64,000 nucleotides of DNA from NCBI GenBank assembly GCA_020073665.1, contig JAIQEU010000015.1, positions 157,771 to 221,770 of the forward strand, written 5' to 3'. The notes beneath the pieces were generated by a model, which worked only from the letters and a program-made list of their open reading frames with translations, was not told the DNA's origin and made no database searches. Every line of letters starts with the position of its first letter. Positions within the stretch are counted from its first letter, which is position 1. Position numbers and translations under genes: made by a program. This DNA comes from Terriglobia bacterium. Lineage in GTDB: Bacteria; Acidobacteriota; Terriglobia; Terriglobales; Acidobacteriaceae. This document shows, piece after piece, positions 1 through 64,000 of the stretch.

Positions 1-966
1 GGCCTTATTTACTCGACATTTCTCGGCGGGAGCAGCTTTGACTACGGCAATGCGATACTAGCTGACGCAACCGGAAACGCCTACCTGGCGGGAGATACGC
101 AGTCGCCCAATTTTCCCGTCCAGAACCCGCTGCAAGCGAATTATGCGGGACAATTCGATGCCTTTGTTTCTGAGTTGGATAGCTCCGGCTCGCAGCTAGT
201 TTTCTCCACGTATCTCGGAGGCGGCAGCGGAGGATTCGGTAATGAGCACGCGGACGGAGTTGCCCTGGACGCTTCCGGGAACATTTATGTAGCGGGATTT
301 ACGGACGCAGCCGATTTCCCCACCGTCAACGCATTCCAACCGCAATTGCGTGGCTTCACTAATGCCTTCATGTCCAAGATCGTCCAGGGGCCGGATTTTG
401 TGATTTCAGCCCCGTCGGATTTCGCCACAGTCAATGCGGGTGGAAAGGCTACATATTCCCTTAGTGTGACGCCGGTAAATGGCTTCAATCAGAGCGTCAA
501 CTTGTCCTGTGCGGGTGCGCCGTCCGGCGCAACCTGCAGAGTCTCGCCGAATTCCGTTGCTCTCGACGGAATACACTCGGCTCCTGCGACAGTCACCGTT
601 AGCACGACTGGCAGTTCGGTTGCTGCGCTTTCGATGATGTCTGATCCAACGCGGCCAAGCGACAAACGCTCAAACGGGCTAGGCGGCGTTGCACGAATGC
701 TCACGCTCGTGGTTTTCCTTGGATTTCCTCTGGGAGCCTCCGTTGGCAAGGGGCGTAGGCGCTGGAGAAGTATCCTGGCGGTCTTTGCGGTTTTCTGCGC
801 CTTCTTTTTTCTCGCATCCTGTGGAGGAGGAGGTTCAGGAGGTGGGGGAGGCAATCAAGGTCCCCCGACTCCGTCGGGTACTTACCCAATTACGGTGACA
901 GGGAGCGCCGTGTCCAGCCAAGGTACGTTGAGTCATCCCGCCCAATTGACGCTGGTCGTCAACTGA
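1..966 (+). CDS. SBBP-repeat surface protein, 3' part only
   Basis: The frame is open from the first base, so the start lies outside the window; 321 residues are visible. The N-terminal visible part contains two SBBP (seven-bladed beta-propeller related) repeats, recognisable by STFLGGSSFD and STYLGG followed by DASGNIYVAGFT. A beta-rich Ig-like stretch follows (about bases 400-610). Bases 697-750 and 769-825 encode two hydrophobic segments separated by an arginine/lysine-rich turn; the second ends in the lipobox-like LASC (bases 811-822), then a Gly/Ser run, then a final beta-strand segment ending TLVVN. I take it to be an exported or envelope protein of unknown ligand. The family is expanded in acidobacteria and planctomycetes. 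No partner gene is visible upstream. Confidence 0.8.
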   Translation, partial: GLIYSTFLGGSSFDYGNAILADATGNAYLAGDTQSPNFPVQNPLQANYAGQFDAFVSELDSSGSQLVFSTYLGGGSGGFGNEHADGVALDASGNIYVAGFTDAADFPTVNAFQPQLRGFTNAFMSKIVQGPDFVISAPSDFATVNAGGKATYSLSVTPVNGFNQSVNLSCAGAPSGATCRVSPNSVALDGIHSAPATVTVSTTGSSVAALSMMSDPTRPSDKRSNGLGGVARMLTLVVFLGFPLGASVGKGRRRWRSILAVFAVFCAFFFLASCGGGGSGGGGGNQGPPTPSGTYPITVTGSAVSSQGTLSHPAQLTLVVN

Positions 967-1174
967 CTGGGCCGCTCCATTTGCACTTGACGTTTTTATT
1001 CGGCCAGACTTTATCCAGGTTTTAGTGCGTGCTGCTAAAGTTAATTAAGAAACTCATCTCTAAAGTTTTCTCTAAATTTAAGTCCCCTTTGTTTAGGGCC
1101 TTTATGAAATTATCATACACTAGCATGTGTGACACCGAAACAACTGCAAGAACATCCTGGAAGATCGGGAGGCC

Positions 1175-1417
1175 ATGACTAAATCTCATGTGTTGACGAT
1201 ATTCTCAAGAAGCGGTAGGTTCCTAAGACCGGACGATGTGTGCAACCTGCTAAGGCCAATTCCCGACCGGCGCTCCTTTTATAGCTATCTCGGGCGGCTC
1301 CAAAGGCAGGGTCTGCTAGAACGATACCCGAACTCCCGGAGAGGCCACCTAGCCTATCGCTTGACCGCTCGCGGACAGGCCCGATTGGAATACCTACGTC
1401 GTTCAGGTACGAGCTAG
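1175..1417 (+). CDS. small winged-helix DNA-binding protein
   Basis: An 80-residue protein with a PadR/MarR-like winged-helix pattern: an N-terminal helix, the stretch RSFYSYLGRLQRQGLLERY as recognition helix leading into the first wing strand, then LAYRLTARGQARLEYLRR as wing and final helix. This is the classic 'LTxxGxxxL' ending of winged-helix regulators. The start ATG follows a GGGAGG Shine-Dalgarno with good spacing. It is the first gene of the cassette that ends with the integrase and tRNA-Phe, so it may be the element's regulator. Its target is unknown; the 28-bp palindrome 44 bases downstream of its stop codon is an obvious candidate operator, but that is inference. Confidence 0.65.
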   Translation: MTKSHVLTIFSRSGRFLRPDDVCNLLRPIPDRRSFYSYLGRLQRQGLLERYPNSRRGHLAYRLTARGQARLEYLRRSGTS

Positions 1418-1460
1418 GCGGAGCAGTCTTCCCATACCGAGGAGGTCCCCCTCAGCCTCT

Positions 1461-1488
1461 CTAACGTTACGTACGTACGTAACGTTAG
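1461..1488. promoter_or_regulatory. perfect 28-bp palindrome
   Basis: The left half CTAACGTTACGTAC is followed directly by its exact reverse complement with no spacer, giving 28 bp of perfect dyad symmetry. The symmetry stops cleanly at both sides (T on the left, C on the right). It lies between two DNA-binding-type genes and about 115 bases upstream of the start at 1604. It has no T-tract, so it is not a terminator. An operator for a dimeric or tetrameric regulator is the simplest reading; a recombination or resolution site is possible. Confidence 0.75.
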
Positions 1489-1568
1489 CAGCATGTCCGG
1501 GTCGATAGCCCTCCAGGCTTCTGCGGCGCGATTTCCCGAATTGAATCGGATCCCACATGTCATGTGTA

Positions 1569-1596
1569 TTGTGCATTTACACATTTTATGTATACT
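1569..1596 (+). promoter_or_regulatory. candidate promoter with overlapping dyad
   Basis: TTGTGC (1569-1574) and TATACT (1591-1596) are separated by 16 bases and resemble -35 and -10 boxes. The -10 box ends 7 bases before the ATG at 1604, so transcription would begin at or next to the start codon and the mRNA would be leaderless; there is no Shine-Dalgarno before 1604. The -35 box overlaps TGTG-N6-CACA (1570-1583), a possible operator for the downstream regulator or the winged-helix protein. Confidence 0.4.
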
Positions 1597-1603
1597 ACTT
1601 GAC

Positions 1604-2104
1604 ATGGCCACCAAGAACTATCACCGCGCCTTATTCGACGCCGAGCAGGACTTGGCGCGCTGCTTAGTGCAACGCCAGAAGATCGATCACAAAATGGCTC
1701 GGCTCCAGGCTGTCGTCAGCCATTTGCAAAACCTTTGCGCCGATCTGGACCGAAAGCACTTCGAGAAACGCGTTGAACGCGTCGTGAAGGCAGGCCTGAC
1801 GGTGGGAGTCACGGACCTAGCGCGTGCCATCCTGAAAGAGACGTTCTTTGCCATGACTGCAGGCGACCTCAAGAAAAGCATGGAAGCGAGAAAGCTCGAC
1901 TTGTCCAGGTACTCGAATCCCTTGGCTGTGATCCACACTGTGCTCAAGCGGCTAGTACAAAGCGGTGAGGTGAGAGTGGTTCCGCAGAAAGCGGGCCGGA
2001 AGTCTTATCAATGGGTCAGCACCACAGACAAGTTGTTGTCCGAGTTACGGCAGACGAGTCAACCAACCGCCCAGCGGCGTGGCGGTTTGAAGGAGTCCAG
2101 GTGA
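1604..2104 (+). CDS. coiled-coil/winged-helix protein of the cassette
   Basis: A 166-residue protein. Residues about 5-60 are charged and heptad-like and likely form a coiled coil (FDAEQDLARCLVQRQKIDHK). The middle and C-terminal part (TAGDLKKSMEARKLDLSRY, then VIHTVLKRLVQSGEVRVV) reads as a winged-helix domain with a basic wing ending GRKSYQW. I chose ATG 1604 rather than the in-frame ATG at 1493 because the upstream translation has no protein character and would begin before the candidate promoter. The stop overlaps the next gene's start as GTGA, so these genes are translationally coupled. A regulatory or accessory role in the mobile cassette is likely; no specific family was recognised. 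Confidence 0.65.
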   Translation: MATKNYHRALFDAEQDLARCLVQRQKIDHKMARLQAVVSHLQNLCADLDRKHFEKRVERVVKAGLTVGVTDLARAILKETFFAMTAGDLKKSMEARKLDLSRYSNPLAVIHTVLKRLVQSGEVRVVPQKAGRKSYQWVSTTDKLLSELRQTSQPTAQRRGGLKESR

Positions 2105-2475
2105 AACCTTTATTGGCGAATCGAGGCTTACGACTGTTTCCGTGTTGTGTTTGCGGCGAGGGACGCGAGGTGCGGACGACGAAGAAAGGCAAGCCTTATC
2201 TGATCTGCGATCCCTGTGGCGTGCAGATGTTTGTGAGGGTCGAAACCGGGATTCGACGGTTCGAACAGCTAGTGGCGGACGCTGATCGAAACCATATCTG
2301 GAAGCGCCTGGCAGATTTGGAGCAGCGCTATCAATTGCAGTGCCCTCGATGCGGCAAGAAGTTTTGGTTGACCACCGAACTGATCAAAACCAGTTGGATG
2401 AACGGGACGTTGGAAGGTTATCGGTGTCCCGAGGCAGAGTGCGGCGGAATCGCCAAACCGGGGAAGGCCGCATGA
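2101..2475 (+). CDS. zinc-ribbon protein
   Basis: A 124-residue protein starting at GTG 2101, supported by the Shine-Dalgarno GAAGGAG (2089-2095) five bases before it and by the GTGA overlap with the previous stop. Two cysteine clusters are visible. CCVCGEG together with CDPCG forms one zinc-ribbon-like site near residues 15-45. CPRCGKKFW together with CPEAECG forms a second in the C-terminal half. Between them lies a helical linker. Such double ribbons occur in nucleic-acid-binding accessory proteins of mobile elements. No catalytic motif was seen. The next gene begins inside its stop codon (ATGA). Confidence 0.65.
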   Translation: MKPLLANRGLRLFPCCVCGEGREVRTTKKGKPYLICDPCGVQMFVRVETGIRRFEQLVADADRNHIWKRLADLEQRYQLQCPRCGKKFWLTTELIKTSWMNGTLEGYRCPEAECGGIAKPGKAA

Positions 2476-2573
2476 AACTGACATTGTTGGGGATGCTCGT
2501 AATCCTCGGAGTCGTGGCGTTGATAGTCTCTATTGCAACACTCCAGTGGGACAGCGTTGTTGCAGAGAACTGA
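2472..2573 (+). CDS. 33-residue single-pass membrane peptide
   Basis: A very short frame whose ATG overlaps the preceding stop (ATGA), so it can be translated by re-initiation. Residues about 3-22 are almost entirely hydrophobic (LTLLGMLVILGVVALIVSIA), followed by a short polar tail ending in VVAEN. One transmembrane helix with a tiny C-terminal tail is the clear prediction. Sitting in an operon of DNA-binding proteins, it could be a small inner-membrane peptide of the mobile cassette, for example toxin-like or anchoring, but nothing in the sequence decides this. Overlap, codon phase and hydrophobicity are the only evidence that it is a gene. Confidence 0.5.
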   Translation: MKLTLLGMLVILGVVALIVSIATLQWDSVVAEN

Positions 2574-2589
2574 TAAGCGGGGAATGAGC

Positions 2590-2829
2590 ATGACGACCAA
2601 CCCAGAACGCGAACCCTTTGTTGACGCAGTAGAGGCGGGGGAGTTTCTACACTTACGCCCGCGTCGCGTCTTGGAACTGGCACGCCGGGGCGAAATCCCT
2701 GCTTATCCGCTGGGACAAGGTAAACGACGGGTGTGGCGGTTTCGGCTTTCCGAGGTTGCGGATGCCATTCGCGCACGCAGTGTAGACTATCCACGGCAGT
2801 CTCCCGCGCCAAGACAGGAGACGACCTAA
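2590..2829 (+). CDS. excisionase/AlpA-like helix-turn-helix protein
   Basis: A small protein (79 residues from ATG 2590; ATG 2584 is an alternative) with the MerR-like fold of DNA-binding excisionases: DAVEAGEFLHLRPRRVLELA as helix-turn-helix, RGEIPAYPLGQGKRRVWRF as wing, then a last helix. The run GGGGA six bases before 2590 favours that start. It lies one base upstream of the integrase gene, the normal order of xis and int in integrating elements, and probably controls the direction of recombination. Confidence 0.8.
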   Translation: MTTNPEREPFVDAVEAGEFLHLRPRRVLELARRGEIPAYPLGQGKRRVWRFRLSEVADAIRARSVDYPRQSPAPRQETT

Positions 2830-2830
2830 A

Positions 2831-4030
2831 ATGGCGCGGTTTCAACGTGGAAGTTTGCGGATTGAACCCCGCAAGAATGGACAAACTTGGGTGCTGCGTT
2901 ACTTCGTAACCCGACCATTAGACTCCCGGAGGGTCGAGCACAAGATAGCCGTTGGCCTTGTGCGCGACTTCCCTGCCGAGTCCGCTGCCTGGGCCGAAGT
3001 GGAGAGGCAACATCTGCAATCGCAAATTAACAGATCGGACTTCAGGGGCCGGGTAACGTTCGCGGACTTGGTTCAGCATTACATGCGGCATGAACTAGAC
3101 GAGCAAACGGAAGCGGTTGACCCCAAGTCCCACACCACCATTGCGGGCTACAGGCGCATTCTGAAGAACCGTTGTCTGGATCGATGGGGAAAGCGGACTG
3201 CGCTGGGCATTCAACCGCTGGAAATCGAGCAGTGGTTGAAGGCTATCAAGCGTGAAGAGCAGTTGGAAAACCCCACGCTCGACAAAATACGGCGCGTGAT
3301 GAGCCTCGTCTTCAAACACGGGCAACGCTACGGACTGATTCCTCGTTCGGAGGAATCGAACCCGCTGCGCTTTGTCCGCTGTAAGACGACGAGCGACTAC
3401 GAAGCTATGATTCTGACTCCACAGCAGGCATTCGTTGTATTGATGCAACTGAAAGAGCCGGAGAGGACCCTGACACTGCTGGCCGCAAGCGCTGGCCTGA
3501 GAATCTCCGAGTGCTTGGGATTGCAGTGGCAGGATGTCAGCTTCGCAGAATCGACCATTAGCGTACGTCGTACTTGGACCTGTGGCCGGGTCGGAATACC
3601 AAAGAGCAAGGCTTCACATGCGCCGGTGCCGCTTCATCCGCTGCTGGCTGAGTTCATGCAAGAGTGGAAGAACACAACCTCGTACTCTGGGCCAGAGCAC
3701 TGGGTGTTCGCTTCCTTCAAGCTAAAAGGACGGCAGCCACGGATAGCCAACATGCTGGTGGAAGACCATCTCCGCCCAGCAGCAGTCAGGGCGGGCGTGC
3801 TAAAGGAAGGGGAGAAAGTACGTTTCGGGTTCCACAACCTGAGACACAGCCTGGCTTCTTTCCTAGTGCGCTCGAAGACCGACCCCAAGACGGTGCAGGC
3901 TTTGCTCCGGCATTCCGACGTAAAAACCACCCTGCAACTGTACGCGCACAGCGTCAGCGAAGACAGGATGGCGGCACAGGGAGAAATGCTCGAAGCCATC
4001 CTGCAATCGAGCAGCGCAGCGGTGAACTGA
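2831..4030 (+). CDS. tyrosine site-specific recombinase (phage-type integrase)
   Basis: A 399-residue protein with an N-terminal arm/core-binding region (residues about 60-170) and a catalytic domain carrying the complete tyrosine-recombinase set: Arg224 in GLRISE, His335 and Arg338 in FHNLRHS, His361 in LLRHSD and the nucleophile Tyr371 in LQLYAHS. It begins one base after the stop of the excisionase-like gene. It ends 76 bases before the 3' end of tRNA-Phe, the preferred attachment site for this enzyme class. It therefore most likely integrates and excises the cassette at that tRNA gene. All catalytic residues are present and the frame is intact, so it may be active. Confidence 0.93.
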   Translation: MARFQRGSLRIEPRKNGQTWVLRYFVTRPLDSRRVEHKIAVGLVRDFPAESAAWAEVERQHLQSQINRSDFRGRVTFADLVQHYMRHELDEQTEAVDPKSHTTIAGYRRILKNRCLDRWGKRTALGIQPLEIEQWLKAIKREEQLENPTLDKIRRVMSLVFKHGQRYGLIPRSEESNPLRFVRCKTTSDYEAMILTPQQAFVVLMQLKEPERTLTLLAASAGLRISECLGLQWQDVSFAESTISVRRTWTCGRVGIPKSKASHAPVPLHPLLAEFMQEWKNTTSYSGPEHWVFASFKLKGRQPRIANMLVEDHLRPAAVRAGVLKEGEKVRFGFHNLRHSLASFLVRSKTDPKTVQALLRHSDVKTTLQLYAHSVSEDRMAAQGEMLEAILQSSSAAVN

Positions 4031-4106
4031 GCACAGGGCACCGAATCATGTGCTGACACTGGGCTGGAGGGGCTTTCGATGATTCGCCGTAACTGGTTGC
4101 AAATGA

Positions 4107-4182
4107 TGGTGGCCAGGGACGGAGTTGAACCGCCGACGCCAGCCTTTTCAGGGCTGCGCTCTACCACCTGAGCTACCTGGCC
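4107..4182 (-). tRNA. tRNA-Phe (anticodon GAA)
   Basis: On the minus strand the 76-nt cloverleaf is complete: acceptor GGCCAGG pairs with CCTGGCC, discriminator A, and the CCA end is encoded. The D-arm has AGCTCAGGTGGTAGAGC. The anticodon stem CAGCC/GGCTG encloses the loop CTGAAAA with anticodon GAA. The T-arm contains GGTTCAACTCC. The 3' end faces the integrase gene, so the T-arm and acceptor region is the probable attachment site of the upstream cassette. Confidence 0.96.
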
Positions 4183-4421
4183 ACTTCTCCGCGGGTAGAA
4201 ATACTCGTCCCCATGCAAGCCTTCCGGAACTCTCTGTCTTTGGGCAGGATGACCGGCCGCGGACAAACCAAGAAAGCACTGGGAGCGTGCGGGACGACTA
4301 GGATTATAGCAACCCCGCCGGAATCGCTCAAGAATCAGCGGGCACTGACCAGCGGGGAGCAGTCCGCGATCACAGTCCGCGGCAGCGAATCGACGGAGCG
4401 TTTACCAGCGATCGATTTCAC

Positions 4422-7046
4422 CTACTGCGCGGCAGCGCTGCCGTGGTGTTGCAGCCAACTGGCTAGCTGGCCGGATTGCTGGGCCTTCAGGTCGGCGCAA
4501 TAACTCACGCGCTCCAGCGCCTGCTTCAACGTGCGCTCGGCCGCCGGGACTTGGTGGCTGGTAAAGAAATCTTTGACTTCGTCGCGCATGCCCGCATCGC
4601 AGAACGCAGACGTGGCGCCCACGACCCCGCCTCCGCCGAAGCCGCCAAAGGTGCTTGCGATCTGCGGCCAGTGCGCGCGCGCAAACGCCCAAGCCAGCTT
4701 CTGTCCTGCCGGATTATCCATCACGCCGGCGATGACGCGGATCGTATCCTGGCTGCGCACCTCCGGACTCAAGGCGTAGTCCAGCGTCCTTTGCAGCAGC
4801 TTGGGATCGCTGAACTCGGCCAGAGTCCGCTGGTACAGGTAGAACTCTTCGGGAGAACCAGCTTTCTTGGTTTGAGCCAGAATTCTGTCGTACAAAGCCG
4901 CGTCGCCATTCAAGGCCGCGAGAGCGAAGACAGTTTCTGCCATGGTCCGATCTACTGCGGAGGGATTGTCGAGCGCTCTTTCCGTCAGTTGTCTGGCCTC
5001 GGTCAACACTTCGGGATCCTGTCCGGTGTAGCCTAGCGTCCGCATTACCACGGCCCGGAGGCTCTTTTGTTCATCGCTCTCACCGGGCGCAGGTTGCCAG
5101 CCCAGTTCTCTTGCCAGCGGCGCGAACAGCCGCCGCACCCATTGCTGATAATCCTGACGGTCGGCGGCGGTCACGAAGTTATCGCCCGTGTACTCGAGTT
5201 CCCCGGCCAATTCCTCAACGACCGCGCGGCTGCGCTCCTCTTGAAAGCCGCCAGCCAGGGCCAGGAAGTCACCGATGTCCTGCCGGCCCACCCGCATGGA
5301 CGCCCACTCGTCGGTCAGCAGGCGGATACGTTCTGCCGGGGTGAAATCCTTCTGCAGCACGCGGGACATGGCGCGAATCGCATCCGGGCCGTAGCCCGAA
5401 CGGTAGAAGCCGGTGGCGCCGGCGTTGGCCATCACCCAGGACGCGCATCCGGGCAGCGTGAAAGTCTGTTGCTTCTGGGTGAGCAGTTCACACTGCTCCG
5501 CGATCTTGCCGCTGGCGTCGGGCACGCTCTTCATGCAGACCGGCACCATCCACAGCTCGGGACTACCCGCGTCGAACAAGCTGCGGCTGTAGAAGTAACG
5601 CTGCTGCGAGAGCGCGACATTGGTCTTGTCGCCCGAGCATTGCGTCTGCACCGTGACCATAGGCGCTCCGGCCTGGTTCACGAAGGTCGGCATAACGCGG
5701 TCAACCGGCTTGTTCGAGGCCGTGGCCAGCGCGCTCCAGAAGTCGCCCGCCGTAGCATTTCCGTAGGCATGCTGCTTTAGATACTGATTCACCCCTGCGC
5801 GGAAGGCCTCAGGGCCGAGGTAGGCTTCGAGCATGCGCAACACCGCGGCACTTTTGCCGTAAGCGATGCCATCGAACAATTCGTTGATCTGCTCAGGCGT
5901 GTCCGCCGCCTGGTGAATGGGACGCGTATTGGCCAGCGCATCCACGTTCAGCGAAGTGCCGGTGTCGAGGACGTCATCCAATTGCAGGTTCCATTCCGGT
6001 TTCCAGGCCTCGATCGGCTTCGATTCCATCCAGGTCGCGAAGCCCTCGTTCAGCCAGATGTCGTCCCACCATTGCATGGTGACCAGGTCGCCAAACCACT
6101 GGTGGGCGATCTCGTGCGAAATTGTCGTGGCGACATTCTTGTGGTCATCGACAGAAGCCTGCTGGTCATTGAGCAGCAGGTCGATTTCGCGGTAAGTGAT
6201 GAAGCCGGTGTTCTCCATAGCGCCGGCAGAGAAATCCGGCAACGCAATCTCGTCGAGCTTTCCGAACGGATACTTAATGCCAAAGTAGTGATCGAAATAC
6301 TCGATGCACTGTTCGGAGGTCGCCAGCGCAAACGTTGCCAGCTGCTTCTTGCCCGGCGGCGTGTAAACGCGGATGGGGATGCCGTCGACTTCGCCTTCGA
6401 TAAACTCAAAGTCGCCCACCGCGATGGCCACCAGGTATGAGGACATCTTCGCCGTAGTCGCAAACCGCACTGTATGTTGACCTGCTCCTGGCCCGGGCAC
6501 ATCGGAGATAGCTCGGTAGTTGGAAATCGCCACCCGGCCCTTGTCGGTAATCACCGTGATATCGAACGTTGCCTTGTAGGCGGGCTCGTCGAATGAAGGA
6601 AATGCGCGGCGCGCATCCGTCGCCTCAAACTGGGTAGCCGCGTACTTCTTTCCGCCTTCCAGCTTGCCCAGGTAGAAGCCGCGTAGCTGGTCGTTAAGGA
6701 TTCCGGTGTAGCGGATGTGGATGTTCGCCGGCCCGGGCAAAAGCGGTTTCGGCACGGCCAGCCTGACGGTCTCGTTTTCCAGCTTCACCGCAGCGGTCTG
6801 GGTGGCGCCGGCGCTGGCGATGGTGACCTCGTGGAATTCAATGTCCGCGGCGTTCAGCACGACTTCTGGTGTCGGTTTCAAGACCCGGATCTGGATGATT
6901 TCGTCGCCCGTGAAGTTGTTCTTATCGAAGTTAGGCGTGAAGGTGAGCTTGTAGTTCTCCGGAGTAGCCACTTCGGGCAAGCGTTGAGCCGCCCCGAACG
7001 AAACCAGCATAGAAATAAGGCTGAAGAACCAGATAAATCGTTTCAT
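4422..7046 (-). CDS. M1-family metallo-aminopeptidase, exported
   Basis: An 874-residue zinc aminopeptidase of the PepN/ERAP type, removing N-terminal residues from peptides. The first 20 residues form a signal peptide (FIWFFSLISMLVSFGAA), so it probably acts in the periplasm. The diagnostic motifs are exact: GAMEN at residues 275-279 (exopeptidase specificity), HEIAH at 311-315 and the third zinc ligand Glu334 in NEGFAT, 19 residues after His315. The C-terminal half is the ERAP1-like helical domain. It follows hutU and hutI on the same strand (157-base gap), so it could belong to a peptide and histidine catabolic group, but it may also have its own promoter. Confidence 0.93.
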   Translation of the reverse strand: MKRFIWFFSLISMLVSFGAAQRLPEVATPENYKLTFTPNFDKNNFTGDEIIQIRVLKPTPEVVLNAADIEFHEVTIASAGATQTAAVKLENETVRLAVPKPLLPGPANIHIRYTGILNDQLRGFYLGKLEGGKKYAATQFEATDARRAFPSFDEPAYKATFDITVITDKGRVAISNYRAISDVPGPGAGQHTVRFATTAKMSSYLVAIAVGDFEFIEGEVDGIPIRVYTPPGKKQLATFALATSEQCIEYFDHYFGIKYPFGKLDEIALPDFSAGAMENTGFITYREIDLLLNDQQASVDDHKNVATTISHEIAHQWFGDLVTMQWWDDIWLNEGFATWMESKPIEAWKPEWNLQLDDVLDTGTSLNVDALANTRPIHQAADTPEQINELFDGIAYGKSAAVLRMLEAYLGPEAFRAGVNQYLKQHAYGNATAGDFWSALATASNKPVDRVMPTFVNQAGAPMVTVQTQCSGDKTNVALSQQRYFYSRSLFDAGSPELWMVPVCMKSVPDASGKIAEQCELLTQKQQTFTLPGCASWVMANAGATGFYRSGYGPDAIRAMSRVLQKDFTPAERIRLLTDEWASMRVGRQDIGDFLALAGGFQEERSRAVVEELAGELEYTGDNFVTAADRQDYQQWVRRLFAPLARELGWQPAPGESDEQKSLRAVVMRTLGYTGQDPEVLTEARQLTERALDNPSAVDRTMAETVFALAALNGDAALYDRILAQTKKAGSPEEFYLYQRTLAEFSDPKLLQRTLDYALSPEVRSQDTIRVIAGVMDNPAGQKLAWAFARAHWPQIASTFGGFGGGGVVGATSAFCDAGMRDEVKDFFTSHQVPAAERTLKQALERVSYCADLKAQQSGQLASWLQHHGSAAAQ

Positions 7047-7203
7047 TATTCTTCTTCTATTCCCTTTCGAGATTCTCGATGGTGTGCCCCGCGGGCATCA
7101 GCCGAACGGCCCGGTACGGATGATTCAATTGTGCCGGCGAGGTGCCGGCCATGGGCACTCATCCCCACTCATTACAGTATACGGAAGTTCCAGCGCGTTG
7201 GTT

Positions 7204-8502
7204 TCATCCCAGTTCGCCCGATCCCCCCGATGCCACCAAGGTTCCGTTTAACACCGCGAACGCACACCGATTCGACGCAAACCAGTACGGAATCTCGCGA
7301 TAGTCAGCTGCTTCAAAAACCGCCAGATCTGCATCTTTTCCCGGCTCGATCGATCCCTTGCGATCCGCCAACCGCAGCGCCCACGCGCCGTTAATGGTCG
7401 AAGCGGTGATCGCTTCCGCAGGCGACATCTTCAAATGCGTGCACGCCAGCGACATCACGAAAGGCATGCTGGCCGTGGGCGAGCTGCCGGGGTTGTAGTC
7501 GGTGGCCAGCGCCACCGGCACGCCAGCGTCGATCAGCTTGCGGGCGGGCGGATAGCAGTCCAGCCCCAGAAAATAGTTTGCTCCCGGGACCAGCGTCGCT
7601 ACCGCATCGCGACGCGATAACTCCGTAATGTCGTCGTCGCTCACGTGGTCCATGTGGTCGAACGAAGCCGGATCGAACCGCAGCAAAGTCTGCAAAGCGG
7701 TCTGGCTCAACTGGCAGACGTGGGCGCGCACTCCCAGGCCGTGCTTCTCGGCCGCTGCAAATACCTGCTCGGTTTCTTGCGCGCTGAACGCGCCTCGTTC
7801 AGTGAACACATCCACGAACTGCGCCAGCTTGCGCTTTGCGGCCTGCGGGACCATCTCATTACAGACGAGCTCGACGTACTTTTGTGAGCGTCCGCGAAAT
7901 TCTGCGGGGACCACGTGAGCACCCAGAAGAGTAGAAACCACCGTGCCCGGCCAGCGTGCCGCCGCCGTGCGGATCGCCTCCAGCGACTTCAACTCGGACT
8001 CGACCGATAACCCGTAACCGGACTTGGCTTCGACCGTGGTGGTGCCCAGTTCGGCCATCTCGTGCAGCGCGTCGAGGACTTTCTCGGCCAACAGGCTCTT
8101 CCCTGCCCGGCGTACGCCCGCGAGACTGGAGCGTATTCCGCCGCCGGCCTCGGCGATTTCCTCGTAACTGGCGCCCGAGATGCGCTTCTCAAAATCCACC
8201 AGCCGCGGACTGACAAACACGGGATGAGTGTGAGAATCAACGAACCCGGGCAAGACTACCTGCCCTTCGCAGTTAATCTCTAGCACTTTCTTGCGATTCT
8301 TCTTCAGCCAGGGATCGCGCAGAGCGTCTTTAGTTTTTCCGATGGAAACAATTTTGCCACCGAGGCAGAGGACGGCAGCGTCTTCAATGATGCCGAGTTC
8401 CTTCAAGGCAGGTCCGCGGCGCGGGCCTTGGGCTTGAGGGGGATGGCGCAGCGTGAGCAGTTGGGCGATGTTGATTAGGAGCAAGGCAGAGGGATTACGC
8501 AT
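7204..8502 (-). CDS. hutI: imidazolonepropionase
   Basis: Hydrolyses 4-imidazolone-5-propanoate to N-formimino-L-glutamate, the third step of histidine degradation, in the cytoplasm. The 432-residue amidohydrolase has the metal motif DSHTHP (His91, His93), the substrate-loop motif EAKSGYG (158-164), His261 and the DHMDH segment (282-286), and the metal/catalytic Asp335 in ATDYNPG. It is slightly longer than usual because of an N-terminal extension (residues 1-40), so the true start could be internal. It lies 84 bases downstream of hutU, matching its pathway neighbour; hutH is not in the window. Confidence 0.95.
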   Translation of the reverse strand: MRNPSALLLINIAQLLTLRHPPQAQGPRRGPALKELGIIEDAAVLCLGGKIVSIGKTKDALRDPWLKKNRKKVLEINCEGQVVLPGFVDSHTHPVFVSPRLVDFEKRISGASYEEIAEAGGGIRSSLAGVRRAGKSLLAEKVLDALHEMAELGTTTVEAKSGYGLSVESELKSLEAIRTAAARWPGTVVSTLLGAHVVPAEFRGRSQKYVELVCNEMVPQAAKRKLAQFVDVFTERGAFSAQETEQVFAAAEKHGLGVRAHVCQLSQTALQTLLRFDPASFDHMDHVSDDDITELSRRDAVATLVPGANYFLGLDCYPPARKLIDAGVPVALATDYNPGSSPTASMPFVMSLACTHLKMSPAEAITASTINGAWALRLADRKGSIEPGKDADLAVFEAADYREIPYWFASNRCAFAVLNGTLVASGGSGELG

Positions 8503-8586
8503 CGCCGCTCCTCACAGGCCACGGAGGCACTGAGGCAGGGAGTTTTTCTGTCCTCATAGTAGCCTGCGCATACCCGTCATGGCTCT

Positions 8587-10269
8587 TCATGACTTTCTCA
8601 TTGGAATCTCCACGCCCGTCTTCTCTGCAAACTCCTTCGCCTCTTCATACCCCGCATCCACATGCCGAATCACTCCCATGCCCGGATCGGTGGTCAGCAC
8701 GCGTTCGATGCGTTTGGCCATCATCTCGGTGCCGTCGGCGACTGTGACTTGTCCGGCGTGCAGCGAGTAGCCAATGCCCACGCCTCCCCCGTTGTGTACT
8801 GACACCCACGAGGCTCCCGCGGCGGTGTTAAGCAGCGCATTCAGAATGGGCCAGTCGGCCACCGCGTCGCTGCCGTCCTTCATGCTTTCGGTCTCGCGAA
8901 ATGGAGATGCCACCGAGCCGCAATCCAGGTGATCGCGTCCAATCACGATCGGGGCCTTGAGCTTGCCCTTCTTCACCAGGTCGTTCATCGCCAGGCCAAA
9001 CTGCGCGCGCTCGCCGTAGCCCAGCCAGCAGATACGCGCTGGCAGGCCTTGGAACTTGATGCGCTTTTTCGCCAAGTCAATCCAGCGACGCAGAATGCGG
9101 TTCTCGGGGAACAACTCCAGCACCAGATCGTCGGTGATGTGAATGTCTGACGGCTCGCCCGACAGCGCCACCCAGCGGAACGGGCCGCGGCCTTCGCAGA
9201 ACAGCGGGCGAATATAGGCGGGCACGAATCCGGGGAAGTCGTAGGCGTTCTTTACCCCACGCTGGAATGCGAACGTACGAATGTTGTTGCCGTAGTCGAA
9301 CGTGATCGAGCCCATTTTCTGCAGGCGCAACATGCCTTCCACATGCCGCGCCATGGCATCGAGCGAGCGCTCCTCGTAGGCCTTGGGATCGCTCTTGCGC
9401 AGCTCCAGTGCGGCTTCGAACGTCATGCCGTTGGGGACGTATCCATTCAGCGGATCGTGCGCCGAAGTCTGATCGGTAAGGATGTCGGGCACCACGCCAC
9501 GCTCGGCGAGTTCAGGAATAACGTCAGCGCAATTTCCTACCAGCCCGACCGAGACGTTTTCCTTCTTGCGCACCGCGTTCTTCAGAATGCGCAGCGCTTC
9601 ATCGAGCGACGTCACCATGAAGTCGCAGTAGCCGGTCTTCAGGCGTTTCTTGATGCGCTCGGGATCCACGTCAATTCCCAGAAACGCCGCCCCGGTCATG
9701 GTCGCAGCCAGGGGCTGAGCGCCGCCCATGCCACCCATTCCGCCCGACACGATCAGCTTGCCGGCCAGGTCGCCGCCAAAATGTTTTTCTCCCGCCGCCG
9801 AGAAAGTCTCGAACGTACCCTGCACAATCCCCTGCGAGCCAATGTAAATCCACGAACCAGCGGTCATCTGGCCGTACATCATTAATCCTGCGCGCTCCAG
9901 TTCGTTGAACTTCTCCCAACTGGACCAGTGGCCCACCAGGTTGGAGTTGGCAATCAGCACCCGTGGCGCGTACTCGTGCGTCTTGAAAACGCCCACCGGC
10001 TTGCCCGACTGCACCAGCAGGGTTTCATCGTCGGCAAGATTCTTCAAAGAGTGAACGATGGCGTGGTAAGCCTCCCAACTGCGCGCCGCCCGGCCAGTGC
10101 CGCCGTACACCACCAGGTCTTTGGGCCGCTCGGCCACCTCTTCGTCGAGGTTGTTCATCAGCATGCGCATGGCCGCTTCCTGCTGCCAACCTTTGCAGGA
10201 GATAGCGGTGCCACGCGGCGCGCGGATGGGAGTGTACGTGGAAGGGTTGATTTCAGTTTCTACCGGCAT
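8587..10269 (-). CDS. hutU: urocanate hydratase
   Basis: Converts urocanate to imidazolone propionate with tightly bound NAD+ as electrophile, the second step of histidine degradation. At 560 residues it has the family's usual length. Conserved blocks are visible throughout: [15 protein letters not shown] (55-69), the glycine-rich NAD region [11 protein letters not shown] (175-185), and [16 protein letters not shown] near the C-terminus. It is the first gene of the hutU-hutI pair on this strand. Nothing is truncated, and the catalytic region looks intact. Confidence 0.96.
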
Positions 10270-10322
10270 GACTAGATGGTAGCGGTTTGGTGCAAAGCGT
10301 TCAAATCAGCCGGTGCCTGCAC

Positions 10323-10343
10323 TTTGCTGCGCTCAGGATAACA
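10323..10343. repeat. degenerate REP-like element
   Basis: TTTGCTGCGCTCAGGATAAC resembles one arm of the GCGCTCAGG...GGGATGACA hairpins found at 50438-50477 and 62094-62120. Here only one arm is recognisable. It sits in the gap between hutU and the pseudopilin gene. Confidence 0.35.
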
Positions 10344-10373
10344 TTAGAGGAAAGGATCACCATCAGAGGAAAG

Positions 10374-10388
10374 CTGACGACGGACGAC
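10374..10388. repeat. period-7 repeat, single arm
   Basis: CTGACGACGGACGAC is identical over all 15 bases to part of the right arm of the hairpin before larC (25604-25618). It is two units of a 7-base repeat, and it lies immediately after the stop codon of the pseudopilin gene that is read on the minus strand. Confidence 0.55.
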
Positions 10389-10390
10389 TG

Positions 10391-10795
10391 CTACCAGGTG
10401 TTGTACGCCGTGCCGTCACTGGAGATATCGGTCGACGCGCTTTTCACGTCGGTGATCCCGGTCTCGTTCTGGTCGACGGAGAGCGCGTAGTCCTCCTCCT
10501 GCACGGCTTCCCAATTGGGACTGCCGGTCATGGGGTCGTTGGGAATTTGCTTGATGTATCCAGCGGAGACCAGGTCGTCGAGGGCTTGCGGGGCTTTCTG
10601 CTTGTCCAAGGTGTATTGCGAGATCAGCGAACGCAGGGTGAACAGGTTCTGCTTCAGCACCGACTCTTTGGCGCGGCGGATGGATTGGTTGTACGCCGGA
10701 ATGGCCATCGACACCAGGATGAGCATGATGCTGATGACGATCATCAGCTCAATCAGGGTGAAGCCGCGGCTCTGCTTTCTCCGGAGTCTTGCCAT
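10391..10795 (-). CDS. GspG-like pseudopilin, downstream copy
   Basis: A 134-residue type IV pilin-like protein. The class III signal is clear: basic leader, then processing site G11/F12 in GFTLIE with Glu16 at +5, and a hydrophobic helix. The soluble part has the pattern typical of GspG-type pseudopilins: YTLDKQKAPQALDDLVSAGY followed by IPNDPMTG. It would be cleaved by the prepilin peptidase and assembled as a pseudopilus subunit at the inner membrane. Its ATG begins directly after the stop of the preceding pseudopilin gene (no gap), and both follow the secretin gene, so all three form one operon. Confidence 0.88.
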   Translation of the reverse strand: MARLRRKQSRGFTLIELMIVISIMLILVSMAIPAYNQSIRRAKESVLKQNLFTLRSLISQYTLDKQKAPQALDDLVSAGYIKQIPNDPMTGSPNWEAVQEEDYALSVDQNETGITDVKSASTDISSDGTAYNTW

Positions 10796-11284
10796 TTACC
10801 AGTCCTTGTACTGAGTCCCATCCAGCCCCGTGCCCTGGGATTTGGTGTAGACGTCGAAAACGTTCTGCCCACCCCAGGAATCGGAGTCGGGATCATCCTG
10901 CATGGAGCGCAGTCCCCAATCGGTGTTGCCGGTCATGGGGTCGGTAGGAATGCGCCGCAGAAAGCGTATCTTCTTGCCGTTCGCATCCACGCCTTTCACC
11001 AGCGTGTCCAAATCTGGCGGATATCCTTCCGAGCCCACCTTGATCTGAAATGCGCCGCGGTCGGCGGCATCTTTGTAGCGATCAATGGCGTCACGCATCA
11101 TCCACAAGTCTTGCCGCAGTTCGTGCTCCCGTTCGCGCTTGATCGTCACCCGGGCCAAGGGGATGGCCAGGCTGGTCAAAATCACCAGGATGGCGGTGGC
11201 AACGATCAGCTCAATCAGCGTGAACCCGCCGCCGCTGACACGGGGGCGGACAGGTTTTTCCGAAAGTTGAGCCCGAAGCTTCAT
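10796..11284 (-). CDS. GspG-like pseudopilin, upstream copy
   Basis: A 162-residue paralogue of the next gene: processing site G20/F21 in GFTLIE with Glu25, a hydrophobic helix, then the marker RIPTDPMTGNTDW that parallels IPNDPMTGSPNW in the shorter protein. The insertion between helix and marker is longer (YKDAADRGAFQIKVGSEGYP). Two adjacent GspG-like genes suggest duplication with divergence, perhaps major and minor subunits. It is separated from the secretin gene by 12 bases on the same strand. Confidence 0.88.
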   Translation of the reverse strand: MKLRAQLSEKPVRPRVSGGGFTLIELIVATAILVILTSLAIPLARVTIKREREHELRQDLWMMRDAIDRYKDAADRGAFQIKVGSEGYPPDLDTLVKGVDANGKKIRFLRRIPTDPMTGNTDWGLRSMQDDPDSDSWGGQNVFDVYTKSQGTGLDGTQYKDW

Positions 11285-11296
11285 CTCAATACCAGT

Positions 11297-13615
11297 TTAC
11301 TGAACGGTAACGGACGCCACCGCACCCGATACCGGCAGGGCCTGCATGGCGGGATCGCGAGCACCGCCCTTGGAAATGGTCAAGGCCGATTGCCCGGCCG
11401 CCTTCGCCACGAACGTCAGGGTAACTACGGTTCCCTGCCCCGACACTCCGCCGGAACCGGGCGGCCGGGTCGCGGTGATCTGCAACGTTCCATTGCCGTC
11501 ATCGCGATGCACCAGCGCCACCGCCTGACCATCTTGCGAGAGGAAGCCTCCGTTCGAGACATTGACCACTTGCAAAACTTTCGGATCGTAGCTGACTTGC
11601 AGGGGAACCGAATAGACATTCTGGGAGCCAGTCAGCAGCACGTTCACCGCGAACGTGGATCCACCCGGCTGGTTCACGGCCGGGGGGTCGAACACGAAGC
11701 TCGCCGCTCCCTGCGGAGAGGACGGCTGCGCTTCCTGAGGCGCCGCCTGCGGAGCCGGTTGCGCAGACACTGGCTGAGCCTGCCCGGGAGCCGACGCCGG
11801 AGCCGGAGTTGATGCCGTCGGCGCTGCAGTCGATGCTGCCGGAGCTGGCTTGGGTACGCGTCGCAGTTCGATGGCGCTGGCTGTGCCCACCGAAAGCACC
11901 CGCTGGTTCGAATCGCTGATGTCCGGGCCACGCACGATATGCGGTATCAGCGCAAACACAATTTCGTTCTCACGGTGCTCGGTGTTGGTCTGGGAGAACA
12001 GGTACTTCAGGATGGGAACATTCGCCAGTCCAGGAATGCCGCTCAGCGATTTGGTCTGCTGGTCTTCCAGGATGCCGCCCATGATGTTGACTTCGCCTTC
12101 TTTGAGGCGGATTTCGTGTTCAATCTTCCGCTGTCCGATGACCGGTTGGCTGATGCCGCCGATGTTGGTGGTCGAAGTCACAGCCGAGACGTCCAGCGAC
12201 AACTTGAGGGTCACCTCGCCGCCGGCGTGAACCTTGGGGGTGATGTCGATGTTGACGCCCACGTCAAGGTACTGGAATTGGGTATTAACAAGTGGGTTGA
12301 TACCAACGCCGCCGATGCCGGGCTGGAACGATCCGGTCGCGACCGGGACGCGGTCACCGATTTTCAGCGAAGCTTTCTGGCCGTCCAGGGCGCGAATCTG
12401 CGGATTCTGAATGATCTTGACGCTGCTGTCGCTCAGCATCGCCGTCGCCGTGGCCGAAGGAATGGTCACGGTGAAGTCGGTGGCGTTCAAGTTGGACAGC
12501 CGGTTCAGGTTCACCTGGTTGGGCGTGCCACTGGTGCTGGTAACCGTTCCCGTTCCTCCCGAACCGGTCGTGCCGGTAGTAGTGGACGTGTTCACATTGT
12601 TCTGCAAAGCGACAGTGGCGCTAGTCGGCGGGCTGATGCCCAGGTTCCGCATCTTGTCGCGGCTCACCTGCATGACCGCGACTTCCACGATCACTTCCGG
12701 CTTGGCCTTATCGAGATCGTCAACCAATTTTTCCGCCAAGGCGATCTGGTCAGGAGTGCCGCGCACTACCAGCGCTCCCTGCGAAGGCAAGGGCTGAATG
12801 CGGGCAATTTCCAAGATCTGGCGCAGGGCGTTAACTACGTCCTGCAGTTCCGTGGGCTGGGACAGGTTCGCCAGGTAAAAAGTCTTGATGACGCTTTGCT
12901 CGAGGTCTTTGCGCTTGGCCGGCGTGTCGCTGGCTATAAAGATGGTGTTCGGTGTGACCGGACGCCAGAAGGTTTTCGACTCCAGCGCGATGATCTCCAG
13001 CGCTTCTTCCAGCGTGACCCCATTGAGCTCGATCTTGATGCGGCGCGAGGTGTAGTCGGGATCGAACAGCACGTTGATCCCGGCCAGTTTCCCGACCGTC
13101 TCATAAATCATCTTGGTGTCTTCGGTGAGTTTGAGCGTGATGGGGACGTTCGAGATGGGGGCCAGATCCACCGGGCCGGCGGCTTCCTCCAAGCGTTGCT
13201 GCAGCCCGCCGCCGGAGGGGACCGCTGCATGGGGAGGCGCTTTGGCCTCATCAATCATCTTCTGAGTGCGCCGGATCTCCTGGAAGGCAACAAAACTGGA
13301 GGGGTCAACCTCGGCCGCTTTTTGGAAAGCTGCCATCGCCTCCTCCAACTTACCCGACTCGCGCAGCAGCCGGCCACGATGTACATACGACGACCCGGCC
13401 AGAAAACGTACCCGCTCGTAGGCGGCCCGGTATTGCAGGTCCTTGGGCTTCAAGGCATACGCTTGCTTGTAGTACTCGAAAGCTTCCTCGTAGTTCTGGC
13501 GCGCGTCGGCGTCCTGGCCTTTTTCATACAAAGACTTGGCCTTGTCGGCGGCCGCAGGCAGAGTAATGGCCACGACGAGCAACAACAGCGCAGCCGGACG
13601 TATGAAACGCATCAT
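11297..13615 (-). CDS. secretin with N-terminal TPR and C-terminal cohesin domains
   Basis: An outer-membrane channel protein of the GspD/PilQ family, 772 residues from ATG 13615 (MMRFIRPAALLLLVV signal peptide; the in-frame GTG at 13696 adds an unlikely leader). In order: signal peptide 1-23; TPR-like helices about 24-120; STN/N0-like domain about 160-225 (ITLKLTEDTKMIYETVGKLA); N1 secretin domain about 245-315; secretin core about 385-562 (IPGLANVPILKYLF, then ENEIVFALIPHIV); a Pro/Ala/Gln linker 588-637; and a cohesin-like domain 638-772. The two pseudopilins follow in the same operon, so it should be the exit pore of a type II-like or pilus-like system. No ATPase or platform gene is present here. 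Confidence 0.88.
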   Translation of the reverse strand: MMRFIRPAALLLLVVAITLPAAADKAKSLYEKGQDADARQNYEEAFEYYKQAYALKPKDLQYRAAYERVRFLAGSSYVHRGRLLRESGKLEEAMAAFQKAAEVDPSSFVAFQEIRRTQKMIDEAKAPPHAAVPSGGGLQQRLEEAAGPVDLAPISNVPITLKLTEDTKMIYETVGKLAGINVLFDPDYTSRRIKIELNGVTLEEALEIIALESKTFWRPVTPNTIFIASDTPAKRKDLEQSVIKTFYLANLSQPTELQDVVNALRQILEIARIQPLPSQGALVVRGTPDQIALAEKLVDDLDKAKPEVIVEVAVMQVSRDKMRNLGISPPTSATVALQNNVNTSTTTGTTGSGGTGTVTSTSGTPNQVNLNRLSNLNATDFTVTIPSATATAMLSDSSVKIIQNPQIRALDGQKASLKIGDRVPVATGSFQPGIGGVGINPLVNTQFQYLDVGVNIDITPKVHAGGEVTLKLSLDVSAVTSTTNIGGISQPVIGQRKIEHEIRLKEGEVNIMGGILEDQQTKSLSGIPGLANVPILKYLFSQTNTEHRENEIVFALIPHIVRGPDISDSNQRVLSVGTASAIELRRVPKPAPAASTAAPTASTPAPASAPGQAQPVSAQPAPQAAPQEAQPSSPQGAASFVFDPPAVNQPGGSTFAVNVLLTGSQNVYSVPLQVSYDPKVLQVVNVSNGGFLSQDGQAVALVHRDDGNGTLQITATRPPGSGGVSGQGTVVTLTFVAKAAGQSALTISKGGARDPAMQALPVSGAVASVTVQ

Positions 13616-13846
13616 CACTGGTCCCTCGCAGACAGCCTTCCGCCGGGGGTCGGCCACGGCCCGGGGTCGGGCACTCAATTTGCCGCCAGAAAACACCTAA
13701 GCTGCGTGATTATAGCATCCTCCCAACGCAGCGGAAGTTACTGCTGTGGTAGCATTTAAACTCTTTAGTCTTAATCCTGATAGAGTGCGAGGGCCCGGTT
13801 TTCTGGAGTCCTTCTTCTCGGGTCTAGAGACTCGACCCGCTCGCAA

Positions 13847-13998
13847 TCGTCGGGTCGCAGGTTGCAGGCATCGCTTCTCGGATTTCGGTTACAGGACGGC
13901 CTCCCTCGCTGTCCTCTCCGTCAATCAGGTTGAATTATCGCCGGCATTGCGCTCAACGGAGATACCCTTGCTTCCGGACCTGCGACCGGCGACCTGCC
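13847..13998. repeat. period-7 repeat arms upstream of smpB
   Basis: Left arm 13850-13868 (gtcgggt cgcaggt tgcagg, a 7-base periodic run) and right arm 13977-13998 (cctgcga ccggcga cctgccc) are roughly inverted copies of each other, 108 bases apart. The right arm ends about 33 bases before the smpB start. It is one of several such elements in the window. Confidence 0.45.
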
Positions 13999-14031
13999 CC
14001 CTGTCACCTTTCTTGTAAGATACTTCCAGCT

Positions 14032-14562
14032 ATGGCCCGACAGCCCACGCATGCGACCCGGCCCAACCCGGAAAAGAATCCCCGCCGCGCTCCCACCGCC
14101 GCGGGGCAGCGTGACGCTGCCGTAAATAGGATCGCTTCCCATAACTATTTCTTGCTGGAAAAATTTGAGGCTGGGGTGGTTTTGAGCGGGACCGAGGTCA
14201 AGTCGGTCCGCGCTGGCCGGGCTAACTTGAAGGACGCCTACGGCTTAGTCAAAGACGACGAACTCTGGCTGTTGAACTGTCACATCGGACCCTACGAGCA
14301 CGGCAACATCTTTAACCACGCCCCGCTGCGCACTCGTAAGCTGCTGATGCACAAGGCAGAAATACGGAAGCTGATCGGCAAAACGTTGCACAAAGGCCTC
14401 ACCCTCATCCCGGTGCGCCTGTACTTCAAGAAGGGCAAGGTGAAAGTGGAACTGGCCCTGGCCAAGGGCAAACAACTCTGGGACAAACGCGAGACCGAGC
14501 GGCGCCGCACCGCCGATAAAGAAGCGCGCGAAGCGGTGGCTCGCGGGCGCAAGGGACACTGA
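14032..14562 (+). CDS. smpB: SsrA-binding protein SmpB
   Basis: Binds tmRNA and brings it to stalled ribosomes for trans-translation. A 176-residue protein. After a basic N-terminal extension of about 30 residues the SmpB core is obvious: [20 protein letters not shown], then [28 protein letters not shown], and the C-terminal basic tail [19 protein letters not shown] use ATG 14032 because upstream in-frame sequence lacks protein character. The tmRNA gene itself was not found in the window. The gene is divergent from the secretin operon, so it has its own promoter in the 13616-14031 gap. Confidence 0.95.
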
Positions 14563-14653
14563 GCGCCGACCGGGGTCACAGCCAACCGAGTACAATGACC
14601 CTGTCTTTGCACTCATCCTCACCATGAGGTCCTACTCACGAAAGGGGCCTGCC

Positions 14654-15370
14654 ATGCAAGCACTTCGATCGGCACTCTTCCTGGTTGCACTGCTAAGCGC
14701 CCTCGCAGCGTCGGCGCAGGTAGAAGAAATCACCAAGCAGCTCGGGCTGGGCGAGTCCTCCATGCTTCCGGACGCGAAAATCGCTTCGGGATTGAAGGAG
14801 GCCTTGCAGGTGGGCGCGAACAACGCGGTGAAACTGACAGGCCAGAAAGACGGCTACTTCGGCAACGCGGCGATTAAGATTCTGATGCCGAAGAGCCTGC
14901 GTCCGGTGGAAAGCGGGCTGCGCGCCATCGGCTACGGACCCAAGGTGGATGAATTCGTCCTCAGCATGAACCGGGCCGCAGAACGTGCGGCTCCCCAGGC
15001 CAAGAAAATCTTTGGCGACGCGATTCTCTCTATGTCGTTTGAGGATGCGCGCAAAATCCTTCAGGGCAGCGACACAGCGGCTACGGAATATTTCAAGTCC
15101 AAGACCAGCAGCCAGCTGACTACTGCCTTTCGCCCCATCGTGGAGAAGTCGATGAACGAGACCGGGGTTACGCGGCAGTATGAGGACCTTATCGGGAAGT
15201 ACCAGACCCTGCCCTTTATGAACAGTCCTTCACTCGATATCAACAACTACGTGGTAGGCCAGGCGCTCAACGGCCTGTTCTTCATGCTGGGCGAGGAAGA
15301 AAAGAAAATCCGCAAGAATCCTGCCGCCCGGGTTACCAGCCTGCTCAAAGAAGTGTTCGCGAAACACTGA
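14654..15370 (+). CDS. DUF4197 family exported protein
   Basis: A 238-residue protein beginning at ATG 14654, which gives a clean signal peptide ([20 protein letters not shown]); an upstream in-frame ATG at 14624 would place ten charged residues before it. The mature part matches what I know of DUF4197: [19 protein letters not shown], then [29 protein letters not shown] and [19 protein letters not shown]. The family is periplasmic and all-helical and has no assigned function. It follows smpB by 91 bases and may be cotranscribed with it. Confidence 0.85.
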
Positions 15371-15383
15371 TTACGGCGGGGCA

Positions 15384-15404
15384 GCCGCAGGCCGCAGGTT
15401 GCCG
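15384..15404. repeat. period-7 repeat after the DUF4197 gene
   Basis: Three 7-base units, gccgcag gccgcag gttgccg, begin 13 bases after the stop codon. The rest of the 300-base gap to 15670 holds GC-rich sequence in which I see no gene, tRNA or convincing terminator. Confidence 0.5.
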
Positions 15405-15670
15405 TCTACAGACGCTAGCTTCCGATGTCGGGCCGTCGGACAGTGGTCCTTGCGACCCGCTCCTCGGTACTCTTGTTCTGTTTTCAGGAATTTTTCGAAC
15501 CCGTGTTCGGGCCTGAGAGTTTTCGAGTAGGCTGCCCCCGCTGTCCGTGAACACCCCCAAGCGGACACGCTCCCGGCTTGTTCGGGAGGCAAGGCAGTAC
15601 CCCCCACCACGGCCGCATGCGCCCATCGTATGCGGCCGTTGGCTTTTCAGCACCGCGGCCGGTGTGGCTC

Positions 15671-17425
15671 TTACATGCTCTTCAGGTACTCAATAATGGC
15701 CCAACGCTCGTCGTCGGTGAGTTCGGGGCCGATCACGCCCTTGCCCTGCCCGTTGCGGAATTCGTGCCCGGTGTTGGAATTTCCCGCCTGGTCGGTGCGG
15801 AATTCGAACCCGCCTTCGAATGCGGCGGTGCGGAAGCCGACGTACCTGGGATCGAACTCGCGGCTGCCTACGTAGAAAGTCTTGTCGCGACGATCGGCGG
15901 GAAGCAGCATCTGGTACAGGTTAGGCACGGAGCCGTTATGCAGAAACGGCGGCGTGGCCCAGATCCCCGCCAGCGGCCGGGCGCGGTAAGCCAGAGGCTT
16001 GGTCACTCCGTAATCGCGAAAACCGTCCCACTGTGCGCGCTGGTCTGCCGGCACCCCGAGTTCGTCGTACTTCATCTTTGCGATCTTTTCGGTTACGGTG
16101 CTCAGCCCATCTGAGGCTGAGACCGTACCTAATCCCAGGGCACCGGTGACCGCAGTGCGCTGCTCCCAATTGCTGGCGGCCTTTGGGTCAGTGCCGATCT
16201 CGTCGAGCGGAATGACATTCAGCTTCAGGAAGCGATGGCCCTGCAGACCTTCCTCCCAGTATTTGGGATTTTGAATCTCCGGCGAATTCAGCGGCGGCAA
16301 GTGGCAATGTTCGCAGTGCTGATGGTAGAGAGCCGCGCCCTGCTTCACCTTGGCTTGATCGAGGTGGCCCAGAATCGCTTCGGGCCAGGGCGGTGAGTGC
16401 AACCCGGTAAACGCGGTCGGCCCGGCCAGCAGATCCTCCATGTCGTGGAGGTTTTTCACATTGACGGTTGACTGAAACAGCTTCTTGGGATCGGTGAGGT
16501 TAACCCGCGCCCGCACGCCCAGCGCCTCGCCAATGTTGCGCACCATCGGCTGCCCGATGGATGCGTTGTACTGCACCCAGGCAAACCAACTGGTGTAAAA
16601 CAGCGGAGGAAAACTTACCGGGGCATCCGCGACCCTGAGGTTCTGGTTGTCCAGTTCCGTCCCGAAGACGAAGTTGCCGATACGGCCGAGGGCATCGGTT
16701 CGCCCGAAGCCGCCGGCCACGGGGTACAGGTTGCGGGCGTCGGCCTCTTTCTTCTCCGCCAGGCCTTTTTCCAGGAACTCCCTGAATTCGTCGTGCAGTT
16801 TGCTCCCGGCTTCGTCGGATGAGTTCGTTCCCAGCACATGTTTGGCAAAGCGATCGAACCGCCAAGGCACGAATTCGGTCATGGCGGCGGCGAATCCTAA
16901 TTCAGTTTGAAATGACAGCAGATCAGCGGTCGCGGAACCGCCATCAATACGGACGCCTTTCCCCTGGTATTCCAGTTGTCCGGTATGGCAGGCGGCGCAG
17001 GTCAATCCGACCACTTCCACGGTTTGCCCGCTCTGCGGATCGACCACCGTGTCCTTGGCGAACCCGACCGGTAGTCCCTCAGGATTCTCCGGCGTCCGAT
17101 CATCCGGCAAGAATCCGAAGCGGCCAAGATAGTTGGCGTCATGAAATTTCGGCACCGCCCCGAAAAGCTTGAGTTCGGGCTGCTCCAGCGCCATGAACCA
17201 CGCGTACGGCATGAGCTCGGTCCCCTGCGCGGTGTGGTAAAACCACTCGCGCTGGTAGGCCGACCAGTTCTGCTCGGAATAGTAGATATCCGAGACCGGA
17301 TCGTAAGCCGGCATGTTCTGGCTCGGCCGCTCTGCCAAGAGCGCTTTCAATTGCTGGCACGCACTCATGCTGACAATCAAGAACACGACAAGCAGCAGTC
17401 CCGCGTATTTCCTGGTTTTTGTCAT
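15671..17425 (-). CDS. RoxA-like di-haem c-type cytochrome (peroxidase superfamily)
   Basis: A 584-residue lipoprotein: signal peptide with lipobox MSAC (Cys23), then two haem-binding motifs, CAACH at 143-147 and CEHCH at 371-375. The large spacing between haems, the segment FGRTDALGRIGNFVFG (240-255) and the C-terminal PPFLHNGSVPNLYQML are as I recall from the RoxA/RoxB rubber-oxygenase and related di-haem peroxidase group, rather than the short bacterial CcpA peroxidases. The true substrate cannot be read from the sequence; a hydrocarbon-cleaving dioxygenase or peroxidase role are both possible. It is likely anchored to a membrane facing the periplasm or the cell surface. It stands alone, with no obvious partner. 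Confidence 0.75.
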   Translation of the reverse strand: MTKTRKYAGLLLVVFLIVSMSACQQLKALLAERPSQNMPAYDPVSDIYYSEQNWSAYQREWFYHTAQGTELMPYAWFMALEQPELKLFGAVPKFHDANYLGRFGFLPDDRTPENPEGLPVGFAKDTVVDPQSGQTVEVVGLTCAACHTGQLEYQGKGVRIDGGSATADLLSFQTELGFAAAMTEFVPWRFDRFAKHVLGTNSSDEAGSKLHDEFREFLEKGLAEKKEADARNLYPVAGGFGRTDALGRIGNFVFGTELDNQNLRVADAPVSFPPLFYTSWFAWVQYNASIGQPMVRNIGEALGVRARVNLTDPKKLFQSTVNVKNLHDMEDLLAGPTAFTGLHSPPWPEAILGHLDQAKVKQGAALYHQHCEHCHLPPLNSPEIQNPKYWEEGLQGHRFLKLNVIPLDEIGTDPKAASNWEQRTAVTGALGLGTVSASDGLSTVTEKIAKMKYDELGVPADQRAQWDGFRDYGVTKPLAYRARPLAGIWATPPFLHNGSVPNLYQMLLPADRRDKTFYVGSREFDPRYVGFRTAAFEGGFEFRTDQAGNSNTGHEFRNGQGKGVIGPELTDDERWAIIEYLKSM

Positions 17426-17844
17426 GTGATTGCAATCTGCGGAAATGGCCGCATCCTTCCCCTTGCGACAGACAAGAAAGGTACTCGCTCCCAGGCGGTA
17501 CCCTTTTCACTTCAACTGCTGGCAGCGAGAGCAAGAGTGCATCCAAGCAGTCGATCGTAGGCCTTGGCGTTGGCGAGCATTCTTCTTACCAGTCCTGCCC
17601 CGAGTCCTGCGAACCGTAGCCAAAGTACACTAACCGTCGCCGGCACAGCGACATAATCATCGAAGGCGAACCAGAAGGTCAAAGGCGTTGCTGCGCTGGG
17701 ACAGCCTGCAGGAATCACTCAACCGGATAGGCGGCCTATCCGGTCAGATAGGGGAGGGCGTCCCGCGGCTCCGGGGTTTTGAGGACAAGTTTCGCCCGGG
17801 GTTGCGTTCCGGCCACTGTGCCGTGGATACTGTAATTCCAACCC
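17426..17844. other. divergent intergenic region with 10-bp hairpin
   Basis: This 419-base gap separates the di-haem protein gene (minus) and pepA (plus) and should hold both promoters. The only clear structure is a perfect inverted repeat ACCGGATAGG (17722-17731) and CCTATCCGGT (17735-17744) with a 3-base spacer, about 100 bases before pepA. It has no T-run, so it looks like an operator or leader hairpin rather than a terminator. No gene was supported here. Confidence 0.5.
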
Positions 17845-19332
17845 ATGAAAACAAATCTTTCTATTGCCAATCCTGCAGAAGTTGAAACCGAATGCCTGGT
17901 CGCGGTGGTGCTTGATCGCGGCGAAAAAGACCAGACCGAAGTCACCGTCGAAACCGGCGATGCCGCAGTCAAAGAGGCGGCCCGTGAAGTCATTGCCAGC
18001 GGTGAAGTCACAGGCAAGAGTCTCGAGACCACGCTGTTGCACCACCCCGGCAAGCTGAAGGCCAAGCGCCTGTTGCTGGTGGGCGGCGGCAAGGCCAGGA
18101 ATTTTTCCCATCTTGAGTTGCGCAAACTGGCCGGCGCGGCCGTACGAACGCTGAAAGCCCGCGGCCTTCGTGGCTTCGCGTTTGTGGCCCCGTCGGGACT
18201 GGGCGCCGGAGACGCGGTCAAGGCGATTGTGGAAGGCGCTTTTGTAGGCAATTTCGATCCCGACTATTACAAGAGCGATCGCAAAGACCAGAAGATTGAC
18301 ACGCTGACGGTCGTAACCGGTGGCGACCAGACAGGCCTGCAAAGGGCAATGGATGACGCCTGCATCGTGGGCGAGTCGCAGAATTTCACTCGCGACCTGG
18401 TGAACGAACCCTCGAACCGCATGACCCCAACCATCCTCGCGGAGCGCGCCAAGAAGATGGCGCAGGAGGTGGGGTTGAAGTGCGAAGTCTATGGCGCCGA
18501 CAAGATCAAGGAACTGAAAATGGGCGCGTTCTGGAGCGTGGCCCAGGGGTCGGACGAGCCGCCGGCGCTGATCGTGTTGCGCTATGAGCCCGCGGGCGCC
18601 CCGGAAAAACCAGTGCTCGGACTAGTGGGCAAAGGCATCACCTTTGACACCGGCGGCATTTCCATCAAGCCGGCCGACGGCATGGAGAAGATGAAATACG
18701 ACATGGCCGGGGGCGCGACCATGATCGGGGTCATGCGCGCCATCGCCCTGCTCAAACCCAAAAGGAAGATCACCGCAATCATTTGTGCCACCGAGAACAT
18801 GCCGTCGGGTAAAGCGCAGAAGCCGGGCGATGTGCAGATCGCCATGTCGGGCAAGTCAATCGAGATCATCAACACCGACGCTGAAGGCCGGCTGGTGCTG
18901 GCTGATGGCCTCTTTTATGCCCGGCAGCTCGGATGCACCCACTTGATCGACGCCGCTACCCTCACCGGCGCAGTGGTGGTCGCACTGGGCTACGTGAACG
19001 CCGGCATTTTCGCCAACGACGAATCCATGTATGACGGGTTCAGTCGCGCCCTGGCCAAGGCCGGCGAGAAGATGTGGCGGCTGCCACTCGACGACGAATA
19101 CAAGGAAGTCATCAAGTCGAACATTGCTGATATCGTGAACTCCGGCGGCCGCTGGGGCGGATCGATCACGGCCGCCATGTTCCTGAAGGAATTCGCCGAA
19201 GACACGCCCTGGATCCACCTCGACATCGCCGGCACCGCCTGGACCGAAGAGGCCAAGCCCTGGATCGCGAAGGGTCCGTCGGGAATCGCAGTGCGGGCAC
19301 TGGTCGAGTTCGCGAAGGAGTTCGCGGGGTAA
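17845..19332 (+). CDS. pepA: leucyl aminopeptidase (M17)
   Basis: A cytoplasmic two-metal aminopeptidase of 495 residues. The M17 signature NTDAEGRL is at 343-350, and the metal/catalytic block GKGITFDTGG at 262-271 includes Lys263 and Asp268. The N-terminal domain (residues 1-160) is the variable macro-like domain of the family. Length and all catalytic positions are normal. In some bacteria PepA also binds DNA at Xer sites, and two Xer-type recombinases are encoded at 51551-53406, but nothing here shows such a role. Confidence 0.95.
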   Translation: MKTNLSIANPAEVETECLVAVVLDRGEKDQTEVTVETGDAAVKEAAREVIASGEVTGKSLETTLLHHPGKLKAKRLLLVGGGKARNFSHLELRKLAGAAVRTLKARGLRGFAFVAPSGLGAGDAVKAIVEGAFVGNFDPDYYKSDRKDQKIDTLTVVTGGDQTGLQRAMDDACIVGESQNFTRDLVNEPSNRMTPTILAERAKKMAQEVGLKCEVYGADKIKELKMGAFWSVAQGSDEPPALIVLRYEPAGAPEKPVLGLVGKGITFDTGGISIKPADGMEKMKYDMAGGATMIGVMRAIALLKPKRKITAIICATENMPSGKAQKPGDVQIAMSGKSIEIINTDAEGRLVLADGLFYARQLGCTHLIDAATLTGAVVVALGYVNAGIFANDESMYDGFSRALAKAGEKMWRLPLDDEYKEVIKSNIADIVNSGGRWGGSITAAMFLKEFAEDTPWIHLDIAGTAWTEEAKPWIAKGPSGIAVRALVEFAKEFAG

Positions 19333-19462
19333 GGAATAAGGCCACGGATTGCGTGGATCTGACGCGCGTGACATTGACCTGCGAAAAATCCGCGCAGATC
19401 CGTGGCTGTTTTCCGGTGACTTTTTTCCGGCTCCTCAGTCTGTTGAGAACACGAGGAGCTGC

Positions 19463-19999
19463 ATGAGAACGAAACACTTCTTCTGTTGTGCTGTCTTGCT
19501 GTTCGCAGTTTCCGCGGTGGCCCAGTCCGCACCCGCCGCCCCGCAACATTATTGCGAGAAAGATCCGGCCTACCACAAACTCGACTTCTGGGTGGGTAAC
19601 TGGGATGTGTTCGACAGCCACGACGGCACGCTGGGTGGGACTGACCTGGTGGAGAAAATCCTGGACGGATGCGCCGTGGTCGAGAACTGGCACGAACTCT
19701 CTCCCGATGGCGCCGACGGCAAGAGCCTTTTTTACTACCAGAAGGCCACCAGCCAGTGGAAGCAGGTTTGGGTGACGGCTGCCGGGCCCATGAAAGAGAA
19801 AAGGTTGGTTGAAGAACTCAAAGACGGAGGGGTACGCTTCCAGGGCGAAATTCCTCATCTGCAAGGCGGCTCGCATCTCGATCGAACCACGCTGACCCCG
19901 CTCTCGGCCGACAAGGTGCACCAGGTAATCGAGATATCGCGCGATGGCGGGAAGACCTGGGAAGTGACTTTCGACGCTGAATACCGGCGGCACAAATAG
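19463..19999 (+). CDS. small secreted protein, DUF1579-like
   Basis: A 178-residue protein starting at ATG 19463 after an ACGAGGAG Shine-Dalgarno. A signal peptide (FFCCAVLLFAVSAVAQS) is followed by LDFWVGNWDVFDSH, a motif typical of lipocalin-like DUF1579 proteins, and a beta-rich body (KATSQWKQVWVTAAGPM, then VHQVIEISRDGGKTWEV). The fold is probably an eight-stranded barrel. The function is unknown. It lies 130 bases after pepA on the same strand, with no overlap to suggest coupling. Confidence 0.7.
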   Translation: MRTKHFFCCAVLLFAVSAVAQSAPAAPQHYCEKDPAYHKLDFWVGNWDVFDSHDGTLGGTDLVEKILDGCAVVENWHELSPDGADGKSLFYYQKATSQWKQVWVTAAGPMKEKRLVEELKDGGVRFQGEIPHLQGGSHLDRTTLTPLSADKVHQVIEISRDGGKTWEVTFDAEYRRHK

Positions 20000-20055
20000 G
20001 TTGCAGAACTCAGGTAACTTGCCCGGCACCGGGAGACACCCCTAGCATCGGCAGC

Positions 20056-20751
20056 ATGTCTGCATTCGGTTCCATCTGGTGGCCGTGGGGAGCTGCCGCG
20101 ATTGGCTGGTCTGTGATCAGCTTTGTGATCGGGATCTTCCGGACCAAGAAGCGGTCGCAGGATGTCGCTCCATTAGCGCAAGAGCTGGGGTTCAGGTTCG
20201 TCCCATGGATCGGCCCAGAGGCGGCACCTCGATTCGCAACCGCCCTCTTCCAAAAAGACCCGGGAGCCACTTGCAAAAACTTGATGACCGGCAGTTATGC
20301 CGGCCTGGACGTTCAAGTGTTCGACTACTCCTGCACCACGGGCTCGGTGCAGAACTCGACGAGCACCGTCCAAACTGTGGCCGTCTACAGCCAAAACACC
20401 GATCTGCCTACGTTCGCGTTGGCGCCTAAGAATCTTGCCGATAAAATCCTTGCCGCTCTTCAACACCAGAATGTCGAGTTAGATTGCCCGCCGGGTGTGT
20501 CGCTTCATTACGCAGTCCACGGTTCGGAGAAGGAGAGAATCCGCCCTTGGTTTGATGGCCGTCGTATTCGATTCATCGAGAGCTTAGATCGTAGCAAGGG
20601 ATGGCACATCGAGGGAGCGGGAAAGACTCTGGTCCTTTATCGCTATGCGCGTCGCGTGAAACCCGCGGAGTTGAGAGATTTCCTGCAGGAAACTTCTTCG
20701 ATCGCACAATCTTTTCTTGAGGGCGCAACCGCGGCGACGAGCGCTCGCTGA
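20056..20751 (+). CDS. membrane-anchored protein of unknown function
   Basis: A 231-residue protein with one N-terminal transmembrane helix (WWPWGAAAIGWSVISFVIGI) followed by a soluble domain that begins QELGFRFVPW. The soluble part alternates beta strands and helices, with VFDYSCTTGSVQNSTSTV and a late stretch WHIEGAGKTLVLYRYARRV. This arrangement (helix, then 'old-style' DUF3137-like beta domain) resembles uncharacterised proteins that test sequence against a stored copy of themselves, but I cannot place it. No signal peptidase site is visible, so it is likely tethered to the inner membrane. Confidence 0.6.
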   Translation: MSAFGSIWWPWGAAAIGWSVISFVIGIFRTKKRSQDVAPLAQELGFRFVPWIGPEAAPRFATALFQKDPGATCKNLMTGSYAGLDVQVFDYSCTTGSVQNSTSTVQTVAVYSQNTDLPTFALAPKNLADKILAALQHQNVELDCPPGVSLHYAVHGSEKERIRPWFDGRRIRFIESLDRSKGWHIEGAGKTLVLYRYARRVKPAELRDFLQETSSIAQSFLEGATAATSAR

Positions 20752-20774
20752 GGCGAGCGCCCGGCAACATTTAC

Positions 20775-21203
20775 TTACTTGCTGGCATTCTCAACTGCTA
20801 CCCGGAAATACCCGAAGATCGGCAGTTCGTTCTGATCCAATCCGCCCCGGCCCATGGCGCGCCACAGATAAGTGGAACTCTGATTGAACGTAGGATCGTA
20901 CACCGCCAGCACATCCTCGGAACCACGTTTCTGCACCGCCAGAATCATGTCAGCCTGCTCGGCACGGTAGACCAATATGTAGTGACCCCACTCACGGATG
21001 GCGTCCTGCACGTCCGCAATCGCCTGCCGGTCTTCGGGAAGCAGGTTCGGGTTGAACTGGTCACCGTCATAGCTGGTGACGTAGACGTAGCGGGCGTTGA
21101 TCAGCGTCTTAGGAAACGCCTGCGAATTTTGCGGGGGCTTCGGGGCCGCGAACGCAGCCGCCGTCAACAACAAGAGACACAACACCGATCCAATTCTGCT
21201 CAT
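20775..21203 (-). CDS. small exported protein of unknown function
   Basis: A 142-residue protein from ATG 21203, which is preceded by a good Shine-Dalgarno (GGGAGGTG). A signal peptide (SVLCLLLLTAAAFAAPKPP) is followed by NARYVYVTSYDGDQFNPN and DVQDAIREWGHYILVYRAEQ, then ADMILAVQKRG. The pattern 'A-R-Y-V-Y-V' followed by an ADxIL strand recalls the periplasmic alpha/beta DUF4136-like or TolB-N-like folds, but the similarity is weak. The gene converges with the plus-strand gene ending at 20751, leaving only 23 bases between the two stops. Confidence 0.65.
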   Translation of the reverse strand: MSRIGSVLCLLLLTAAAFAAPKPPQNSQAFPKTLINARYVYVTSYDGDQFNPNLLPEDRQAIADVQDAIREWGHYILVYRAEQADMILAVQKRGSEDVLAVYDPTFNQSSTYLWRAMGRGGLDQNELPIFGYFRVAVENASK

Positions 21204-21549
21204 AAACACCTCCCTGACTTTTCCCCGTACACAATTAGATGGGAACAGGATCGAATTAGTTGCTTCGAGACAGGACCTCGAGCGATGGTGTTGCAATATT
21301 TAACTGGCGGCTAATTTAGCCCGAAATCTGTACAGGCAGAAATTTAACTCCGGCCGTGATCTGGAATGCCCCGTAGTGCCGTCCAGCAGCCCCCAGGATC
21401 GGCGACTGGCCTCCCAGGCGGCCTGCGGAGTCCAACCCGGGGCTGCGACGCGTCAGGGGATCCTGAAACGCGAAGTCCGCAACTATATCTTATAGATAAT
21501 GTCCGCAGGAGCGATCCCGGGTTCAGCGGTTGCCGGCCGGACGCCGGCG
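21204..21549. other. intergenic region, nothing specific seen
   Basis: This 346-base gap lies between the 5' end of the small exported protein gene (minus) and the 3' end of the S9 peptidase gene (minus). It must hold the promoter of the former. The part at 21310-21350 is AT-richer. I saw no RNA gene or repeat. Confidence 0.5.
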
Positions 21550-23424
21550 CTACTGCAGGTTTTGAACAAACCAGCGGGTGACCTCGACGGTGGAACGGAT
21601 GCGGTTATTCACTTTGCGCCAGCCGTGGCCCTCATCGGGAAACAAGACGTATTTCACCGGCACGCCCCGCTGTTTCAAGCTGTTGACCACTTGTTCGGCC
21701 TCCACCACCGGAACGTTGGTATCGTTGGCACCGTGGAGAACGATGGTGGCGGCTTTGACTTGGTCCACCTTGTGAATGGGTGACAACCGGCGCAACATGT
21801 CCGCCTGCGTTTTGGGATCGCCGTATTCAATCGTTGAGATGGCTGCCATCCACGGTTCGGTATGAGCAAAAAAGGTTTCGAAGTTCACCACACCGAACAA
21901 GTCCGCGCCCGCCTTGAACATGTCGGGATACTCGGTCAGCCCGGCCATCACCATGTAGCCGCCGTAAGAACCTCCCATGATGCCAAGGCGCTTGGGATCG
22001 CCGATCTTGTTGGATATCAGATAGTCGACCGACGACTTGATGTCCTTAACGGCGTTGACGCGCAATTCCCCGTTATCGAGATTGACGAAGCGCTTGCCAA
22101 AGCCATCGGACCCGCGAACGTTGGGAGCAAACACCGCAATTCCCTGAGAGAGCAGCGCCTGATAGTCACTGCGGAACCCGGGTAATTCCTCGTCTTCGGG
22201 CCCGCCATGGAAACTGAGCACCACCGGTCCAGGCCCGTTCCACTGGTGCGGCAGCCAGAGCCAGGCAGTAAGCTGCAAACCATCGTGTGCGGGGTAGCGC
22301 ACCAGCCGGGGGCGCACCATTTCATCAAGATTCACTCCGGCATGCGGACTGTGGCTGACTTGGTGCAGGCGCTGGCTGGCCACATCGATCACCCAGATAT
22401 CGGAAGGAGCCGCGGCGCCGTTCAGCACCAGCGCGAGCTGCGTGTCGTCATTGGAGAAAGTTGGACCACCCGCCACTTCTACGGGAAGCACAGGTCCCGG
22501 GGTCATCTTCTGCGTCGCCAGGTCCACAAACGTCAGCTCTGATTTTCCCGCAACATTCCAGATGAGCGCGGCCATCGTGCCCTGGTGGTTGACCGCAAAT
22601 TGGTTCAATTCGGCATCGTCGCGGGCGGCAATCACCTCGATCGGCCCGGGCCCGCCGTTCGCTGAAAGCTTCATCTTCGCGAACACCAGTAAGTCCCGGT
22701 CCTTATTCGATGACAGATAAACGGTAGTTCCGTCAGGCGAGAACAGCCCCGAGAATTCGCCTGGCCCCTGATGCGGCGTCAGATTCACCGCTTCTTTGCC
22801 ACCTATTCCCACGAGATACAAGTCGTTGCTCCCGCGGTTCTGCATGCGGGACACCAGGGCATGGCGTCCGTCGCGGGTCACATCCTCCATGGAGCCGATG
22901 CCCGGATTTTCGGTGACCAACTGCATCTTTCCACTCGGAACCTGAAGCAGGTAGGAATCCATGGCGGCGCCGTCTCGGACGTTGGACGACATCATCACGG
23001 CCGAACCATCGTGCGTCCAGGCTGCGAGCCAGTTGTTGTCCTTACCGCCGGGTGTGAAGCGCTTTAACCCGGTGCCGTCGGGATGCACCAGGTAAATCTG
23101 GGAATTCATTCCTCCCCCGGGCGCCACCGCGATTGCCAGCCAGTTGCTGGTCGGTGACCAGGCGACTCCGGAAACCGGATCATCGAGCGCAGTAACCTGG
23201 CTAGGCCATCCGCCGGCGGAGGGCGCCGTCCAGACTTGAGGCACGCCGCTCATGTCGCAAATGAAGGCCAGAGTGCTTCCGTCGGGGGAAAACGAAGGTG
23301 AGCCGCAGCGTCCCACGCGCGCCATGCGGGTCACGGTTTCGGTGAGCGCATCAGGAGCAGAGGACTGGCCAAACGCAAGCCATGCGGCAGAGAGCACAAG
23401 GAGCAGGGGGAGAATGCGGCGCAT
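21550..23424 (-). CDS. S9 prolyl-oligopeptidase-type serine peptidase, exported
   Basis: A 624-residue protein with a signal peptide (LPLLLVLSAAWLAFGQS) and an N-terminal beta-propeller built of PD40/WD40-like units (SPSFSPDGSTLAFI, then FSGLFSPDGTTVYLSS). The C-terminal alpha/beta-hydrolase domain has the catalytic triad Ser486 (GGSYGGYM), Asp568 (HGANDTNVP) and His600 (DEGHGW). It is likely a periplasmic dipeptidyl- or acylaminoacyl-peptidase of the DPP4/AAP group. Its stop is 48 bases from nothing else on that strand downstream, while argS lies just upstream on the same strand (gap 48 bases), so readthrough from argS is possible. Confidence 0.9.
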   Translation of the reverse strand: MRRILPLLLVLSAAWLAFGQSSAPDALTETVTRMARVGRCGSPSFSPDGSTLAFICDMSGVPQVWTAPSAGGWPSQVTALDDPVSGVAWSPTSNWLAIAVAPGGGMNSQIYLVHPDGTGLKRFTPGGKDNNWLAAWTHDGSAVMMSSNVRDGAAMDSYLLQVPSGKMQLVTENPGIGSMEDVTRDGRHALVSRMQNRGSNDLYLVGIGGKEAVNLTPHQGPGEFSGLFSPDGTTVYLSSNKDRDLLVFAKMKLSANGGPGPIEVIAARDDAELNQFAVNHQGTMAALIWNVAGKSELTFVDLATQKMTPGPVLPVEVAGGPTFSNDDTQLALVLNGAAAPSDIWVIDVASQRLHQVSHSPHAGVNLDEMVRPRLVRYPAHDGLQLTAWLWLPHQWNGPGPVVLSFHGGPEDEELPGFRSDYQALLSQGIAVFAPNVRGSDGFGKRFVNLDNGELRVNAVKDIKSSVDYLISNKIGDPKRLGIMGGSYGGYMVMAGLTEYPDMFKAGADLFGVVNFETFFAHTEPWMAAISTIEYGDPKTQADMLRRLSPIHKVDQVKAATIVLHGANDTNVPVVEAEQVVNSLKQRGVPVKYVLFPDEGHGWRKVNNRIRSTVEVTRWFVQNLQ

Positions 23425-23472
23425 TGTTATCCTCCGATGCGAATTACACAGGCCCTGATTGTAGCGCCGGCG

Positions 23473-25464
23473 CTACATTACGGGCGGCACGGTAATCCCC
23501 ATGACGGCGAGCACTCGTGTCAGTTCGCGACGCAGAACCGCGGCTGTCAGCAGCAAGAACTTCTTCCGACCTTCATCCGTTTCCGTCAGGATGGGATAGC
23601 GGTGGTAGAAGAAGTTGAAGAGCTGGCCCAACTGAAAGGCGTGCTTGGCCAGATAAGCGGGTTCCGCTGTGGCAATGCACTGGTCGATAATGTAGGCCGT
23701 CTTCGAGGCCGCGAGCCAGAGCTCCCAAATCTCGTTGCCGTCTTCGCCGGAGAAATATTTGGCCAGGTCGGCGGCCGAGACTTGAATCGCGGCATTTGTC
23801 AAGAAATTCTCGGGATCGTATCCGCCTTTGCGAAAGATGTTGGTGGCACGCACCACCGCGTACTGGGCGTAGGGCCCGGTCTCGCCTTCGAAGCTCAGCG
23901 CTTCTTTGAAATCGAATGCGATCACCGAGTTCTTGGTGAACTTGAGCATGAAGTAGCGCAATGCCCCGACCGCGATCTGGGTAGCGATGCTGTGCCGCTC
24001 CGCGCCGCTCAACTCGGGATGGCGCGCGTCTACTTCCTTCTTGGCGGAAGTAATCAGGGTGTCGAGCAGGTCGTCGGCTTTCACCCCAAAGCCCTTGCGT
24101 CCGGAAACTTCGATGTATGACCTGGTTTTGTCCTCGTCGGAAAGCTGGTAGCCAAGCTCCGCTGCGCAGCTGGGTGTAAGCGCGACCATCTCGTAAGAGA
24201 AATGGGTATAGTGGTCGGCTGCACTGCTGTGGCCGAGCCCGCGCAACGCTTCGATCACCGTGTTCTGGGCCTCGGCCTGGCGGGCGTCAATGACGTTGTA
24301 GATTTCGCTCACCCCGCCAAAATGGGGATGATCGAGCTCACCCTCGAGCGCCGAGATCCAGCACTCGTGGCCGTTCGGGTAGCGATAGAATTCCTTGTAA
24401 CCGAAATCACGCCCCAGCAGGCCAAACTTCCACATGTGGTAAGCGATGTCTTTGCCCACGTAGCCCACGGTGCCGTTGGAGCGCACGATGACTTTCTGAT
24501 CCTCTTCCGAGATTTCCCCCGTGTCCTCGGCGTCCTCTGCGGTTTGAGATTTTACCGTTCCCGCACGCCGCATCACCCAGCAACCCTTGTTCTTGCCCTC
24601 GGTCTCGAAGGTGAGCACGCCAGCTTCTTTCAGCTTGGTAAAAGCCGCGTCCCAGAAATGCAGGTGCAGGATTTCGCTTTCGCGGGGCAGGAAATCGTAT
24701 TCGATGTCGAGCCGGTCCATGGTCTCGAGATGGCGGCGCAGCACCGCTACCGAGATCAGGTCGGCAATAGCGGCCGTTTCATTGCCGCCTTTTTCGATGG
24801 CATGCAGGGTCTCGATACGAGGCTGCAAGTTCTGCTTGTCCTGCGCGTACCACTGCGAAACCCGGGCGTAGAGATCCCAGCAGTAGTAATCGAAACGGGG
24901 CTGGCGGCTGAGTTCCTCGATCTCGTCGTATTGCTTCTTCTCCAGGTGCAGAAAGCCCACCACCACGTCGGCCACCTGCACGCCGGTGTTGTCGATGTAA
25001 TTCTGGATATCCACTTCCCTGCCCGCAAAGCGCAGCAGGCGGACAAAGGTGTCACCCAGAATGGCGTTGCGCAGATGCCCGATGTGCGCCGCCTTGTTGG
25101 GATTGATACTGGAGTGTTCGACCAGAATCTTTCCCACGGGAATCTCGGCGGGGGGCTTGGTGTCGGCGGCCAGGGCGGCGGCGAGTGCGTCGCGTTTTAC
25201 CCGGGCGTTGATGTAGCCCGCGCCCGCCAGTTCCAGCTTTTCAAATCCCTCGATAGGACCGATGCCGTTGACGATTTCTTCCGCAATCTTGCGCGGCGCT
25301 TTGCGCAGCTTCTTGGCCAGTTCAAAAGCCAGGGGGAGAGCGTACTCGCCCAGTTCGACCTTGGGCGGTTGCTCGATGACGATCCGAGGCAGTTCGACGT
25401 CATAGCTGCGGCGCAGGAAGTCGCGCACGCGCTGGGTGAGCCGGAGTTCCAGGTGGCGATACAA
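23473..25464 (-). CDS. argS: arginyl-tRNA synthetase
   Basis: A class I aminoacyl-tRNA synthetase of 663 residues that charges tRNA-Arg. The N-terminal additional domain (residues 1-100) is followed by the catalytic core with HIGH at 127-130 (NPNKAAHIGHLRNAILGD). The C-terminal DALR anticodon-binding domain ends TRVLAVMGITVPPVM. The protein is about 80 residues longer than E. coli ArgS. An acidic insert (TAEDAEDTGEISEED) in the catalytic domain accounts for part of this. It is the only copy in the window. Confidence 0.96.
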   Translation of the reverse strand: MYRHLELRLTQRVRDFLRRSYDVELPRIVIEQPPKVELGEYALPLAFELAKKLRKAPRKIAEEIVNGIGPIEGFEKLELAGAGYINARVKRDALAAALAADTKPPAEIPVGKILVEHSSINPNKAAHIGHLRNAILGDTFVRLLRFAGREVDIQNYIDNTGVQVADVVVGFLHLEKKQYDEIEELSRQPRFDYYCWDLYARVSQWYAQDKQNLQPRIETLHAIEKGGNETAAIADLISVAVLRRHLETMDRLDIEYDFLPRESEILHLHFWDAAFTKLKEAGVLTFETEGKNKGCWVMRRAGTVKSQTAEDAEDTGEISEEDQKVIVRSNGTVGYVGKDIAYHMWKFGLLGRDFGYKEFYRYPNGHECWISALEGELDHPHFGGVSEIYNVIDARQAEAQNTVIEALRGLGHSSAADHYTHFSYEMVALTPSCAAELGYQLSDEDKTRSYIEVSGRKGFGVKADDLLDTLITSAKKEVDARHPELSGAERHSIATQIAVGALRYFMLKFTKNSVIAFDFKEALSFEGETGPYAQYAVVRATNIFRKGGYDPENFLTNAAIQVSAADLAKYFSGEDGNEIWELWLAASKTAYIIDQCIATAEPAYLAKHAFQLGQLFNFFYHRYPILTETDEGRKKFLLLTAAVLRRELTRVLAVMGITVPPVM

Positions 25465-25562
25465 GAATCCCTCTAAGCTGTTGAATAAACTAGCGATTGT
25501 AACAAACTGCGGGGCGGGGCGGGGTTTGACGGGGTGGGAGGGGTTCCCTATGATGAAAAAGC

Positions 25563-25626
25563 AGTCGTCGGTCGTCAGTCGTCAGCCAGCTTTGGGCTGA
25601 AAACTGACGACGGACGACGGACGACT
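25563..25626. repeat. period-7 hairpin abutting the larC start
   Basis: Left arm 25563-25585 consists of agtcgtc ggtcgtc agtcgtc; right arm 25604-25625 is its inverted copy (20 of 22 positions pair). The 18-base loop contains CAGC and GCTG, which can pair again. The right arm ends 4 bases before the larC ATG, and there is no Shine-Dalgarno between them. Confidence 0.8.
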
Positions 25627-25629
25627 TCT

Positions 25630-26973
25630 ATGCGCATCGCTTACCTCGACTGTTTTTCCGGCATCAGCGGCGACATGTTTCTGGGTGCGCTGGTGGATGC
25701 CGGAGTCCCTCCACAGCTGTTGGAGAAGACTGTCGCGGCGCTGGATATCGGGGCGCGGCTGGAGATTTCCCGGGTCAACCGCAGCGGAATCACGGCCACC
25801 AAGGTGGACGTCTACGCGCACGGGGAGAAGGATTTGCCGCGCGAGGTTTACTGGGAGCAGAAACATTCGCACCTGGGCGACAGCCATGAGCATGGGCCCA
25901 GCCAACCGCACGAACATGTCGAGTTGCGGGAGCACAACTATGCGCAAGGCCGCGAGGAAAACCCGCAAACAGGGGCACACTCGCCACACGAGCATGGGCG
26001 GGGGCTGAAAGAAATCTGCGAGATTATTCGCAAGGCTGCCATCGGCGAGAATGCAAAGAAGACTGCCATCGCGATCTTTGAAGCGCTGGGCGCGGCGGAA
26101 GCGAAGATTCACAACAGCGACAAAGAGAAAATTCATTTTCACGAAGTGGGGGCCGTGGACGCGATGGTGGATATTGTCTGCGCCGCGGTGGGGGCGGAAG
26201 CGCTGGGCGTGGATGAAATCATCTGCTCGCCTTTGAACGTGGGTGGGGGCACGGTGAAGTGCGCGCACGGAACCTTTCCTGTTCCGGCCCCGGCCACGCT
26301 GGAACTGCTTGCGGGAGCCCCGGTGTACTCGTCGGGAATTCAGGCGGAGCTGGTGACGCCGACCGGTGCGGCCATTGTGAAGACGCTGGCCAAGCGTTTT
26401 GCCTCGTTCCCGCCAATGAGGATCGAAAAAGCTGGATACGGCGCGGGCAGTCGCGACTTTCCCGGACATGCGAACGTAGTGCGGCTCACCCTCGGAGATG
26501 CGCAGCCGGAGCCGGAGGCGACGACTTCACAGGAAACGATCACCGTGCTCGAAGCCAATCTTGACGATCTGAACCCGCAAGTCTTCGGTTACGTTATGGA
26601 TCGCCTGCTCGAAGAGGGTGCGCTCGACGCATTGGGGATGCCGGTGCAGATGAAGAAGAACCGTCCGGGAATGCTGCTGAGTGTTTTGTGCCGCCCGGAA
26701 GATGCGGCGAAACTGACGCATCTTCTTTTCACTGAGACCTCGACCCTGGGAGTGCGGCGGCGTGACGAGCAGCGCCAGGTCCTCAACCGCAAGTGGGTAA
26801 CCGTGGCCACCACATGGGGTGACGTGCGGCTGAAAGTCGCCAGCATGAACGGGACGATTACAAATTATGCCCCGGAATACGAGGATTGCCGGCGGATTGC
26901 CGCCGAGCACCATGTGCCGCTGAAAAGCGTCATGCAGGAGGCAATGCAGAAGTACTTGGCTTCTAGAAGGTAG
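25630..26973 (+). CDS. larC: LarC-type nickel-insertion protein
   Basis: LarC inserts nickel into pyridinium-3,5-bisthiocarboxylic acid mononucleotide, making the nickel-pincer cofactor of lactate racemase and related enzymes. The 447-residue protein starts with the conserved MRIAYLDCFSGISGDM, so ATG 25630 is secure. Residues about 64-122 hold a His-rich loop with at least ten histidines (KHSHLGDSHEHG, QPHEHVEL, SPHEHG), a likely nickel store. The rest (IHFHEVGAVDAMVDIVCAAV, then ILEANLDDLNP-like TVLEANLDDLNPQ) matches the family. It is a single frame; the programmed frameshift known for Lactiplantibacillus larC is not needed here. No larA, larB or larE lies in the window. Confidence 0.93.
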   Translation: MRIAYLDCFSGISGDMFLGALVDAGVPPQLLEKTVAALDIGARLEISRVNRSGITATKVDVYAHGEKDLPREVYWEQKHSHLGDSHEHGPSQPHEHVELREHNYAQGREENPQTGAHSPHEHGRGLKEICEIIRKAAIGENAKKTAIAIFEALGAAEAKIHNSDKEKIHFHEVGAVDAMVDIVCAAVGAEALGVDEIICSPLNVGGGTVKCAHGTFPVPAPATLELLAGAPVYSSGIQAELVTPTGAAIVKTLAKRFASFPPMRIEKAGYGAGSRDFPGHANVVRLTLGDAQPEPEATTSQETITVLEANLDDLNPQVFGYVMDRLLEEGALDALGMPVQMKKNRPGMLLSVLCRPEDAAKLTHLLFTETSTLGVRRRDEQRQVLNRKWVTVATTWGDVRLKVASMNGTITNYAPEYEDCRRIAAEHHVPLKSVMQEAMQKYLASRR

Positions 26974-26994
26974 GAGCGAGTAGCGAGCAGCTCA
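26974..26994. repeat. period-7 repeat between larC and metG
   Basis: Units gagcgag tagcgag cagctca cover 26974-26994 and fill most of the 27-base gap. The repeat starts at the larC stop codon and ends 6 bases before the metG ATG. Confidence 0.5.
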
Positions 26995-27000
26995 TTCACA

Positions 27001-29016
27001 ATGACCAAGAAGTTCTACATCACGACGCCGATCTATTACGTCAACGCGCGGCCCCACATCGGGCACACCTACACCACCATTGCCTGCGACGCGGTGGCGC
27101 GGCGGCAGCGCATGCTGGGCGTGGACACCTGGTTTCTGACCGGCACCGACGAGCATGGACAGAAGATCGAGCGCGCCGCCCAGGCCGCGGGGAAGACTCC
27201 GCAACAGCTGACTAACGAAGTTTCCGGCGAGTTCCGTGCCTTGTGGGACCGGATGGGCCTGACGTACGACGACTTCATCCGCACGACTTCAGACCGTCAC
27301 CAGCGCGCGGTGCGGGAATTGTTCTGCCGCATTCGCGACAACGGCTTCATCTACAAGGGACACTACACCGGCCAGTACTGCGTGTCCGACGAACTGTACG
27401 TGGACTCGGTCGGGCCGGGTGCGCCCTGCCCGGAATGCGGACGCCCCACGGAAACGGTGAAGGAAGAGAATTACTTTTTTAAGCTTTCGGCTTTCCAGGA
27501 CAAACTGCTGAAGCTCTACACCGAGCAACCGCAATGGATTCGTCCGGAAACACGGCGCAACGAGGTCATGTCATTCGTGCGCTCCGGGCTGCGCGATCTT
27601 TCCATCAGCCGCAGCACATTCTCCTGGGGGATCCCGGTACCGGATGATCCCGGGCACGTGATCTACGTGTGGCTGGACGCGCTGGCAAACTACATCACGG
27701 CGATGGGGTACGGTTCGCCCGATCCGACCGACCAGCAGAAGTTCGAAAAGTACTGGCCCGCCGACGTGCAGATGATCGGCAAAGAAATTGTGCGCTTCCA
27801 CTGCGTGTACTGGCCGGCGTTCCTGATGGCAGCGGGCCTGCCGCTGCCGAAGGGGATCGTCGCCCACGGCTGGCTGCTGTTCGAAGAGAACAAGATGTCA
27901 AAGTCGCGCGGCAACATTGTGCGCACCGAAACCATTCTCGAGGTGCTGGGCGCGGACGCGCTGCGTTACTTCCTGCTGCGGGAGATCGTGTTCGGACAGG
28001 ACGGGTCGTTCTCCTTCGACGCGCTGGTGCAGCGCTACAACGCCGACCTGGCCAACGGGCTGGGGAACCTGGCCAGCCGGACCCTGACCATGATCACCCG
28101 CTATTTCCGCGGCGAGGTGCCGTATCCCTCGGCGGCGGTCGCGCACAAGCCGGGCGATGACGCCATCGCTGAAACTGCCCGCCAGACGATAGCGGATTAC
28201 AACACTCTGTTCGACCAGTACCAATTCTCGCGCGCCCTGGAAACCGCCTGGGGACTGGTGGCGGCGGTCGACAAGTACATCGTGGAGAACGAGCCTTGGG
28301 CCCTAGGTGAAAAGCAGGATGAAGAAAGCCGGTCGCGCCTGGCGACCGTGCTCTACACCAGCGCCGAGGCGCTGCGCATTGTGACAGCGCTGGCGCATCC
28401 AATCATCCCGCAAGCCACCACAAAGATCTGGGCCCAACTCGGCCTGGGAGACATCAAGAAGGTCGCTCTGCAGGACTTGAAGTGGGGACAACTGCAGTTG
28501 GGAACGAAACTCGGCAATGTTGAAGCCGTGTTTCCGCGTGCCGACAAGAGCGCGATCGAAAGGATGCAGAAGATGGAAGAGCAGGGACGCAGCACGCCCG
28601 CGGCCGCACCGGCCGCCGAGATCAAGCCTGTCGCTGCAACGGCGGCAACCACGCCTGCAGCAACTGCACCGGCGCCGCCAGTCGCCGGCGGCAAGATCAG
28701 CATTGACGATTTCGCCAAAGTCGAGCTGCGCGTGGGCCAGGTGAAAGTTGCCGAGAAGGTGAAAGGCGCCGACAAGTTACTGCGCTTGGAAGTGGACCTG
28801 GGCACCGAAGTTCGTCAAGTCGTTGCCGGAATCGCCGAGGCGTACGCGCCGGAAACATTGGTCGGGCGCAAAGTTGTGATCGTGGCCAATCTCGCCCCAC
28901 GCAAGCTGCGCGGCCTGGAGTCGAACGGCATGATCGTCGCCGCCACCGCCGAGGGCGGAAAGCCGGTACTGTGCAGCTTTCTGGAAGATGTGCCGGTGGG
29001 GACAAGGCTGAAGTAA
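27001..29016 (+). CDS. metG: methionyl-tRNA synthetase
   Basis: Charges tRNA-Met. 671 residues: HIGH at 19-22, a zinc-binding connective peptide with CPECG near residue 145, KMSKS at 298-302, then the helical anticodon-binding domain. A Pro/Ala-rich linker (about 530-560) leads to a C-terminal tRNA-binding (Trbp111/EMAP-type OB-fold) domain, seen in DFAKVELRVGQVKVAEKVKG and PRKLRGLESNGMIVAA. The C-terminal OB domain is usual for dimeric bacterial MetRS. It is preceded by larC and followed by tatD, a common neighbour in bacteria. Confidence 0.96.
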   Translation: MTKKFYITTPIYYVNARPHIGHTYTTIACDAVARRQRMLGVDTWFLTGTDEHGQKIERAAQAAGKTPQQLTNEVSGEFRALWDRMGLTYDDFIRTTSDRHQRAVRELFCRIRDNGFIYKGHYTGQYCVSDELYVDSVGPGAPCPECGRPTETVKEENYFFKLSAFQDKLLKLYTEQPQWIRPETRRNEVMSFVRSGLRDLSISRSTFSWGIPVPDDPGHVIYVWLDALANYITAMGYGSPDPTDQQKFEKYWPADVQMIGKEIVRFHCVYWPAFLMAAGLPLPKGIVAHGWLLFEENKMSKSRGNIVRTETILEVLGADALRYFLLREIVFGQDGSFSFDALVQRYNADLANGLGNLASRTLTMITRYFRGEVPYPSAAVAHKPGDDAIAETARQTIADYNTLFDQYQFSRALETAWGLVAAVDKYIVENEPWALGEKQDEESRSRLATVLYTSAEALRIVTALAHPIIPQATTKIWAQLGLGDIKKVALQDLKWGQLQLGTKLGNVEAVFPRADKSAIERMQKMEEQGRSTPAAAPAAEIKPVAATAATTPAATAPAPPVAGGKISIDDFAKVELRVGQVKVAEKVKGADKLLRLEVDLGTEVRQVVAGIAEAYAPETLVGRKVVIVANLAPRKLRGLESNGMIVAATAEGGKPVLCSFLEDVPVGTRLK

Positions 29017-29025
29017 ACCGGGCGT

Positions 29026-29094
29026 CGGACCTCGGACCTCAGGTCGCAGGTGGCGGCTAGAGCCAGATGTCTGAAGTCCGAGGTCTGAGGTCCG
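29026..29094. repeat. period-7 hairpin upstream of tatD
   Basis: Left arm 29026-29045 (cggacct cggacct caggtc) pairs with right arm 29075-29094 (agtccga ggtctga ggtccg) at about 18 of 20 positions, with a 29-base loop. The element starts 10 bases after the metG stop and ends 7 bases before the tatD ATG, which has no Shine-Dalgarno. Confidence 0.75.
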
Positions 29095-29101
29095 TTTTCC
29101 G

Positions 29102-29914
29102 ATGTTCGTAGATTCCCACGCCCATCTCGATGGCAAGCAGTTCGCAAGTGATCGCGAGCAGGTGATTGCACGGGCGCGCGAGGCCGGAGTCGAGACTATC
29201 GTCGCCATCGGGAACGGTGATGGACCTGCGCACGTCAATTGCGGAATTCAACTCGCCGAGAAGTACGATTTCATGTATGCCACGCTCGGCGTGCATCCGC
29301 ACGAAGCCAAGCTTCCGACCGACGATGACTTTGAGCGCATGGCAGAACTGGCCAAGCATTCCAAAGTCATTGCCTGGGGCGAAATCGGACTTGATTATTT
29401 CTACGATCACTCGCCGCGAGAAGTGCAGAAGCAGGTCTTCACCCGGCAAATGGAGCTGGCGCAGGCTGCGAAGTTGCCTATCGTGATTCACTGCCGTCCA
29501 TCCGACAACAGCGAAGACGCCTGGGATGACTGTCTCGGCCTGATCAGTGAGCGGTGGGCACCGAGTGCCCTGGGTGGCATCCTGCATTGCTTTACGGGGA
29601 CGTGGGCGCATGCCAAGCGCGCTCTGGATATGGGGTTCATGATTTCGTTCGCCGGCAATGTGACTTATCCCAAGGCGCAGGCGATTCGCGACGCGGCCAA
29701 GGCAGTCCCGCTCGACCGGATGCTGATTGAAACCGATTCGCCGTACCTGGCGCCGGTGCCACATCGCGGCAAGCGCAATGAACCGGCGTTCGTGAAGGAA
29801 ACCGCGCGGCAAGTGGGTGAGTTGCGCGAGCTGTCAGCAGAAGAAGTGGGCCTCCAAACCACCAAAAACTTTTACCGTTTCTTTTCCCTTCACGAAAAGC
29901 TCAACACCATTTAG
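29102..29914 (+). CDS. tatD: TatD family metal-dependent DNase
   Basis: A 270-residue TIM-barrel hydrolase. The conserved start MFVDSHAHLDG carries the first metal ligands (His6, His8). GVHPHEAK, then AWGEIGLDYFYDHSPREVQK supplies the bridging glutamate, and PIVIHCR and HCFTGTWAHA supply the further histidines. IETDSPYLAP supplies the last aspartate. TatD proteins are 3'-5' exonucleases and AP-endonuclease-like enzymes of DNA repair; the second name YcfH is used for close relatives. It follows metG in the usual order. Confidence 0.93.
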   Translation: MFVDSHAHLDGKQFASDREQVIARAREAGVETIVAIGNGDGPAHVNCGIQLAEKYDFMYATLGVHPHEAKLPTDDDFERMAELAKHSKVIAWGEIGLDYFYDHSPREVQKQVFTRQMELAQAAKLPIVIHCRPSDNSEDAWDDCLGLISERWAPSALGGILHCFTGTWAHAKRALDMGFMISFAGNVTYPKAQAIRDAAKAVPLDRMLIETDSPYLAPVPHRGKRNEPAFVKETARQVGELRELSAEEVGLQTTKNFYRFFSLHEKLNTI

Positions 29915-29971
29915 CTTGTTAGGTGCATCTTCCGTGGGGAACAGCTAATCTATTCAAGTAGCGTACACACC

Positions 29972-30469
29972 ATGCCAGAGAACACTTTTGACATCGTGAG
30001 TAAGATCGATCTGCAGGAAGTCTCCAACGCCATGCAACAGGCGTTGAAGGAAGTCCACACCCGCTTCGACTTGAAAGACGCCAAGGCGAACATCGAACTC
30101 GAAGGCAAGGATGCCATTGTTCTGCATGCCATCGACGAGTACAAACTGAAGGCGGTGAACGACGTTTTCCAGCAAAAGCTGGTGAAACGCGGGGTGTCGC
30201 TGAAAGGCTTGACCTACGCCGCGATAGAGCCCGCCGCAGGGGGCACAGCCAAGCAGCGCATCACTATGCAGCAGGGGATCGCGATCGAGAAAGCCCGCGA
30301 AATCGTGAAGCTGATCAAGAACTCCAAGAAGAAAGTGCAGGCCTCGATTCAGGGAGACCTGGTGCGGGTCAGCGGGAAAGATCGCGACTCGCTGCAGGAG
30401 ATCATCGCCCTGCTGCGGCAGCAGGATTTCGGGATCGACATGCAATTTACGAACTACCGGACGAACTAA
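29972..30469 (+). CDS. YajQ family nucleotide-binding protein
   Basis: A 165-residue cytoplasmic protein of the usual family length, beginning MPENTFDIVSKIDLQEVSNA. Two RNP-like alpha/beta domains are visible: FDLKDAKANIELEGKDAIVL, and the basic segment KLIKNSKKKVQASIQGDLVR, ending GIDMQFTNYR. YajQ-family proteins bind nucleic acid or c-di-GMP in the cases studied. Which ligand applies here cannot be read from the sequence. It lies between tatD and a prenyl synthase gene on the same strand. Confidence 0.92.
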   Translation: MPENTFDIVSKIDLQEVSNAMQQALKEVHTRFDLKDAKANIELEGKDAIVLHAIDEYKLKAVNDVFQQKLVKRGVSLKGLTYAAIEPAAGGTAKQRITMQQGIAIEKAREIVKLIKNSKKKVQASIQGDLVRVSGKDRDSLQEIIALLRQQDFGIDMQFTNYRTN

Positions 30470-30479
30470 GAAAGCAGAC

Positions 30480-31469
30480 TTGAGCACACCCGCTACCATC
30501 AACGGAAAAGAAGTCTTCGAGATGCTGCGCGACGATCTCGCCGCCATCGAGCGCGAGTTCGGGCGGGACACGGTCTCGGGGGTCGAGGCCATCACCGAGA
30601 TCGGTGAGTACCTGCGCGGGGGCGGTGGCAAGCGTATCCGTCCGGCACTATTGTTGCTCTCGGCCAAGCTGTTCAACTACCAGGGGCGCGGGGCCATCAA
30701 GCTGGGCGCGGTGGTCGAAATCATTCACACCGCCACGCTGGTGCACGACGACATCATTGACGAGGCCCGCACCCGGCGCGGCCGTCCCGCTGCCAACACC
30801 CAGTGGGGGAACTCCAAGTGCGTGCTGGCCGGTGACTGGCTCTACATGCAGGCGTTCAAGGTGGCAGTGCAGGAGCGCAACTTCCGCATCCTGGACACCT
30901 TGATCGAACTGACGCAGCAGATGGTCGAAGGCGAACTGCTGCAGATGGAAAAACTGGGCCAGCTGATCTCGCTGGATGAGCACTTCGACTTGATTTTCCG
31001 CAAGACCGCCTGCCTGTTCTCGGTGTGTATGCGCATGGGCGGCATCCTGGGCGGCGCTACCCCAGAGCAGGAAGAGAGCCTGGCGCAGTACGGGCGCGAC
31101 CTCGGCATGGCTTTCCAGATTGTTGACGACGTGCTCGATCTGACCGCCTCGGAGAGCGTGCTGGGAAAGCCGGTGGCCAGCGACCTGCGCGAAGGCAAAG
31201 TCACCATGGCAGTGATTCATACCCTGGAGCGCTGCCAGCCGGCCGAGCGCAAGTTGATTGAGACCGTGATGCGGGAGCAGTCCTTCGACGGCGTGAGCCA
31301 CGCGGAGATTCTTGAAATCCTGACCCGCTACGGTTCGCTGGACGCGGCCAATGCCCGGGCCATGCAGTATGCCACCCTCGCCAGGAACGCGATCTGCCGT
31401 TTCCCCGACAGCGAAATCAAGCGAGCGCTGCTATGGGCGCCGGAGTTTGTGGTAGCGCGGGAAAAGTAG
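30480..31469 (+). CDS. polyprenyl diphosphate synthase
   Basis: A trans-isoprenyl diphosphate synthase of 329 residues that builds a long prenyl chain, most likely for the quinone side chain. The first aspartate-rich motif is LVHDDIIDEARTRRGRPAAN (Asp90, Asp91, Asp94) and the second is FQIVDDVLDLT (Asp216, Asp217, Asp220). GGGKRIRPALLLL supplies the diphosphate-binding Lys/Arg. I use the TTG at 30480, 10 bases after the previous stop; the ATG at 30522 is a possible alternative. Chain length cannot be set from the residues visible. Confidence 0.93.
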   Translation: MSTPATINGKEVFEMLRDDLAAIEREFGRDTVSGVEAITEIGEYLRGGGGKRIRPALLLLSAKLFNYQGRGAIKLGAVVEIIHTATLVHDDIIDEARTRRGRPAANTQWGNSKCVLAGDWLYMQAFKVAVQERNFRILDTLIELTQQMVEGELLQMEKLGQLISLDEHFDLIFRKTACLFSVCMRMGGILGGATPEQEESLAQYGRDLGMAFQIVDDVLDLTASESVLGKPVASDLREGKVTMAVIHTLERCQPAERKLIETVMREQSFDGVSHAEILEILTRYGSLDAANARAMQYATLARNAICRFPDSEIKRALLWAPEFVVAREK

Positions 31470-31485
31470 CTACCAGCTCCTAGCT
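31465..31485. repeat. period-7 repeat at convergent gene ends
   Basis: Three units ending in AGCT (agtagct accagct cctagct). The stop codon of the prenyl synthase gene lies inside the first unit, and the last unit reaches the stop of the convergent RidA-family gene. Confidence 0.5.
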
Positions 31486-31880
31486 TATCTTTTCACTGCA
31501 ATCCCCATCATTTCGAACCGGGCACCCTTCAGCAAGGGTCCTGAGCCCAGGAATGCCCGCGCCGGAAACTCCTTGGCAAAGCGTCTCACGTAGGCCGCGT
31601 TGAATCTCTCCCACAGCGATACGTCCGGTGCGAACACCTGCACCGAGACGAGATCGTCCATAGTCATGTTCGCTTGTGCGAGTACGGCTTCGACGCCATC
31701 GAACAACGCGCGTAATTCTTCATCCACGTCGGCGGGAGCTACACCAGTCGCGTAATCGAGCCCGATGCGCCCGGCAAGATAGAGAGTATCGCCGACCAGC
31801 ACGGCATCGCTGAACGGCAGTGACGTACTCCGTCCAGGCAGGTTGATGTAGCGGCGGGTTGAGCTTTGATTGGGAGACAT
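31485..31880 (-). CDS. RidA family protein
   Basis: A 131-residue protein of the YjgF/YER057c/RidA family. The family trimer has the pattern LYLAGRIGLDYATG near residue 35, the linker helix ALFDGVEAVLAQANMTMDDL and VRRFAKEFPARAFLGSGPL near the end. Classical RidA deaminates reactive enamine/imine intermediates using an Arg in the 'RxxVxV' position. Here the C-terminal part reads PARAFLGSGPLLKGARFEM, so that position is not clearly the arginine, and it may belong to a RidA subgroup with a different substrate. Confidence 0.85.
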   Translation of the reverse strand: MSPNQSSTRRYINLPGRSTSLPFSDAVLVGDTLYLAGRIGLDYATGVAPADVDEELRALFDGVEAVLAQANMTMDDLVSVQVFAPDVSLWERFNAAYVRRFAKEFPARAFLGSGPLLKGARFEMMGIAVKR

Positions 31881-31906
31881 AGGTTTCAGGCCTTGAAGGG
31901 TAGATG

Positions 31907-31982
31907 GCTGATTTCAGGCTGCAGATTCAGAATCATGCCAAAGATTACGAATCGAATGTGCAAATCTGAAATCTAAGTCTTG
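31907..31982. repeat. period-7 inverted repeat upstream of the DedA gene
   Basis: Left part 31907-31934 (gctgatt tcaggct gcagatt cagaatc) and right part 31961-31981 (caaatct gaaatct aagtctt) each have a 7-base period and share inverted GATTTCAG/CTGAAATC. The 24-32 bases between them are AT-rich. The element lies in the divergent gap between the RidA-family and DedA-rhodanese genes. Confidence 0.4.
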
Positions 31983-32045
31983 AAAGTGAAAAGCTCCCGC
32001 ACTGGACTGCGGCAGCGATCCCAGTTAGCCTAGCGAAACTGATCT

Positions 32046-33017
32046 ATGAACGAATTTCTTTCCCTCATCATGCATCACGGATACCTTCTGATCTTCGCGG
32101 TGGTCCTCGCGGAAGCGATCGGACTGCCGGTACCGGCCGCCCTCGCGCTGGTGGCTGGGGGAGCGGCAGCGGGCTCCGGCATTCTGCGCACCCCCGCCGT
32201 GCTGGGACTGTCACTGCTGGCCATGATGCTGGGCGATTCGATGCTGTATGTGCTCGGACGCTATATGGGCTGGACGCTGCTGGGAATACTCTGCAAGGTG
32301 TCAGCCAATCCGGAGACTTGCATCCTGCGCTCCGCGGAATCTTTCTACAAGCGCGGCAAACTCACACTGGTGGTCGCCAAATTCATCCCCGGCGTGAACA
32401 CCATGGCCCCGCCGCTCGCAGGCAGCATGAGGATGCGCCCTGAGCAGTTTCTGCGACTCGACCTGGCCGGGGCGACGCTCTACACCTCCGCCTACTTCGC
32501 TCTGGGCTACCTGTTCCGCGATTTCCTGGCTACGATCACGCGTGGATTCCAGGCGGCAGGCCGCGCCGTGGAGATAACTTCGCTGGTGGCGCTGGCCGTC
32601 TACATCGGCTACCGCGTCTGGTTGTATCGCAAACATTCGGTGTATCGCATCGTCCCCAAGGTGCAAGTGGAGGAACTGGCGCTCAAACTGGCTTCCGAGG
32701 AGCAGGGGCGGATCCTGCTGGCCGATGTCCGCAGTCATGGCTACTACAACGCGGACAGCGCCCGTATCCGGGGCTCGGTGCGTATCGAGCCGAACAACCT
32801 GGAGGAAGAACTCAAGACCCTGCCCAAGGAGAAGGACATCTATCTGTACTGCTCTTGACAGCGCGAAGCGACCAGCGCCCGGGTGGCGCACTTGCTGCGG
32901 GAAAAAGGATTCAATGCGTTCGTGATTGTGGGCGGGCTGGCAGCCTGGCGGAAAGCGGGTCAACCGCTGGAGCCAGTACCACACGATGATCTGGTGAAGC
33001 TGCCGACGTTTTCCTAG
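32046..33017 (+). CDS. DedA membrane protein fused to rhodanese domain, probable selenoprotein
   Basis: Residues 1-200 are a DedA/SNARE-associated membrane domain: hydrophobic segments beginning LSLIMHHGYLLIFAVVLAEA and the family motif KFIPGVNTMAPPLAG. From about 208 a cytoplasmic rhodanese-like domain follows (ILLADVRSHGYYNADSARIR), reaching the active-site loop as IYLYCS. The next codon is TGA (32856-32858, position 271). The same frame then continues without a stop as QREATSARVAHLLREKG, then VGGLAAWRKAG, to TAG at 33015-33017, giving 323 residues. The downstream codons keep the GC-rich third positions of a coding frame. In related proteins I recall a Cys-Thr-Cys-Pro-Asn-Glu-Ala loop, so the TGA replaces the second Cys. 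With the hairpin right after the TGA I infer selenocysteine. Read as a plain stop, the product would be a 270-residue protein lacking half its rhodanese domain. Confidence 0.72.
32859..32897 (+). promoter_or_regulatory. bacterial-SECIS-like hairpin after TGA
   Basis: The hairpin begins at the base after the TGA. The lower stem CAGC (32859-32862) plus AAG (32866-32868) pairs with CTTGCTG (32891-32897), leaving a GCG bulge. The upper stem GCGCC (32875-32879) pairs with GGCGC (32885-32889) around the loop CGGGT (32880-32884). The apical loop starts 21 bases after the TGA and has a G at its second position, as the known bacterial SECIS model asks. The pairing was found by eye and not folded by program. 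Confidence 0.55.
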
Positions 33018-33034
33018 TCGTTGGTCGTTGGTTT
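33015..33034. repeat. period-7 repeat before the CYTH gene
   Basis: agtcgtt ggtcgtt ggttt begins within the stop codon of the DedA-rhodanese gene and ends 2 bases before the CYTH ATG at 33036. It fills the whole gap between the two genes and leaves no room for a Shine-Dalgarno. Confidence 0.55.
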
Positions 33035-33035
33035 C

Positions 33036-33602
33036 ATGGTCAATAAAGAAATCGAGATTAAGTTTCGGGTCGAGGATCTGCGCGCACTCACTCGCGCACT
33101 GCGTGCGGCGGGATTCCGCCTGGTTACGCGTCGTACTCATGAGATGAATACGCTCTACGACCTTCCCGGCCAGCGCCTGCGCAAGCGCGGCGAACTGCTG
33201 CGGCTGCGCAAGTACGGGTCAGAGTGGGTGCTGACACACAAAGGGAAGGGCAAAGCCGGCCGCCACAAGACTCGCGTGGAGTTCCAAACCTCGGTTGCGG
33301 ATGGCGCCAAGATGGACTCGATCCTGCGCGCCCTCGGGTTCAGCCCAACATTCCGCTACGAAAAATTTCGCGCCGAGTGGAGCGACGGCAAGGGCCACGT
33401 CGTCGTTGATGAGACTCCCATCGGCAACCTGGGCGAGATTGAGGGGCCGTCCCGTTGGATTGATCAGATCGCGAGGCGGCTGGGGATTGCCCGCGCGGAT
33501 TACATCACGCAGAGTTATGCCGAGCTGTTTTTCGAGTGGAAGCGACGGACCGGAAGCCCGGCGAAGGACATGACCTTTGCAGCAATCCGGCGTCATCGCT
33601 AA
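33036..33602 (+). CDS. CYTH domain protein (class IV adenylate cyclase / triphosphatase-like)
   Basis: A 188-residue protein starting MVNKEIEIKFRV, whose ExExK motif (Glu5, Glu7, Lys9) is the signature of CYTH triphosphate-tunnel enzymes. Further tunnel residues follow: RLRKRGELLRLRKYG and LTHKGKGKAGRHKTRVE, then the acidic strand VVVDETPIGNLGEIEG. Family members are CyaB-type adenylate cyclases, thiamine triphosphatases and tripolyphosphatases; the sequence alone does not say which. The ATG at 33036 fits the conserved N-terminus better than an in-frame TTG at 33021. Confidence 0.9.
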   Translation: MVNKEIEIKFRVEDLRALTRALRAAGFRLVTRRTHEMNTLYDLPGQRLRKRGELLRLRKYGSEWVLTHKGKGKAGRHKTRVEFQTSVADGAKMDSILRALGFSPTFRYEKFRAEWSDGKGHVVVDETPIGNLGEIEGPSRWIDQIARRLGIARADYITQSYAELFFEWKRRTGSPAKDMTFAAIRRHR

Positions 33603-33676
33603 GGTCTTCTCCCCACACCATCCGCCGGGACACCTGTGGACTCCCGCGTTTTTTGGGTGATAATCTTCCCGAGGTC

Positions 33677-34816
33677 GTGAACCCTTTGCCTGCGGCGAAC
33701 CCATCCCCGAAACATCGCTATGCGGTCCTAAGCCGCAAGACCGCATGGTTCCTGACCTTCGTTGCATTCACCGCGCTTGGTTGGCTGGAATTCGCCTATC
33801 GTTACCTGGACGACCTGGCGCGCGGTCATCCGCACACCTTCGCCATGCGGATGTTCGAGGAGATGACCGGCGCTTACAGCGCGCTGCTGCTGCTTCCGGT
33901 CCTGGTGTGGGCGGTGCGTCGAAACCGCATCCGTCGCAATAACTGGTGGCGCACCTTACCGTTGAATCTGCTGATCATGGTGGCCTTCTCGGTTTGCGAT
34001 ACCACCCTGATGAGCGTTAGCCGCAGCCTTTTATCCCCGGTATTTGGACTCGGTCAGTATGACTACGGCATCATGTTCTACCGCTATCCGATGGAATTCG
34101 CCAACCACGTGCTGTGGTTCTGGATCATGGTTGGAGCCATCTACGGCGTGGATTCTTACCGCGCAGCGCGCGACCGCCAGGTCGCCCATGCCGAACTGGA
34201 AACCCGGCTGGCGGAAGCGCAGTTGCAGAACCTTCGGCTGCAGCTGCAGCCGCATTTTCTGTTTAACGCGCTCAACACGATTTCATCCGTAATGCATGAA
34301 GACGTGGGCCGCGCCGACGCCATGCTGGCGCAACTGAGCGACCTGCTGCGGCGCACTCTGCGGGCGGCCAACTCGCAGGAAGTAGCGCTCGAAGAAGAGC
34401 TGGCACTCCTGAAGAATTACCTGGCGATCATGGAGGCGCGCTTCGGCAACGACCTGCAAGTCGACTTCGCTGTAGAACCTGCGTTGTCTGACGCACTGGT
34501 TCCGCAACTTATTCTTCAACCGTTGGTGGAGAACTCCATCCGGCATGGAAGGGAGACGCAGTCCTCGCGAGTCGATATCCAGGTGAAAGTGAGGCGTGAG
34601 AATGGCAACCTGCTGCTGCAGGTGTGCGACAACGGGCCGGGTATCCGGGAACTGACCAACGGCGGGTGGCGAAAGGGCGTGGGGCTTTCCAACACGGAAG
34701 AACGGCTGGAAGGCCTTTACGGATCCGACCATCAATTTCTGCTGGAGAACTCCGTGGGTGGTGGCCTCACCGTCACCGTGCGAGTCCCCTTCCACACCGC
34801 GGCTACGGCTCGATGA
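33677..34816 (+). CDS. LytS/YehU-type sensor histidine kinase
   Basis: A membrane histidine kinase, 379 residues from GTG 33677. An upstream in-frame ATG (33536) would overlap the CYTH gene by 67 bases and adds no protein-like sequence, so I prefer the GTG. The N-terminal half has four hydrophobic segments (about 24-45, 66-82, 94-115 and 143-160). The His_kinase domain follows: LRLQLQPHFLFNALNTIS with phospho-acceptor His193, then the HATPase domain with PLVENSIRHG (N-box) and CDNGPGI (G1 box). The response-regulator gene overlaps its stop by 4 bases (ATGA). Confidence 0.88.
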   Translation: MNPLPAANPSPKHRYAVLSRKTAWFLTFVAFTALGWLEFAYRYLDDLARGHPHTFAMRMFEEMTGAYSALLLLPVLVWAVRRNRIRRNNWWRTLPLNLLIMVAFSVCDTTLMSVSRSLLSPVFGLGQYDYGIMFYRYPMEFANHVLWFWIMVGAIYGVDSYRAARDRQVAHAELETRLAEAQLQNLRLQLQPHFLFNALNTISSVMHEDVGRADAMLAQLSDLLRRTLRAANSQEVALEEELALLKNYLAIMEARFGNDLQVDFAVEPALSDALVPQLILQPLVENSIRHGRETQSSRVDIQVKVRRENGNLLLQVCDNGPGIRELTNGGWRKGVGLSNTEERLEGLYGSDHQFLLENSVGGGLTVTVRVPFHTAATAR

Positions 34817-35589
34817 ATTCGATGGCCAGGCTGCGCGTGTTCGTGGTGGACGACGAGGCGCCGGCGCGCAAGAAGATCATCCGCTTCCTCGGCCGCGATC
34901 CGGAAGTCGAAGTCGTCGGAGAAGCCGGCAATGGGCGCGAGGCGGTGAGAGGGATTCAGCAGACCAAACCTGATCTGGCTTTCCTCGATGTGCAGATGCC
35001 CGCCATGGATGGCTTCGAAGTTATCCGAGCCTTGGAGCCGGGCCCGATCCCGCGGGTGGTCTTCGTGACCGCGCACGATGAATATGCGATCCGGGCGTTC
35101 GAGGTACACGCCTTCGGCTATTTGCTGAAGCCGTTCGATCAGGTGCGGTTTGAGAAGGTTCTCGCTGACGCCAAACAGCATCTTGCACGAGACGAGGCCA
35201 ACGGGGTCGGCGCGCAGCTCAAACAACTGCTGGCTGAGGTGCAACGCCGCCAGCAGCAGCCGGCACGCCTGCTGGTAGAGCACAACCAGCGGGCATTCTT
35301 TCTTCCGTTGAACCAGATTGATTGGGCCGAGTCAGAGCGCAACTACTTAAAGATTCACGTGGGCGACCAGACCTATACCATCCGCGGCACGGTCGAAGGC
35401 CTGGAGGAAAAAGTTGAGCCTTCCGAATTTCTGCGCCTCAACCGCTCCTGCCTGGTACGCATTGATTTCATCCACGAACTGGAGAGCTGGTTTCATGGCG
35501 AGTACAAAGTCACCTTGAAATCTGGACAGAAGCTGACCTGGACGCGGCGCTACCTGGGCAAGCATCCTGAGTTGTTGCAAAGGCTCTAA
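34813..35589 (+). CDS. LytTR-family response regulator
   Basis: A 258-residue response regulator. The receiver domain (1-125) has the acidic pair in VFVVDDEAP, phospho-acceptor Asp59 in FLDVQMPAMDGFEV, Thr in VTAHDEYAIRAF and Lys in LLKPF. The C-terminal LytTR DNA-binding domain (about 155-258) has IDWAESERNYLKIHVG, then FLRLNRSCLVRIDFIHEL. Its ATG overlaps the kinase stop (ATGA), so the pair is translationally coupled and should form one signalling unit. LytTR regulators usually control cell-surface or virulence-type genes; the targets are not visible here. Confidence 0.93.
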   Translation: MNSMARLRVFVVDDEAPARKKIIRFLGRDPEVEVVGEAGNGREAVRGIQQTKPDLAFLDVQMPAMDGFEVIRALEPGPIPRVVFVTAHDEYAIRAFEVHAFGYLLKPFDQVRFEKVLADAKQHLARDEANGVGAQLKQLLAEVQRRQQQPARLLVEHNQRAFFLPLNQIDWAESERNYLKIHVGDQTYTIRGTVEGLEEKVEPSEFLRLNRSCLVRIDFIHELESWFHGEYKVTLKSGQKLTWTRRYLGKHPELLQRL

Positions 35590-35712
35590 GGCTTTCGTCC
35601 CCACTGCAGGCCCGATTCCTGGCTCCCCGGGTGCAAATGTCCCAATCTCTTTGGCTACAGCCAAGAACAGCCGCACAATGCTCGTCACCAACGGGAGGAG
35701 GCTTGTGTTCCA

Positions 35713-37302
35713 ATGAGCGTGACTACTGTGCCGTCATCGGCTGATTCGCGAACTTCGTTCTCCGCGGCAGAGCCCGCCGAAAACCAACGCCTTGCCGTAG
35801 GCTGGCTTCTCGGACTCAGTGGTACCGTGCTGCTGCTCCATGTGCTGCTAAGCGGCCGCTACGGCTACTTCCGCGATGAACTTTACTTCCTGGATTGCGG
35901 GCGTCACCTGGCGTGGGGGTACGTGGACATGGCGCCGATGATTGCCCTCTTCAGCCGGTTGGCGTTGGCACTGGGAGCGCCGCTGCAATTGTTACGATCA
36001 ATGGCAGCGGTGGGCGCAGCCGGGATCATCGCGATTACCATGCTGATCGCCTGGCGGCTGGGCGGAGGCCGCTTTGCCCAGGCATTGGCCGGGCTGTGCG
36101 CCGTTGCCGCTCCCATGTATCTCGCCAGCGGAAGCCTCTTCACCATGAACATTTTTGAGTCATGGTTCTGGATGGGCTGCGCGTATGTGTTGATTCGCAT
36201 CATCCAGACGGGCAACTCGCGGCTGTGGATATGGTTCGGCGTGCTCGCCGGACTCGGCTTGATGAACAAGCACTCCGCTTCGTTTTTCGGGCTGGCGGTG
36301 GTGGTGGGGCTGGTTCTAACCGCGCAAAGGAAAGAATTTGCCAAGCGCTGGATCTGGGTTGGTGGTGTCATCGCGCTGCTTATTTTTCTGCCCAACCTGA
36401 TCTGGCAGGTACAGCATCATTTCCCCACTTTGGAAGATCTGCACAATGTGGCGGAGAGTGGCAAGAACGTGGTGCTGAGCCCAGTGGCATTCGTGGTCGA
36501 ACAGATTCTGGTCATGCACCCCTTGCTGTTTCCGGTTTGGCTGTCCGGTTTGTGGTTCTTCCTGATGGGGAGAGGAACCAAGTATCGTCCGCTGGGATGG
36601 ATCTACCTCACGCTGTTGGTCATCTTCATCTTCCTGCACGGCAAGGACTATTACCTGGCCCCGGCGTATCCCATGCTGTTCGCGGGAGGGGCGGTCGCGA
36701 TCGACGATTGGCTGAATCGCGGATGGATGACGGCGAGAAAGCTCTGGCCCAAGGCGGCGATAGTGGCAGTTATTGTTGCATCGGGAGCCTTCCTGGCCCC
36801 GGCGGTATTGCCGCTTCTGTCGCCGGAAAACCAAGTGGCTTATCGGCAAAGGTTCCATCTGGAGGATCAGAAGACCGAGGTCAACCACGTCGGGCCGCTG
36901 CCGCAAATGTTCGGAGATCAGTTCGGATGGCCGGAACTGGTGGAACAGGTGGCGGCGATCTACAACTCACTGCCTCCCGAACAGCGGACGAAAACTGCGA
37001 TCCTGGCCGGGAACTACGGCGAGGCCGGTGCGATTGACTTGTTCGGTCCCAAGTATGGCCTGCCCACCGCTCTGAGTGGTCATCAGACGCACTATTTTTG
37101 GGGAACCATGGGCTTTACCGGGGACACCGTCATCACTATCCAGTACGGACCCCATTTTCTTTCGGGAATGTGCGACTCGGTGAAACCCGTAGGCATGCAC
37201 TCCCACCCGTGGGGGATGGCGGAAGAGAACCACGAACTTTACCTGTGCCATTTGAAGAGGCCACTGGCTGAGATGTGGGAAGACCAGAAGCACTGGAACT
37301 GA
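35713..37302 (+). CDS. GT39-like membrane glycosyltransferase (ArnT/PMT family)
   Basis: A 529-residue polytopic membrane protein of the dolichyl-phosphate-mannose/ArnT family (GT-C fold), with about nine to eleven hydrophobic segments. The signature acidic loop after the first helix is present: YFRDELYFLDCGRHLAWGY, followed by DMAPMIALFSRLA. The C-terminal part is a soluble periplasmic domain (about 370-529). It transfers a sugar from a lipid carrier to a lipid or protein on the outer face of the inner membrane; donor and acceptor are unknown. A strong Shine-Dalgarno (GGGAGGAGG) lies about 11 bases before the ATG. Confidence 0.87.
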   Translation: MSVTTVPSSADSRTSFSAAEPAENQRLAVGWLLGLSGTVLLLHVLLSGRYGYFRDELYFLDCGRHLAWGYVDMAPMIALFSRLALALGAPLQLLRSMAAVGAAGIIAITMLIAWRLGGGRFAQALAGLCAVAAPMYLASGSLFTMNIFESWFWMGCAYVLIRIIQTGNSRLWIWFGVLAGLGLMNKHSASFFGLAVVVGLVLTAQRKEFAKRWIWVGGVIALLIFLPNLIWQVQHHFPTLEDLHNVAESGKNVVLSPVAFVVEQILVMHPLLFPVWLSGLWFFLMGRGTKYRPLGWIYLTLLVIFIFLHGKDYYLAPAYPMLFAGGAVAIDDWLNRGWMTARKLWPKAAIVAVIVASGAFLAPAVLPLLSPENQVAYRQRFHLEDQKTEVNHVGPLPQMFGDQFGWPELVEQVAAIYNSLPPEQRTKTAILAGNYGEAGAIDLFGPKYGLPTALSGHQTHYFWGTMGFTGDTVITIQYGPHFLSGMCDSVKPVGMHSHPWGMAEENHELYLCHLKRPLAEMWEDQKHWN

Positions 37303-37359
37303 AGGCATTCACTCGGGTTCCCGCTCACGGTGGCCGGCTAGATGCGCGTTCTCGTTCAG

Positions 37360-37803
37360 TTACGCCACATGACCGTGCCTGGCATCTTCGTAACCTGCGG
37401 CGGCGAAGTACACCGCCCGGTCGAAGAACTGATCCAGCGAGCGCAACAGTTCGAGTTCACCGAACACATCTTGCGCTCCACCGTGTACACCTTCGCGGTC
37501 CAGAAACGCCCAGAGATGCTCCTTGGTCAACATGAGGGCCCAAGTGAGTTGGGGCAGCGGGATGTGTTGTTCGACGCGGCGCGCGCCAAGGTGCATGTAC
37601 ACCTTTTCGATGTCGGCCTCAGTCTTGGTGAGCAGCCAATCGCTGAGATTGCGATAGATCTCGTGGCAGCGAGAACGCAGTTCGTGGTTCGGGACCTTGC
37701 GCAGGTCAGGGGTGCGCTCCGAAGCATGGAGCGTGCTAACTAACCCATCGGCAAGCTCTTCGGAGTGCGATTCAATCAGACGTACCAACCGCAGGGCGAG
37801 CAT
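37360..37803 (-). CDS. RsbRD N-terminal-like sensor protein
   Basis: A 147-residue all-helical protein: LVRLIESHSEELADGLVSTL, then VPNHELRSRCHEIYRNLSDWL and YMHLGARRVEQHIPLPQLTWAL. This matches the N-terminal domain of RsbRD-like stressosome co-antagonists and related globin-fold sensors (PF14361 type), here free-standing with no STAS domain attached. It lies between the GT39-like gene (convergent, 57-base gap) and the PiT gene. A regulatory role in stress signalling is inferred from the family only. Confidence 0.65.
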   Translation of the reverse strand: MLALRLVRLIESHSEELADGLVSTLHASERTPDLRKVPNHELRSRCHEIYRNLSDWLLTKTEADIEKVYMHLGARRVEQHIPLPQLTWALMLTKEHLWAFLDREGVHGGAQDVFGELELLRSLDQFFDRAVYFAAAGYEDARHGHVA

Positions 37804-37913
37804 CAGAGCCTCCTCACAACTTCGTCGGTCTATTTTACGACCAGCCCGGGCAGAAAGGGCGTGGCGGAAAGTGTTCCTGTGGGGGCGAGCCGGTATTTCA
37901 ACTAGGGCAAAGA

Positions 37914-38939
37914 CTAAGCGCCGGGGTGGATAAGACGAATCAGCCAGAAGGTCAGTGCTGCCACTGCCGCCGACGCAGGAATGGTCAGGACCCAGGCCCA
38001 GACGATGCGCCGAGCCACTCCCCAGCGGACAGCGGAGAGCCGGGTGGTAGCGCCCACGCCCACGATGGCGCCGGTAATGGTGTGAGTGGTGCTGACCGGA
38101 ATTCCTGCTAGAGCAGTCGAAAACAGTGTGATCGCTCCTGCCGTCTCGGCACAGAATCCGCCCACAGGCTTGAGCTTGGTAATGCGGGAACCCATGGTGT
38201 GAACGATCCGCCAGCCGCCGAGGTAGGTTCCCAGGGCGATGGAAGCGTGGGCCGCCAGAATGATGGGCCAGTGAAATCGTCCCCAGTCGCCGGCGAGTTC
38301 GCTGGCGCTAAGGTATTTCGCGCCATAGAGGGCGCTGGCGACGATGCCCATGGTTTTTTGCGCATCGTTGCCGCCATGTCCCAGGCTGTACGCTGCTGCC
38401 GAAAGCAATTGCAATTTACGGAACCAGACATCAATCCTTTGCGGCGCTTTGTTGCGCAGCAGCCAGAACACCGCCACCATCAGGATGAGGGCCAGCACCA
38501 ATCCCATGATGGGCGCCACCACGATGAAGATCAGGGTTTTGTACCAGCCTTCGAGAATGATGACCTGGAACCCGGAACGCATGACCGCGGCGCCGGCATA
38601 GCCGCCGATCAAGGCATGGGAGGAGGACGTGGGCATGCCCCACCACCAGGTGAGCAGGTCCCAAACGATGGCCCCCAACAACCCGGCGATCACCACGTAT
38701 TGGGTGACCGAGTCGATGTGGATCATTCCCTTACCGATGGTTTTTGCGACCGCCGTCCCCAGAAAGAACGCCGCCAGAAAATTGAAGGTGGCCGCCCACA
38801 AGACCGCCAGCTTTGGAGACAGCACGCGCGTGGATACCACGGTCGCGATGCTATTGGCGGCGTCGTGGAATCCGTTGAAGAAATCAAACACCAGCGCCAT
38901 TAGCACGGTGATGATGAGCAGCAGGAGATCAGGTTTCAC
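37914..38939 (-). CDS. pit: PiT-family inorganic phosphate transporter
   Basis: A 341-residue inner-membrane symporter, the low-affinity phosphate (metal-phosphate) uptake type. The PiT signatures are both present: FDFFNGFHDAANSIATVVSTR near the N-terminus and GGNDAQKTMGIVA in the second half, with ten to twelve hydrophobic segments. GIPVSTTHTITGAIVGVG is a second copy of the internal repeat. The DUF47 gene lies 34 bases upstream on the same strand, a conserved operon, so the two proteins should work together. Confidence 0.95.
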   Translation of the reverse strand: MKPDLLLLIITVLMALVFDFFNGFHDAANSIATVVSTRVLSPKLAVLWAATFNFLAAFFLGTAVAKTIGKGMIHIDSVTQYVVIAGLLGAIVWDLLTWWWGMPTSSSHALIGGYAGAAVMRSGFQVIILEGWYKTLIFIVVAPIMGLVLALILMVAVFWLLRNKAPQRIDVWFRKLQLLSAAAYSLGHGGNDAQKTMGIVASALYGAKYLSASELAGDWGRFHWPIILAAHASIALGTYLGGWRIVHTMGSRITKLKPVGGFCAETAGAITLFSTALAGIPVSTTHTITGAIVGVGATTRLSAVRWGVARRIVWAWVLTIPASAAVAALTFWLIRLIHPGA

Positions 38940-38973
38940 TGCGACGATTCCTGTTCCGTATGGGGTAGTAAGC

Positions 38974-39588
38974 TCAAGCGTTTTTCAGGACGACAGTTTC
39001 CAGTACGTTGGCCGCGTCCTCAGCCTTGTCGGTGGCAGTCTCCAGGACTTCGATCAGCTCCTTGATTTTGATGAGCGTGATGGGGTCCTTTTCGCGCTCG
39101 AACAAAGCGGCGATGGTCTCGCGCGCAATCTGGTCGGCTTCGTTTTCCAAGCGGTTGATTTCAACACAGTGCCCCAGCACGTCGCCATTCTTTTGCAGGT
39201 GAGACACGGCCAGCTGCAGTTCCTGGGTCTGCAGCAGGATCAATCGAGCCAACTCAGCGGCAGCGGGCGGAGGCTGGGTGATCTTGTATAGCACCATCCG
39301 GTCGCCGGCCGCGTGAATCAAGTCGAGCACATCGTCGAGCGAAGAAGCCAGCCGGTGAAGATCTTCGCGATCAAAAGGCGTGATAAAGGTCTGGTTCAGC
39401 TTGGTCAGAATAGCGTGCGTCAGTTCATCCGCCACCCGTTCAATCCGCTTGATCTCCGCGGCTTTAACCTCCACATCCCGATAATCGGCAAAAAGATCCA
39501 CCAGGACCTGAGCGCCAGCGATCAGATTGCTGGACATCTCGGAGAACATGGCAAAAAAACTGACATCTTTTGGAATGAGTCGGACCAT
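38974..39588 (-). CDS. DUF47 (PhoU-like) partner of the phosphate transporter
   Basis: A 204-residue PhoU-like helical protein starting MVRLIPKDVSFFAMFSEMSS. Motifs of the family: EIKRIERVADELTHAI near residue 65, FDREDLHRLASSLDDVLDLI in the middle, and the acidic segment LENEADQIARETIAALFE. It is in an operon with PiT (34-base gap). DUF47 proteins regulate or assist PiT-type phosphate transport, possibly through metal binding by the conserved acidic residues. The gene is intact. Confidence 0.92.
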   Translation of the reverse strand: MVRLIPKDVSFFAMFSEMSSNLIAGAQVLVDLFADYRDVEVKAAEIKRIERVADELTHAILTKLNQTFITPFDREDLHRLASSLDDVLDLIHAAGDRMVLYKITQPPPAAAELARLILLQTQELQLAVSHLQKNGDVLGHCVEINRLENEADQIARETIAALFEREKDPITLIKIKELIEVLETATDKAEDAANVLETVVLKNA

Positions 39589-39723
39589 TCTGGGACAGAC
39601 TCCTGGGTTCGGTAGGTGCTGCTATCAACTTGTGTCGGGAAAGCCAGCCAATATCTCACGCAGAGTCAGAGCGAGTCAAATGGACCAGGCAGGCGGTAGT
39701 GCAAGGACGCCCCGAATAAAGTT

Positions 39724-39876
39724 CTACTCAGTCCGGTGGCTGCGGAATCGCGGGCGGAGGGCCTGCAAAGTGCGACGGGGCATACCCAGTCCTATGATGG
39801 CGATCAGGGCGAGAACAGCCCCCAAGCCAACCCCAATGCGTTGCAGAAAATCGAGTAAGGTGTACTCCACGTGCAT
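39724..39876 (-). CDS. small single-pass membrane protein (50 residues)
   Basis: A 50-residue frame in the 404-base gap between secA and the DUF47 gene. It starts MHVEYTLLDFLQRIGVGLGA, continues as one hydrophobic helix through VLALIAIIGLGM, then ends in a strongly basic tail (PRRTLQALRPRFRSHRTE). One transmembrane helix with a positive-inside tail is a sensible protein, and codon third positions look coding. There is no strong Shine-Dalgarno. I saw nothing else in the rest of the gap. Confidence 0.4.
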   Translation of the reverse strand: MHVEYTLLDFLQRIGVGLGAVLALIAIIGLGMPRRTLQALRPRFRSHRTE

Positions 39877-39992
39877 CACTGAAGTATGAAACCGGCGAGG
39901 GTTTGCGCAAAGTAACGATTAGGCTAGAACCATCGTGCAGGGCCGGAAGAGCCCTTGGCGGCGACGCTCCCGGCTACTCCTCGTGGGCAGAG

Positions 39993-42900
39993 CTATGCGT
40001 TGGCGCCGTGGCACTTCTTGTATTTCTTGCCGGAACCGCAGTGGCAGGGATCATTGCGGCCAATCTTGGCCTCTCCCCGGACGACTTGCTGCACCGGCTG
40101 CCGGTCGCCAGAGCCAGCCATGCGGGCCTGCTCGAGTTCCTTGCGCTTTTTGCGCTGGAAGGCTTCTTCGATTTCATCCACCGAAGTGGCTACCGCGCGC
40201 GGTGGACGACGGCCGTTGCCATCACCACCTCGCCCCAGCGCAGGCACTCCGGCCTCCGGGCCTGTGCCGCCCGGCTCTGGGCCACGGCCAGCGATGGCCG
40301 GTCCGGCTTCTCCCGGGCGCTCCAGAATCTGCATCAGGTACAGATACCGGACCGTGTCCTCCTGGAACTTCTGCATCATGGCTTCGAACATTTCGAAGGA
40401 CTCGCGCTTGTACTCCACCAGGGGGTCGTGCTGGCCGTAGCCACGCAAGCCGATGCCCTCCTTCAAGTGGTCCATGTTCAGGAGGTGGTCTTTCCACTGT
40501 TGATCGAGCACGCTGAGCATGATCATGCGCTCGTGATAGCGCATGGCATCGGGGCCAATCAGTTTCTCCTTGGCATCGTAACGTTGCTTGAGTTTGCCAA
40601 AAACCGCGTCACCCAGTTCCTGGCGGTTCAGCGTCTCCGGCTTTACTCCTTCGGCAAGAATGTCTACCCCGAAGCGGGTGAAGATGGCGTCCTTCATTCC
40701 CTTCAAGTCCCAATCTTCGGGATGGACCTTGACCGCGCAGAACTGGTCCATCAGTTCGCCGAGAATGCCGGAGACGTAGTCCTCGAGAATCAGTTCTTTC
40801 TGGTCCACGCCTTCGAGCAACTGGCGGCGCAGGCCATAGACGGCCTCGCGCTGCTTGTTCATGACGTCGTCGTACTCGAGCAGGTGTTTGCGGGCTTCGA
40901 AGTTCTGGCCTTCCACCGCCTTCTGCGCGGTTTCGATGCGGCGGGTGATCATCCGCGATTCGATGGGGACTCCCTCTTCCATGCCCAGCTTCTGCAGCAG
41001 GTTTGAGACCCACTCCTTGGCGAAGATGCGCATCAGGTCATCTTCGAGCGAGAGATAGAAACGCGAGGACCCAGGATCACCCTGGCGGCCGGCGCGGCCA
41101 CGCAGCTGGTTATCAATGCGGCGGGCTTCGTGACGCTCGGTGCCGAAGATATGCAAGCCACCGGCGGCCACCACCTCCGCGTGTTCTTTGTCGGTCTCCG
41201 CTTTGTAGCGGTGGAAGGTTTCGTTCCACTGCTCGGTGGGGACTACGTATTCATTCCCGGCGTAATACCAGACCGTGCTCTTTTCCAGGTCGACGTCGAC
41301 CAGGATCTTGCCCTGGGCGGCACGCAGAGGCTGGGCAATTCCCTTCTTCACGCACTCCTGCTTGGCCATGAATTCAGGATTGCCGCCGAGCAGAATGTCG
41401 GTACCGCGGCCGGCCATGTTGGTAGCGATGGTGACCATGCCCTTGCGCCCTGCCTGGGAGACAATTTCGGCTTCTTTCTCGTGGTACTTGGCGTTCAGCA
41501 CCACGTGCTTGATGCCCTTCTTCTTCAGCAGTTCGGAAAGCCGTTCCGACTTTTCAATTGACGTGGTACCCACCAGCACCGGCTGCGCCGTCGCGTACAG
41601 ACGTTGAATTTCATCCGAGGCCGCGTAGTATTTTTCCTTCTCGGTACGGTAAACCACGTCGGGGTTCTCGATTCGCAGCAGCGTTTTGTTGGTCGGGATG
41701 ACCGTCACTTCCAGCTTGTAAATCTTGTCGAATTCCGCCGCTTCGGTCTCGGCCGTACCGGTCATGCCGGCCAGCTTCTTGTACATGCGGAAATAATTCT
41801 GGAAGGTGATGGTGGCAAGCGTCTGGTTTTCGCGCTCGATCTTCACGTTCTCTTTGGCTTCGACCGCCTGGTGCAGCCCGTCAGACCAGCGCCGCCCCGG
41901 CATCATTCGTCCGGTGAACTCGTCAACGATGATGACTTCCCCGTCTTTCACCACGTACTCCACGTCGCGGCGGTAGAGCGCATGCGCTTTGATGGCGGTT
42001 TCCACGTGGTGCTTGAGGTCCCAGTTTTCCGGGTCGGCGATGTTGCCGATGCCCAGCAGCTTCTCGACTTTTTCCCAGCCTTCATCGGTGACGGTGATGG
42101 TCTTGTGCTTCTCGTCCACCACGAAGTCGCCGGTCAGTTGCTTGGGCTCTCCGGGCGCAGTGTCGATTTCCTCGCCCTTCTCCAGCTTGGGAATGATGCG
42201 GTTGACCTTGTAATACTTGTCGGTCGATTCCTCGCTGGCGCCCGAGATGATCAGCGGAGTGCGGGCTTCGTCGATCAGGATGGAGTCGACTTCGTCGACG
42301 ATGGCAAAGTTGTGGCCGCGCTGCACACAATCGTGCAGGTCGAACTTCATGTTGTCGCGCAGGTAGTCGAAACCAAACTCGTTGTTGGTGCCGTAGGTTA
42401 CGTCGGCGGCGTAAGCCTCGCGGCGCTCTTCGTCATCGAGTTCGTGCACGATGACGCCAACGCTCAGACCCAGGAAGCGATACAGCTTGCCCATCCATTC
42501 CGAGTCGCGCTTGGCCAGGTAGTCATTCACCGTGACCACGTGCACACCGCGTCCGCTGAGGGCATTCAGGTAGACCGGCAAGGTGGCGACCAGGGTCTTG
42601 CCCTCGCCGGTCTTCATTTCGGCGATCTTGCCCTCGTGCAGCACCATGCCACCAATCAACTGGACATCGAAATGCCGCATGTTGAGCACGCGGCGGCCGG
42701 CCTCGCGCACCACGGCGAAAGCCTCGGCCAGGATCTCCTCGAGCACTTCGTTGATAGCCTTCAGTCGTTCATCTTCCAACTGTTTCGCCAGGTCGAAGTC
42801 GGGCTCGGCATCGGCATCGGCTTCAGGGCTGGCAGCGGGCGCATCGGAAATATGGCTCAGGCGTTCCTGGATGCGCTGGCGGAATTCGTCGGTCTTGGCC

Positions 42901-43031
42901 CGCAGTTCATCGTCGTTCAGCTTCTGCATCTGGGGCTCAAGCGCGCTGATAGCCTCCACGTTGGGCATGAGGCGCTTGACTTCCCGTTCATTCTTGGTCC
43001 CGAAGACCTTGCCTAACAATGTGTTGATCAA
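39993..43031 (-). CDS. secA: preprotein translocase ATPase SecA
   Basis: Motor ATPase of Sec-dependent export. 1012 residues, about 110 longer than E. coli SecA. Walker A at 142-146 (GEGKT), the DEAD-type segment [14 protein letters not shown], preprotein cross-linking domain, helical wing and scaffold domains in order, and the zinc-binding C-terminus [17 protein letters not shown] used for SecB/membrane contact. A Pro/Gly/Arg-rich linker lies before it. An acidic insert at about 62-80 ([17 protein letters not shown]) adds to the length. The gene stands alone. Confidence 0.97.
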
Positions 43032-43250
43032 ATCTGGGTTCCTTCACCGTGGCAGATAGCAAGCCCACACAGCTCTTTAAAAGCCTAGCATATTAGATGC
43101 CCAGGCAGGAGGGTAAGGCGCGTGCAGAAAAGACGGGCACGTAGGGACACCCGCCTCGGCTGTCCACCGAGCGAATTGAGAAGAATGAAGGCCATGGTGG
43201 CCGGCGGGACGCGGGCGCTACGGCCATCGTGTAAGATTTCCGGCTGGCCC

Positions 43251-45983
43251 ATGCCAACCTTCTACGACGGTTTCTGCGAATGCGCCGAACGCTGGCCCGC
43301 GAATACTGCGCTGGAAATCCAGCGGCGCGAGCAGGTGGAGAGCTACACCTATACCCAGGTGCGGCGGATGGCGGAATCCGTCGGCCACTGGCTGACGGAA
43401 AACGGCGTCCAGCCCGGCGCGCGCGTGGCCATTCTGGCTGACAATCATCCCCGCTGGGTAGCTGCTTACCTGGGCGCGATCGCCGCCGGATGCACTGCGG
43501 TGCCGCTCGACACCGCGTTCCATGCGGACCAGATTGCCAAACTGCTGAAAGATTCCGGCAGTTGCCTGCTCTTCTGCGACGCGAAGCATCTGACGGTGGC
43601 GCAGGCGGCTGTGGGTAACCTTCCAGTTCGAATTGTGCTGACTTCCTCCGCGGGCGAGGGCGCCAGCGCCACACCGGTGGCCAAGCTTGACGACATTTTT
43701 GCTGCCGGCCCGGCGGACTTCACACCGGTCGCGGTCGCATCCGACACGGTGGCGGCGCTGCTCTACACCTCGGGCACCACCGCCGACCCCAAGGGCGTAA
43801 TGCTGACCCACGCCAACCTGATGGCCGAAGTGGCAGCCGTTTTCGGGCTGCTGCGGATTGGACCTGAGGACGCCGTGCTGGGCGTGCTTCCCTTGTTTCA
43901 TTCGCTGGCGCAGATGGCGAACCTGCTGCTCCCGCTGGTCAGGGGAGCGCGCGTGGTGTATCTGGAGACCCTGAATACCACGGAGTTGCTGCGTGCCTTG
44001 CGCGAGCGCCGGGTCACCGCCTTCGCCGTGGTGCCGCAGTTTTTCTATCTGATTCACGAGCGCATCCTCAAAGAAGTCGGGCAGCGCGGCCGGCTGGCGC
44101 GATGGAGTTTGCGCATTCTGGTTGCGCTGAACCGCCGTTTGCGGGATATCGGGGTCAATGCTGGGCGGATATTCTTCCGCCCGATTCACCGCACCCTTGG
44201 CGACCAGATGCGCTACCTGGTCACCGGTGGCTCGCGATTCGATCCCCAGATCGCACGCGACTTCCACGCCTTCGGCATCGATATCCTGCAGGCTTACGGG
44301 CTTACGGAAACCTGTGGAGGGGCCTTCGTCACCCCGCCCGGCAACATCGTGATCGGTTCGGTGGGCCCGCCGCTGCCGGGAGTCGAGGGGAAAATCGTAG
44401 ATCCGCAGCCCCAGGAGGACGGCCAGGAAGTCGGCGAAGTGGCTATCCGCGGGCCCATCGTGATGAAGGGCTACTGGAACCGGCCAGACGCGACCGCCGC
44501 CGTCCTCAAAGACGGCTGGTTCCACAGCGGCGACCTTGGGTATTTCGATGCCCGCGGCAACCTGTTTATCACCGGGCGGCAGAAAGACGTCATCATCCTC
44601 AGTAACGGCAAGAATGTTTACCCGGAAGAGATTGAAGCCAGCTATCTAAAATGCGCCTACATAAAAGAAATTTGCGTGATGGGACTGCAAGCTCGGCCCG
44701 GCGATCCTGCCTCCGAGCGGCTGCACGCAGTGGTTGTGCCGAATTTTGAGTTGCTGCGGCAGCGCAAGATCGTCAACTCCAAGGAAATAATCCGCTTCGA
44801 AATCGAAGGTATCTCGACCCAACTGGCTTCCACCAAGCGCATCGGCAGCTACGAGATCTGGCAGGAAGATTTGCCCCGCACCACCACCCGCAAGTTGAAG
44901 CGCTTCGAAATCGAGAAGCGCGTGCTCGCCAATCAGGCCAGGGGCGTGAGCGCCGAGCCGGAAATTTCAGCGCGACCGTTGAGCGCCGAAGACGAGGAAT
45001 GGTTGCAGCAGGCGGACGTGCAGCGCGCGCTGCCCATCATTCGCGAGGCGTCGAAGACCAAGCCTGAAAGTATCCGGCCGATGGATAATCTAGAACTTGA
45101 TCTCGGCCTGGACTCCATGCAGCGGGTCGAGTTGCTGGTTGCGCTGGAGGAAGCGCTGGGCGGCGAAGTGGAAGAATCGCGACTCGCAGAGGTCTACACG
45201 GTGCGCGAGTTGGTCGATCTTGTCCGGGAGAGCGCGGCAAGCGGAAAAGGACCAGCCCGCCAGCCTGTCGCCGCCTGGAAAACCATCTTGCGCGAGGAAA
45301 CAGACGACCCCGAGGTCCGGGCGCTGGCGCAGCCGCACCAAGTTCCCCAGGCCTTCTTGTACCTGCTGACCCGGCTGGCGCAGGTCTTCGCGTTAGACAA
45401 ATTTCGTCTGCGCGCCACCGGACTCGAGAACCTTCCCCAGCATGGACCGTACATCCTCTCTTCCAATCACCAGAGTTACATTGATCCCATCATTATGAGT
45501 AGCGTGCTGCCCTGGTCCGTGTTCCGAGAACTGTTCTCGGTGGGGACGAGCGAAATCTTCGGGTCAGGTTTCATGCGCGTTTTGGCTCGATGGATGCGCG
45601 TGATCGTGGTGGACCCGGACGCAAACCTTATCCCGGCCATGCGCGCTGGGGCGTTCGGCCTGCGACATGGCCGCATTCTCATCCTGTACCCCGAGGGCGA
45701 GCGCTCAATTGATGGGACGCCGAAAACTTTCAGGAAGGGCGCCGCCATCCTGTCAATTCACCTGCGGGTACCGATCGTTCCCATTGCGATCGAAGGCTTT
45801 TACCAGAGCTGGCCGCGCAGCAAGCCGTTCCAGGGATTTGCGCCTTTGCAGGTACGGTTCGGCAAGCCAATCTACCCGCCTGCAGACGCGGAGGCTTCGG
45901 AAACAACATACGCCAAGCTCACGGCTGAGTTGAAGGCGCGGGTGGTGGGAATGTGGGAGGAGTTACGACTGGAGGCGCGGTAG
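43251..45983 (+). CDS. acyl-CoA synthetase/ACP/acyltransferase fusion
   Basis: A 910-residue multidomain protein from ATG 43251. Residues 1-570 form an AMP-binding fatty-acid activating enzyme (P-loop motif YTSGTTADPKG at 172-182, then TGGSRFDP and HSGDLGYFD). Residues about 590-680 are an acyl-carrier-like domain, with the phosphopantetheine serine Ser622 in LGLDSMQ. Residues about 700-910 are a PlsC-type acyltransferase with the catalytic NHQSYID (His740, Asp745) and YPEGERSIDGT. The order resembles E. coli Aas but with a built-in ACP. It may activate a fatty acid, hold it on its own carrier and transfer it to a lysophospholipid. The upstream 219 bases hold the divergent promoters with secA. 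Confidence 0.87.
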   Translation: MPTFYDGFCECAERWPANTALEIQRREQVESYTYTQVRRMAESVGHWLTENGVQPGARVAILADNHPRWVAAYLGAIAAGCTAVPLDTAFHADQIAKLLKDSGSCLLFCDAKHLTVAQAAVGNLPVRIVLTSSAGEGASATPVAKLDDIFAAGPADFTPVAVASDTVAALLYTSGTTADPKGVMLTHANLMAEVAAVFGLLRIGPEDAVLGVLPLFHSLAQMANLLLPLVRGARVVYLETLNTTELLRALRERRVTAFAVVPQFFYLIHERILKEVGQRGRLARWSLRILVALNRRLRDIGVNAGRIFFRPIHRTLGDQMRYLVTGGSRFDPQIARDFHAFGIDILQAYGLTETCGGAFVTPPGNIVIGSVGPPLPGVEGKIVDPQPQEDGQEVGEVAIRGPIVMKGYWNRPDATAAVLKDGWFHSGDLGYFDARGNLFITGRQKDVIILSNGKNVYPEEIEASYLKCAYIKEICVMGLQARPGDPASERLHAVVVPNFELLRQRKIVNSKEIIRFEIEGISTQLASTKRIGSYEIWQEDLPRTTTRKLKRFEIEKRVLANQARGVSAEPEISARPLSAEDEEWLQQADVQRALPIIREASKTKPESIRPMDNLELDLGLDSMQRVELLVALEEALGGEVEESRLAEVYTVRELVDLVRESAASGKGPARQPVAAWKTILREETDDPEVRALAQPHQVPQAFLYLLTRLAQVFALDKFRLRATGLENLPQHGPYILSSNHQSYIDPIIMSSVLPWSVFRELFSVGTSEIFGSGFMRVLARWMRVIVVDPDANLIPAMRAGAFGLRHGRILILYPEGERSIDGTPKTFRKGAAILSIHLRVPIVPIAIEGFYQSWPRSKPFQGFAPLQVRFGKPIYPPADAEASETTYAKLTAELKARVVGMWEELRLEAR

Positions 45984-46119
45984 CGCGGCCGGCCGGCTCG
46001 CTCTGCCAGGCCTCTCATAGATGGCGGTTTGGGGGAATTGGTGTAGTCGCCAGATGACATCAAGGATCTGAAGTGGGGCAGTTAGCTACACCGTCTGCGA
46101 GAATCGAAGTGTCGTAGCT

Positions 46120-46647
46120 TCAGACGAAAGATTCCACCTCGCCAAAAAGCGGCTGGTGAATGTCAACCTCATCGTCTGCCGAGGGACCATAAATCGCGGG
46201 TACTTTGCCGCCCATGGGACGGATATAAACAATGAGCTGGCCGCGATGATGAATCGCATCGAACAGGCCGAGCCAGAACATATGACCCATGCTGGTCTCA
46301 AAGTACACCCGCCCATCAACCAAGAACTGTGTGGGCCTCTGATGCCAAGTTGTATCGTTCACTTCCCTCAGGCGCGGGGCCAGTTCCCGGTGGGCCTTCT
46401 CGTAAGCGGCAACCATCTCCGCGAGATTCAAAGTGATTGGCGGTATCTTCCAGTTGATCTGCCCGGTTTCCAGAAGCTCTATCCAGCAGCGCTTCTCCAC
46501 GACCTGCAACCACACCAAATCGGCAGCCGAGCGCGAGTTGGGGTGTGGACGGTAATCCAGCCGGTCGGCAGGAACTGCCCTCAATGTCTTCAAGAAAACC
46601 GGATATTCGTCTTCCCAGCAGCGAATAAAAAACTCCCGATTAGTCAT
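46120..46647 (-). CDS. DinB-like protein
   Basis: A 175-residue four-helix-bundle protein of the DinB/YfiT superfamily, seen from MTNREFFIRCWEDEYPVF, HRELAPRLREVNDTTWHQRP and the conserved end DAIHHRGQLIVYIR with metal-binding histidines. Many members are thiol-dependent metal hydrolases or transferases; substrates are mostly unknown. It is separated from the kinase gene by 15 bases on the same strand and is probably cotranscribed with it, so it may be part of the same response. Confidence 0.85.
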   Translation of the reverse strand: MTNREFFIRCWEDEYPVFLKTLRAVPADRLDYRPHPNSRSAADLVWLQVVEKRCWIELLETGQINWKIPPITLNLAEMVAAYEKAHRELAPRLREVNDTTWHQRPTQFLVDGRVYFETSMGHMFWLGLFDAIHHRGQLIVYIRPMGGKVPAIYGPSADDEVDIHQPLFGEVESFV

Positions 46648-46662
46648 AAACGCCTCCTTAAT

Positions 46663-48948
46663 TCAGAGATTCAGGCGATGCATCAAATCCTGAAAGCGCG
46701 GCTCGCTCCGCAGAAAACTCCAGTCGGGATCGACACCGAGATGGATCATCGCGGGGAGACGCTCTTCGTATGCCTTTTCCAGCCATTCCAGGGCATGGTC
46801 TTTGTCGCCCGCGTGAGCGTAGAGGCGAGCGATCTGCGTCGGCTGAACATAGGTCGAATGGGAACGCGCAGTCAGCGCCTCCGCTGCCCGACGCATCGTC
46901 CCGGAGTAGCCAGTATCGAGATAACCGCGTTGTAACGCTTGCGCAACCTCCTTGTCCCCCAACACCTCAAAAAACGCTTTTGCTTCTGCCGCTGCCTCTT
47001 CGTACATTCCTTTTCCGTAGAGAGCGCCCCATAGACGCAAATGCGCTGCGGGAAGATTTGGCTCGGTTCTGAGCGCCTTGCGGAGTTCGGCGATGGCCTG
47101 GTCATACCGGCACAAATAGAGCAGGTGCCAACCATAGAAACACTGAAAAAAGAAGTTGAGCGGGTCTAATTCCAGGGCTCGTTCAACGTGCATCTTCCAT
47201 TCGTCGGGACGTCCCCGCGAGAGCAACAAATCCGACAGGAAGAAGTGCGCCTCGGCAGAGTTGGGCATCAACTCGATTGCGCGTTGGTACTCTTTGGCCG
47301 CTTCGTCCCACTCCCATCCGACCACTCGAACCATGCCCAGGCCCATATGCGCATCAGCCAGAGAGTCATCTAGTTCAATCGCTTTTAATGCCGCCGCCTT
47401 GGCTTTCGGAAGCGCCTCACGCGGTGGTATGAGCCCACAGTCCCCGCGGGAGCCCCACACCCACGCAATACCTACATAGGCCAGCGGATCGCGGGGATCC
47501 TTCTCCAGGCTAACCTGGAAGTAGTTGAGGGCAGTATCGAGGTGTTCACGAGAAAGTTTGTACCAGTGAAAACGGCCCTTGAGATAAGCTTCATAGGCCT
47601 CGGGATTGACGCGGCGTGCACGGCTCAAACGCTTGGCTTCGTCGGGCGTTATTGCGACCTGGATCTCTCGCGCAATGGCACGCGCGATTTCACTTTGCAC
47701 CAGGAGCACGTCCTCAAAGTCCCGCTCGTAGCTCTCTGCCCACAGGTGCGTATCGGTGGCCGCGTGGATGAGTTGGGCGGTAATGCGCACACGCGGACCG
47801 ACCCGCATGACCGAGCCTTCCACTACTGCATCGACGTTCAGTTCCTCGGCAATCTGGGGCAGGGCGGTTTCGCTTCCCTTGTAGCGCATCACCGAGGTTC
47901 GGGAAGTTATTTTCACAGCCTGGAGCTTGGCCAGATTGCAGATCAAGGTCTCGGTCATCCCATCGGCAAAGTATTCCTGCTCGGGATCGCGGGAAAAATT
48001 CGTAAGCGGCAGCACAGCCACGGAGCGGATGCGTTTTGAGCGAGCACGCTTGCGAGTGGCGCCGGCGGCGACGCCTGCGGCGGATGTGGGCAAGATGAGT
48101 CGGCGCAGGTCTACTTGCAACTCCTTGGCTGACTGATAGCGGTTCTCTGCGTCTTTCTCCAGACACTTTAGAATGATGTCCGCCAGACGCAGGGAAAGCC
48201 GCGGCTGCAAGCGTTGCGGCGATTTGGTCTGGGCGTGAAGAATCTGATCCGCCACCGCAGGTGAGGTCTTGCCCTGAAATGGGAGCCTCGCAGTGGCCAT
48301 TTCGTAGAGCACCACTCCAGCGGCCCAAATATCGCTGCGCGCATCCACTCTCTCCCCTCTCAACTGTTCCGGGGCCATGTACGGCAGCGTGCCAGCCAGT
48401 GCGCGGGTTTCGCTTATAGTTTCGGTCTCGGCATCTCCACTGACCGGCTGCACCAGCCGGGCCAGCCCGAAGTCGAGAATCTTCAGCCTTCCGTCGGTGG
48501 TGAGCTGCAAGTTCCCGGGTTTCAAGTCGCGATGAATGACCGCTTGCTCGTGAGCCGCGGCCAGTCCTTCGGCCAGTTGTGCACCCAGGTGAGCTACTTC
48601 TCTTTCCGGCAGTGGCCCCGCTGCTAGTTTCTCGCGGAGCGTCGTTCCAGGAACGTACTCCATCACGAGGAAGTCCACTCCCGCCTGCGTGTCGAAGTCG
48701 TGAACGGTGGCGATATTGGGATGGTTGAGCCGGGACAGGGTCAGGGCTTCATTGCGGAAGCGCCTGCGGGCGGTTTCGTCAGACAGTGTCCCCGGGGGCA
48801 GGACTTTGATGGCTACGTCACGCCCGAGGTGCTGGTCTTGGGCGCGGTAAACTTCTCCCATTCCACCGGCGCCAATCTTCTCAGCGATGTGGTAGTGGCC
48901 CAGCTCGAGGCCGACGAGTGAATCTTGGCCTAACGCGCGGCCGCCCAT
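46663..48948 (-). CDS. Pkn-type Ser/Thr protein kinase with TolB-like and TPR domains
   Basis: A 761-residue protein. Kinase domain 19-290: glycine loop GAGGMGEVYRAQD, Lys48, catalytic HRDLKPGN (Asp141), DFG at 159-161. After a basic linker (RKRARSKRIRSVAVL) comes a TolB/FlgO-like domain, about 305-440 (FADGMTETLICNLAKLQAVK, LWAESYERD), followed by tetratricopeptide repeats to the end (ALKAIELDDSLADAHMGLGM). I see no transmembrane helix between kinase and TolB-like domain, so the protein is probably cytoplasmic, unlike many relatives. It precedes the DinB-like gene by 15 bases. Confidence 0.9.
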   Translation of the reverse strand: MGGRALGQDSLVGLELGHYHIAEKIGAGGMGEVYRAQDQHLGRDVAIKVLPPGTLSDETARRRFRNEALTLSRLNHPNIATVHDFDTQAGVDFLVMEYVPGTTLREKLAAGPLPEREVAHLGAQLAEGLAAAHEQAVIHRDLKPGNLQLTTDGRLKILDFGLARLVQPVSGDAETETISETRALAGTLPYMAPEQLRGERVDARSDIWAAGVVLYEMATARLPFQGKTSPAVADQILHAQTKSPQRLQPRLSLRLADIILKCLEKDAENRYQSAKELQVDLRRLILPTSAAGVAAGATRKRARSKRIRSVAVLPLTNFSRDPEQEYFADGMTETLICNLAKLQAVKITSRTSVMRYKGSETALPQIAEELNVDAVVEGSVMRVGPRVRITAQLIHAATDTHLWAESYERDFEDVLLVQSEIARAIAREIQVAITPDEAKRLSRARRVNPEAYEAYLKGRFHWYKLSREHLDTALNYFQVSLEKDPRDPLAYVGIAWVWGSRGDCGLIPPREALPKAKAAALKAIELDDSLADAHMGLGMVRVVGWEWDEAAKEYQRAIELMPNSAEAHFFLSDLLLSRGRPDEWKMHVERALELDPLNFFFQCFYGWHLLYLCRYDQAIAELRKALRTEPNLPAAHLRLWGALYGKGMYEEAAAEAKAFFEVLGDKEVAQALQRGYLDTGYSGTMRRAAEALTARSHSTYVQPTQIARLYAHAGDKDHALEWLEKAYEERLPAMIHLGVDPDWSFLRSEPRFQDLMHRLNL

Positions 48949-49436
48949 GGGGAAAACACTCCTTCCCCCTCACACACTCATTCTAGGCTGTGGGCACAAA
49001 GGAATCTCCAAGAACCGGATGTGGCACAACAATGTCTGGGTTCCAAATCGGTACCCAATCGTCGATGGCTGCGTTGGCTGTTGATTAGGAGCTCCTCCGG
49101 GCCAACTGCAGATCGACCCTGCGTAAGCGCTAGCGTTGAGGGACAGTTGCCTGCCACTGCTTGAGAAGTCGGCAAACCGGAGAAGTGGTGTCTCAGCATG
49201 GTTGACGTAATATCGCCATTGCACTCATTGACAGAGCCCCTTAGCGTAAACATCACTTAACAGCCCGGATGTACTGTTTCGACCGCAGTAGCCCCAGAGC
49301 GCACACAGGGCCGAACGTCCATATCGCAGCCCCCTGAAAATACGATACAATCCCCGTCGCTCTTGAGATCACGACGCAAGTTCAGCCTTACTAGACACTT
49401 TGGCCGGCTCTCAGGCCGGGAAAGGAAATCAACTCC
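48949..49436. other. divergent intergenic region, promoters only
   Basis: This 488-base gap lies between the kinase gene (minus) and the Kelch-protein gene (plus). A possible -10 box (GATACAAT, 49342-49349) lies about 90 bases before the Kelch start, and a purine-rich AAAGGAAA precedes its ATG. A minus-strand open frame at 48970-49224 does not look like protein. I saw no RNA gene or repeat. Confidence 0.45.
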
Positions 49437-50411
49437 ATGGGTTTTCGTAGTCAGGTAACCAGGCACCTCCTCCCTGCGGTGGCTGTATTCGCATTTGCCA
49501 CGGCACAACCGGTTCTCATCCACGCTGCCAATTGGAAGCAGCTTTCTCCTCCGAATTCACCGTCGGCGCGTTCTCTCTGCGCCATGACGTATGACCCAGT
49601 AAGCAAGAAAGTAATTGTCTTTGGCGGCTTGGGCGCGAACACAAACCTCAATGACACATGGGCATTCGATGGAACTACCTGGACGCAGATCAACACGACC
49701 GGCGCCCCGCCGGCGCGCAACGGTGTGACCATGGCCTACGACCGTCCCACCAAGAAGCTGGTAATGTTCGGCGGATTTAACGGCTTCACGTACCTAAGCG
49801 ACACCTGGGTGTTCGACGGAGCGACCTCGACGTGGACGCAGGTGAACATGCCCACACCGCCGCCCAAGGCGACGGGGGCGATGTTGTTCAGTGACCCGGT
49901 AACCGGCAGAGCCATCATGTTTGGCGGGTACGACGCTTCCAAGCCGGTCCCGGTGTACAGCGTCACTTACCAATGGACCGGAACTTCGTGGAAAAAGTTG
50001 CACCCAGCCACGATTCCCATCCCCAGGGCCTGGGGCATTGCGACGCAGAATCCGCCTCAGCACAACGTGGTCATGACCGGAGGCAGCGGCGATACCATCC
50101 GCACCGACAACACTTGGCTGTGGGACGGCACCAACTGGACGCAGGTGTTCCCCGCAACCCAGGTAGAACAACTCATCGACGCCGGATACGTGTATGACCC
50201 GGCGGCGAAGGCAGTCACGGTGTTCGGCGGCGTCGCCGAAACCTGGGAGTGGAACGGCACTACGTGGGTTCAGGTAGTTCCCGCAAACTCGCCATCAGCG
50301 CGGGACGGCGCAGAGATGGCTACCGACCCGACGTCGCGGCAAACCATCCTGTTTGGCGGCGCGGTCGCAAGCGGACCATTGAACGAAACCTGGCAGCTGG
50401 TGGGGAAGTAA
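49437..50411 (+). CDS. secreted Kelch-repeat beta-propeller protein
   Basis: A 324-residue protein with a signal peptide (LLPAVAVFAFATAQPVLIHA) followed by about six Kelch units, each recognisable by a double glycine and a spaced Trp (VIVFGGLGANTNLNDTWAFD, VMFGGFNGFTYLSDTW, IMFGGYDASKPV, ILFGGAVASGP). The fold is a single beta-propeller, so the protein likely binds a ligand outside the cell or in the periplasm. No enzyme motif is present. The gene is divergent from the kinase gene and ends before the hairpin at 50438-50477. Confidence 0.85.
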   Translation: MGFRSQVTRHLLPAVAVFAFATAQPVLIHAANWKQLSPPNSPSARSLCAMTYDPVSKKVIVFGGLGANTNLNDTWAFDGTTWTQINTTGAPPARNGVTMAYDRPTKKLVMFGGFNGFTYLSDTWVFDGATSTWTQVNMPTPPPKATGAMLFSDPVTGRAIMFGGYDASKPVPVYSVTYQWTGTSWKKLHPATIPIPRAWGIATQNPPQHNVVMTGGSGDTIRTDNTWLWDGTNWTQVFPATQVEQLIDAGYVYDPAAKAVTVFGGVAETWEWNGTTWVQVVPANSPSARDGAEMATDPTSRQTILFGGAVASGPLNETWQLVGK

Positions 50412-50437
50412 CACTCGGCGCCCCGGAATCATTTCTT

Positions 50438-50477
50438 TCATCCCGACCCTGAGCGAAGTCGCTCAGGGTCGGGATGA
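50438..50477. terminator. 19-bp hairpin between convergent genes (REP-like)
   Basis: The left arm TCATCCCGACCCTGAGCGA and right arm pair at all 19 positions around a 2-base gap. It lies between the Kelch gene (plus, stop 50411) and the HD-like gene (minus, stop 50509), a good place to stop transcription from both sides. It has no T-tract, so it is not a classic Rho-independent terminator. The sequence resembles the element at 62094-62120. Confidence 0.65.
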
Positions 50478-50508
50478 CAACTCTGTTATGAGATGGGTTA
50501 AATGAGTT

Positions 50509-51423
50509 CTAGACCCCGGCGCCCCGGGCCTGCTCGCCGAAGGCTTTCACGAACGCGTCCACGATCATCGAATCGTATTTCTTGGCCGAACTCTTAACCA
50601 TGATTTCTTCGGCTTGCTTGGGGGACATCCTGCGCTCGCGCGGACCATTGACCAGCGATTCGTAGGTTTCGGCCATGGCCAGCACCTGCACTTCAACCGG
50701 CGCATCGGATGCGTCGGCGCCGCTCTTGATCAGCTTCTGTTCGGCCACAAGGATGGGAATCGCCCGGCGCAGCGAGCCTCCGAGGGCTTGGGTATCCTGC
50801 AGGGGCTTGCCGCCCTTGCGGACGCTCTGCTCCAGTTCTTCCTGCGACAGGTTCGCCGCCTTGTACAGAATCTCGTTGCTGATGCCGAGTTCGCTGACGT
50901 TGCGCAGCAGCGCTGCTGTACGCACGTCCTCGGTGCTGCCGGAGTCCAGCCCCAGAGCCTCGGCGATTTTGGTGGCATACATGCAAATGCGATAGGAGTG
51001 CGCCTCGCTGTACTTCTCGTTCGCCAGAAAATGCTGCAGAATGGCGAGCATGCCTTCATATCCATCTTTCATTTCGTGAAGGCTCTTCTGATTGCGCTCA
51101 TAGAGGGTGCCCATAGCGTACCCGGTGACCACCAGGATGCCGCCCCACACCGTGAGATCGAAGTAGCGCGAATCGAAGGGCAGATCGGCGCGCCGCGAGA
51201 ACATGTTGGGATTCAGGTAAGTAAGCAGCACCACCAGAAACACGCTGGCCGAGGCAGTGAGAGTGGCGTGGCGACGGCCGAACTGGTAGGCCGAGAACAG
51301 GACTGGCAGGAAATAAAACACCAGCGCCATGCGCTGCGATGCCGCCAGGAAGTTGAGCATGGCGGCAATCACCACCAGGAACAGCAACAACCACAGCTCT
51401 TTGTTTGCATGTCGCACGGCCAT
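50509..51423 (-). CDS. membrane protein with degenerate HD-GYP-like domain
   Basis: A 304-residue protein. The N-terminal 110 residues have four hydrophobic segments (about 10-30, 33-47, 55-71 and 90-107). The C-terminal part has the HD-domain layout, HSYRICMYATKIAEALGLD, then AALLRNVSELGISNEILYKA and VLAMAETYESLVN. Active HD-GYP proteins have LLHDIGKIGI at the middle site; here Arg174-Asn175 replace His-Asp, so metal binding and c-di-GMP hydrolysis are probably lost. It could sense a ligand or act by protein contact. The gene ends near the hairpin at 50438 and is 127 bases downstream of the xer operon. Confidence 0.7.
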   Translation of the reverse strand: MAVRHANKELWLLLFLVVIAAMLNFLAASQRMALVFYFLPVLFSAYQFGRRHATLTASASVFLVVLLTYLNPNMFSRRADLPFDSRYFDLTVWGGILVVTGYAMGTLYERNQKSLHEMKDGYEGMLAILQHFLANEKYSEAHSYRICMYATKIAEALGLDSGSTEDVRTAALLRNVSELGISNEILYKAANLSQEELEQSVRKGGKPLQDTQALGGSLRRAIPILVAEQKLIKSGADASDAPVEVQVLAMAETYESLVNGPRERRMSPKQAEEIMVKSSAKKYDSMIVDAFVKAFGEQARGAGV

Positions 51424-51550
51424 GGCCTCCGGACGACTTCACTCCGTCGTCCCCGCGAAACAGAACTGCTGTGTTCGCCGATAGATTCCCAGCTTCGCTC
51501 ATGGTGTGCCCAAGCGAGGATTCTCTCCAAATTACGGAAGTAATGGCGGG

Positions 51551-52462
51551 CTATTTCGCCCGAGGGTGGGTCTGGTCATATACCGCCAGCACGTGCTTCA
51601 TGGAGAGCTGGGTGTAGCGCTGCGTGGTGGAGAGGCGCTCGTGGCCGAGCATCTCCTGGATGGCGCGCAGGTCCGCGCCCTCCTCCAGCATGTGAGTGCC
51701 GAAAGCGTGCCGCAGCGTATGAGGATGCACGTCGGGAGAAAGCCCCTTGGCCACGGCGATTTTCTTGATGATGCGCCCCACGCTGCGGGTAGTAAGGCGG
51801 CCGCCGCGCTGGTTGATCAGCAACGCGGGGACGTTTTTCCTGTGTTCGGCGAGCGTCCGCTGGCGCGCTGGCAAATAGCTCGCCAGCGCGCTTTTCACCG
51901 AGTCGCCAAAGGGCACGTAACGTTCTTTCTTTCCCTTGCCGCGAATCAGGATGGCTTCGGCGCTAAGGCGAATGTCGTCGAGGTTGATGCCGATCAATTC
52001 AGAATTTCGGATGCCGCAGCCGTAAAGCAGTTCGAGCATCAGGCGGTCACGCTCGGGGAAGGACGCCACTTCGGGCATCTGCCCGTCCAGCACCGTGTTC
52101 ATCTCCTCGATGGTCGGGACCCGTGGCAGTTTCTTGGGCAGCTTCGGCGTGGACACCAGCTTCGCAGGATTCTGCTCCACTACGCCTTCCTGCGCCAGCC
52201 AGCGGTAAAGCGATCTCACCGCCGCCAGAGAACGCGCTACTGAAGTCTTGCCCAGCCCTTTTTCGTAGAGGTGCGAGAGAAACCCGCGGATGGCGACGTG
52301 ATCAATGCTGCGCCAGGAGCGCGATCCGATGTAGGCGGAAAAGTTTCCCAGGTCGCCGGCGTAGGCCTTGATGGTGTGCGGCGAAGAATTTCGTTCGCGC
52401 AGCACGCGCAGGAACTGGTCAACGGATTTTTCAACCGCAGTGCGAGATGGCTTAGAACTCAT
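51551..52462 (-). CDS. XerC/XerD-type tyrosine recombinase (second of pair)
   Basis: A 303-residue recombinase from ATG 52462; the reading frame is open further upstream but that part lies inside the preceding gene. Catalytic residues Arg152 (GIRNSE), Lys176, His248 and Arg251 ([10 protein letters not shown]), His274 (LGHERL) and nucleophile Tyr283 (TQRYTQLS) are all present, and the N-terminal SAM-like core-binding domain is complete. Xer recombinases resolve chromosome dimers at dif and are also used by elements. It overlaps the upstream recombinase gene by 4 bases (ATGA). Which of the two is XerC and which is XerD cannot be settled by eye. Confidence 0.9.
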
Positions 52463-53406
52463 CGCGCCTTCGCTCTGGGATGGTGCTTCTGGTACACCGT
52501 CTTCAGCCGATCCAGCGCCAAGTGGGTATACACCTGGGTGGTGGAGATGTCGGAGTGGCCAAGAATGGTCTGCACGGTGCGCAGGTCGGCGCCGTTTTCT
52601 ACCATGTGGGTGGCGCAGCTGTGCCGCAACATGTGTGGGCTGGCGTGCCGTCCCGTTCCCGAAGAGGCTGCCCCAACCATCTGCCACACCCGCTGGCGGG
52701 TAAGTTTGTGTGCGCCTCGGCCCAGAAACAACAGCGGCGATTCCTTTCCCGCCGCAAGCTGCCTTCGCGGTCCTGCCATGTACACGGTCAAGGCGTCCTG
52801 CGCCGACCTGCCCAAGGGAACGATTCTCTCTTTGTCGCCCTTGCCGCGCACCAGCACGTAGCCGAGATCGAGTTTCAAATCCTCCAGCTTGACTCCGATG
52901 ATTTCCGAGACGCGCAAGGCTCCCGCATAAAACACCTCCAGCATGGCACGGTTGCGCGCGGCCAGCGCTTCTGCCTCTTTGCGGTTCGAAACCGCTTGCG
53001 GGCCGCGCAAGGTTACTTCCATCTCGTCGCGCGCCAGCGCCTTGGGCAGCACCTTCCATTGTTTCGGCGAATCAATATTCAGCGTGGGATCGTGCTCGAT
53101 CATTTTGTCGAGCAGCAGATAACGATAGAGATGCCGCAGAGCTGAGAGCTTGCGCCCGACCGACCGTCCATCGACCGCATTGGTGAACAACTGCTGGATG
53201 AAATCGCGCACGTCATTGCGTCGGGCATTGGTCAGGATGCGCTTGCGCTTTCCCAGAAACCCTTCGAACTGGCCAATGTCGGTGGTGTAAGCCGAGATGG
53301 TAAGCGGCGCCAGGCCTTTCTCGATCTTCAGGTAGTCGAGAAAGCCGGACACGAAGCGGGAATTGGCCTCCGAGGGCACGGAGGGAGTATCCGCATTATC
53401 GGACAC
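52459..53406 (-). CDS. XerC/XerD-type tyrosine recombinase (first of pair)
   Basis: A 315-residue recombinase beginning at GTG 53406 ([16 protein letters not shown]). All catalytic residues are visible: Arg165 (ALRVSE), Lys190, His258 and Arg261 ([10 protein letters not shown]), His284 (LGHSDIS) and Tyr293 (TQVYTHL). Its start overlaps the stop of the DUF72 gene by one base (TAGTG) and its stop overlaps the next recombinase by 4 bases. Having both Xer proteins in one operon differs from E. coli, where xerC and xerD are far apart. Confidence 0.9.
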
Positions 53407-54167
53407 TACGGCAAGTGGCCGCGCGGGTGCGTGCCGTCCACTCCCGCCACGTCTTTCAACACTTCCACGGCATACAGAGCCCCTTCCGGCGTCTCCTCGT
53501 GCTTGAAATAAGCAAAGACGTCGCGTCCGGCACTAAGGTGTTCGCGCAGCCGCGTCACCATGGCGCGGCGCTCTTCGGGCGTGTAGCTGGGCTTGCGGTA
53601 GCGGTAGTAACAGAACTCGGCAGTGACTTCATCCGGCGTGGTGCGCTCTTCGGTCTCGGCCACGCAGAGCGCGCGGTTCGAGTTCTTGAGCAAAGCAAAG
53701 ATCTCGTCGGTAAACCACGAGGCATGCCGGAATTCAAATGCCGAAGGCACTCCGCGCGGTAGTGTGCTCAGAAATTCCTCGAGCAAGCTGGCATCGGCTT
53801 TCAGGTTCGGCGGAAGCTGAAACAGAACCGGCCCCAGCTTTCTCGCGCTGGCCAACGGCTCGATGGTCGAGAGAAATCGTGGCACGAAGTCCTGAGTATT
53901 CTTCAATCTCTTTATGTGGGTGATGACCTGGTGCGCCTTGATGCCAAAGCGAAAACTGGCCGGGGTTTCTGCAATCCACTTCTGGATCGTAGTTTCCTTC
54001 ACCAGTTGCCGAAACGTGAAATTCACTTCAACGGTGTTGAGCTGGCCGGAGTAATGCTGCAGAAAGTTTTTCTGGGGAAGCTTGGCGGGATAGAAATCGG
54101 GCTTCCAGCTCGGGTAAGCCCATCCGGAGGTGCCCACAAACAGTTGCGCCATCGCTGGCTCCGTCAC
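53406..54167 (-). CDS. DUF72 domain protein
   Basis: A 253-residue TIM-barrel protein of the DUF72 (YecE-like) family: FVGTSGWAYPSWKPDFYP at the N-terminus, NTVEVNFTFRQL, FRFGIKAHQVITH, and PSAFEFRHASWF, the acidic/aromatic pocket of the family. Its enzymatic activity is not known with confidence. It is the second gene of a four-gene minus-strand run: LigD-type polymerase (15-base gap before it), then this gene, then the two Xer genes (1-base overlap). Its stop being inside the Xer start means tight coupling. Confidence 0.88.
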   Translation of the reverse strand: MTEPAMAQLFVGTSGWAYPSWKPDFYPAKLPQKNFLQHYSGQLNTVEVNFTFRQLVKETTIQKWIAETPASFRFGIKAHQVITHIKRLKNTQDFVPRFLSTIEPLASARKLGPVLFQLPPNLKADASLLEEFLSTLPRGVPSAFEFRHASWFTDEIFALLKNSNRALCVAETEERTTPDEVTAEFCYYRYRKPSYTPEERRAMVTRLREHLSAGRDVFAYFKHEETPEGALYAVEVLKDVAGVDGTHPRGHLP

Positions 54168-54182
54168 GCGAGATGAGCCGGA

Positions 54183-55223
54183 TTATACCTTTCGCGGATT
54201 TTTCTTCGCAGCCGGCCGGCGGGCTGGCGACTTCGCCGGTTTCTTCGCATCTCGGGGCTCGTCCGCCTGGGCGGCCAGATCTACCGTCGCCTCATGTCCG
54301 GTTTCGGCCAGGCCCGCCAGCTTGGGCAATTTCTGTTTCAATTGCAACACCGGGCCGAACAGGTCTCCCATCTTCTGCACCCGCCCAATCACGTGAGAGG
54401 CTTCGAACACCAGCAGGCCTGCGTCTTTTTTCTTCAGCGCGCGCTCGACTTCCTCCCAAGTCACTGGGGTCGAGACCGTGGGGCGCTCGCGCGCCCGCAG
54501 CGAGTACACCCCGATGGTGGTCTTGTGCTCGTCATTCTGGCTCCAGTCCACGAGCACCTTCCCTACGCGCAGCTGCTTCTTCATATCGCTGACCACCAGG
54601 CCGCGGTGCTCGCTTTCGAGCAGGCGCGCCAGTGCGTTCGCAAAGGTCTTGGTCTGTTCGTAGCTGGTGGGGGTGTGCAGCGGGACGTAGATCTGTAATC
54701 CCTTGGAGCCCGAGGTCTTGGGAAAACTCTGCAAGCCGAAGTGTTCGAAAACTTCCCGCAGCCACATGCCGACTTGGGCGCACTGCACGATATTGGCCGG
54801 CGGTCCCGGATCGAGATCAAACACCATCGTCGCCGGACACTCGAGGTCTTTCGCGAGTGCGAGCGACGGGTGTAGTTCGATGGACGCCAGGTTCGCCACC
54901 CAGACCAGCGTGGGCAGATCATTGAGCAGAATGTAGTGGATAGTGCGATGGTTGCTGTCGCTCCAGACCGGAGCGGTTTTCACCCAGTCCGGCCGGTGCG
55001 AGGGAGCATTCTTCTCGTAGAAGTAGTCTTTATCCACGCCTTCGGGATAACGCTTGAGCGTAAGCGGCCGTCCGGAAAAGTGCGGCAGCAATACCGGTGC
55101 AATCCGCACGTAGTAGTCGATGACCTGTCCCTTGGTGAATCCCGCGGCCGGGTATAGGACTTTGTCCAGGTTCGACAGCGACAATTTCTTGCCGTCGACT
55201 TCGACTACGGTTGGATTGCCCAC
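54183..55223 (-). CDS. LigD-type primase-polymerase (stand-alone)
   Basis: A 346-residue polymerase of the archaeo-eukaryotic primase type, equal to the polymerase domain of bacterial LigD used in non-homologous end joining. Catalytic metal ligands Asp136 and Asp138 lie in VFDLDPG, the nucleotide-binding KTSGSKGLQIYVP at 169-181, and the third acidic site near DWSQNDEHKTTIGVYSLRA. A Lys/Pro/Ala-rich tail (AKKPAKSPARRPAAKKN) ends the protein and may bind DNA. The ligase and nuclease domains of full-length LigD are missing, and no Ku gene is in the window. It heads the four-gene operon with DUF72 and Xer genes. Confidence 0.9.
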   Translation of the reverse strand: MGNPTVVEVDGKKLSLSNLDKVLYPAAGFTKGQVIDYYVRIAPVLLPHFSGRPLTLKRYPEGVDKDYFYEKNAPSHRPDWVKTAPVWSDSNHRTIHYILLNDLPTLVWVANLASIELHPSLALAKDLECPATMVFDLDPGPPANIVQCAQVGMWLREVFEHFGLQSFPKTSGSKGLQIYVPLHTPTSYEQTKTFANALARLLESEHRGLVVSDMKKQLRVGKVLVDWSQNDEHKTTIGVYSLRARERPTVSTPVTWEEVERALKKKDAGLLVFEASHVIGRVQKMGDLFGPVLQLKQKLPKLAGLAETGHEATVDLAAQADEPRDAKKPAKSPARRPAAKKNPRKV

Positions 55224-55360
55224 GCTCGTTCTCCGGATAAGTTCGCCGTTTAGTATAGAGGCCTCCGATGCGAACGTCTGCCGTTTGACAACCTACCCGC
55301 CCGCCACGTACTTTCAAGCTTCAGCCCCTCATGTATTTTTCCAACCGCAGTGGAGGTCCG

Positions 55361-56887
55361 ATGAAACACCGCACCATCCAACTATTCGGTGTCGCCCTGC
55401 TATTTACGGCGCTGGCCGCGGCCCAGGATATAGCTTCTTTCGAGAAAAAAATCACCGTCAAGAAGCTGGACAACGGCCTGACTGTGCTGATTTGCGAGCG
55501 TCCCGAAGCACCGGTGTTTTCCTTCTACACCCACGTGGACGCGGGTTCGGTGCAGGATCCGATGGGCCAGACCGGCCTGGCGCACATGTTCGAGCACATG
55601 GCCTTCAAGGGAACCGAGGCCATCGGGACCACCAACTATCCCGCCGAGAAGGCCGCGCTCGAGAAAGTAGAGACCGCTTACGCAGCCTACCTGCAAGAAC
55701 GTGACCAGCCAGCCAAGCGGGATGAGGCCCGGCTCCAGGAACTGAAGAGCGCCTGGCAGGCTGCCATCAAGGACGCCAACCAGTACGTCAAGTCAAACGA
55801 GTTTACCGAAATCGTGGAACGCAATGGCGGCCAGGACATCAATGCGTCGACCACCGAAGACGAGACCAACTACTTCTACGCGCTGCCGGCGAACCGTCTC
55901 GAATTGTGGGCGTACCTGGAGTCCGAGCGCTTCCTGCACCCGGTGATGCGCCAGTTCTATGACGAGCGCAACGTGGTGATCGAAGAACGCCGCATGCGGG
56001 TCGACAGCAATCCCATCGGGCGGCTGCTGGAACAGTTCACCACCGCGGCCTTCCAGGCGCATTCTTACCACCGCCCGGGCATCGGCTGGATCTCTGATCT
56101 CAACTCGTTCTCCGCCACCGACGCCAGGAAGTTTTTCGACACCTACTACATCCCGTCCAACATGGTGGTCACGGTGGTGGGCGACGTGAAAGCGGCACAG
56201 GCCATGCCCATCCTCGAAAAATACTTTGGCCGCATCCCGTCGCACCCAAAACCCGACGAGCGTACGACCACGGAGCCGCCGCAAAATGCCGAGCGCCGCG
56301 TGGTGCTGCACGACATGGCTCAGCCCATCTATCTCGAGGGCTACCACCGGCCCGACTACCGCGGCCAGGACGATGCGGTGTACGACGCCATTGCCGACCT
56401 GATGTCGAACGGGCGCACTTCCCGCCTCTACCGGGCCTTGGTGCGGGACAAGAAGATCGCTTCTGACTCGGCTGGTTTCAGTGGGCTGCCGGGCAACAAG
56501 TATCCTCACCTTTTCGCCTTCTACGCGGTGCCGTTGCCCGGCCACAAACCGGATGAAATGGCCGACGCGATCCACGCCGAGATCGAACGCATCAAGAAAG
56601 AAGACATCAGCGACGACGAGCTCAAAATGATTAAGACTCGCGCCAAGGCCAACCTGCTGCGCGGCCTGGGGGACAATGATGGCCTGTCCTTGCAGTTGGG
56701 ACTCTTCCAGGCGCGCTTTGACGACTGGCGGGAGCTGTTCCGGCAAGTTGACAAGATTGAGAAAGTCAGCAAGGCCGACATCCGCCGCGTGGCCAACCAG
56801 ACTTTCGTGGAGACCAACCGGACCGTTGGGATCATCGAGACCATAGCACCCCCTGCGGGCGGTGAGCAGAACGGAGGTGCACAGTGA
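55361..56887 (+). CDS. M16 zinc peptidase, catalytic partner
   Basis: A 508-residue exported protein from ATG 55361 with Shine-Dalgarno TGGAGG just before it. The signal peptide is VALLFTALAAAQD. The inverted zinc motif HMFEH (His75, Glu78, His79) lies in GLAHMFEHMAFKGTE, followed by the second M16 domain. It is probably a periplasmic endopeptidase. The next gene starts inside its stop (GTGA), giving a fixed ratio of the two chains, and the two together should form the clam-shell of a PqqL/YmxG-like heterodimer. Confidence 0.9.
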   Translation: MKHRTIQLFGVALLFTALAAAQDIASFEKKITVKKLDNGLTVLICERPEAPVFSFYTHVDAGSVQDPMGQTGLAHMFEHMAFKGTEAIGTTNYPAEKAALEKVETAYAAYLQERDQPAKRDEARLQELKSAWQAAIKDANQYVKSNEFTEIVERNGGQDINASTTEDETNYFYALPANRLELWAYLESERFLHPVMRQFYDERNVVIEERRMRVDSNPIGRLLEQFTTAAFQAHSYHRPGIGWISDLNSFSATDARKFFDTYYIPSNMVVTVVGDVKAAQAMPILEKYFGRIPSHPKPDERTTTEPPQNAERRVVLHDMAQPIYLEGYHRPDYRGQDDAVYDAIADLMSNGRTSRLYRALVRDKKIASDSAGFSGLPGNKYPHLFAFYAVPLPGHKPDEMADAIHAEIERIKKEDISDDELKMIKTRAKANLLRGLGDNDGLSLQLGLFQARFDDWRELFRQVDKIEKVSKADIRRVANQTFVETNRTVGIIETIAPPAGGEQNGGAQ

Positions 56888-58320
56888 AAAGACTTCCCTC
56901 CATTCTGATCATCATGGTCGCCCTGGCGGTGCCGCACCTACTGGCGCAAACCAGTTGGCAGCAAATTCCCATTCCGCCGCTTCCGGCGTTCCATCCGCAG
57001 GAACCGAAGCGCATCGAGCTACCCAACGGCATGGTGATCTTTCTACAGGAAGATCATGAGCTGCCCTTGATCGACGGCGTGGCGCGCATCCGCGGCGGCT
57101 CCCGCAGGGAACCCGCGGACAAGGTTGGCCTGGTCGACATCTACGGCGAAGTTTGGCGCACCGGCGGCACCAAGACCCAGACCGGCGATCAGCTTGATGA
57201 CTACCTGGAAATCCGCGCCGCCCGGGTAGAGACCGGTGGCGGCGGCGACTCCACCTCGCTGGGATGGTCTTGTCTCAAGGCTGACTTCGACGACGTCTTC
57301 AAAGTCGTCATGGACCTGCTGCAGAATCCCGCCTTCCGAGATGACAAACTTGACCTCGCCCAGCACGAAGCTTTCGACGGCATCTCCCGCCGCAACGATG
57401 ACATCGGCGGCATTGCTGCGCGTGAGTCGGTGAAGTTGGCATACGGCGCCCAGAATCCTTACGCCCGCGTCCCGGAATATGCCACCGTGTCCGCGATCAC
57501 CCGGCAGGACCTGGAGAACTGGTACCAGACCTACGTGCATCCCAACAACATCATCGTGGGTGTGGCGGGTGATTTTGACTCGGTGGCAATGGAGGCCAAG
57601 TTGCGCGCGGCGTTCGGCGCGTGGCCCAAGGGCCCGGCGTGGAAGAAAGATGACATCCCGCTGCAACCCGCCAAGCCCGGCTATTATCTGATTCCCAAGA
57701 CCGACGTGAATCAGAGCGCCATTCGCATGATCGCGCCGGGCACCCGACGCGACGACCCCGACTATTTCGCCATCGAGGTGTTCAACGAAGCCTTCGGCGG
57801 CGGATTCTCTTCGCGCCTGTTCCGCGATCTGCGCACCGGCAAGGGACTGGCCTACTCAGTGGGCGGCGGTGTGGGCACGGCCTTCGATCATCCCGGCGTG
57901 TTGCGGCTTTCGATTGGCACCAAGAGCCAGAGCACCGTGGAGGCGATTCAGGGCCTGTACCAGGAGGTCGACGACCTCACCACCAAGCCGATTACCGACG
58001 ACGAGATCAAGCGCGCCAAGGACTCCATCCTGAACTCGTTCGTGTTCAATTTCGACTCACCTGACAAGGTCTTGCGCGAACGCATGGCGTACGAGTTCTA
58101 CGGCTACCCGGCGGACTTTTTGGAGCGCTATCGCGCCGGCATCGAGAAAGTCCAACCAGCAGACGTAAAGCGCGTCGCCGCCAGGTTCATGCACACGGAC
58201 AAGCTGGCGGTGCTGGTGGTGGGCAACACCGGCGAGTTCGACAAACCGCTGTCGTCGCTGGGGCCGGTGACCACGGTGGACATAAGCATTCCGCCGCCTC
58301 CGGGGGAGCCCGTAAAATAA
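56884..58320 (+). CDS. M16-like protein, non-catalytic partner
   Basis: A 478-residue protein with a signal peptide (LIIMVALAVPHLLAQTS) and the two-domain M16 fold (MVIFLQEDHELPLIDGVARI, then RDLRTGKGLAYSVGGG). At the zinc site it has GLVDIYGEVWRTGG instead of HxxEH, so it cannot bind zinc in the usual way. In M16 pairs one chain is active and the other supports substrate binding; this fits that role. Its GTG start overlaps the stop of the active chain by 4 bases. Confidence 0.88.
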   Translation: MKRLPSILIIMVALAVPHLLAQTSWQQIPIPPLPAFHPQEPKRIELPNGMVIFLQEDHELPLIDGVARIRGGSRREPADKVGLVDIYGEVWRTGGTKTQTGDQLDDYLEIRAARVETGGGGDSTSLGWSCLKADFDDVFKVVMDLLQNPAFRDDKLDLAQHEAFDGISRRNDDIGGIAARESVKLAYGAQNPYARVPEYATVSAITRQDLENWYQTYVHPNNIIVGVAGDFDSVAMEAKLRAAFGAWPKGPAWKKDDIPLQPAKPGYYLIPKTDVNQSAIRMIAPGTRRDDPDYFAIEVFNEAFGGGFSSRLFRDLRTGKGLAYSVGGGVGTAFDHPGVLRLSIGTKSQSTVEAIQGLYQEVDDLTTKPITDDEIKRAKDSILNSFVFNFDSPDKVLRERMAYEFYGYPADFLERYRAGIEKVQPADVKRVAARFMHTDKLAVLVVGNTGEFDKPLSSLGPVTTVDISIPPPPGEPVK

Positions 58321-58326
58321 ACCTGC

Positions 58327-59595
58327 CTATTTCATCGGCTTTCGTGATCGGCGCCTGTGGCTGGGATTAGTACTTGGGGCGCTTGTGAGCAGGACAATGT
58401 GATCGGGAAGGTTTTCGACAGCAGCAATTGCATTCGCCACGTCGGCCCATGGCACATTGTTCCCTGGCTGGACGTACGCTATCGACGGTGGACGAATTTT
58501 TACCTCGTCGCTGACCGTACTGGCCAGTTTCTCCCATGGTGTTTTCTTCGAGTTCACATAGACAGCGGTTTGCCCATCACTGCTAGTCTCTAGTGCGACA
58601 ACAATCGGCCCGACTGACAGATCATCCTTCTTCACCAGTTCGCCGGGTTTTAGCAGAAGGACGTCCAGGCCCATGGGATTTCGGAAGGATGAAAAGGTCA
58701 TAAACCCTGCGACCGCAAGTGCCAGGCTCGGCGCTGCTAACAGTGCAAACGCTGGCGGTTCCGAGATTCTTTTCGCCGAGGGGAGTTTGTGTCGGCCGAT
58801 TCGCTCACCTTGGTGCCGAACTTCCCCAGAACACGCAACAGCATCCGCCGAAATAATAGTCTCCGATCCTGCAACGAAATCTTCCCGTCGGTTGCGCCAT
58901 TGCTGATGAGAGTTCAGGTGGGTGATTGCTTCAAGCGCCATGTTGGACATTTCACTCTCAATCCTATCTAAGCGTACCCGGAGATAGTTGTACGACCATA
59001 CTGCTGGAATCGCCACGAGCAGTCCCGAGGCAGTTGTGAAAAGCGCCGCAGCTACGTACTTGGCCACCATTACCAATGCCGCATGCTTCTCCATGCCGAT
59101 GCCTCGGAATGCGCTCATAATGCCCAAGCATGTGCCCGCAAGTCCGAGGAGTGGCGAGGTGGAGGCAATTGATTTAAGAGTGCCAACGCTTAGACTGAAG
59201 TCGGCGGCGAGTTTCCTCTGACAATGCTGGAATGCCCGACTGGCGATGTCGATCGCATCCGCAATAGTGCATTGCGACGGCGCCGACGCAAAGGCAGTTA
59301 GCCCGGTGGCTACCATTGTGGCGACAGGACTTCGGCTCTTCCGTGCAGCGATCGTGATCACTTCATCGAATGCGCCGCCGCGAAGCGCTTGACCGGCATC
59401 ACGTACGAATGCACATGATTGACGTCGAGCCACGTGATAGCGGTAGGAACCGCGGCTGACAACGATAACGACGTAAGCGAGCATGAGCGCAAGCAGGTAG
59501 ACGTCGAGTCGCGTGATCCAGTTCGTCCAGAGCCATAGGTATCCAATACTCCACTCACACCCGTTCGGTTGCCACCAGCTACAGTCTCCAGGCAT
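58327..59595 (-). CDS. ExbB (TolQ/MotA-type) and ExbD fused in one protein
   Basis: A 422-residue protein. N-terminal part (1-225): ExbB/TolQ-type proton channel, with a first transmembrane helix (about 31-48), a cytoplasmic loop, and the family motif region LKSIASTSPLLGLAGTCLGI (140-159) and YVAAALFTTASGLLVAIPAV (180-199). Then a poorly conserved linker (226-280). The C-terminal part looks like ExbD/TolR: one transmembrane helix (about 283-303), then a periplasmic domain (325-404) with PPSIAYVQPGNNVPWADVAN as the typical ExbD strand-helix segment. ExbB and ExbD normally are separate proteins that power TonB. The gene is less GC-rich than its neighbours, with cysteines and mixed codons, which suggests transfer. 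It converges on the M16 genes (6-base gap). Confidence 0.68.
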   Translation of the reverse strand: MPGDCSWWQPNGCEWSIGYLWLWTNWITRLDVYLLALMLAYVVIVVSRGSYRYHVARRQSCAFVRDAGQALRGGAFDEVITIAARKSRSPVATMVATGLTAFASAPSQCTIADAIDIASRAFQHCQRKLAADFSLSVGTLKSIASTSPLLGLAGTCLGIMSAFRGIGMEKHAALVMVAKYVAAALFTTASGLLVAIPAVWSYNYLRVRLDRIESEMSNMALEAITHLNSHQQWRNRREDFVAGSETIISADAVACSGEVRHQGERIGRHKLPSAKRISEPPAFALLAAPSLALAVAGFMTFSSFRNPMGLDVLLLKPGELVKKDDLSVGPIVVALETSSDGQTAVYVNSKKTPWEKLASTVSDEVKIRPPSIAYVQPGNNVPWADVANAIAAVENLPDHIVLLTSAPSTNPSHRRRSRKPMK

Positions 59596-59778
59596 CAGGA
59601 GAAATGTACTCCTCGGTTGCTGCGTTCATTAAGAAGAGACACCAAACCAACTGCTCGTGTTTCCATTCGGGCCGCCTGGCTCTCTAAACCCCCAGTCCTC
59701 GCCCCACGGGATTCTCACCCGATGAAGAAGTAAATCTTCTCCTCAAAATACCAACCCGGCAGCCTCTTGACAGGCGCT

Positions 59779-60825
59779 ATGAACCGGCTTACCGTAAGGC
59801 GAACAAAAGACGAATACACCATGGCTTCCCTCCCGCTTCTCCCCGCATCTGATCGGCCCAAGCTTGTGGGCATTGCCCGCCTCGCGGCGCAAGGCGAGTC
59901 GTTGCGCGAAGGCCACAACGTTGAGTACTTCAACCTGGCCGTCCGTTCCCTGCTGAACCGCTGCACCTCCCGGCGCATGCCTTTTGATTGGACGATCAAC
60001 CCCTATCGCGGCTGCGAGTTTGCCTGCAAGTATTGCTACGCGCGCTACACCCACGAATTCATGGAGATGCGTGATGGGCTGGATTTCGAGCAGAAGATCT
60101 ACATCAAGCAGCACGCCGCGAACTTGCTGCGCCAGGAACTGCGCCAGGTAAAGCCGGACCAGGAAATAGCCATCGGCACGGCCACCGACCCTTACCAGCC
60201 GGCCGAGCGGCGATTTGAGGTGACGCGAGCAATTCTGGAAGAGTTGTCGCAGCGCGAGGGACTACGGCTCGGGATCGTGACCAAATCCAATCTCGTGACG
60301 CGTGATGTTGATCTGCTGCAAAGAATCGCGCGTAACAACCGGCTGTTCGTACACCTGACAATCACTACGATGAAGGCTGATCTGGCCCGCATTCTGGAGC
60401 CGCGTGCGCCACGTCCGGACCTGAGGCTGGAAGCGATGCGCCAGCTCAGCCAGGCCGGAGTCAGCGCCGGGGTGATTTGCGCGCCGGTGCTGCCCGGAAT
60501 TACGGACTCGCCTCGCGATCTGGAGGACGTCGTGCGGGCCGTGGCTGGAGCTGGGGGAAAGTACATCTTTGCCAATCCGCTGTTCTTGAAGCCGTGCTCG
60601 GCCGCCGTGTTTCTTCCCTTCCTGGAGAAAGAGTTTCCTCACCTGGTCGGCAGTTACCGCGAGCGCTACCAGGACCGTGCGTTTCTGCCCAAGACCTACG
60701 GAAAGCGACTTTCGCAGCTAATGGCGCGCCTGCGAGAGAAGCATGGCATGCGCAATTCCTACGACCGTTACGCCCCGAAGGCCTACCTAGCAGCAGCGGC
60801 GATCTCGCAACTCACATTGTTCTAG
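59779..60825 (+). CDS. radical SAM protein (Rv2578c/SplB-like)
   Basis: A 348-residue radical SAM enzyme from ATG 59779. The TTG at 59767 and the ATG at 59821 are alternative starts; a TTGACA box at 59767-59772 would even place a promoter there and favour 59821. The iron-sulfur motif is CEFACKYC (Cys79, Cys83, Cys86) within TINPYRGCEFACKYCYARY. The middle has ATDPYQPAERRFEVTRAILE and GAGGKYIFANPLFLKPC. This is the pattern of the Rv2578c group and of spore photoproduct lyase relatives, whose substrate is unknown. No repair gene is next to it. Confidence 0.83.
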   Translation: MNRLTVRRTKDEYTMASLPLLPASDRPKLVGIARLAAQGESLREGHNVEYFNLAVRSLLNRCTSRRMPFDWTINPYRGCEFACKYCYARYTHEFMEMRDGLDFEQKIYIKQHAANLLRQELRQVKPDQEIAIGTATDPYQPAERRFEVTRAILEELSQREGLRLGIVTKSNLVTRDVDLLQRIARNNRLFVHLTITTMKADLARILEPRAPRPDLRLEAMRQLSQAGVSAGVICAPVLPGITDSPRDLEDVVRAVAGAGGKYIFANPLFLKPCSAAVFLPFLEKEFPHLVGSYRERYQDRAFLPKTYGKRLSQLMARLREKHGMRNSYDRYAPKAYLAAAAISQLTLF

Positions 60826-60896
60826 GGCCTCGGTCAGCCCAGCGCGCCCCCAAACTTCGCTTCGGGCATCTATAATCGCTGATTCCGATTCTCTCG

Positions 60897-62081
60897 ATGC
60901 CTACGCCAACTTCCCCGCCCGCTCCCACTTCGCCGCCGAACCCCAGCCATCGGCCGGGCATTTCGACTCAGCTCAGGCAATTCTGGCACCGCATCACCGA
61001 GGGACTGGAGTTGAACCAACTCTGGTCTCAGTTCAAGTCTGACGCCCGCGCCAGCTACCGCCTGTACTCGCGTGACTACAAGGTCCGCCGATCGCAAGAC
61101 ACGCGCAAGCGCACCGGCTTTCAAGTGGCGCAGGAGTTTGCCTGGGCCATCCTGGAGAAACTGAGCCCGGCGCGAAGGGTGCTGCTGCTGCTGGCGCTTT
61201 TGCTGTTGTTTTTTGGCGGCGGCGACTACAGTTGGCAAGATAGGGCGGGTCACATCCGGGTGATCACGCTGCCCCTGCAGTTCTACGGCGGCGCGCTGCT
61301 TTTCGTCCTGCTGATGCTGGAAGTCGCCGACCGGGTGGTGATGAAGCGCGACCTGGAAATCGCGCGCGATATCCAGCGCTGGCTCTTGCCGGCAACCCCA
61401 CCCCAGGTGCCAGGTCTGGCGATAGCGTTTGCGACACGTGCCGCCAACACCGTGGCCGGCGACTACTACGACGTGTTTGCCCGTCCGCTGTCACCGTCTG
61501 GAGAGGAGCGCTTTCTCCTAGCTGTGGCCGATGTGGCGGGTAAAAGCATTCCCGCAGCCCTCCTCATGGCCACTTTCCAGGCCAGTCTCAAGACGCTTTC
61601 CTCGACTTCATGTTCCCTGGCCGAGCTCGTTGCGGGAATGAACCAGTACGCCTGCACCAACAGCCAGGGCGGAGTACGCTTTACCACCGCATTCCTGGCT
61701 GAATTTGACGCCGTCACGCGGACGCTTACCTACATCAACGCCGGTCACAATACGCCGGTACTGCGCCGCAGCTCGGGCGTGGTGGAGCGCCTCACCGAAG
61801 GCGGCTTGCCGCTGGGAATTCTGGCCGATGCCACCTACCCTTCCGCCAGCCTGACTTTGCAGAAGGGCGACTGGCTGATCATCTTCACCGACGGTTTGGT
61901 GGAGGCAGTGAACCAGCGCGACGAAGACTACGACGAGCCGCGCATGCTGAATGTCATTGAAGCAGGCGTGACTGCCACTCCCGAAGAACTGCTGCGCCGC
62001 ATGATGGCAGACGTGGATGCGTTCGTGGGAACCACGCCCCAGCACGACGACATCACCTGCCTGGTGGTAAAGGTGGAGTAG
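60897..62081 (+). CDS. SpoIIE/PP2C-type Ser/Thr phosphatase, membrane-bound
   Basis: A 394-residue protein. The N-terminal 85 residues are soluble and Pro-rich at the start. Two hydrophobic segments follow (RVLLLLALLLLFFGGGDY, about 100-117, and VITLPLQFYGGALLFVLLML, about 122-141). The PP2C-SpoIIE domain has AGDYYDVF, then LAVADVAGKSIPAALLMATF, AGHNTPVLRR and the final HDDITCLVVK. RsbU-like phosphatases of this type relay stress signals to anti-sigma antagonists. It follows the radical SAM gene by 71 bases on the same strand. No rsb partner gene is adjacent, although an RsbRD-like gene lies at 37360. Confidence 0.88.
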   Translation: MPTPTSPPAPTSPPNPSHRPGISTQLRQFWHRITEGLELNQLWSQFKSDARASYRLYSRDYKVRRSQDTRKRTGFQVAQEFAWAILEKLSPARRVLLLLALLLLFFGGGDYSWQDRAGHIRVITLPLQFYGGALLFVLLMLEVADRVVMKRDLEIARDIQRWLLPATPPQVPGLAIAFATRAANTVAGDYYDVFARPLSPSGEERFLLAVADVAGKSIPAALLMATFQASLKTLSSTSCSLAELVAGMNQYACTNSQGGVRFTTAFLAEFDAVTRTLTYINAGHNTPVLRRSSGVVERLTEGGLPLGILADATYPSASLTLQKGDWLIIFTDGLVEAVNQRDEDYDEPRMLNVIEAGVTATPEELLRRMMADVDAFVGTTPQHDDITCLVVKVE

Positions 62082-62093
62082 ACGCCCTCTTAA

Positions 62094-62120
62094 CATCCCG
62101 AGCAAAGCGAGGGATGACAA
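62094..62120. repeat. REP-like hairpin between convergent genes
   Basis: CATCCCGAGCAAAGCGAGGG followed by ATGACAAC. CATCCC and GGGATG can pair, with GC and GC in between and mismatches near the loop. It shares GGGATGACAAC with the hairpin at 50438 and lies between the phosphatase gene (plus) and the Rieske gene (minus), like the other one. Confidence 0.45.
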
Positions 62121-62144
62121 CCTCACAAACCGAGCGCTCGACCG

Positions 62145-63245
62145 TTAAGAACTCCCGCCCTTCATCATCTCCGCATACATGCGATGGAAGGCATGCACGC
62201 CCTGCTCCTGCTTCACGCTGTAGCGTCCGCGTTCGTAGCTGCGAGAGCGCAAGTTTTTCTGCACCCGCTCGCAAATGGCAACGTCTTCGATCTGGATCTG
62301 GTCGCTGAACTCCACCGAAGCCTTCGCTGCCCGACTGCCCAGATCGCCTTGCGGCAAATACCACTCGAAAATCGCCAGCGAATGGTCGACGTCGACGGGC
62401 AGAACAATGTTGAGGGAAACATTGTCGGGATAGCAGTTCAGCATCCAGTTGGGAAAGGCCCAGAAATAATCGGTGGTCAGGTCTTCGCGCGCTTCCTGAT
62501 AGCGGCGTGGGGTGGAGTCTCCGGCCTGCGCGCCGCGGATGGGGCTGAACTGGCGCACGTGGCGTGGGTAGGGCTCGACCACGTACGCGTTGTAATCCAG
62601 TTCACGGTTCAAGCCCGGGTGGACGCTGGGCAGGTGGTAGCCTTCCAGATAATTGTCCACGTAGGTCTTCCAGTTGCACTTCATATCGTAGGTGCGTCGC
62701 TCGAACAGCTTCATTCCGGAGAAGTGAAAGCGCTCCGCCTGTTCCGACATCCGGCCCAGGCTTTCCCGCAAGGGCGCGGCGTTCAGATCGAAATTGACGA
62801 AGATCAGGTTGAACCATTCCTCGGCCCGCACCGGGGCTAGAGTAAAGGAGGCAGGATCGAACTCCTGCACCTTCTCGAATTCGGGCGCACTGATCAGTTT
62901 GCCTTCCAGGTCGTAGGTCCAGCCGTGATAGCCGCAGCGGAACAGCTTGCGCGAACCGCAGCCTTCGGCGGGCGGGCCGGCGCGATGACGGCACACATTA
63001 TAGAAACCGCGCAGTTCACCGTGAGCGCCTCGCACCAGCAGCAACGGTTCACCCAAAAGCTCGAGTGTGAAGTAATCGCCCGGGTTCGCCAGTTGATGAG
63101 CGTGTCCCACCACTTGCCAGGTACGACCGAAGATTCTCTCTTTCTCCAGATCAAAGATCTGGGCATCGGCATAGAGTGGAGCCGGGAGGGACCAGGCGCG
63201 AGAGATATCAGGTTCAATGTGGAATGTGTCCATGGGGATCGTCAT
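62145..63245 (-). CDS. Rieske-type ring-hydroxylating oxygenase, alpha subunit
   Basis: A 366-residue protein from ATG 63245. The Rieske [2Fe-2S] centre is CRHRAG (Cys85, His87) and CGYHGW (Cys104, His107). The catalytic iron site is in NWKTYVDNYLEGYHLPSVHP, where the two histidines and a later aspartate would bind mononuclear iron. It is similar to the choline/carnitine- or phenylpropionate-type oxygenases (CntA-like), which attack aromatic or quaternary-amine substrates. The substrate cannot be chosen by eye. No reductase or ferredoxin gene is adjacent. Confidence 0.9.
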   Translation of the reverse strand: MTIPMDTFHIEPDISRAWSLPAPLYADAQIFDLEKERIFGRTWQVVGHAHQLANPGDYFTLELLGEPLLLVRGAHGELRGFYNVCRHRAGPPAEGCGSRKLFRCGYHGWTYDLEGKLISAPEFEKVQEFDPASFTLAPVRAEEWFNLIFVNFDLNAAPLRESLGRMSEQAERFHFSGMKLFERRTYDMKCNWKTYVDNYLEGYHLPSVHPGLNRELDYNAYVVEPYPRHVRQFSPIRGAQAGDSTPRRYQEAREDLTTDYFWAFPNWMLNCYPDNVSLNIVLPVDVDHSLAIFEWYLPQGDLGSRAAKASVEFSDQIQIEDVAICERVQKNLRSRSYERGRYSVKQEQGVHAFHRMYAEMMKGGSS

Positions 63246-63884
63246 AGAGTAAGAAGTATCCTTGCGCGGGCTGGCACCCGCGTTGCAAACTAGACATTGT
63301 ACGGCAGCAAGGCAGCCAGTCACGGGCAGCGCGGAAGTTCAGCCGGCTATTTCCAGGCGTGGGTAGAAGCCGCCGGTCATTTCGTCTGCTCGGAAAAACC
63401 GACGCCAATCTGGATCGCGCACGCCCCGTCGTTACGAATGGCTTGGGCGCCAGGAACAGACGCGGCGTCCCTCAGCGAAGACTAACTCGCTCCGTTTTGG
63501 CACCCCAGGGGACTGAAGCCACAGCTGATCCGAAATCCCAGGTCCCGGAGCGGCAGGGCTAAGTTCCGCGCAGGCGAGGATTTCTTGTACTTTTTGTCGC
63601 AAGGCAACGGCGGCTGCCCATTCCTTTTATGGTCTCGCAGTCTCACGGGAGTGGTTCAAACTGACACAAGTTGTCAATTTTGCCGACAAAATCTGGCGCG
63701 AGCGCGCGCTTGGACAATGCGCGGGAAAAACCAAAGGGTGCTTCCCAGTTGAAAACAAAGCATCTGCATGATTCCGGACACACCCCTTGGTAACCTCGGG
63801 TTGTGGTCGGAAAAATGCGAACATACTGGCGACAGCGGGTTTGCTGGGATCTTTAAAACTTTTGGGAGAAGAGGGAAAAACGAG
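63246..63884. other. long leader/intergenic region before pilin gene
   Basis: This 639-base region separates the Rieske gene (minus) from the pilin gene (plus). An inverted repeat ATTTTG-N4-CAAAAT lies at 63677-63692. From about 63720 to 63830 the sequence has short hairpins and the strings AAAAACC, ACAAAGC and GGTAACC-TCGGGTT in an order that loosely recalls the GEMM (cyclic-di-nucleotide) riboswitch. I do not call it one; see the finding. The ATG is preceded by GGGAGAAGAGGG. No gene was seen. Confidence 0.4.
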
Positions 63885-64000
63885 ATGCGGAAACAGAAGG
63901 GCTTTTCACTGATTGAGTTGCTGATTGTGGTGGCGATCATCCTGATCATCGCCGCGATTGCCATTCCGAACCTGCTGCGGGCGCGTATTGCTGCTAACGA
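63885..64000 (+). CDS. type IV pilin, 5' part only
   Basis: The gene begins at ATG 63885 and runs off the window after 38 codons. The product starts MRKQKGFSLIELLIVV, a short basic leader followed by the prepilin cleavage site G7/F8 and Glu12 at +5, then the conserved hydrophobic helix and AIPNLLRARIAAN. It is the start of a PilA-like structural pilin. It lacks the DP-M-T-G marker of the pseudopilins at 10391-11284, so far as it can be seen. Confidence 0.93.
   Translation, partial: MRKQKGFSLIELLIVVAIILIIAAIAIPNLLRARIAAN

Follow-up and report, generated by a model that had tools for sequence, protein, structure and literature searches.

Does the TGA codon lying in frame within a DedA-rhodanese gene end the protein, or is it translated? 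The question is raised by a locus at 32046..33017 (forward strand) of the window, i.e. the whole stretch of 64,000 nucleotides from a Terriglobia bacterium that was analysed here. Our answer is that this TGA (codon 271) is very likely read as selenocysteine (Sec), inserted at a predicted bacterial SECIS, because Cys and TGA share the column in related genes, sel genes occur in the genome, SelA co-occurs with the TGA form, a downstream hairpin is conserved and selection has acted past the TGA. A sequence-only reading of the locus had predicted Sec at this codon, and the sel genes, the Cys/TGA column, the hairpin and the open frame support that prediction.

The gene begins with ATG at 32046, ends with a TAG stop at 33015-33017 and contains a single in-frame TGA (32856-32858); read through this codon, it encodes 323 residues. 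Frame reading and Pfam searches agreed with the earlier description of a DedA domain and a rhodanese domain interrupted by TGA and continued by an open frame up to the TAG. The VTT/DedA membrane domain (PF09335; residues 29-155, 32130..32510, forward strand) scored 44.2 bits, above the gathering score of 33.9, and the rhodanese domain spanning the TGA (PF00581; residues 219-303, 32700..32954, forward strand) scored 44 bits, above the gathering score of 22.2. The predicted Sec closes a C-x-U motif (Y-C-S-U, residues 268-271), the first residue of which is Cys269 (32850..32852, forward strand). It had been foreseen that conventional gene finding would truncate the product at residue 270, and this truncation is real, since the database entry for the window's product (P0002) has 270 residues with the VTT domain only. 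PADLOC gave no match, and a plasmid search returned 45 records, all below 60% identity (five listed at 28.9-35.3%).

Codon 271 and the sequence beyond it

Besides the window's own ORF, 119 homologous proteins were compared (best 120 of 5572). Residue 271 is Cys in 100 of them and Arg in one, and the sequences of the other 18 stop directly ahead of it, in ...YCT. All 101 homologues that reach the site have Cys269. The pattern C-[ST]-C-x-x-E-A-[ST]-S-A, given for related proteins by the sequence-only reading, was thus broadly right (Cys at this column in 100/119). At the DNA level, codon 271 was read in 129 loci (L023-L045, L053-L132 and L133-L158, the window's gene included, with duplicates between the collections), one of which is cut short. 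The 128 readable loci contain TGA (102), TGC (16) or TGT (10) and no other codon, so that the expectation of Cys or TGA at this column was confirmed, with the one Arg exception among the proteins. Where a stop codon stands at 271, it is always TGA, never TAA or TAG (102/102 loci). The TGA form is common to about a hundred related genomes, and its presence in 102 of the 128 readable loci (duplicates included) means that it is neither a chance event nor a single error. Terriglobia, Rokubacteria, NC10, Deltaproteobacteria and Pyrinomonadaceae are among the record titles of its carriers, as is one Nevskia record; since many of these records are metagenome bins, an individual name may be mistaken. 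That this one assembly contains a sequencing error, a misassembly or a pseudogene at the site is virtually ruled out by the occurrence of TGA at the same column in 86 distinct tree sequences from many assemblies; distribution and conservation likewise led us to reject a chance open frame.

Directly before the TGA, 88 of 101 TGA rows have the codon ACT, as against 2 of 33 Cys rows (duplicates kept); the window has TCT (32853-32855). This bias in the aligned genes suggests a context effect on UGA decoding.

Were the TGA a real stop, the gene would encode a DedA protein of 270 residues that contains half of the rhodanese domain, and the part downstream would be a relic. The database agrees with such a reading insofar as P0002 and 18 listed relatives (best 120 of 5572) end at this very place. 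However, across pairs of 65 close TGA genes the mean protein identity is higher after the TGA (74.6% for residues 272-310) than before it (67.4% for residues 201-270, 65.3% for the VTT domain). The claim that selection has kept the part after the TGA was upheld by this identity and by the differences between the genes in residues 272-310, 58% of which fall at third positions. Furthermore, a disrupted downstream frame in close relatives had been named beforehand as the sign of a pseudogene; the frame is open in all 65 close full-length TGA genes, none of which has a further in-frame stop at 272-322. Together with the exclusive use of TGA among stop codons at 271 and the co-occurrence of SelA with the TGA form described below, these observations make a real stop extremely unlikely.

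Sec and Cys forms appear to have replaced each other several times. A tree built by a quick method with no bootstrap, comprising 119 distinct proteins (86 with Sec and 33 with Cys), calls for 10 changes in the Sec/Cys label; strongly supported branches force at least six of these.

The candidate SECIS hairpin

A hairpin predicted to act as a bacterial SECIS lies at 32875..32889 (forward strand) and starts 16 nt after the TGA. Its stem of 5 bp pairs GCGCC (32875-32879) with GGCGC (32885-32889) and encloses a loop of 5 nt, CGGGT (32880-32884). According to the available part of PMC1088965, bacterial SECIS elements are hairpins just 3' of the TGA with a small apical loop that holds a G, and the hairpin at 32875-32889 shows these features in its position, its small loop and the G within it. 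Prediction of a SECIS had been proposed as a check, and a fitting hairpin is indeed both present and conserved in the TGA genes.

The hairpin was examined in an alignment of 79 distinct TGA sequences (87 rows), with controls in which the pairing partner was slid by 1-3 columns and with 500 shuffles. Standard pairs were found in 98.7% of the stem cells of the 79 sequences, compared with 21.3-72.2% with a slid partner. Changes on both sides that keep the pair occur in three cells (in L104, L090 and L113); stem breaks were seen in L096 and L097 (two pairs each) and in L113 (one pair). None of the 500 shuffles, a control that does not remove the relatedness among the sequences, reached the pairing value of the TGA genes or their count of both-side changes. 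RNAalifold applied to the TGA alignment returned the same stem unprompted. By contrast, only 64.2% of the stem cells pair in the Cys genes (33 sequences), no better than in shuffles. Covariation proper is thin because so little varies in the stem: two slid controls (0.052 and 0.068) exceed the covariation score of the hairpin (0.040), and two to three cells changed on both sides are seen with a slid partner as well.

In 67 close TGA genes, 131 columns with residues of four- or six-fold degeneracy were scored for synonymous variability. The five least variable columns are codons 278, 280, 277, 270 and 281; the hairpin contains 277, 278, 280 and 281, and 270 (ACT) immediately precedes the TGA. 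The one other hairpin codon, 279, belongs to the loop and takes 11th place in synonymous invariance. The case for a SECIS rests on this near-invariance at synonymous sites with TGA and on its loss with Cys. Taken on its own, the window's sequence folded no better than shuffled versions (60 nt, z 0.28), and the minimum-energy structure at 42 nt was another one; since folding of the window alone thus gives no support, the SECIS claim rests on the comparison between genes.

A looser TGA-hairpin pattern matched in 26 of 41 genomes searched, compared with three matches for the reversed control. Of the 31 pattern places listed, 21 fall in TGA-rhodanese matches and the other 10 look like chance. In the window's own genome, the pattern matched at the DedA-rhodanese gene only.

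Selenocysteine machinery and the TGA form

From the outset, the Sec assignment had been tied to the presence of sel genes, and SelA, SelB, tRNA-Sec and SelD were all matched in the window's genome (5.42 Mb, 62 contigs, 100% complete). SelA scored 533 bits (cut-off 268) and SelB 383.5 bits (cut-off 242), and a tRNA-Sec with anticodon TCA reached 70.6 bits (gathering score 47). SelD, at 350 bits for both pieces together, has an in-frame TGA of its own (...AAG-U-ASK), which we take to be the place of the active-site Cys.

The SelD TGA lies near the start of SelD at 1531-1533 of locus L017 (genome G000, contig C47), and the frame has an extra stretch between the two SelD pieces. The hairpin predicted after this TGA does not beat shuffles (z -0.85). 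Two further tRNA-Sec candidates above the Rfam gathering score were set aside, ARAGORN calling them tRNA-Ser and tRNA-Leu; the second of them (tRNA-Leu) is still a tRNA-Sec by Rfam (47.3 bits, gathering score 47).

The survey of SelA covered 398 genomes of the window's bacterial family, an even draw from a larger group; 183 of them have a match (E 1e-50 or better). A close form of the DedA-rhodanese was defined as a match of at least 53% identity, with the window's own genome included and matches listed down to E of about 1e-78. Among the matches listed, and with relatedness between genomes not corrected for, SelA is present in 98 of the 103 genomes that carry the close form with one TGA inside, a count that omits the fragment G397:C187, which ends at residue 247, short of the site. 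In 38 of these 103 genomes (L023-L034, L133-L158) the position of the TGA was read from the DNA, and it is always 271. The five close TGA-form genomes without SelA are G282 (95% complete) and G379, G334, G324 and G309 (75-82% complete). No SelA was found in the 41 genomes of a clade with 43-48% identity and no stop (among the matches listed), and the five loci read there (L162-L166) all have Cys codons. G072 and G115, two genomes in which the close form has no stop, carry TGC and likewise lack SelA. Overall, none of the 43 no-stop genomes among the matches listed has SelA, and the seven that were read all have Cys. Among more distant fusions, all four TGA carriers (G004, G007, G021 and G023) have SelA, as compared with one of seven Cys carriers (G019).

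Leaky readthrough or a changed code might instead place Trp or some other standard amino acid at the TGA, and such decoding agrees with a frame that is open and conserved past the TGA. It is nevertheless very unlikely, given that Cys codons are the sole alternatives to TGA in the readable loci, that a complete gene set for the Sec machinery was matched and that the hairpin is conserved in TGA genes but not in Cys genes. Moreover, six of 12 close TGA genes (L023-L034) end their frame with TGA where protein similarity ends, so that TGA also serves as a stop in these relatives. Sec remains by far the preferred reading, and the predicted SelA/SelB/tRNA-Sec/SelD machinery would translate TGA 271 accordingly, guided by the conserved hairpin 16 nt downstream as a putative bacterial SECIS.

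Possible function and known relatives

The product would be a 323-residue membrane-anchored enzyme with a rhodanese loop reading Cys-Ser-Sec. In the mechanism that we slightly favour, given Sec, Sec271 would take up sulfane sulfur as a selenenyl-persulfide and Cys269 would serve as resolving or partner thiol, in a cycle of sulfurtransfer or persulfide reduction at the membrane surface; the DedA domain may be the anchor, or a lipid- or ion-handling partner. We infer Sec incorporation, the catalytic role, the substrate and the link to the DedA domain.

Given Sec, the protein could instead be a thiol/selenol oxidoreductase acting through a Cys269-Sec271 selenenylsulfide, not a sulfurtransferase, which we consider a real possibility on the less probable side. 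The invariance of Cys269 (101/101 site-covering homologues, best 120 of 5572) is in keeping with it, as are one fold match to an arsenate/antimonate reductase (2j6p) and C-x-U pairs in redox families, e.g. a thioredoxin-like protein and ferredoxin-thioredoxin reductase (PMC13188914, available part). However, the domain is a rhodanese by both profile and predicted fold, and many of the 50 solved chains listed as fold matches belong to enzymes that handle sulfur or persulfides, though for several no function is known. In the structural alignment, both domains of 6mxv place their loop Cys on column 271, and 6pfz places it on 269.

As to the DedA part, COG0586 undecaprenyl-phosphate flippases have two arginines in the second reentrant helix, Arg130 and Arg136 in YghB (PMC10127716, available part). 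A solo DedA of the window's genome (L173) has two arginines six residues apart where the window's protein has Lys and Asn (K112 and N118), so that the two-arginine signature of the flippase is absent here. On our reading, K112 and N118 would occupy the places of YghB Arg130 and Arg136, which are implicated in undecaprenyl-phosphate binding. Scores with the UptA models were 37.2 and 23.5 against cut-offs of 300 and 250.

Rhodanese selenoproteins as such are known. A 2026 review distinguishes, in its available part, five forms, of which form 3 corresponds to NF041203 with the CxU motif (PMC13188914). This family, rhodanese_LYCAU or 'rhodanese-related (seleno)protein', has the same Sec in the C-x-U motif of the rhodanese domain and is the highest-scoring NCBIfam match of the DedA-rhodanese protein (81.6 bits, below the cut-off of 115); two distant TGA fusions scored 87.3 and 89.9 bits. 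Its profile has 126 positions, the length of a solo protein, whereas the rhodanese described here forms the C-terminal region of a DedA fusion of 323 residues. Forms 1, 2 and 4 also have a rhodanese with Sec, but with motifs UxxS or UxxG, not CxU (PMC13188914, PMC1088965, available parts). TsoB, a rhodanese/DsbD fusion-like protein (NF045694), is likewise named a rhodanese-fusion selenoprotein and differs in its motif UxxxxU with two Sec (PMC13188914, available part) and its 572 profile positions; NF045694 gave no match to the window's protein at E 1 and scored 22.8 against a cut-off of 805 with the relative P0003.

The fusion of DedA and rhodanese is also known, from PA1209 of P. aeruginosa (PMC12893004), which has the same domain order with DedA N-terminal and rhodanese C-terminal, and from COG0586 (PMC10127716). 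The available parts of these two sources mention no link to selenium, whereas residue 271 of the window's protein is predicted to be Sec; we assume PA1209 to be a Cys form. DedA, VTT, PF09335 and 'acidobact' do not occur in the available text of PMC13188914, and no report of a Sec-containing DedA-rhodanese was found in the open-licence literature as covered here (titles, openings of abstracts and available passages), including PMC9312934, PMC2398784, PMC1794560 and PMC12013277. The suggestion of a new selenoprotein therefore stands for the DedA fusion and its distribution and falls for the CxU rhodanese, selenoproteins of that type being already known (NF041203, PMC13188914).

Solo rhodaneses in relatives (L052 and L167-L169) have a TGA in frame (YCTU), followed by the same hairpin as in the DedA fusion; L167 and L168 score just below the cut-off of NF041203. 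At L170:492-1874 (G015), a Sodium/hydrogen exchanger domain is fused to a rhodanese with an in-frame TGA (FCAUPNEATSAR) and the same hairpin. Its best NCBIfam matches are potassium/proton antiporters, below cut-off, and when 120 genomes from the order were searched (E 1e-70), this fusion was found in G015, its own genome, only. A further solo rhodanese (L171:1474-1884, G028; YCWGHDU) has its TGA at a different place of the loop and lacks such a hairpin; it is possibly a separate selenoprotein or a pseudogene.

Frequent neighbours of the gene are a polyprenyl synthetase gene upstream (30480..31469, forward strand; PF00348), with a tblastn match in 49 of the 65 close TGA loci that have sufficient flanking sequence, and a CYTH-domain gene downstream (33036..33602, forward strand; PF01928), with a match in 41 of 64. 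The order TatD, YajQ, polyprenyl synthetase, (RidA), DedA-rhodanese, CYTH (29102-33602) is shared, completely or partially, by many relatives with the TGA form.

The fusion of a C-x-Sec rhodanese, in which Sec insertion is very likely, with a DedA membrane domain is common in the window's bacterial family. More tentatively, and with clearly less confidence, these proteins may form part of a widespread family of membrane selenoenzymes. In such a family, a Sec-rhodanese module with its own SECIS in the coding sequence would have been transferred between DedA proteins, a solo form and, in one case, a protein of the K+/H+ antiporter type, and would link the selenium-based chemistry of sulfane sulfur with the transport of lipid carriers or ions. 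With the predicted enzyme, the bacterial selenoproteome gains a membrane-protein architecture; the gene also illustrates how such selenoproteins get missed, the database protein ending at the Sec codon with half of the rhodanese lost. The near-invariant synonymous codons offer a clean, testable SECIS, and the repeated changes between Sec and Cys, with the close tie between TGA and SelA, constitute a natural experiment on the role of Sec in the rhodanese loop.
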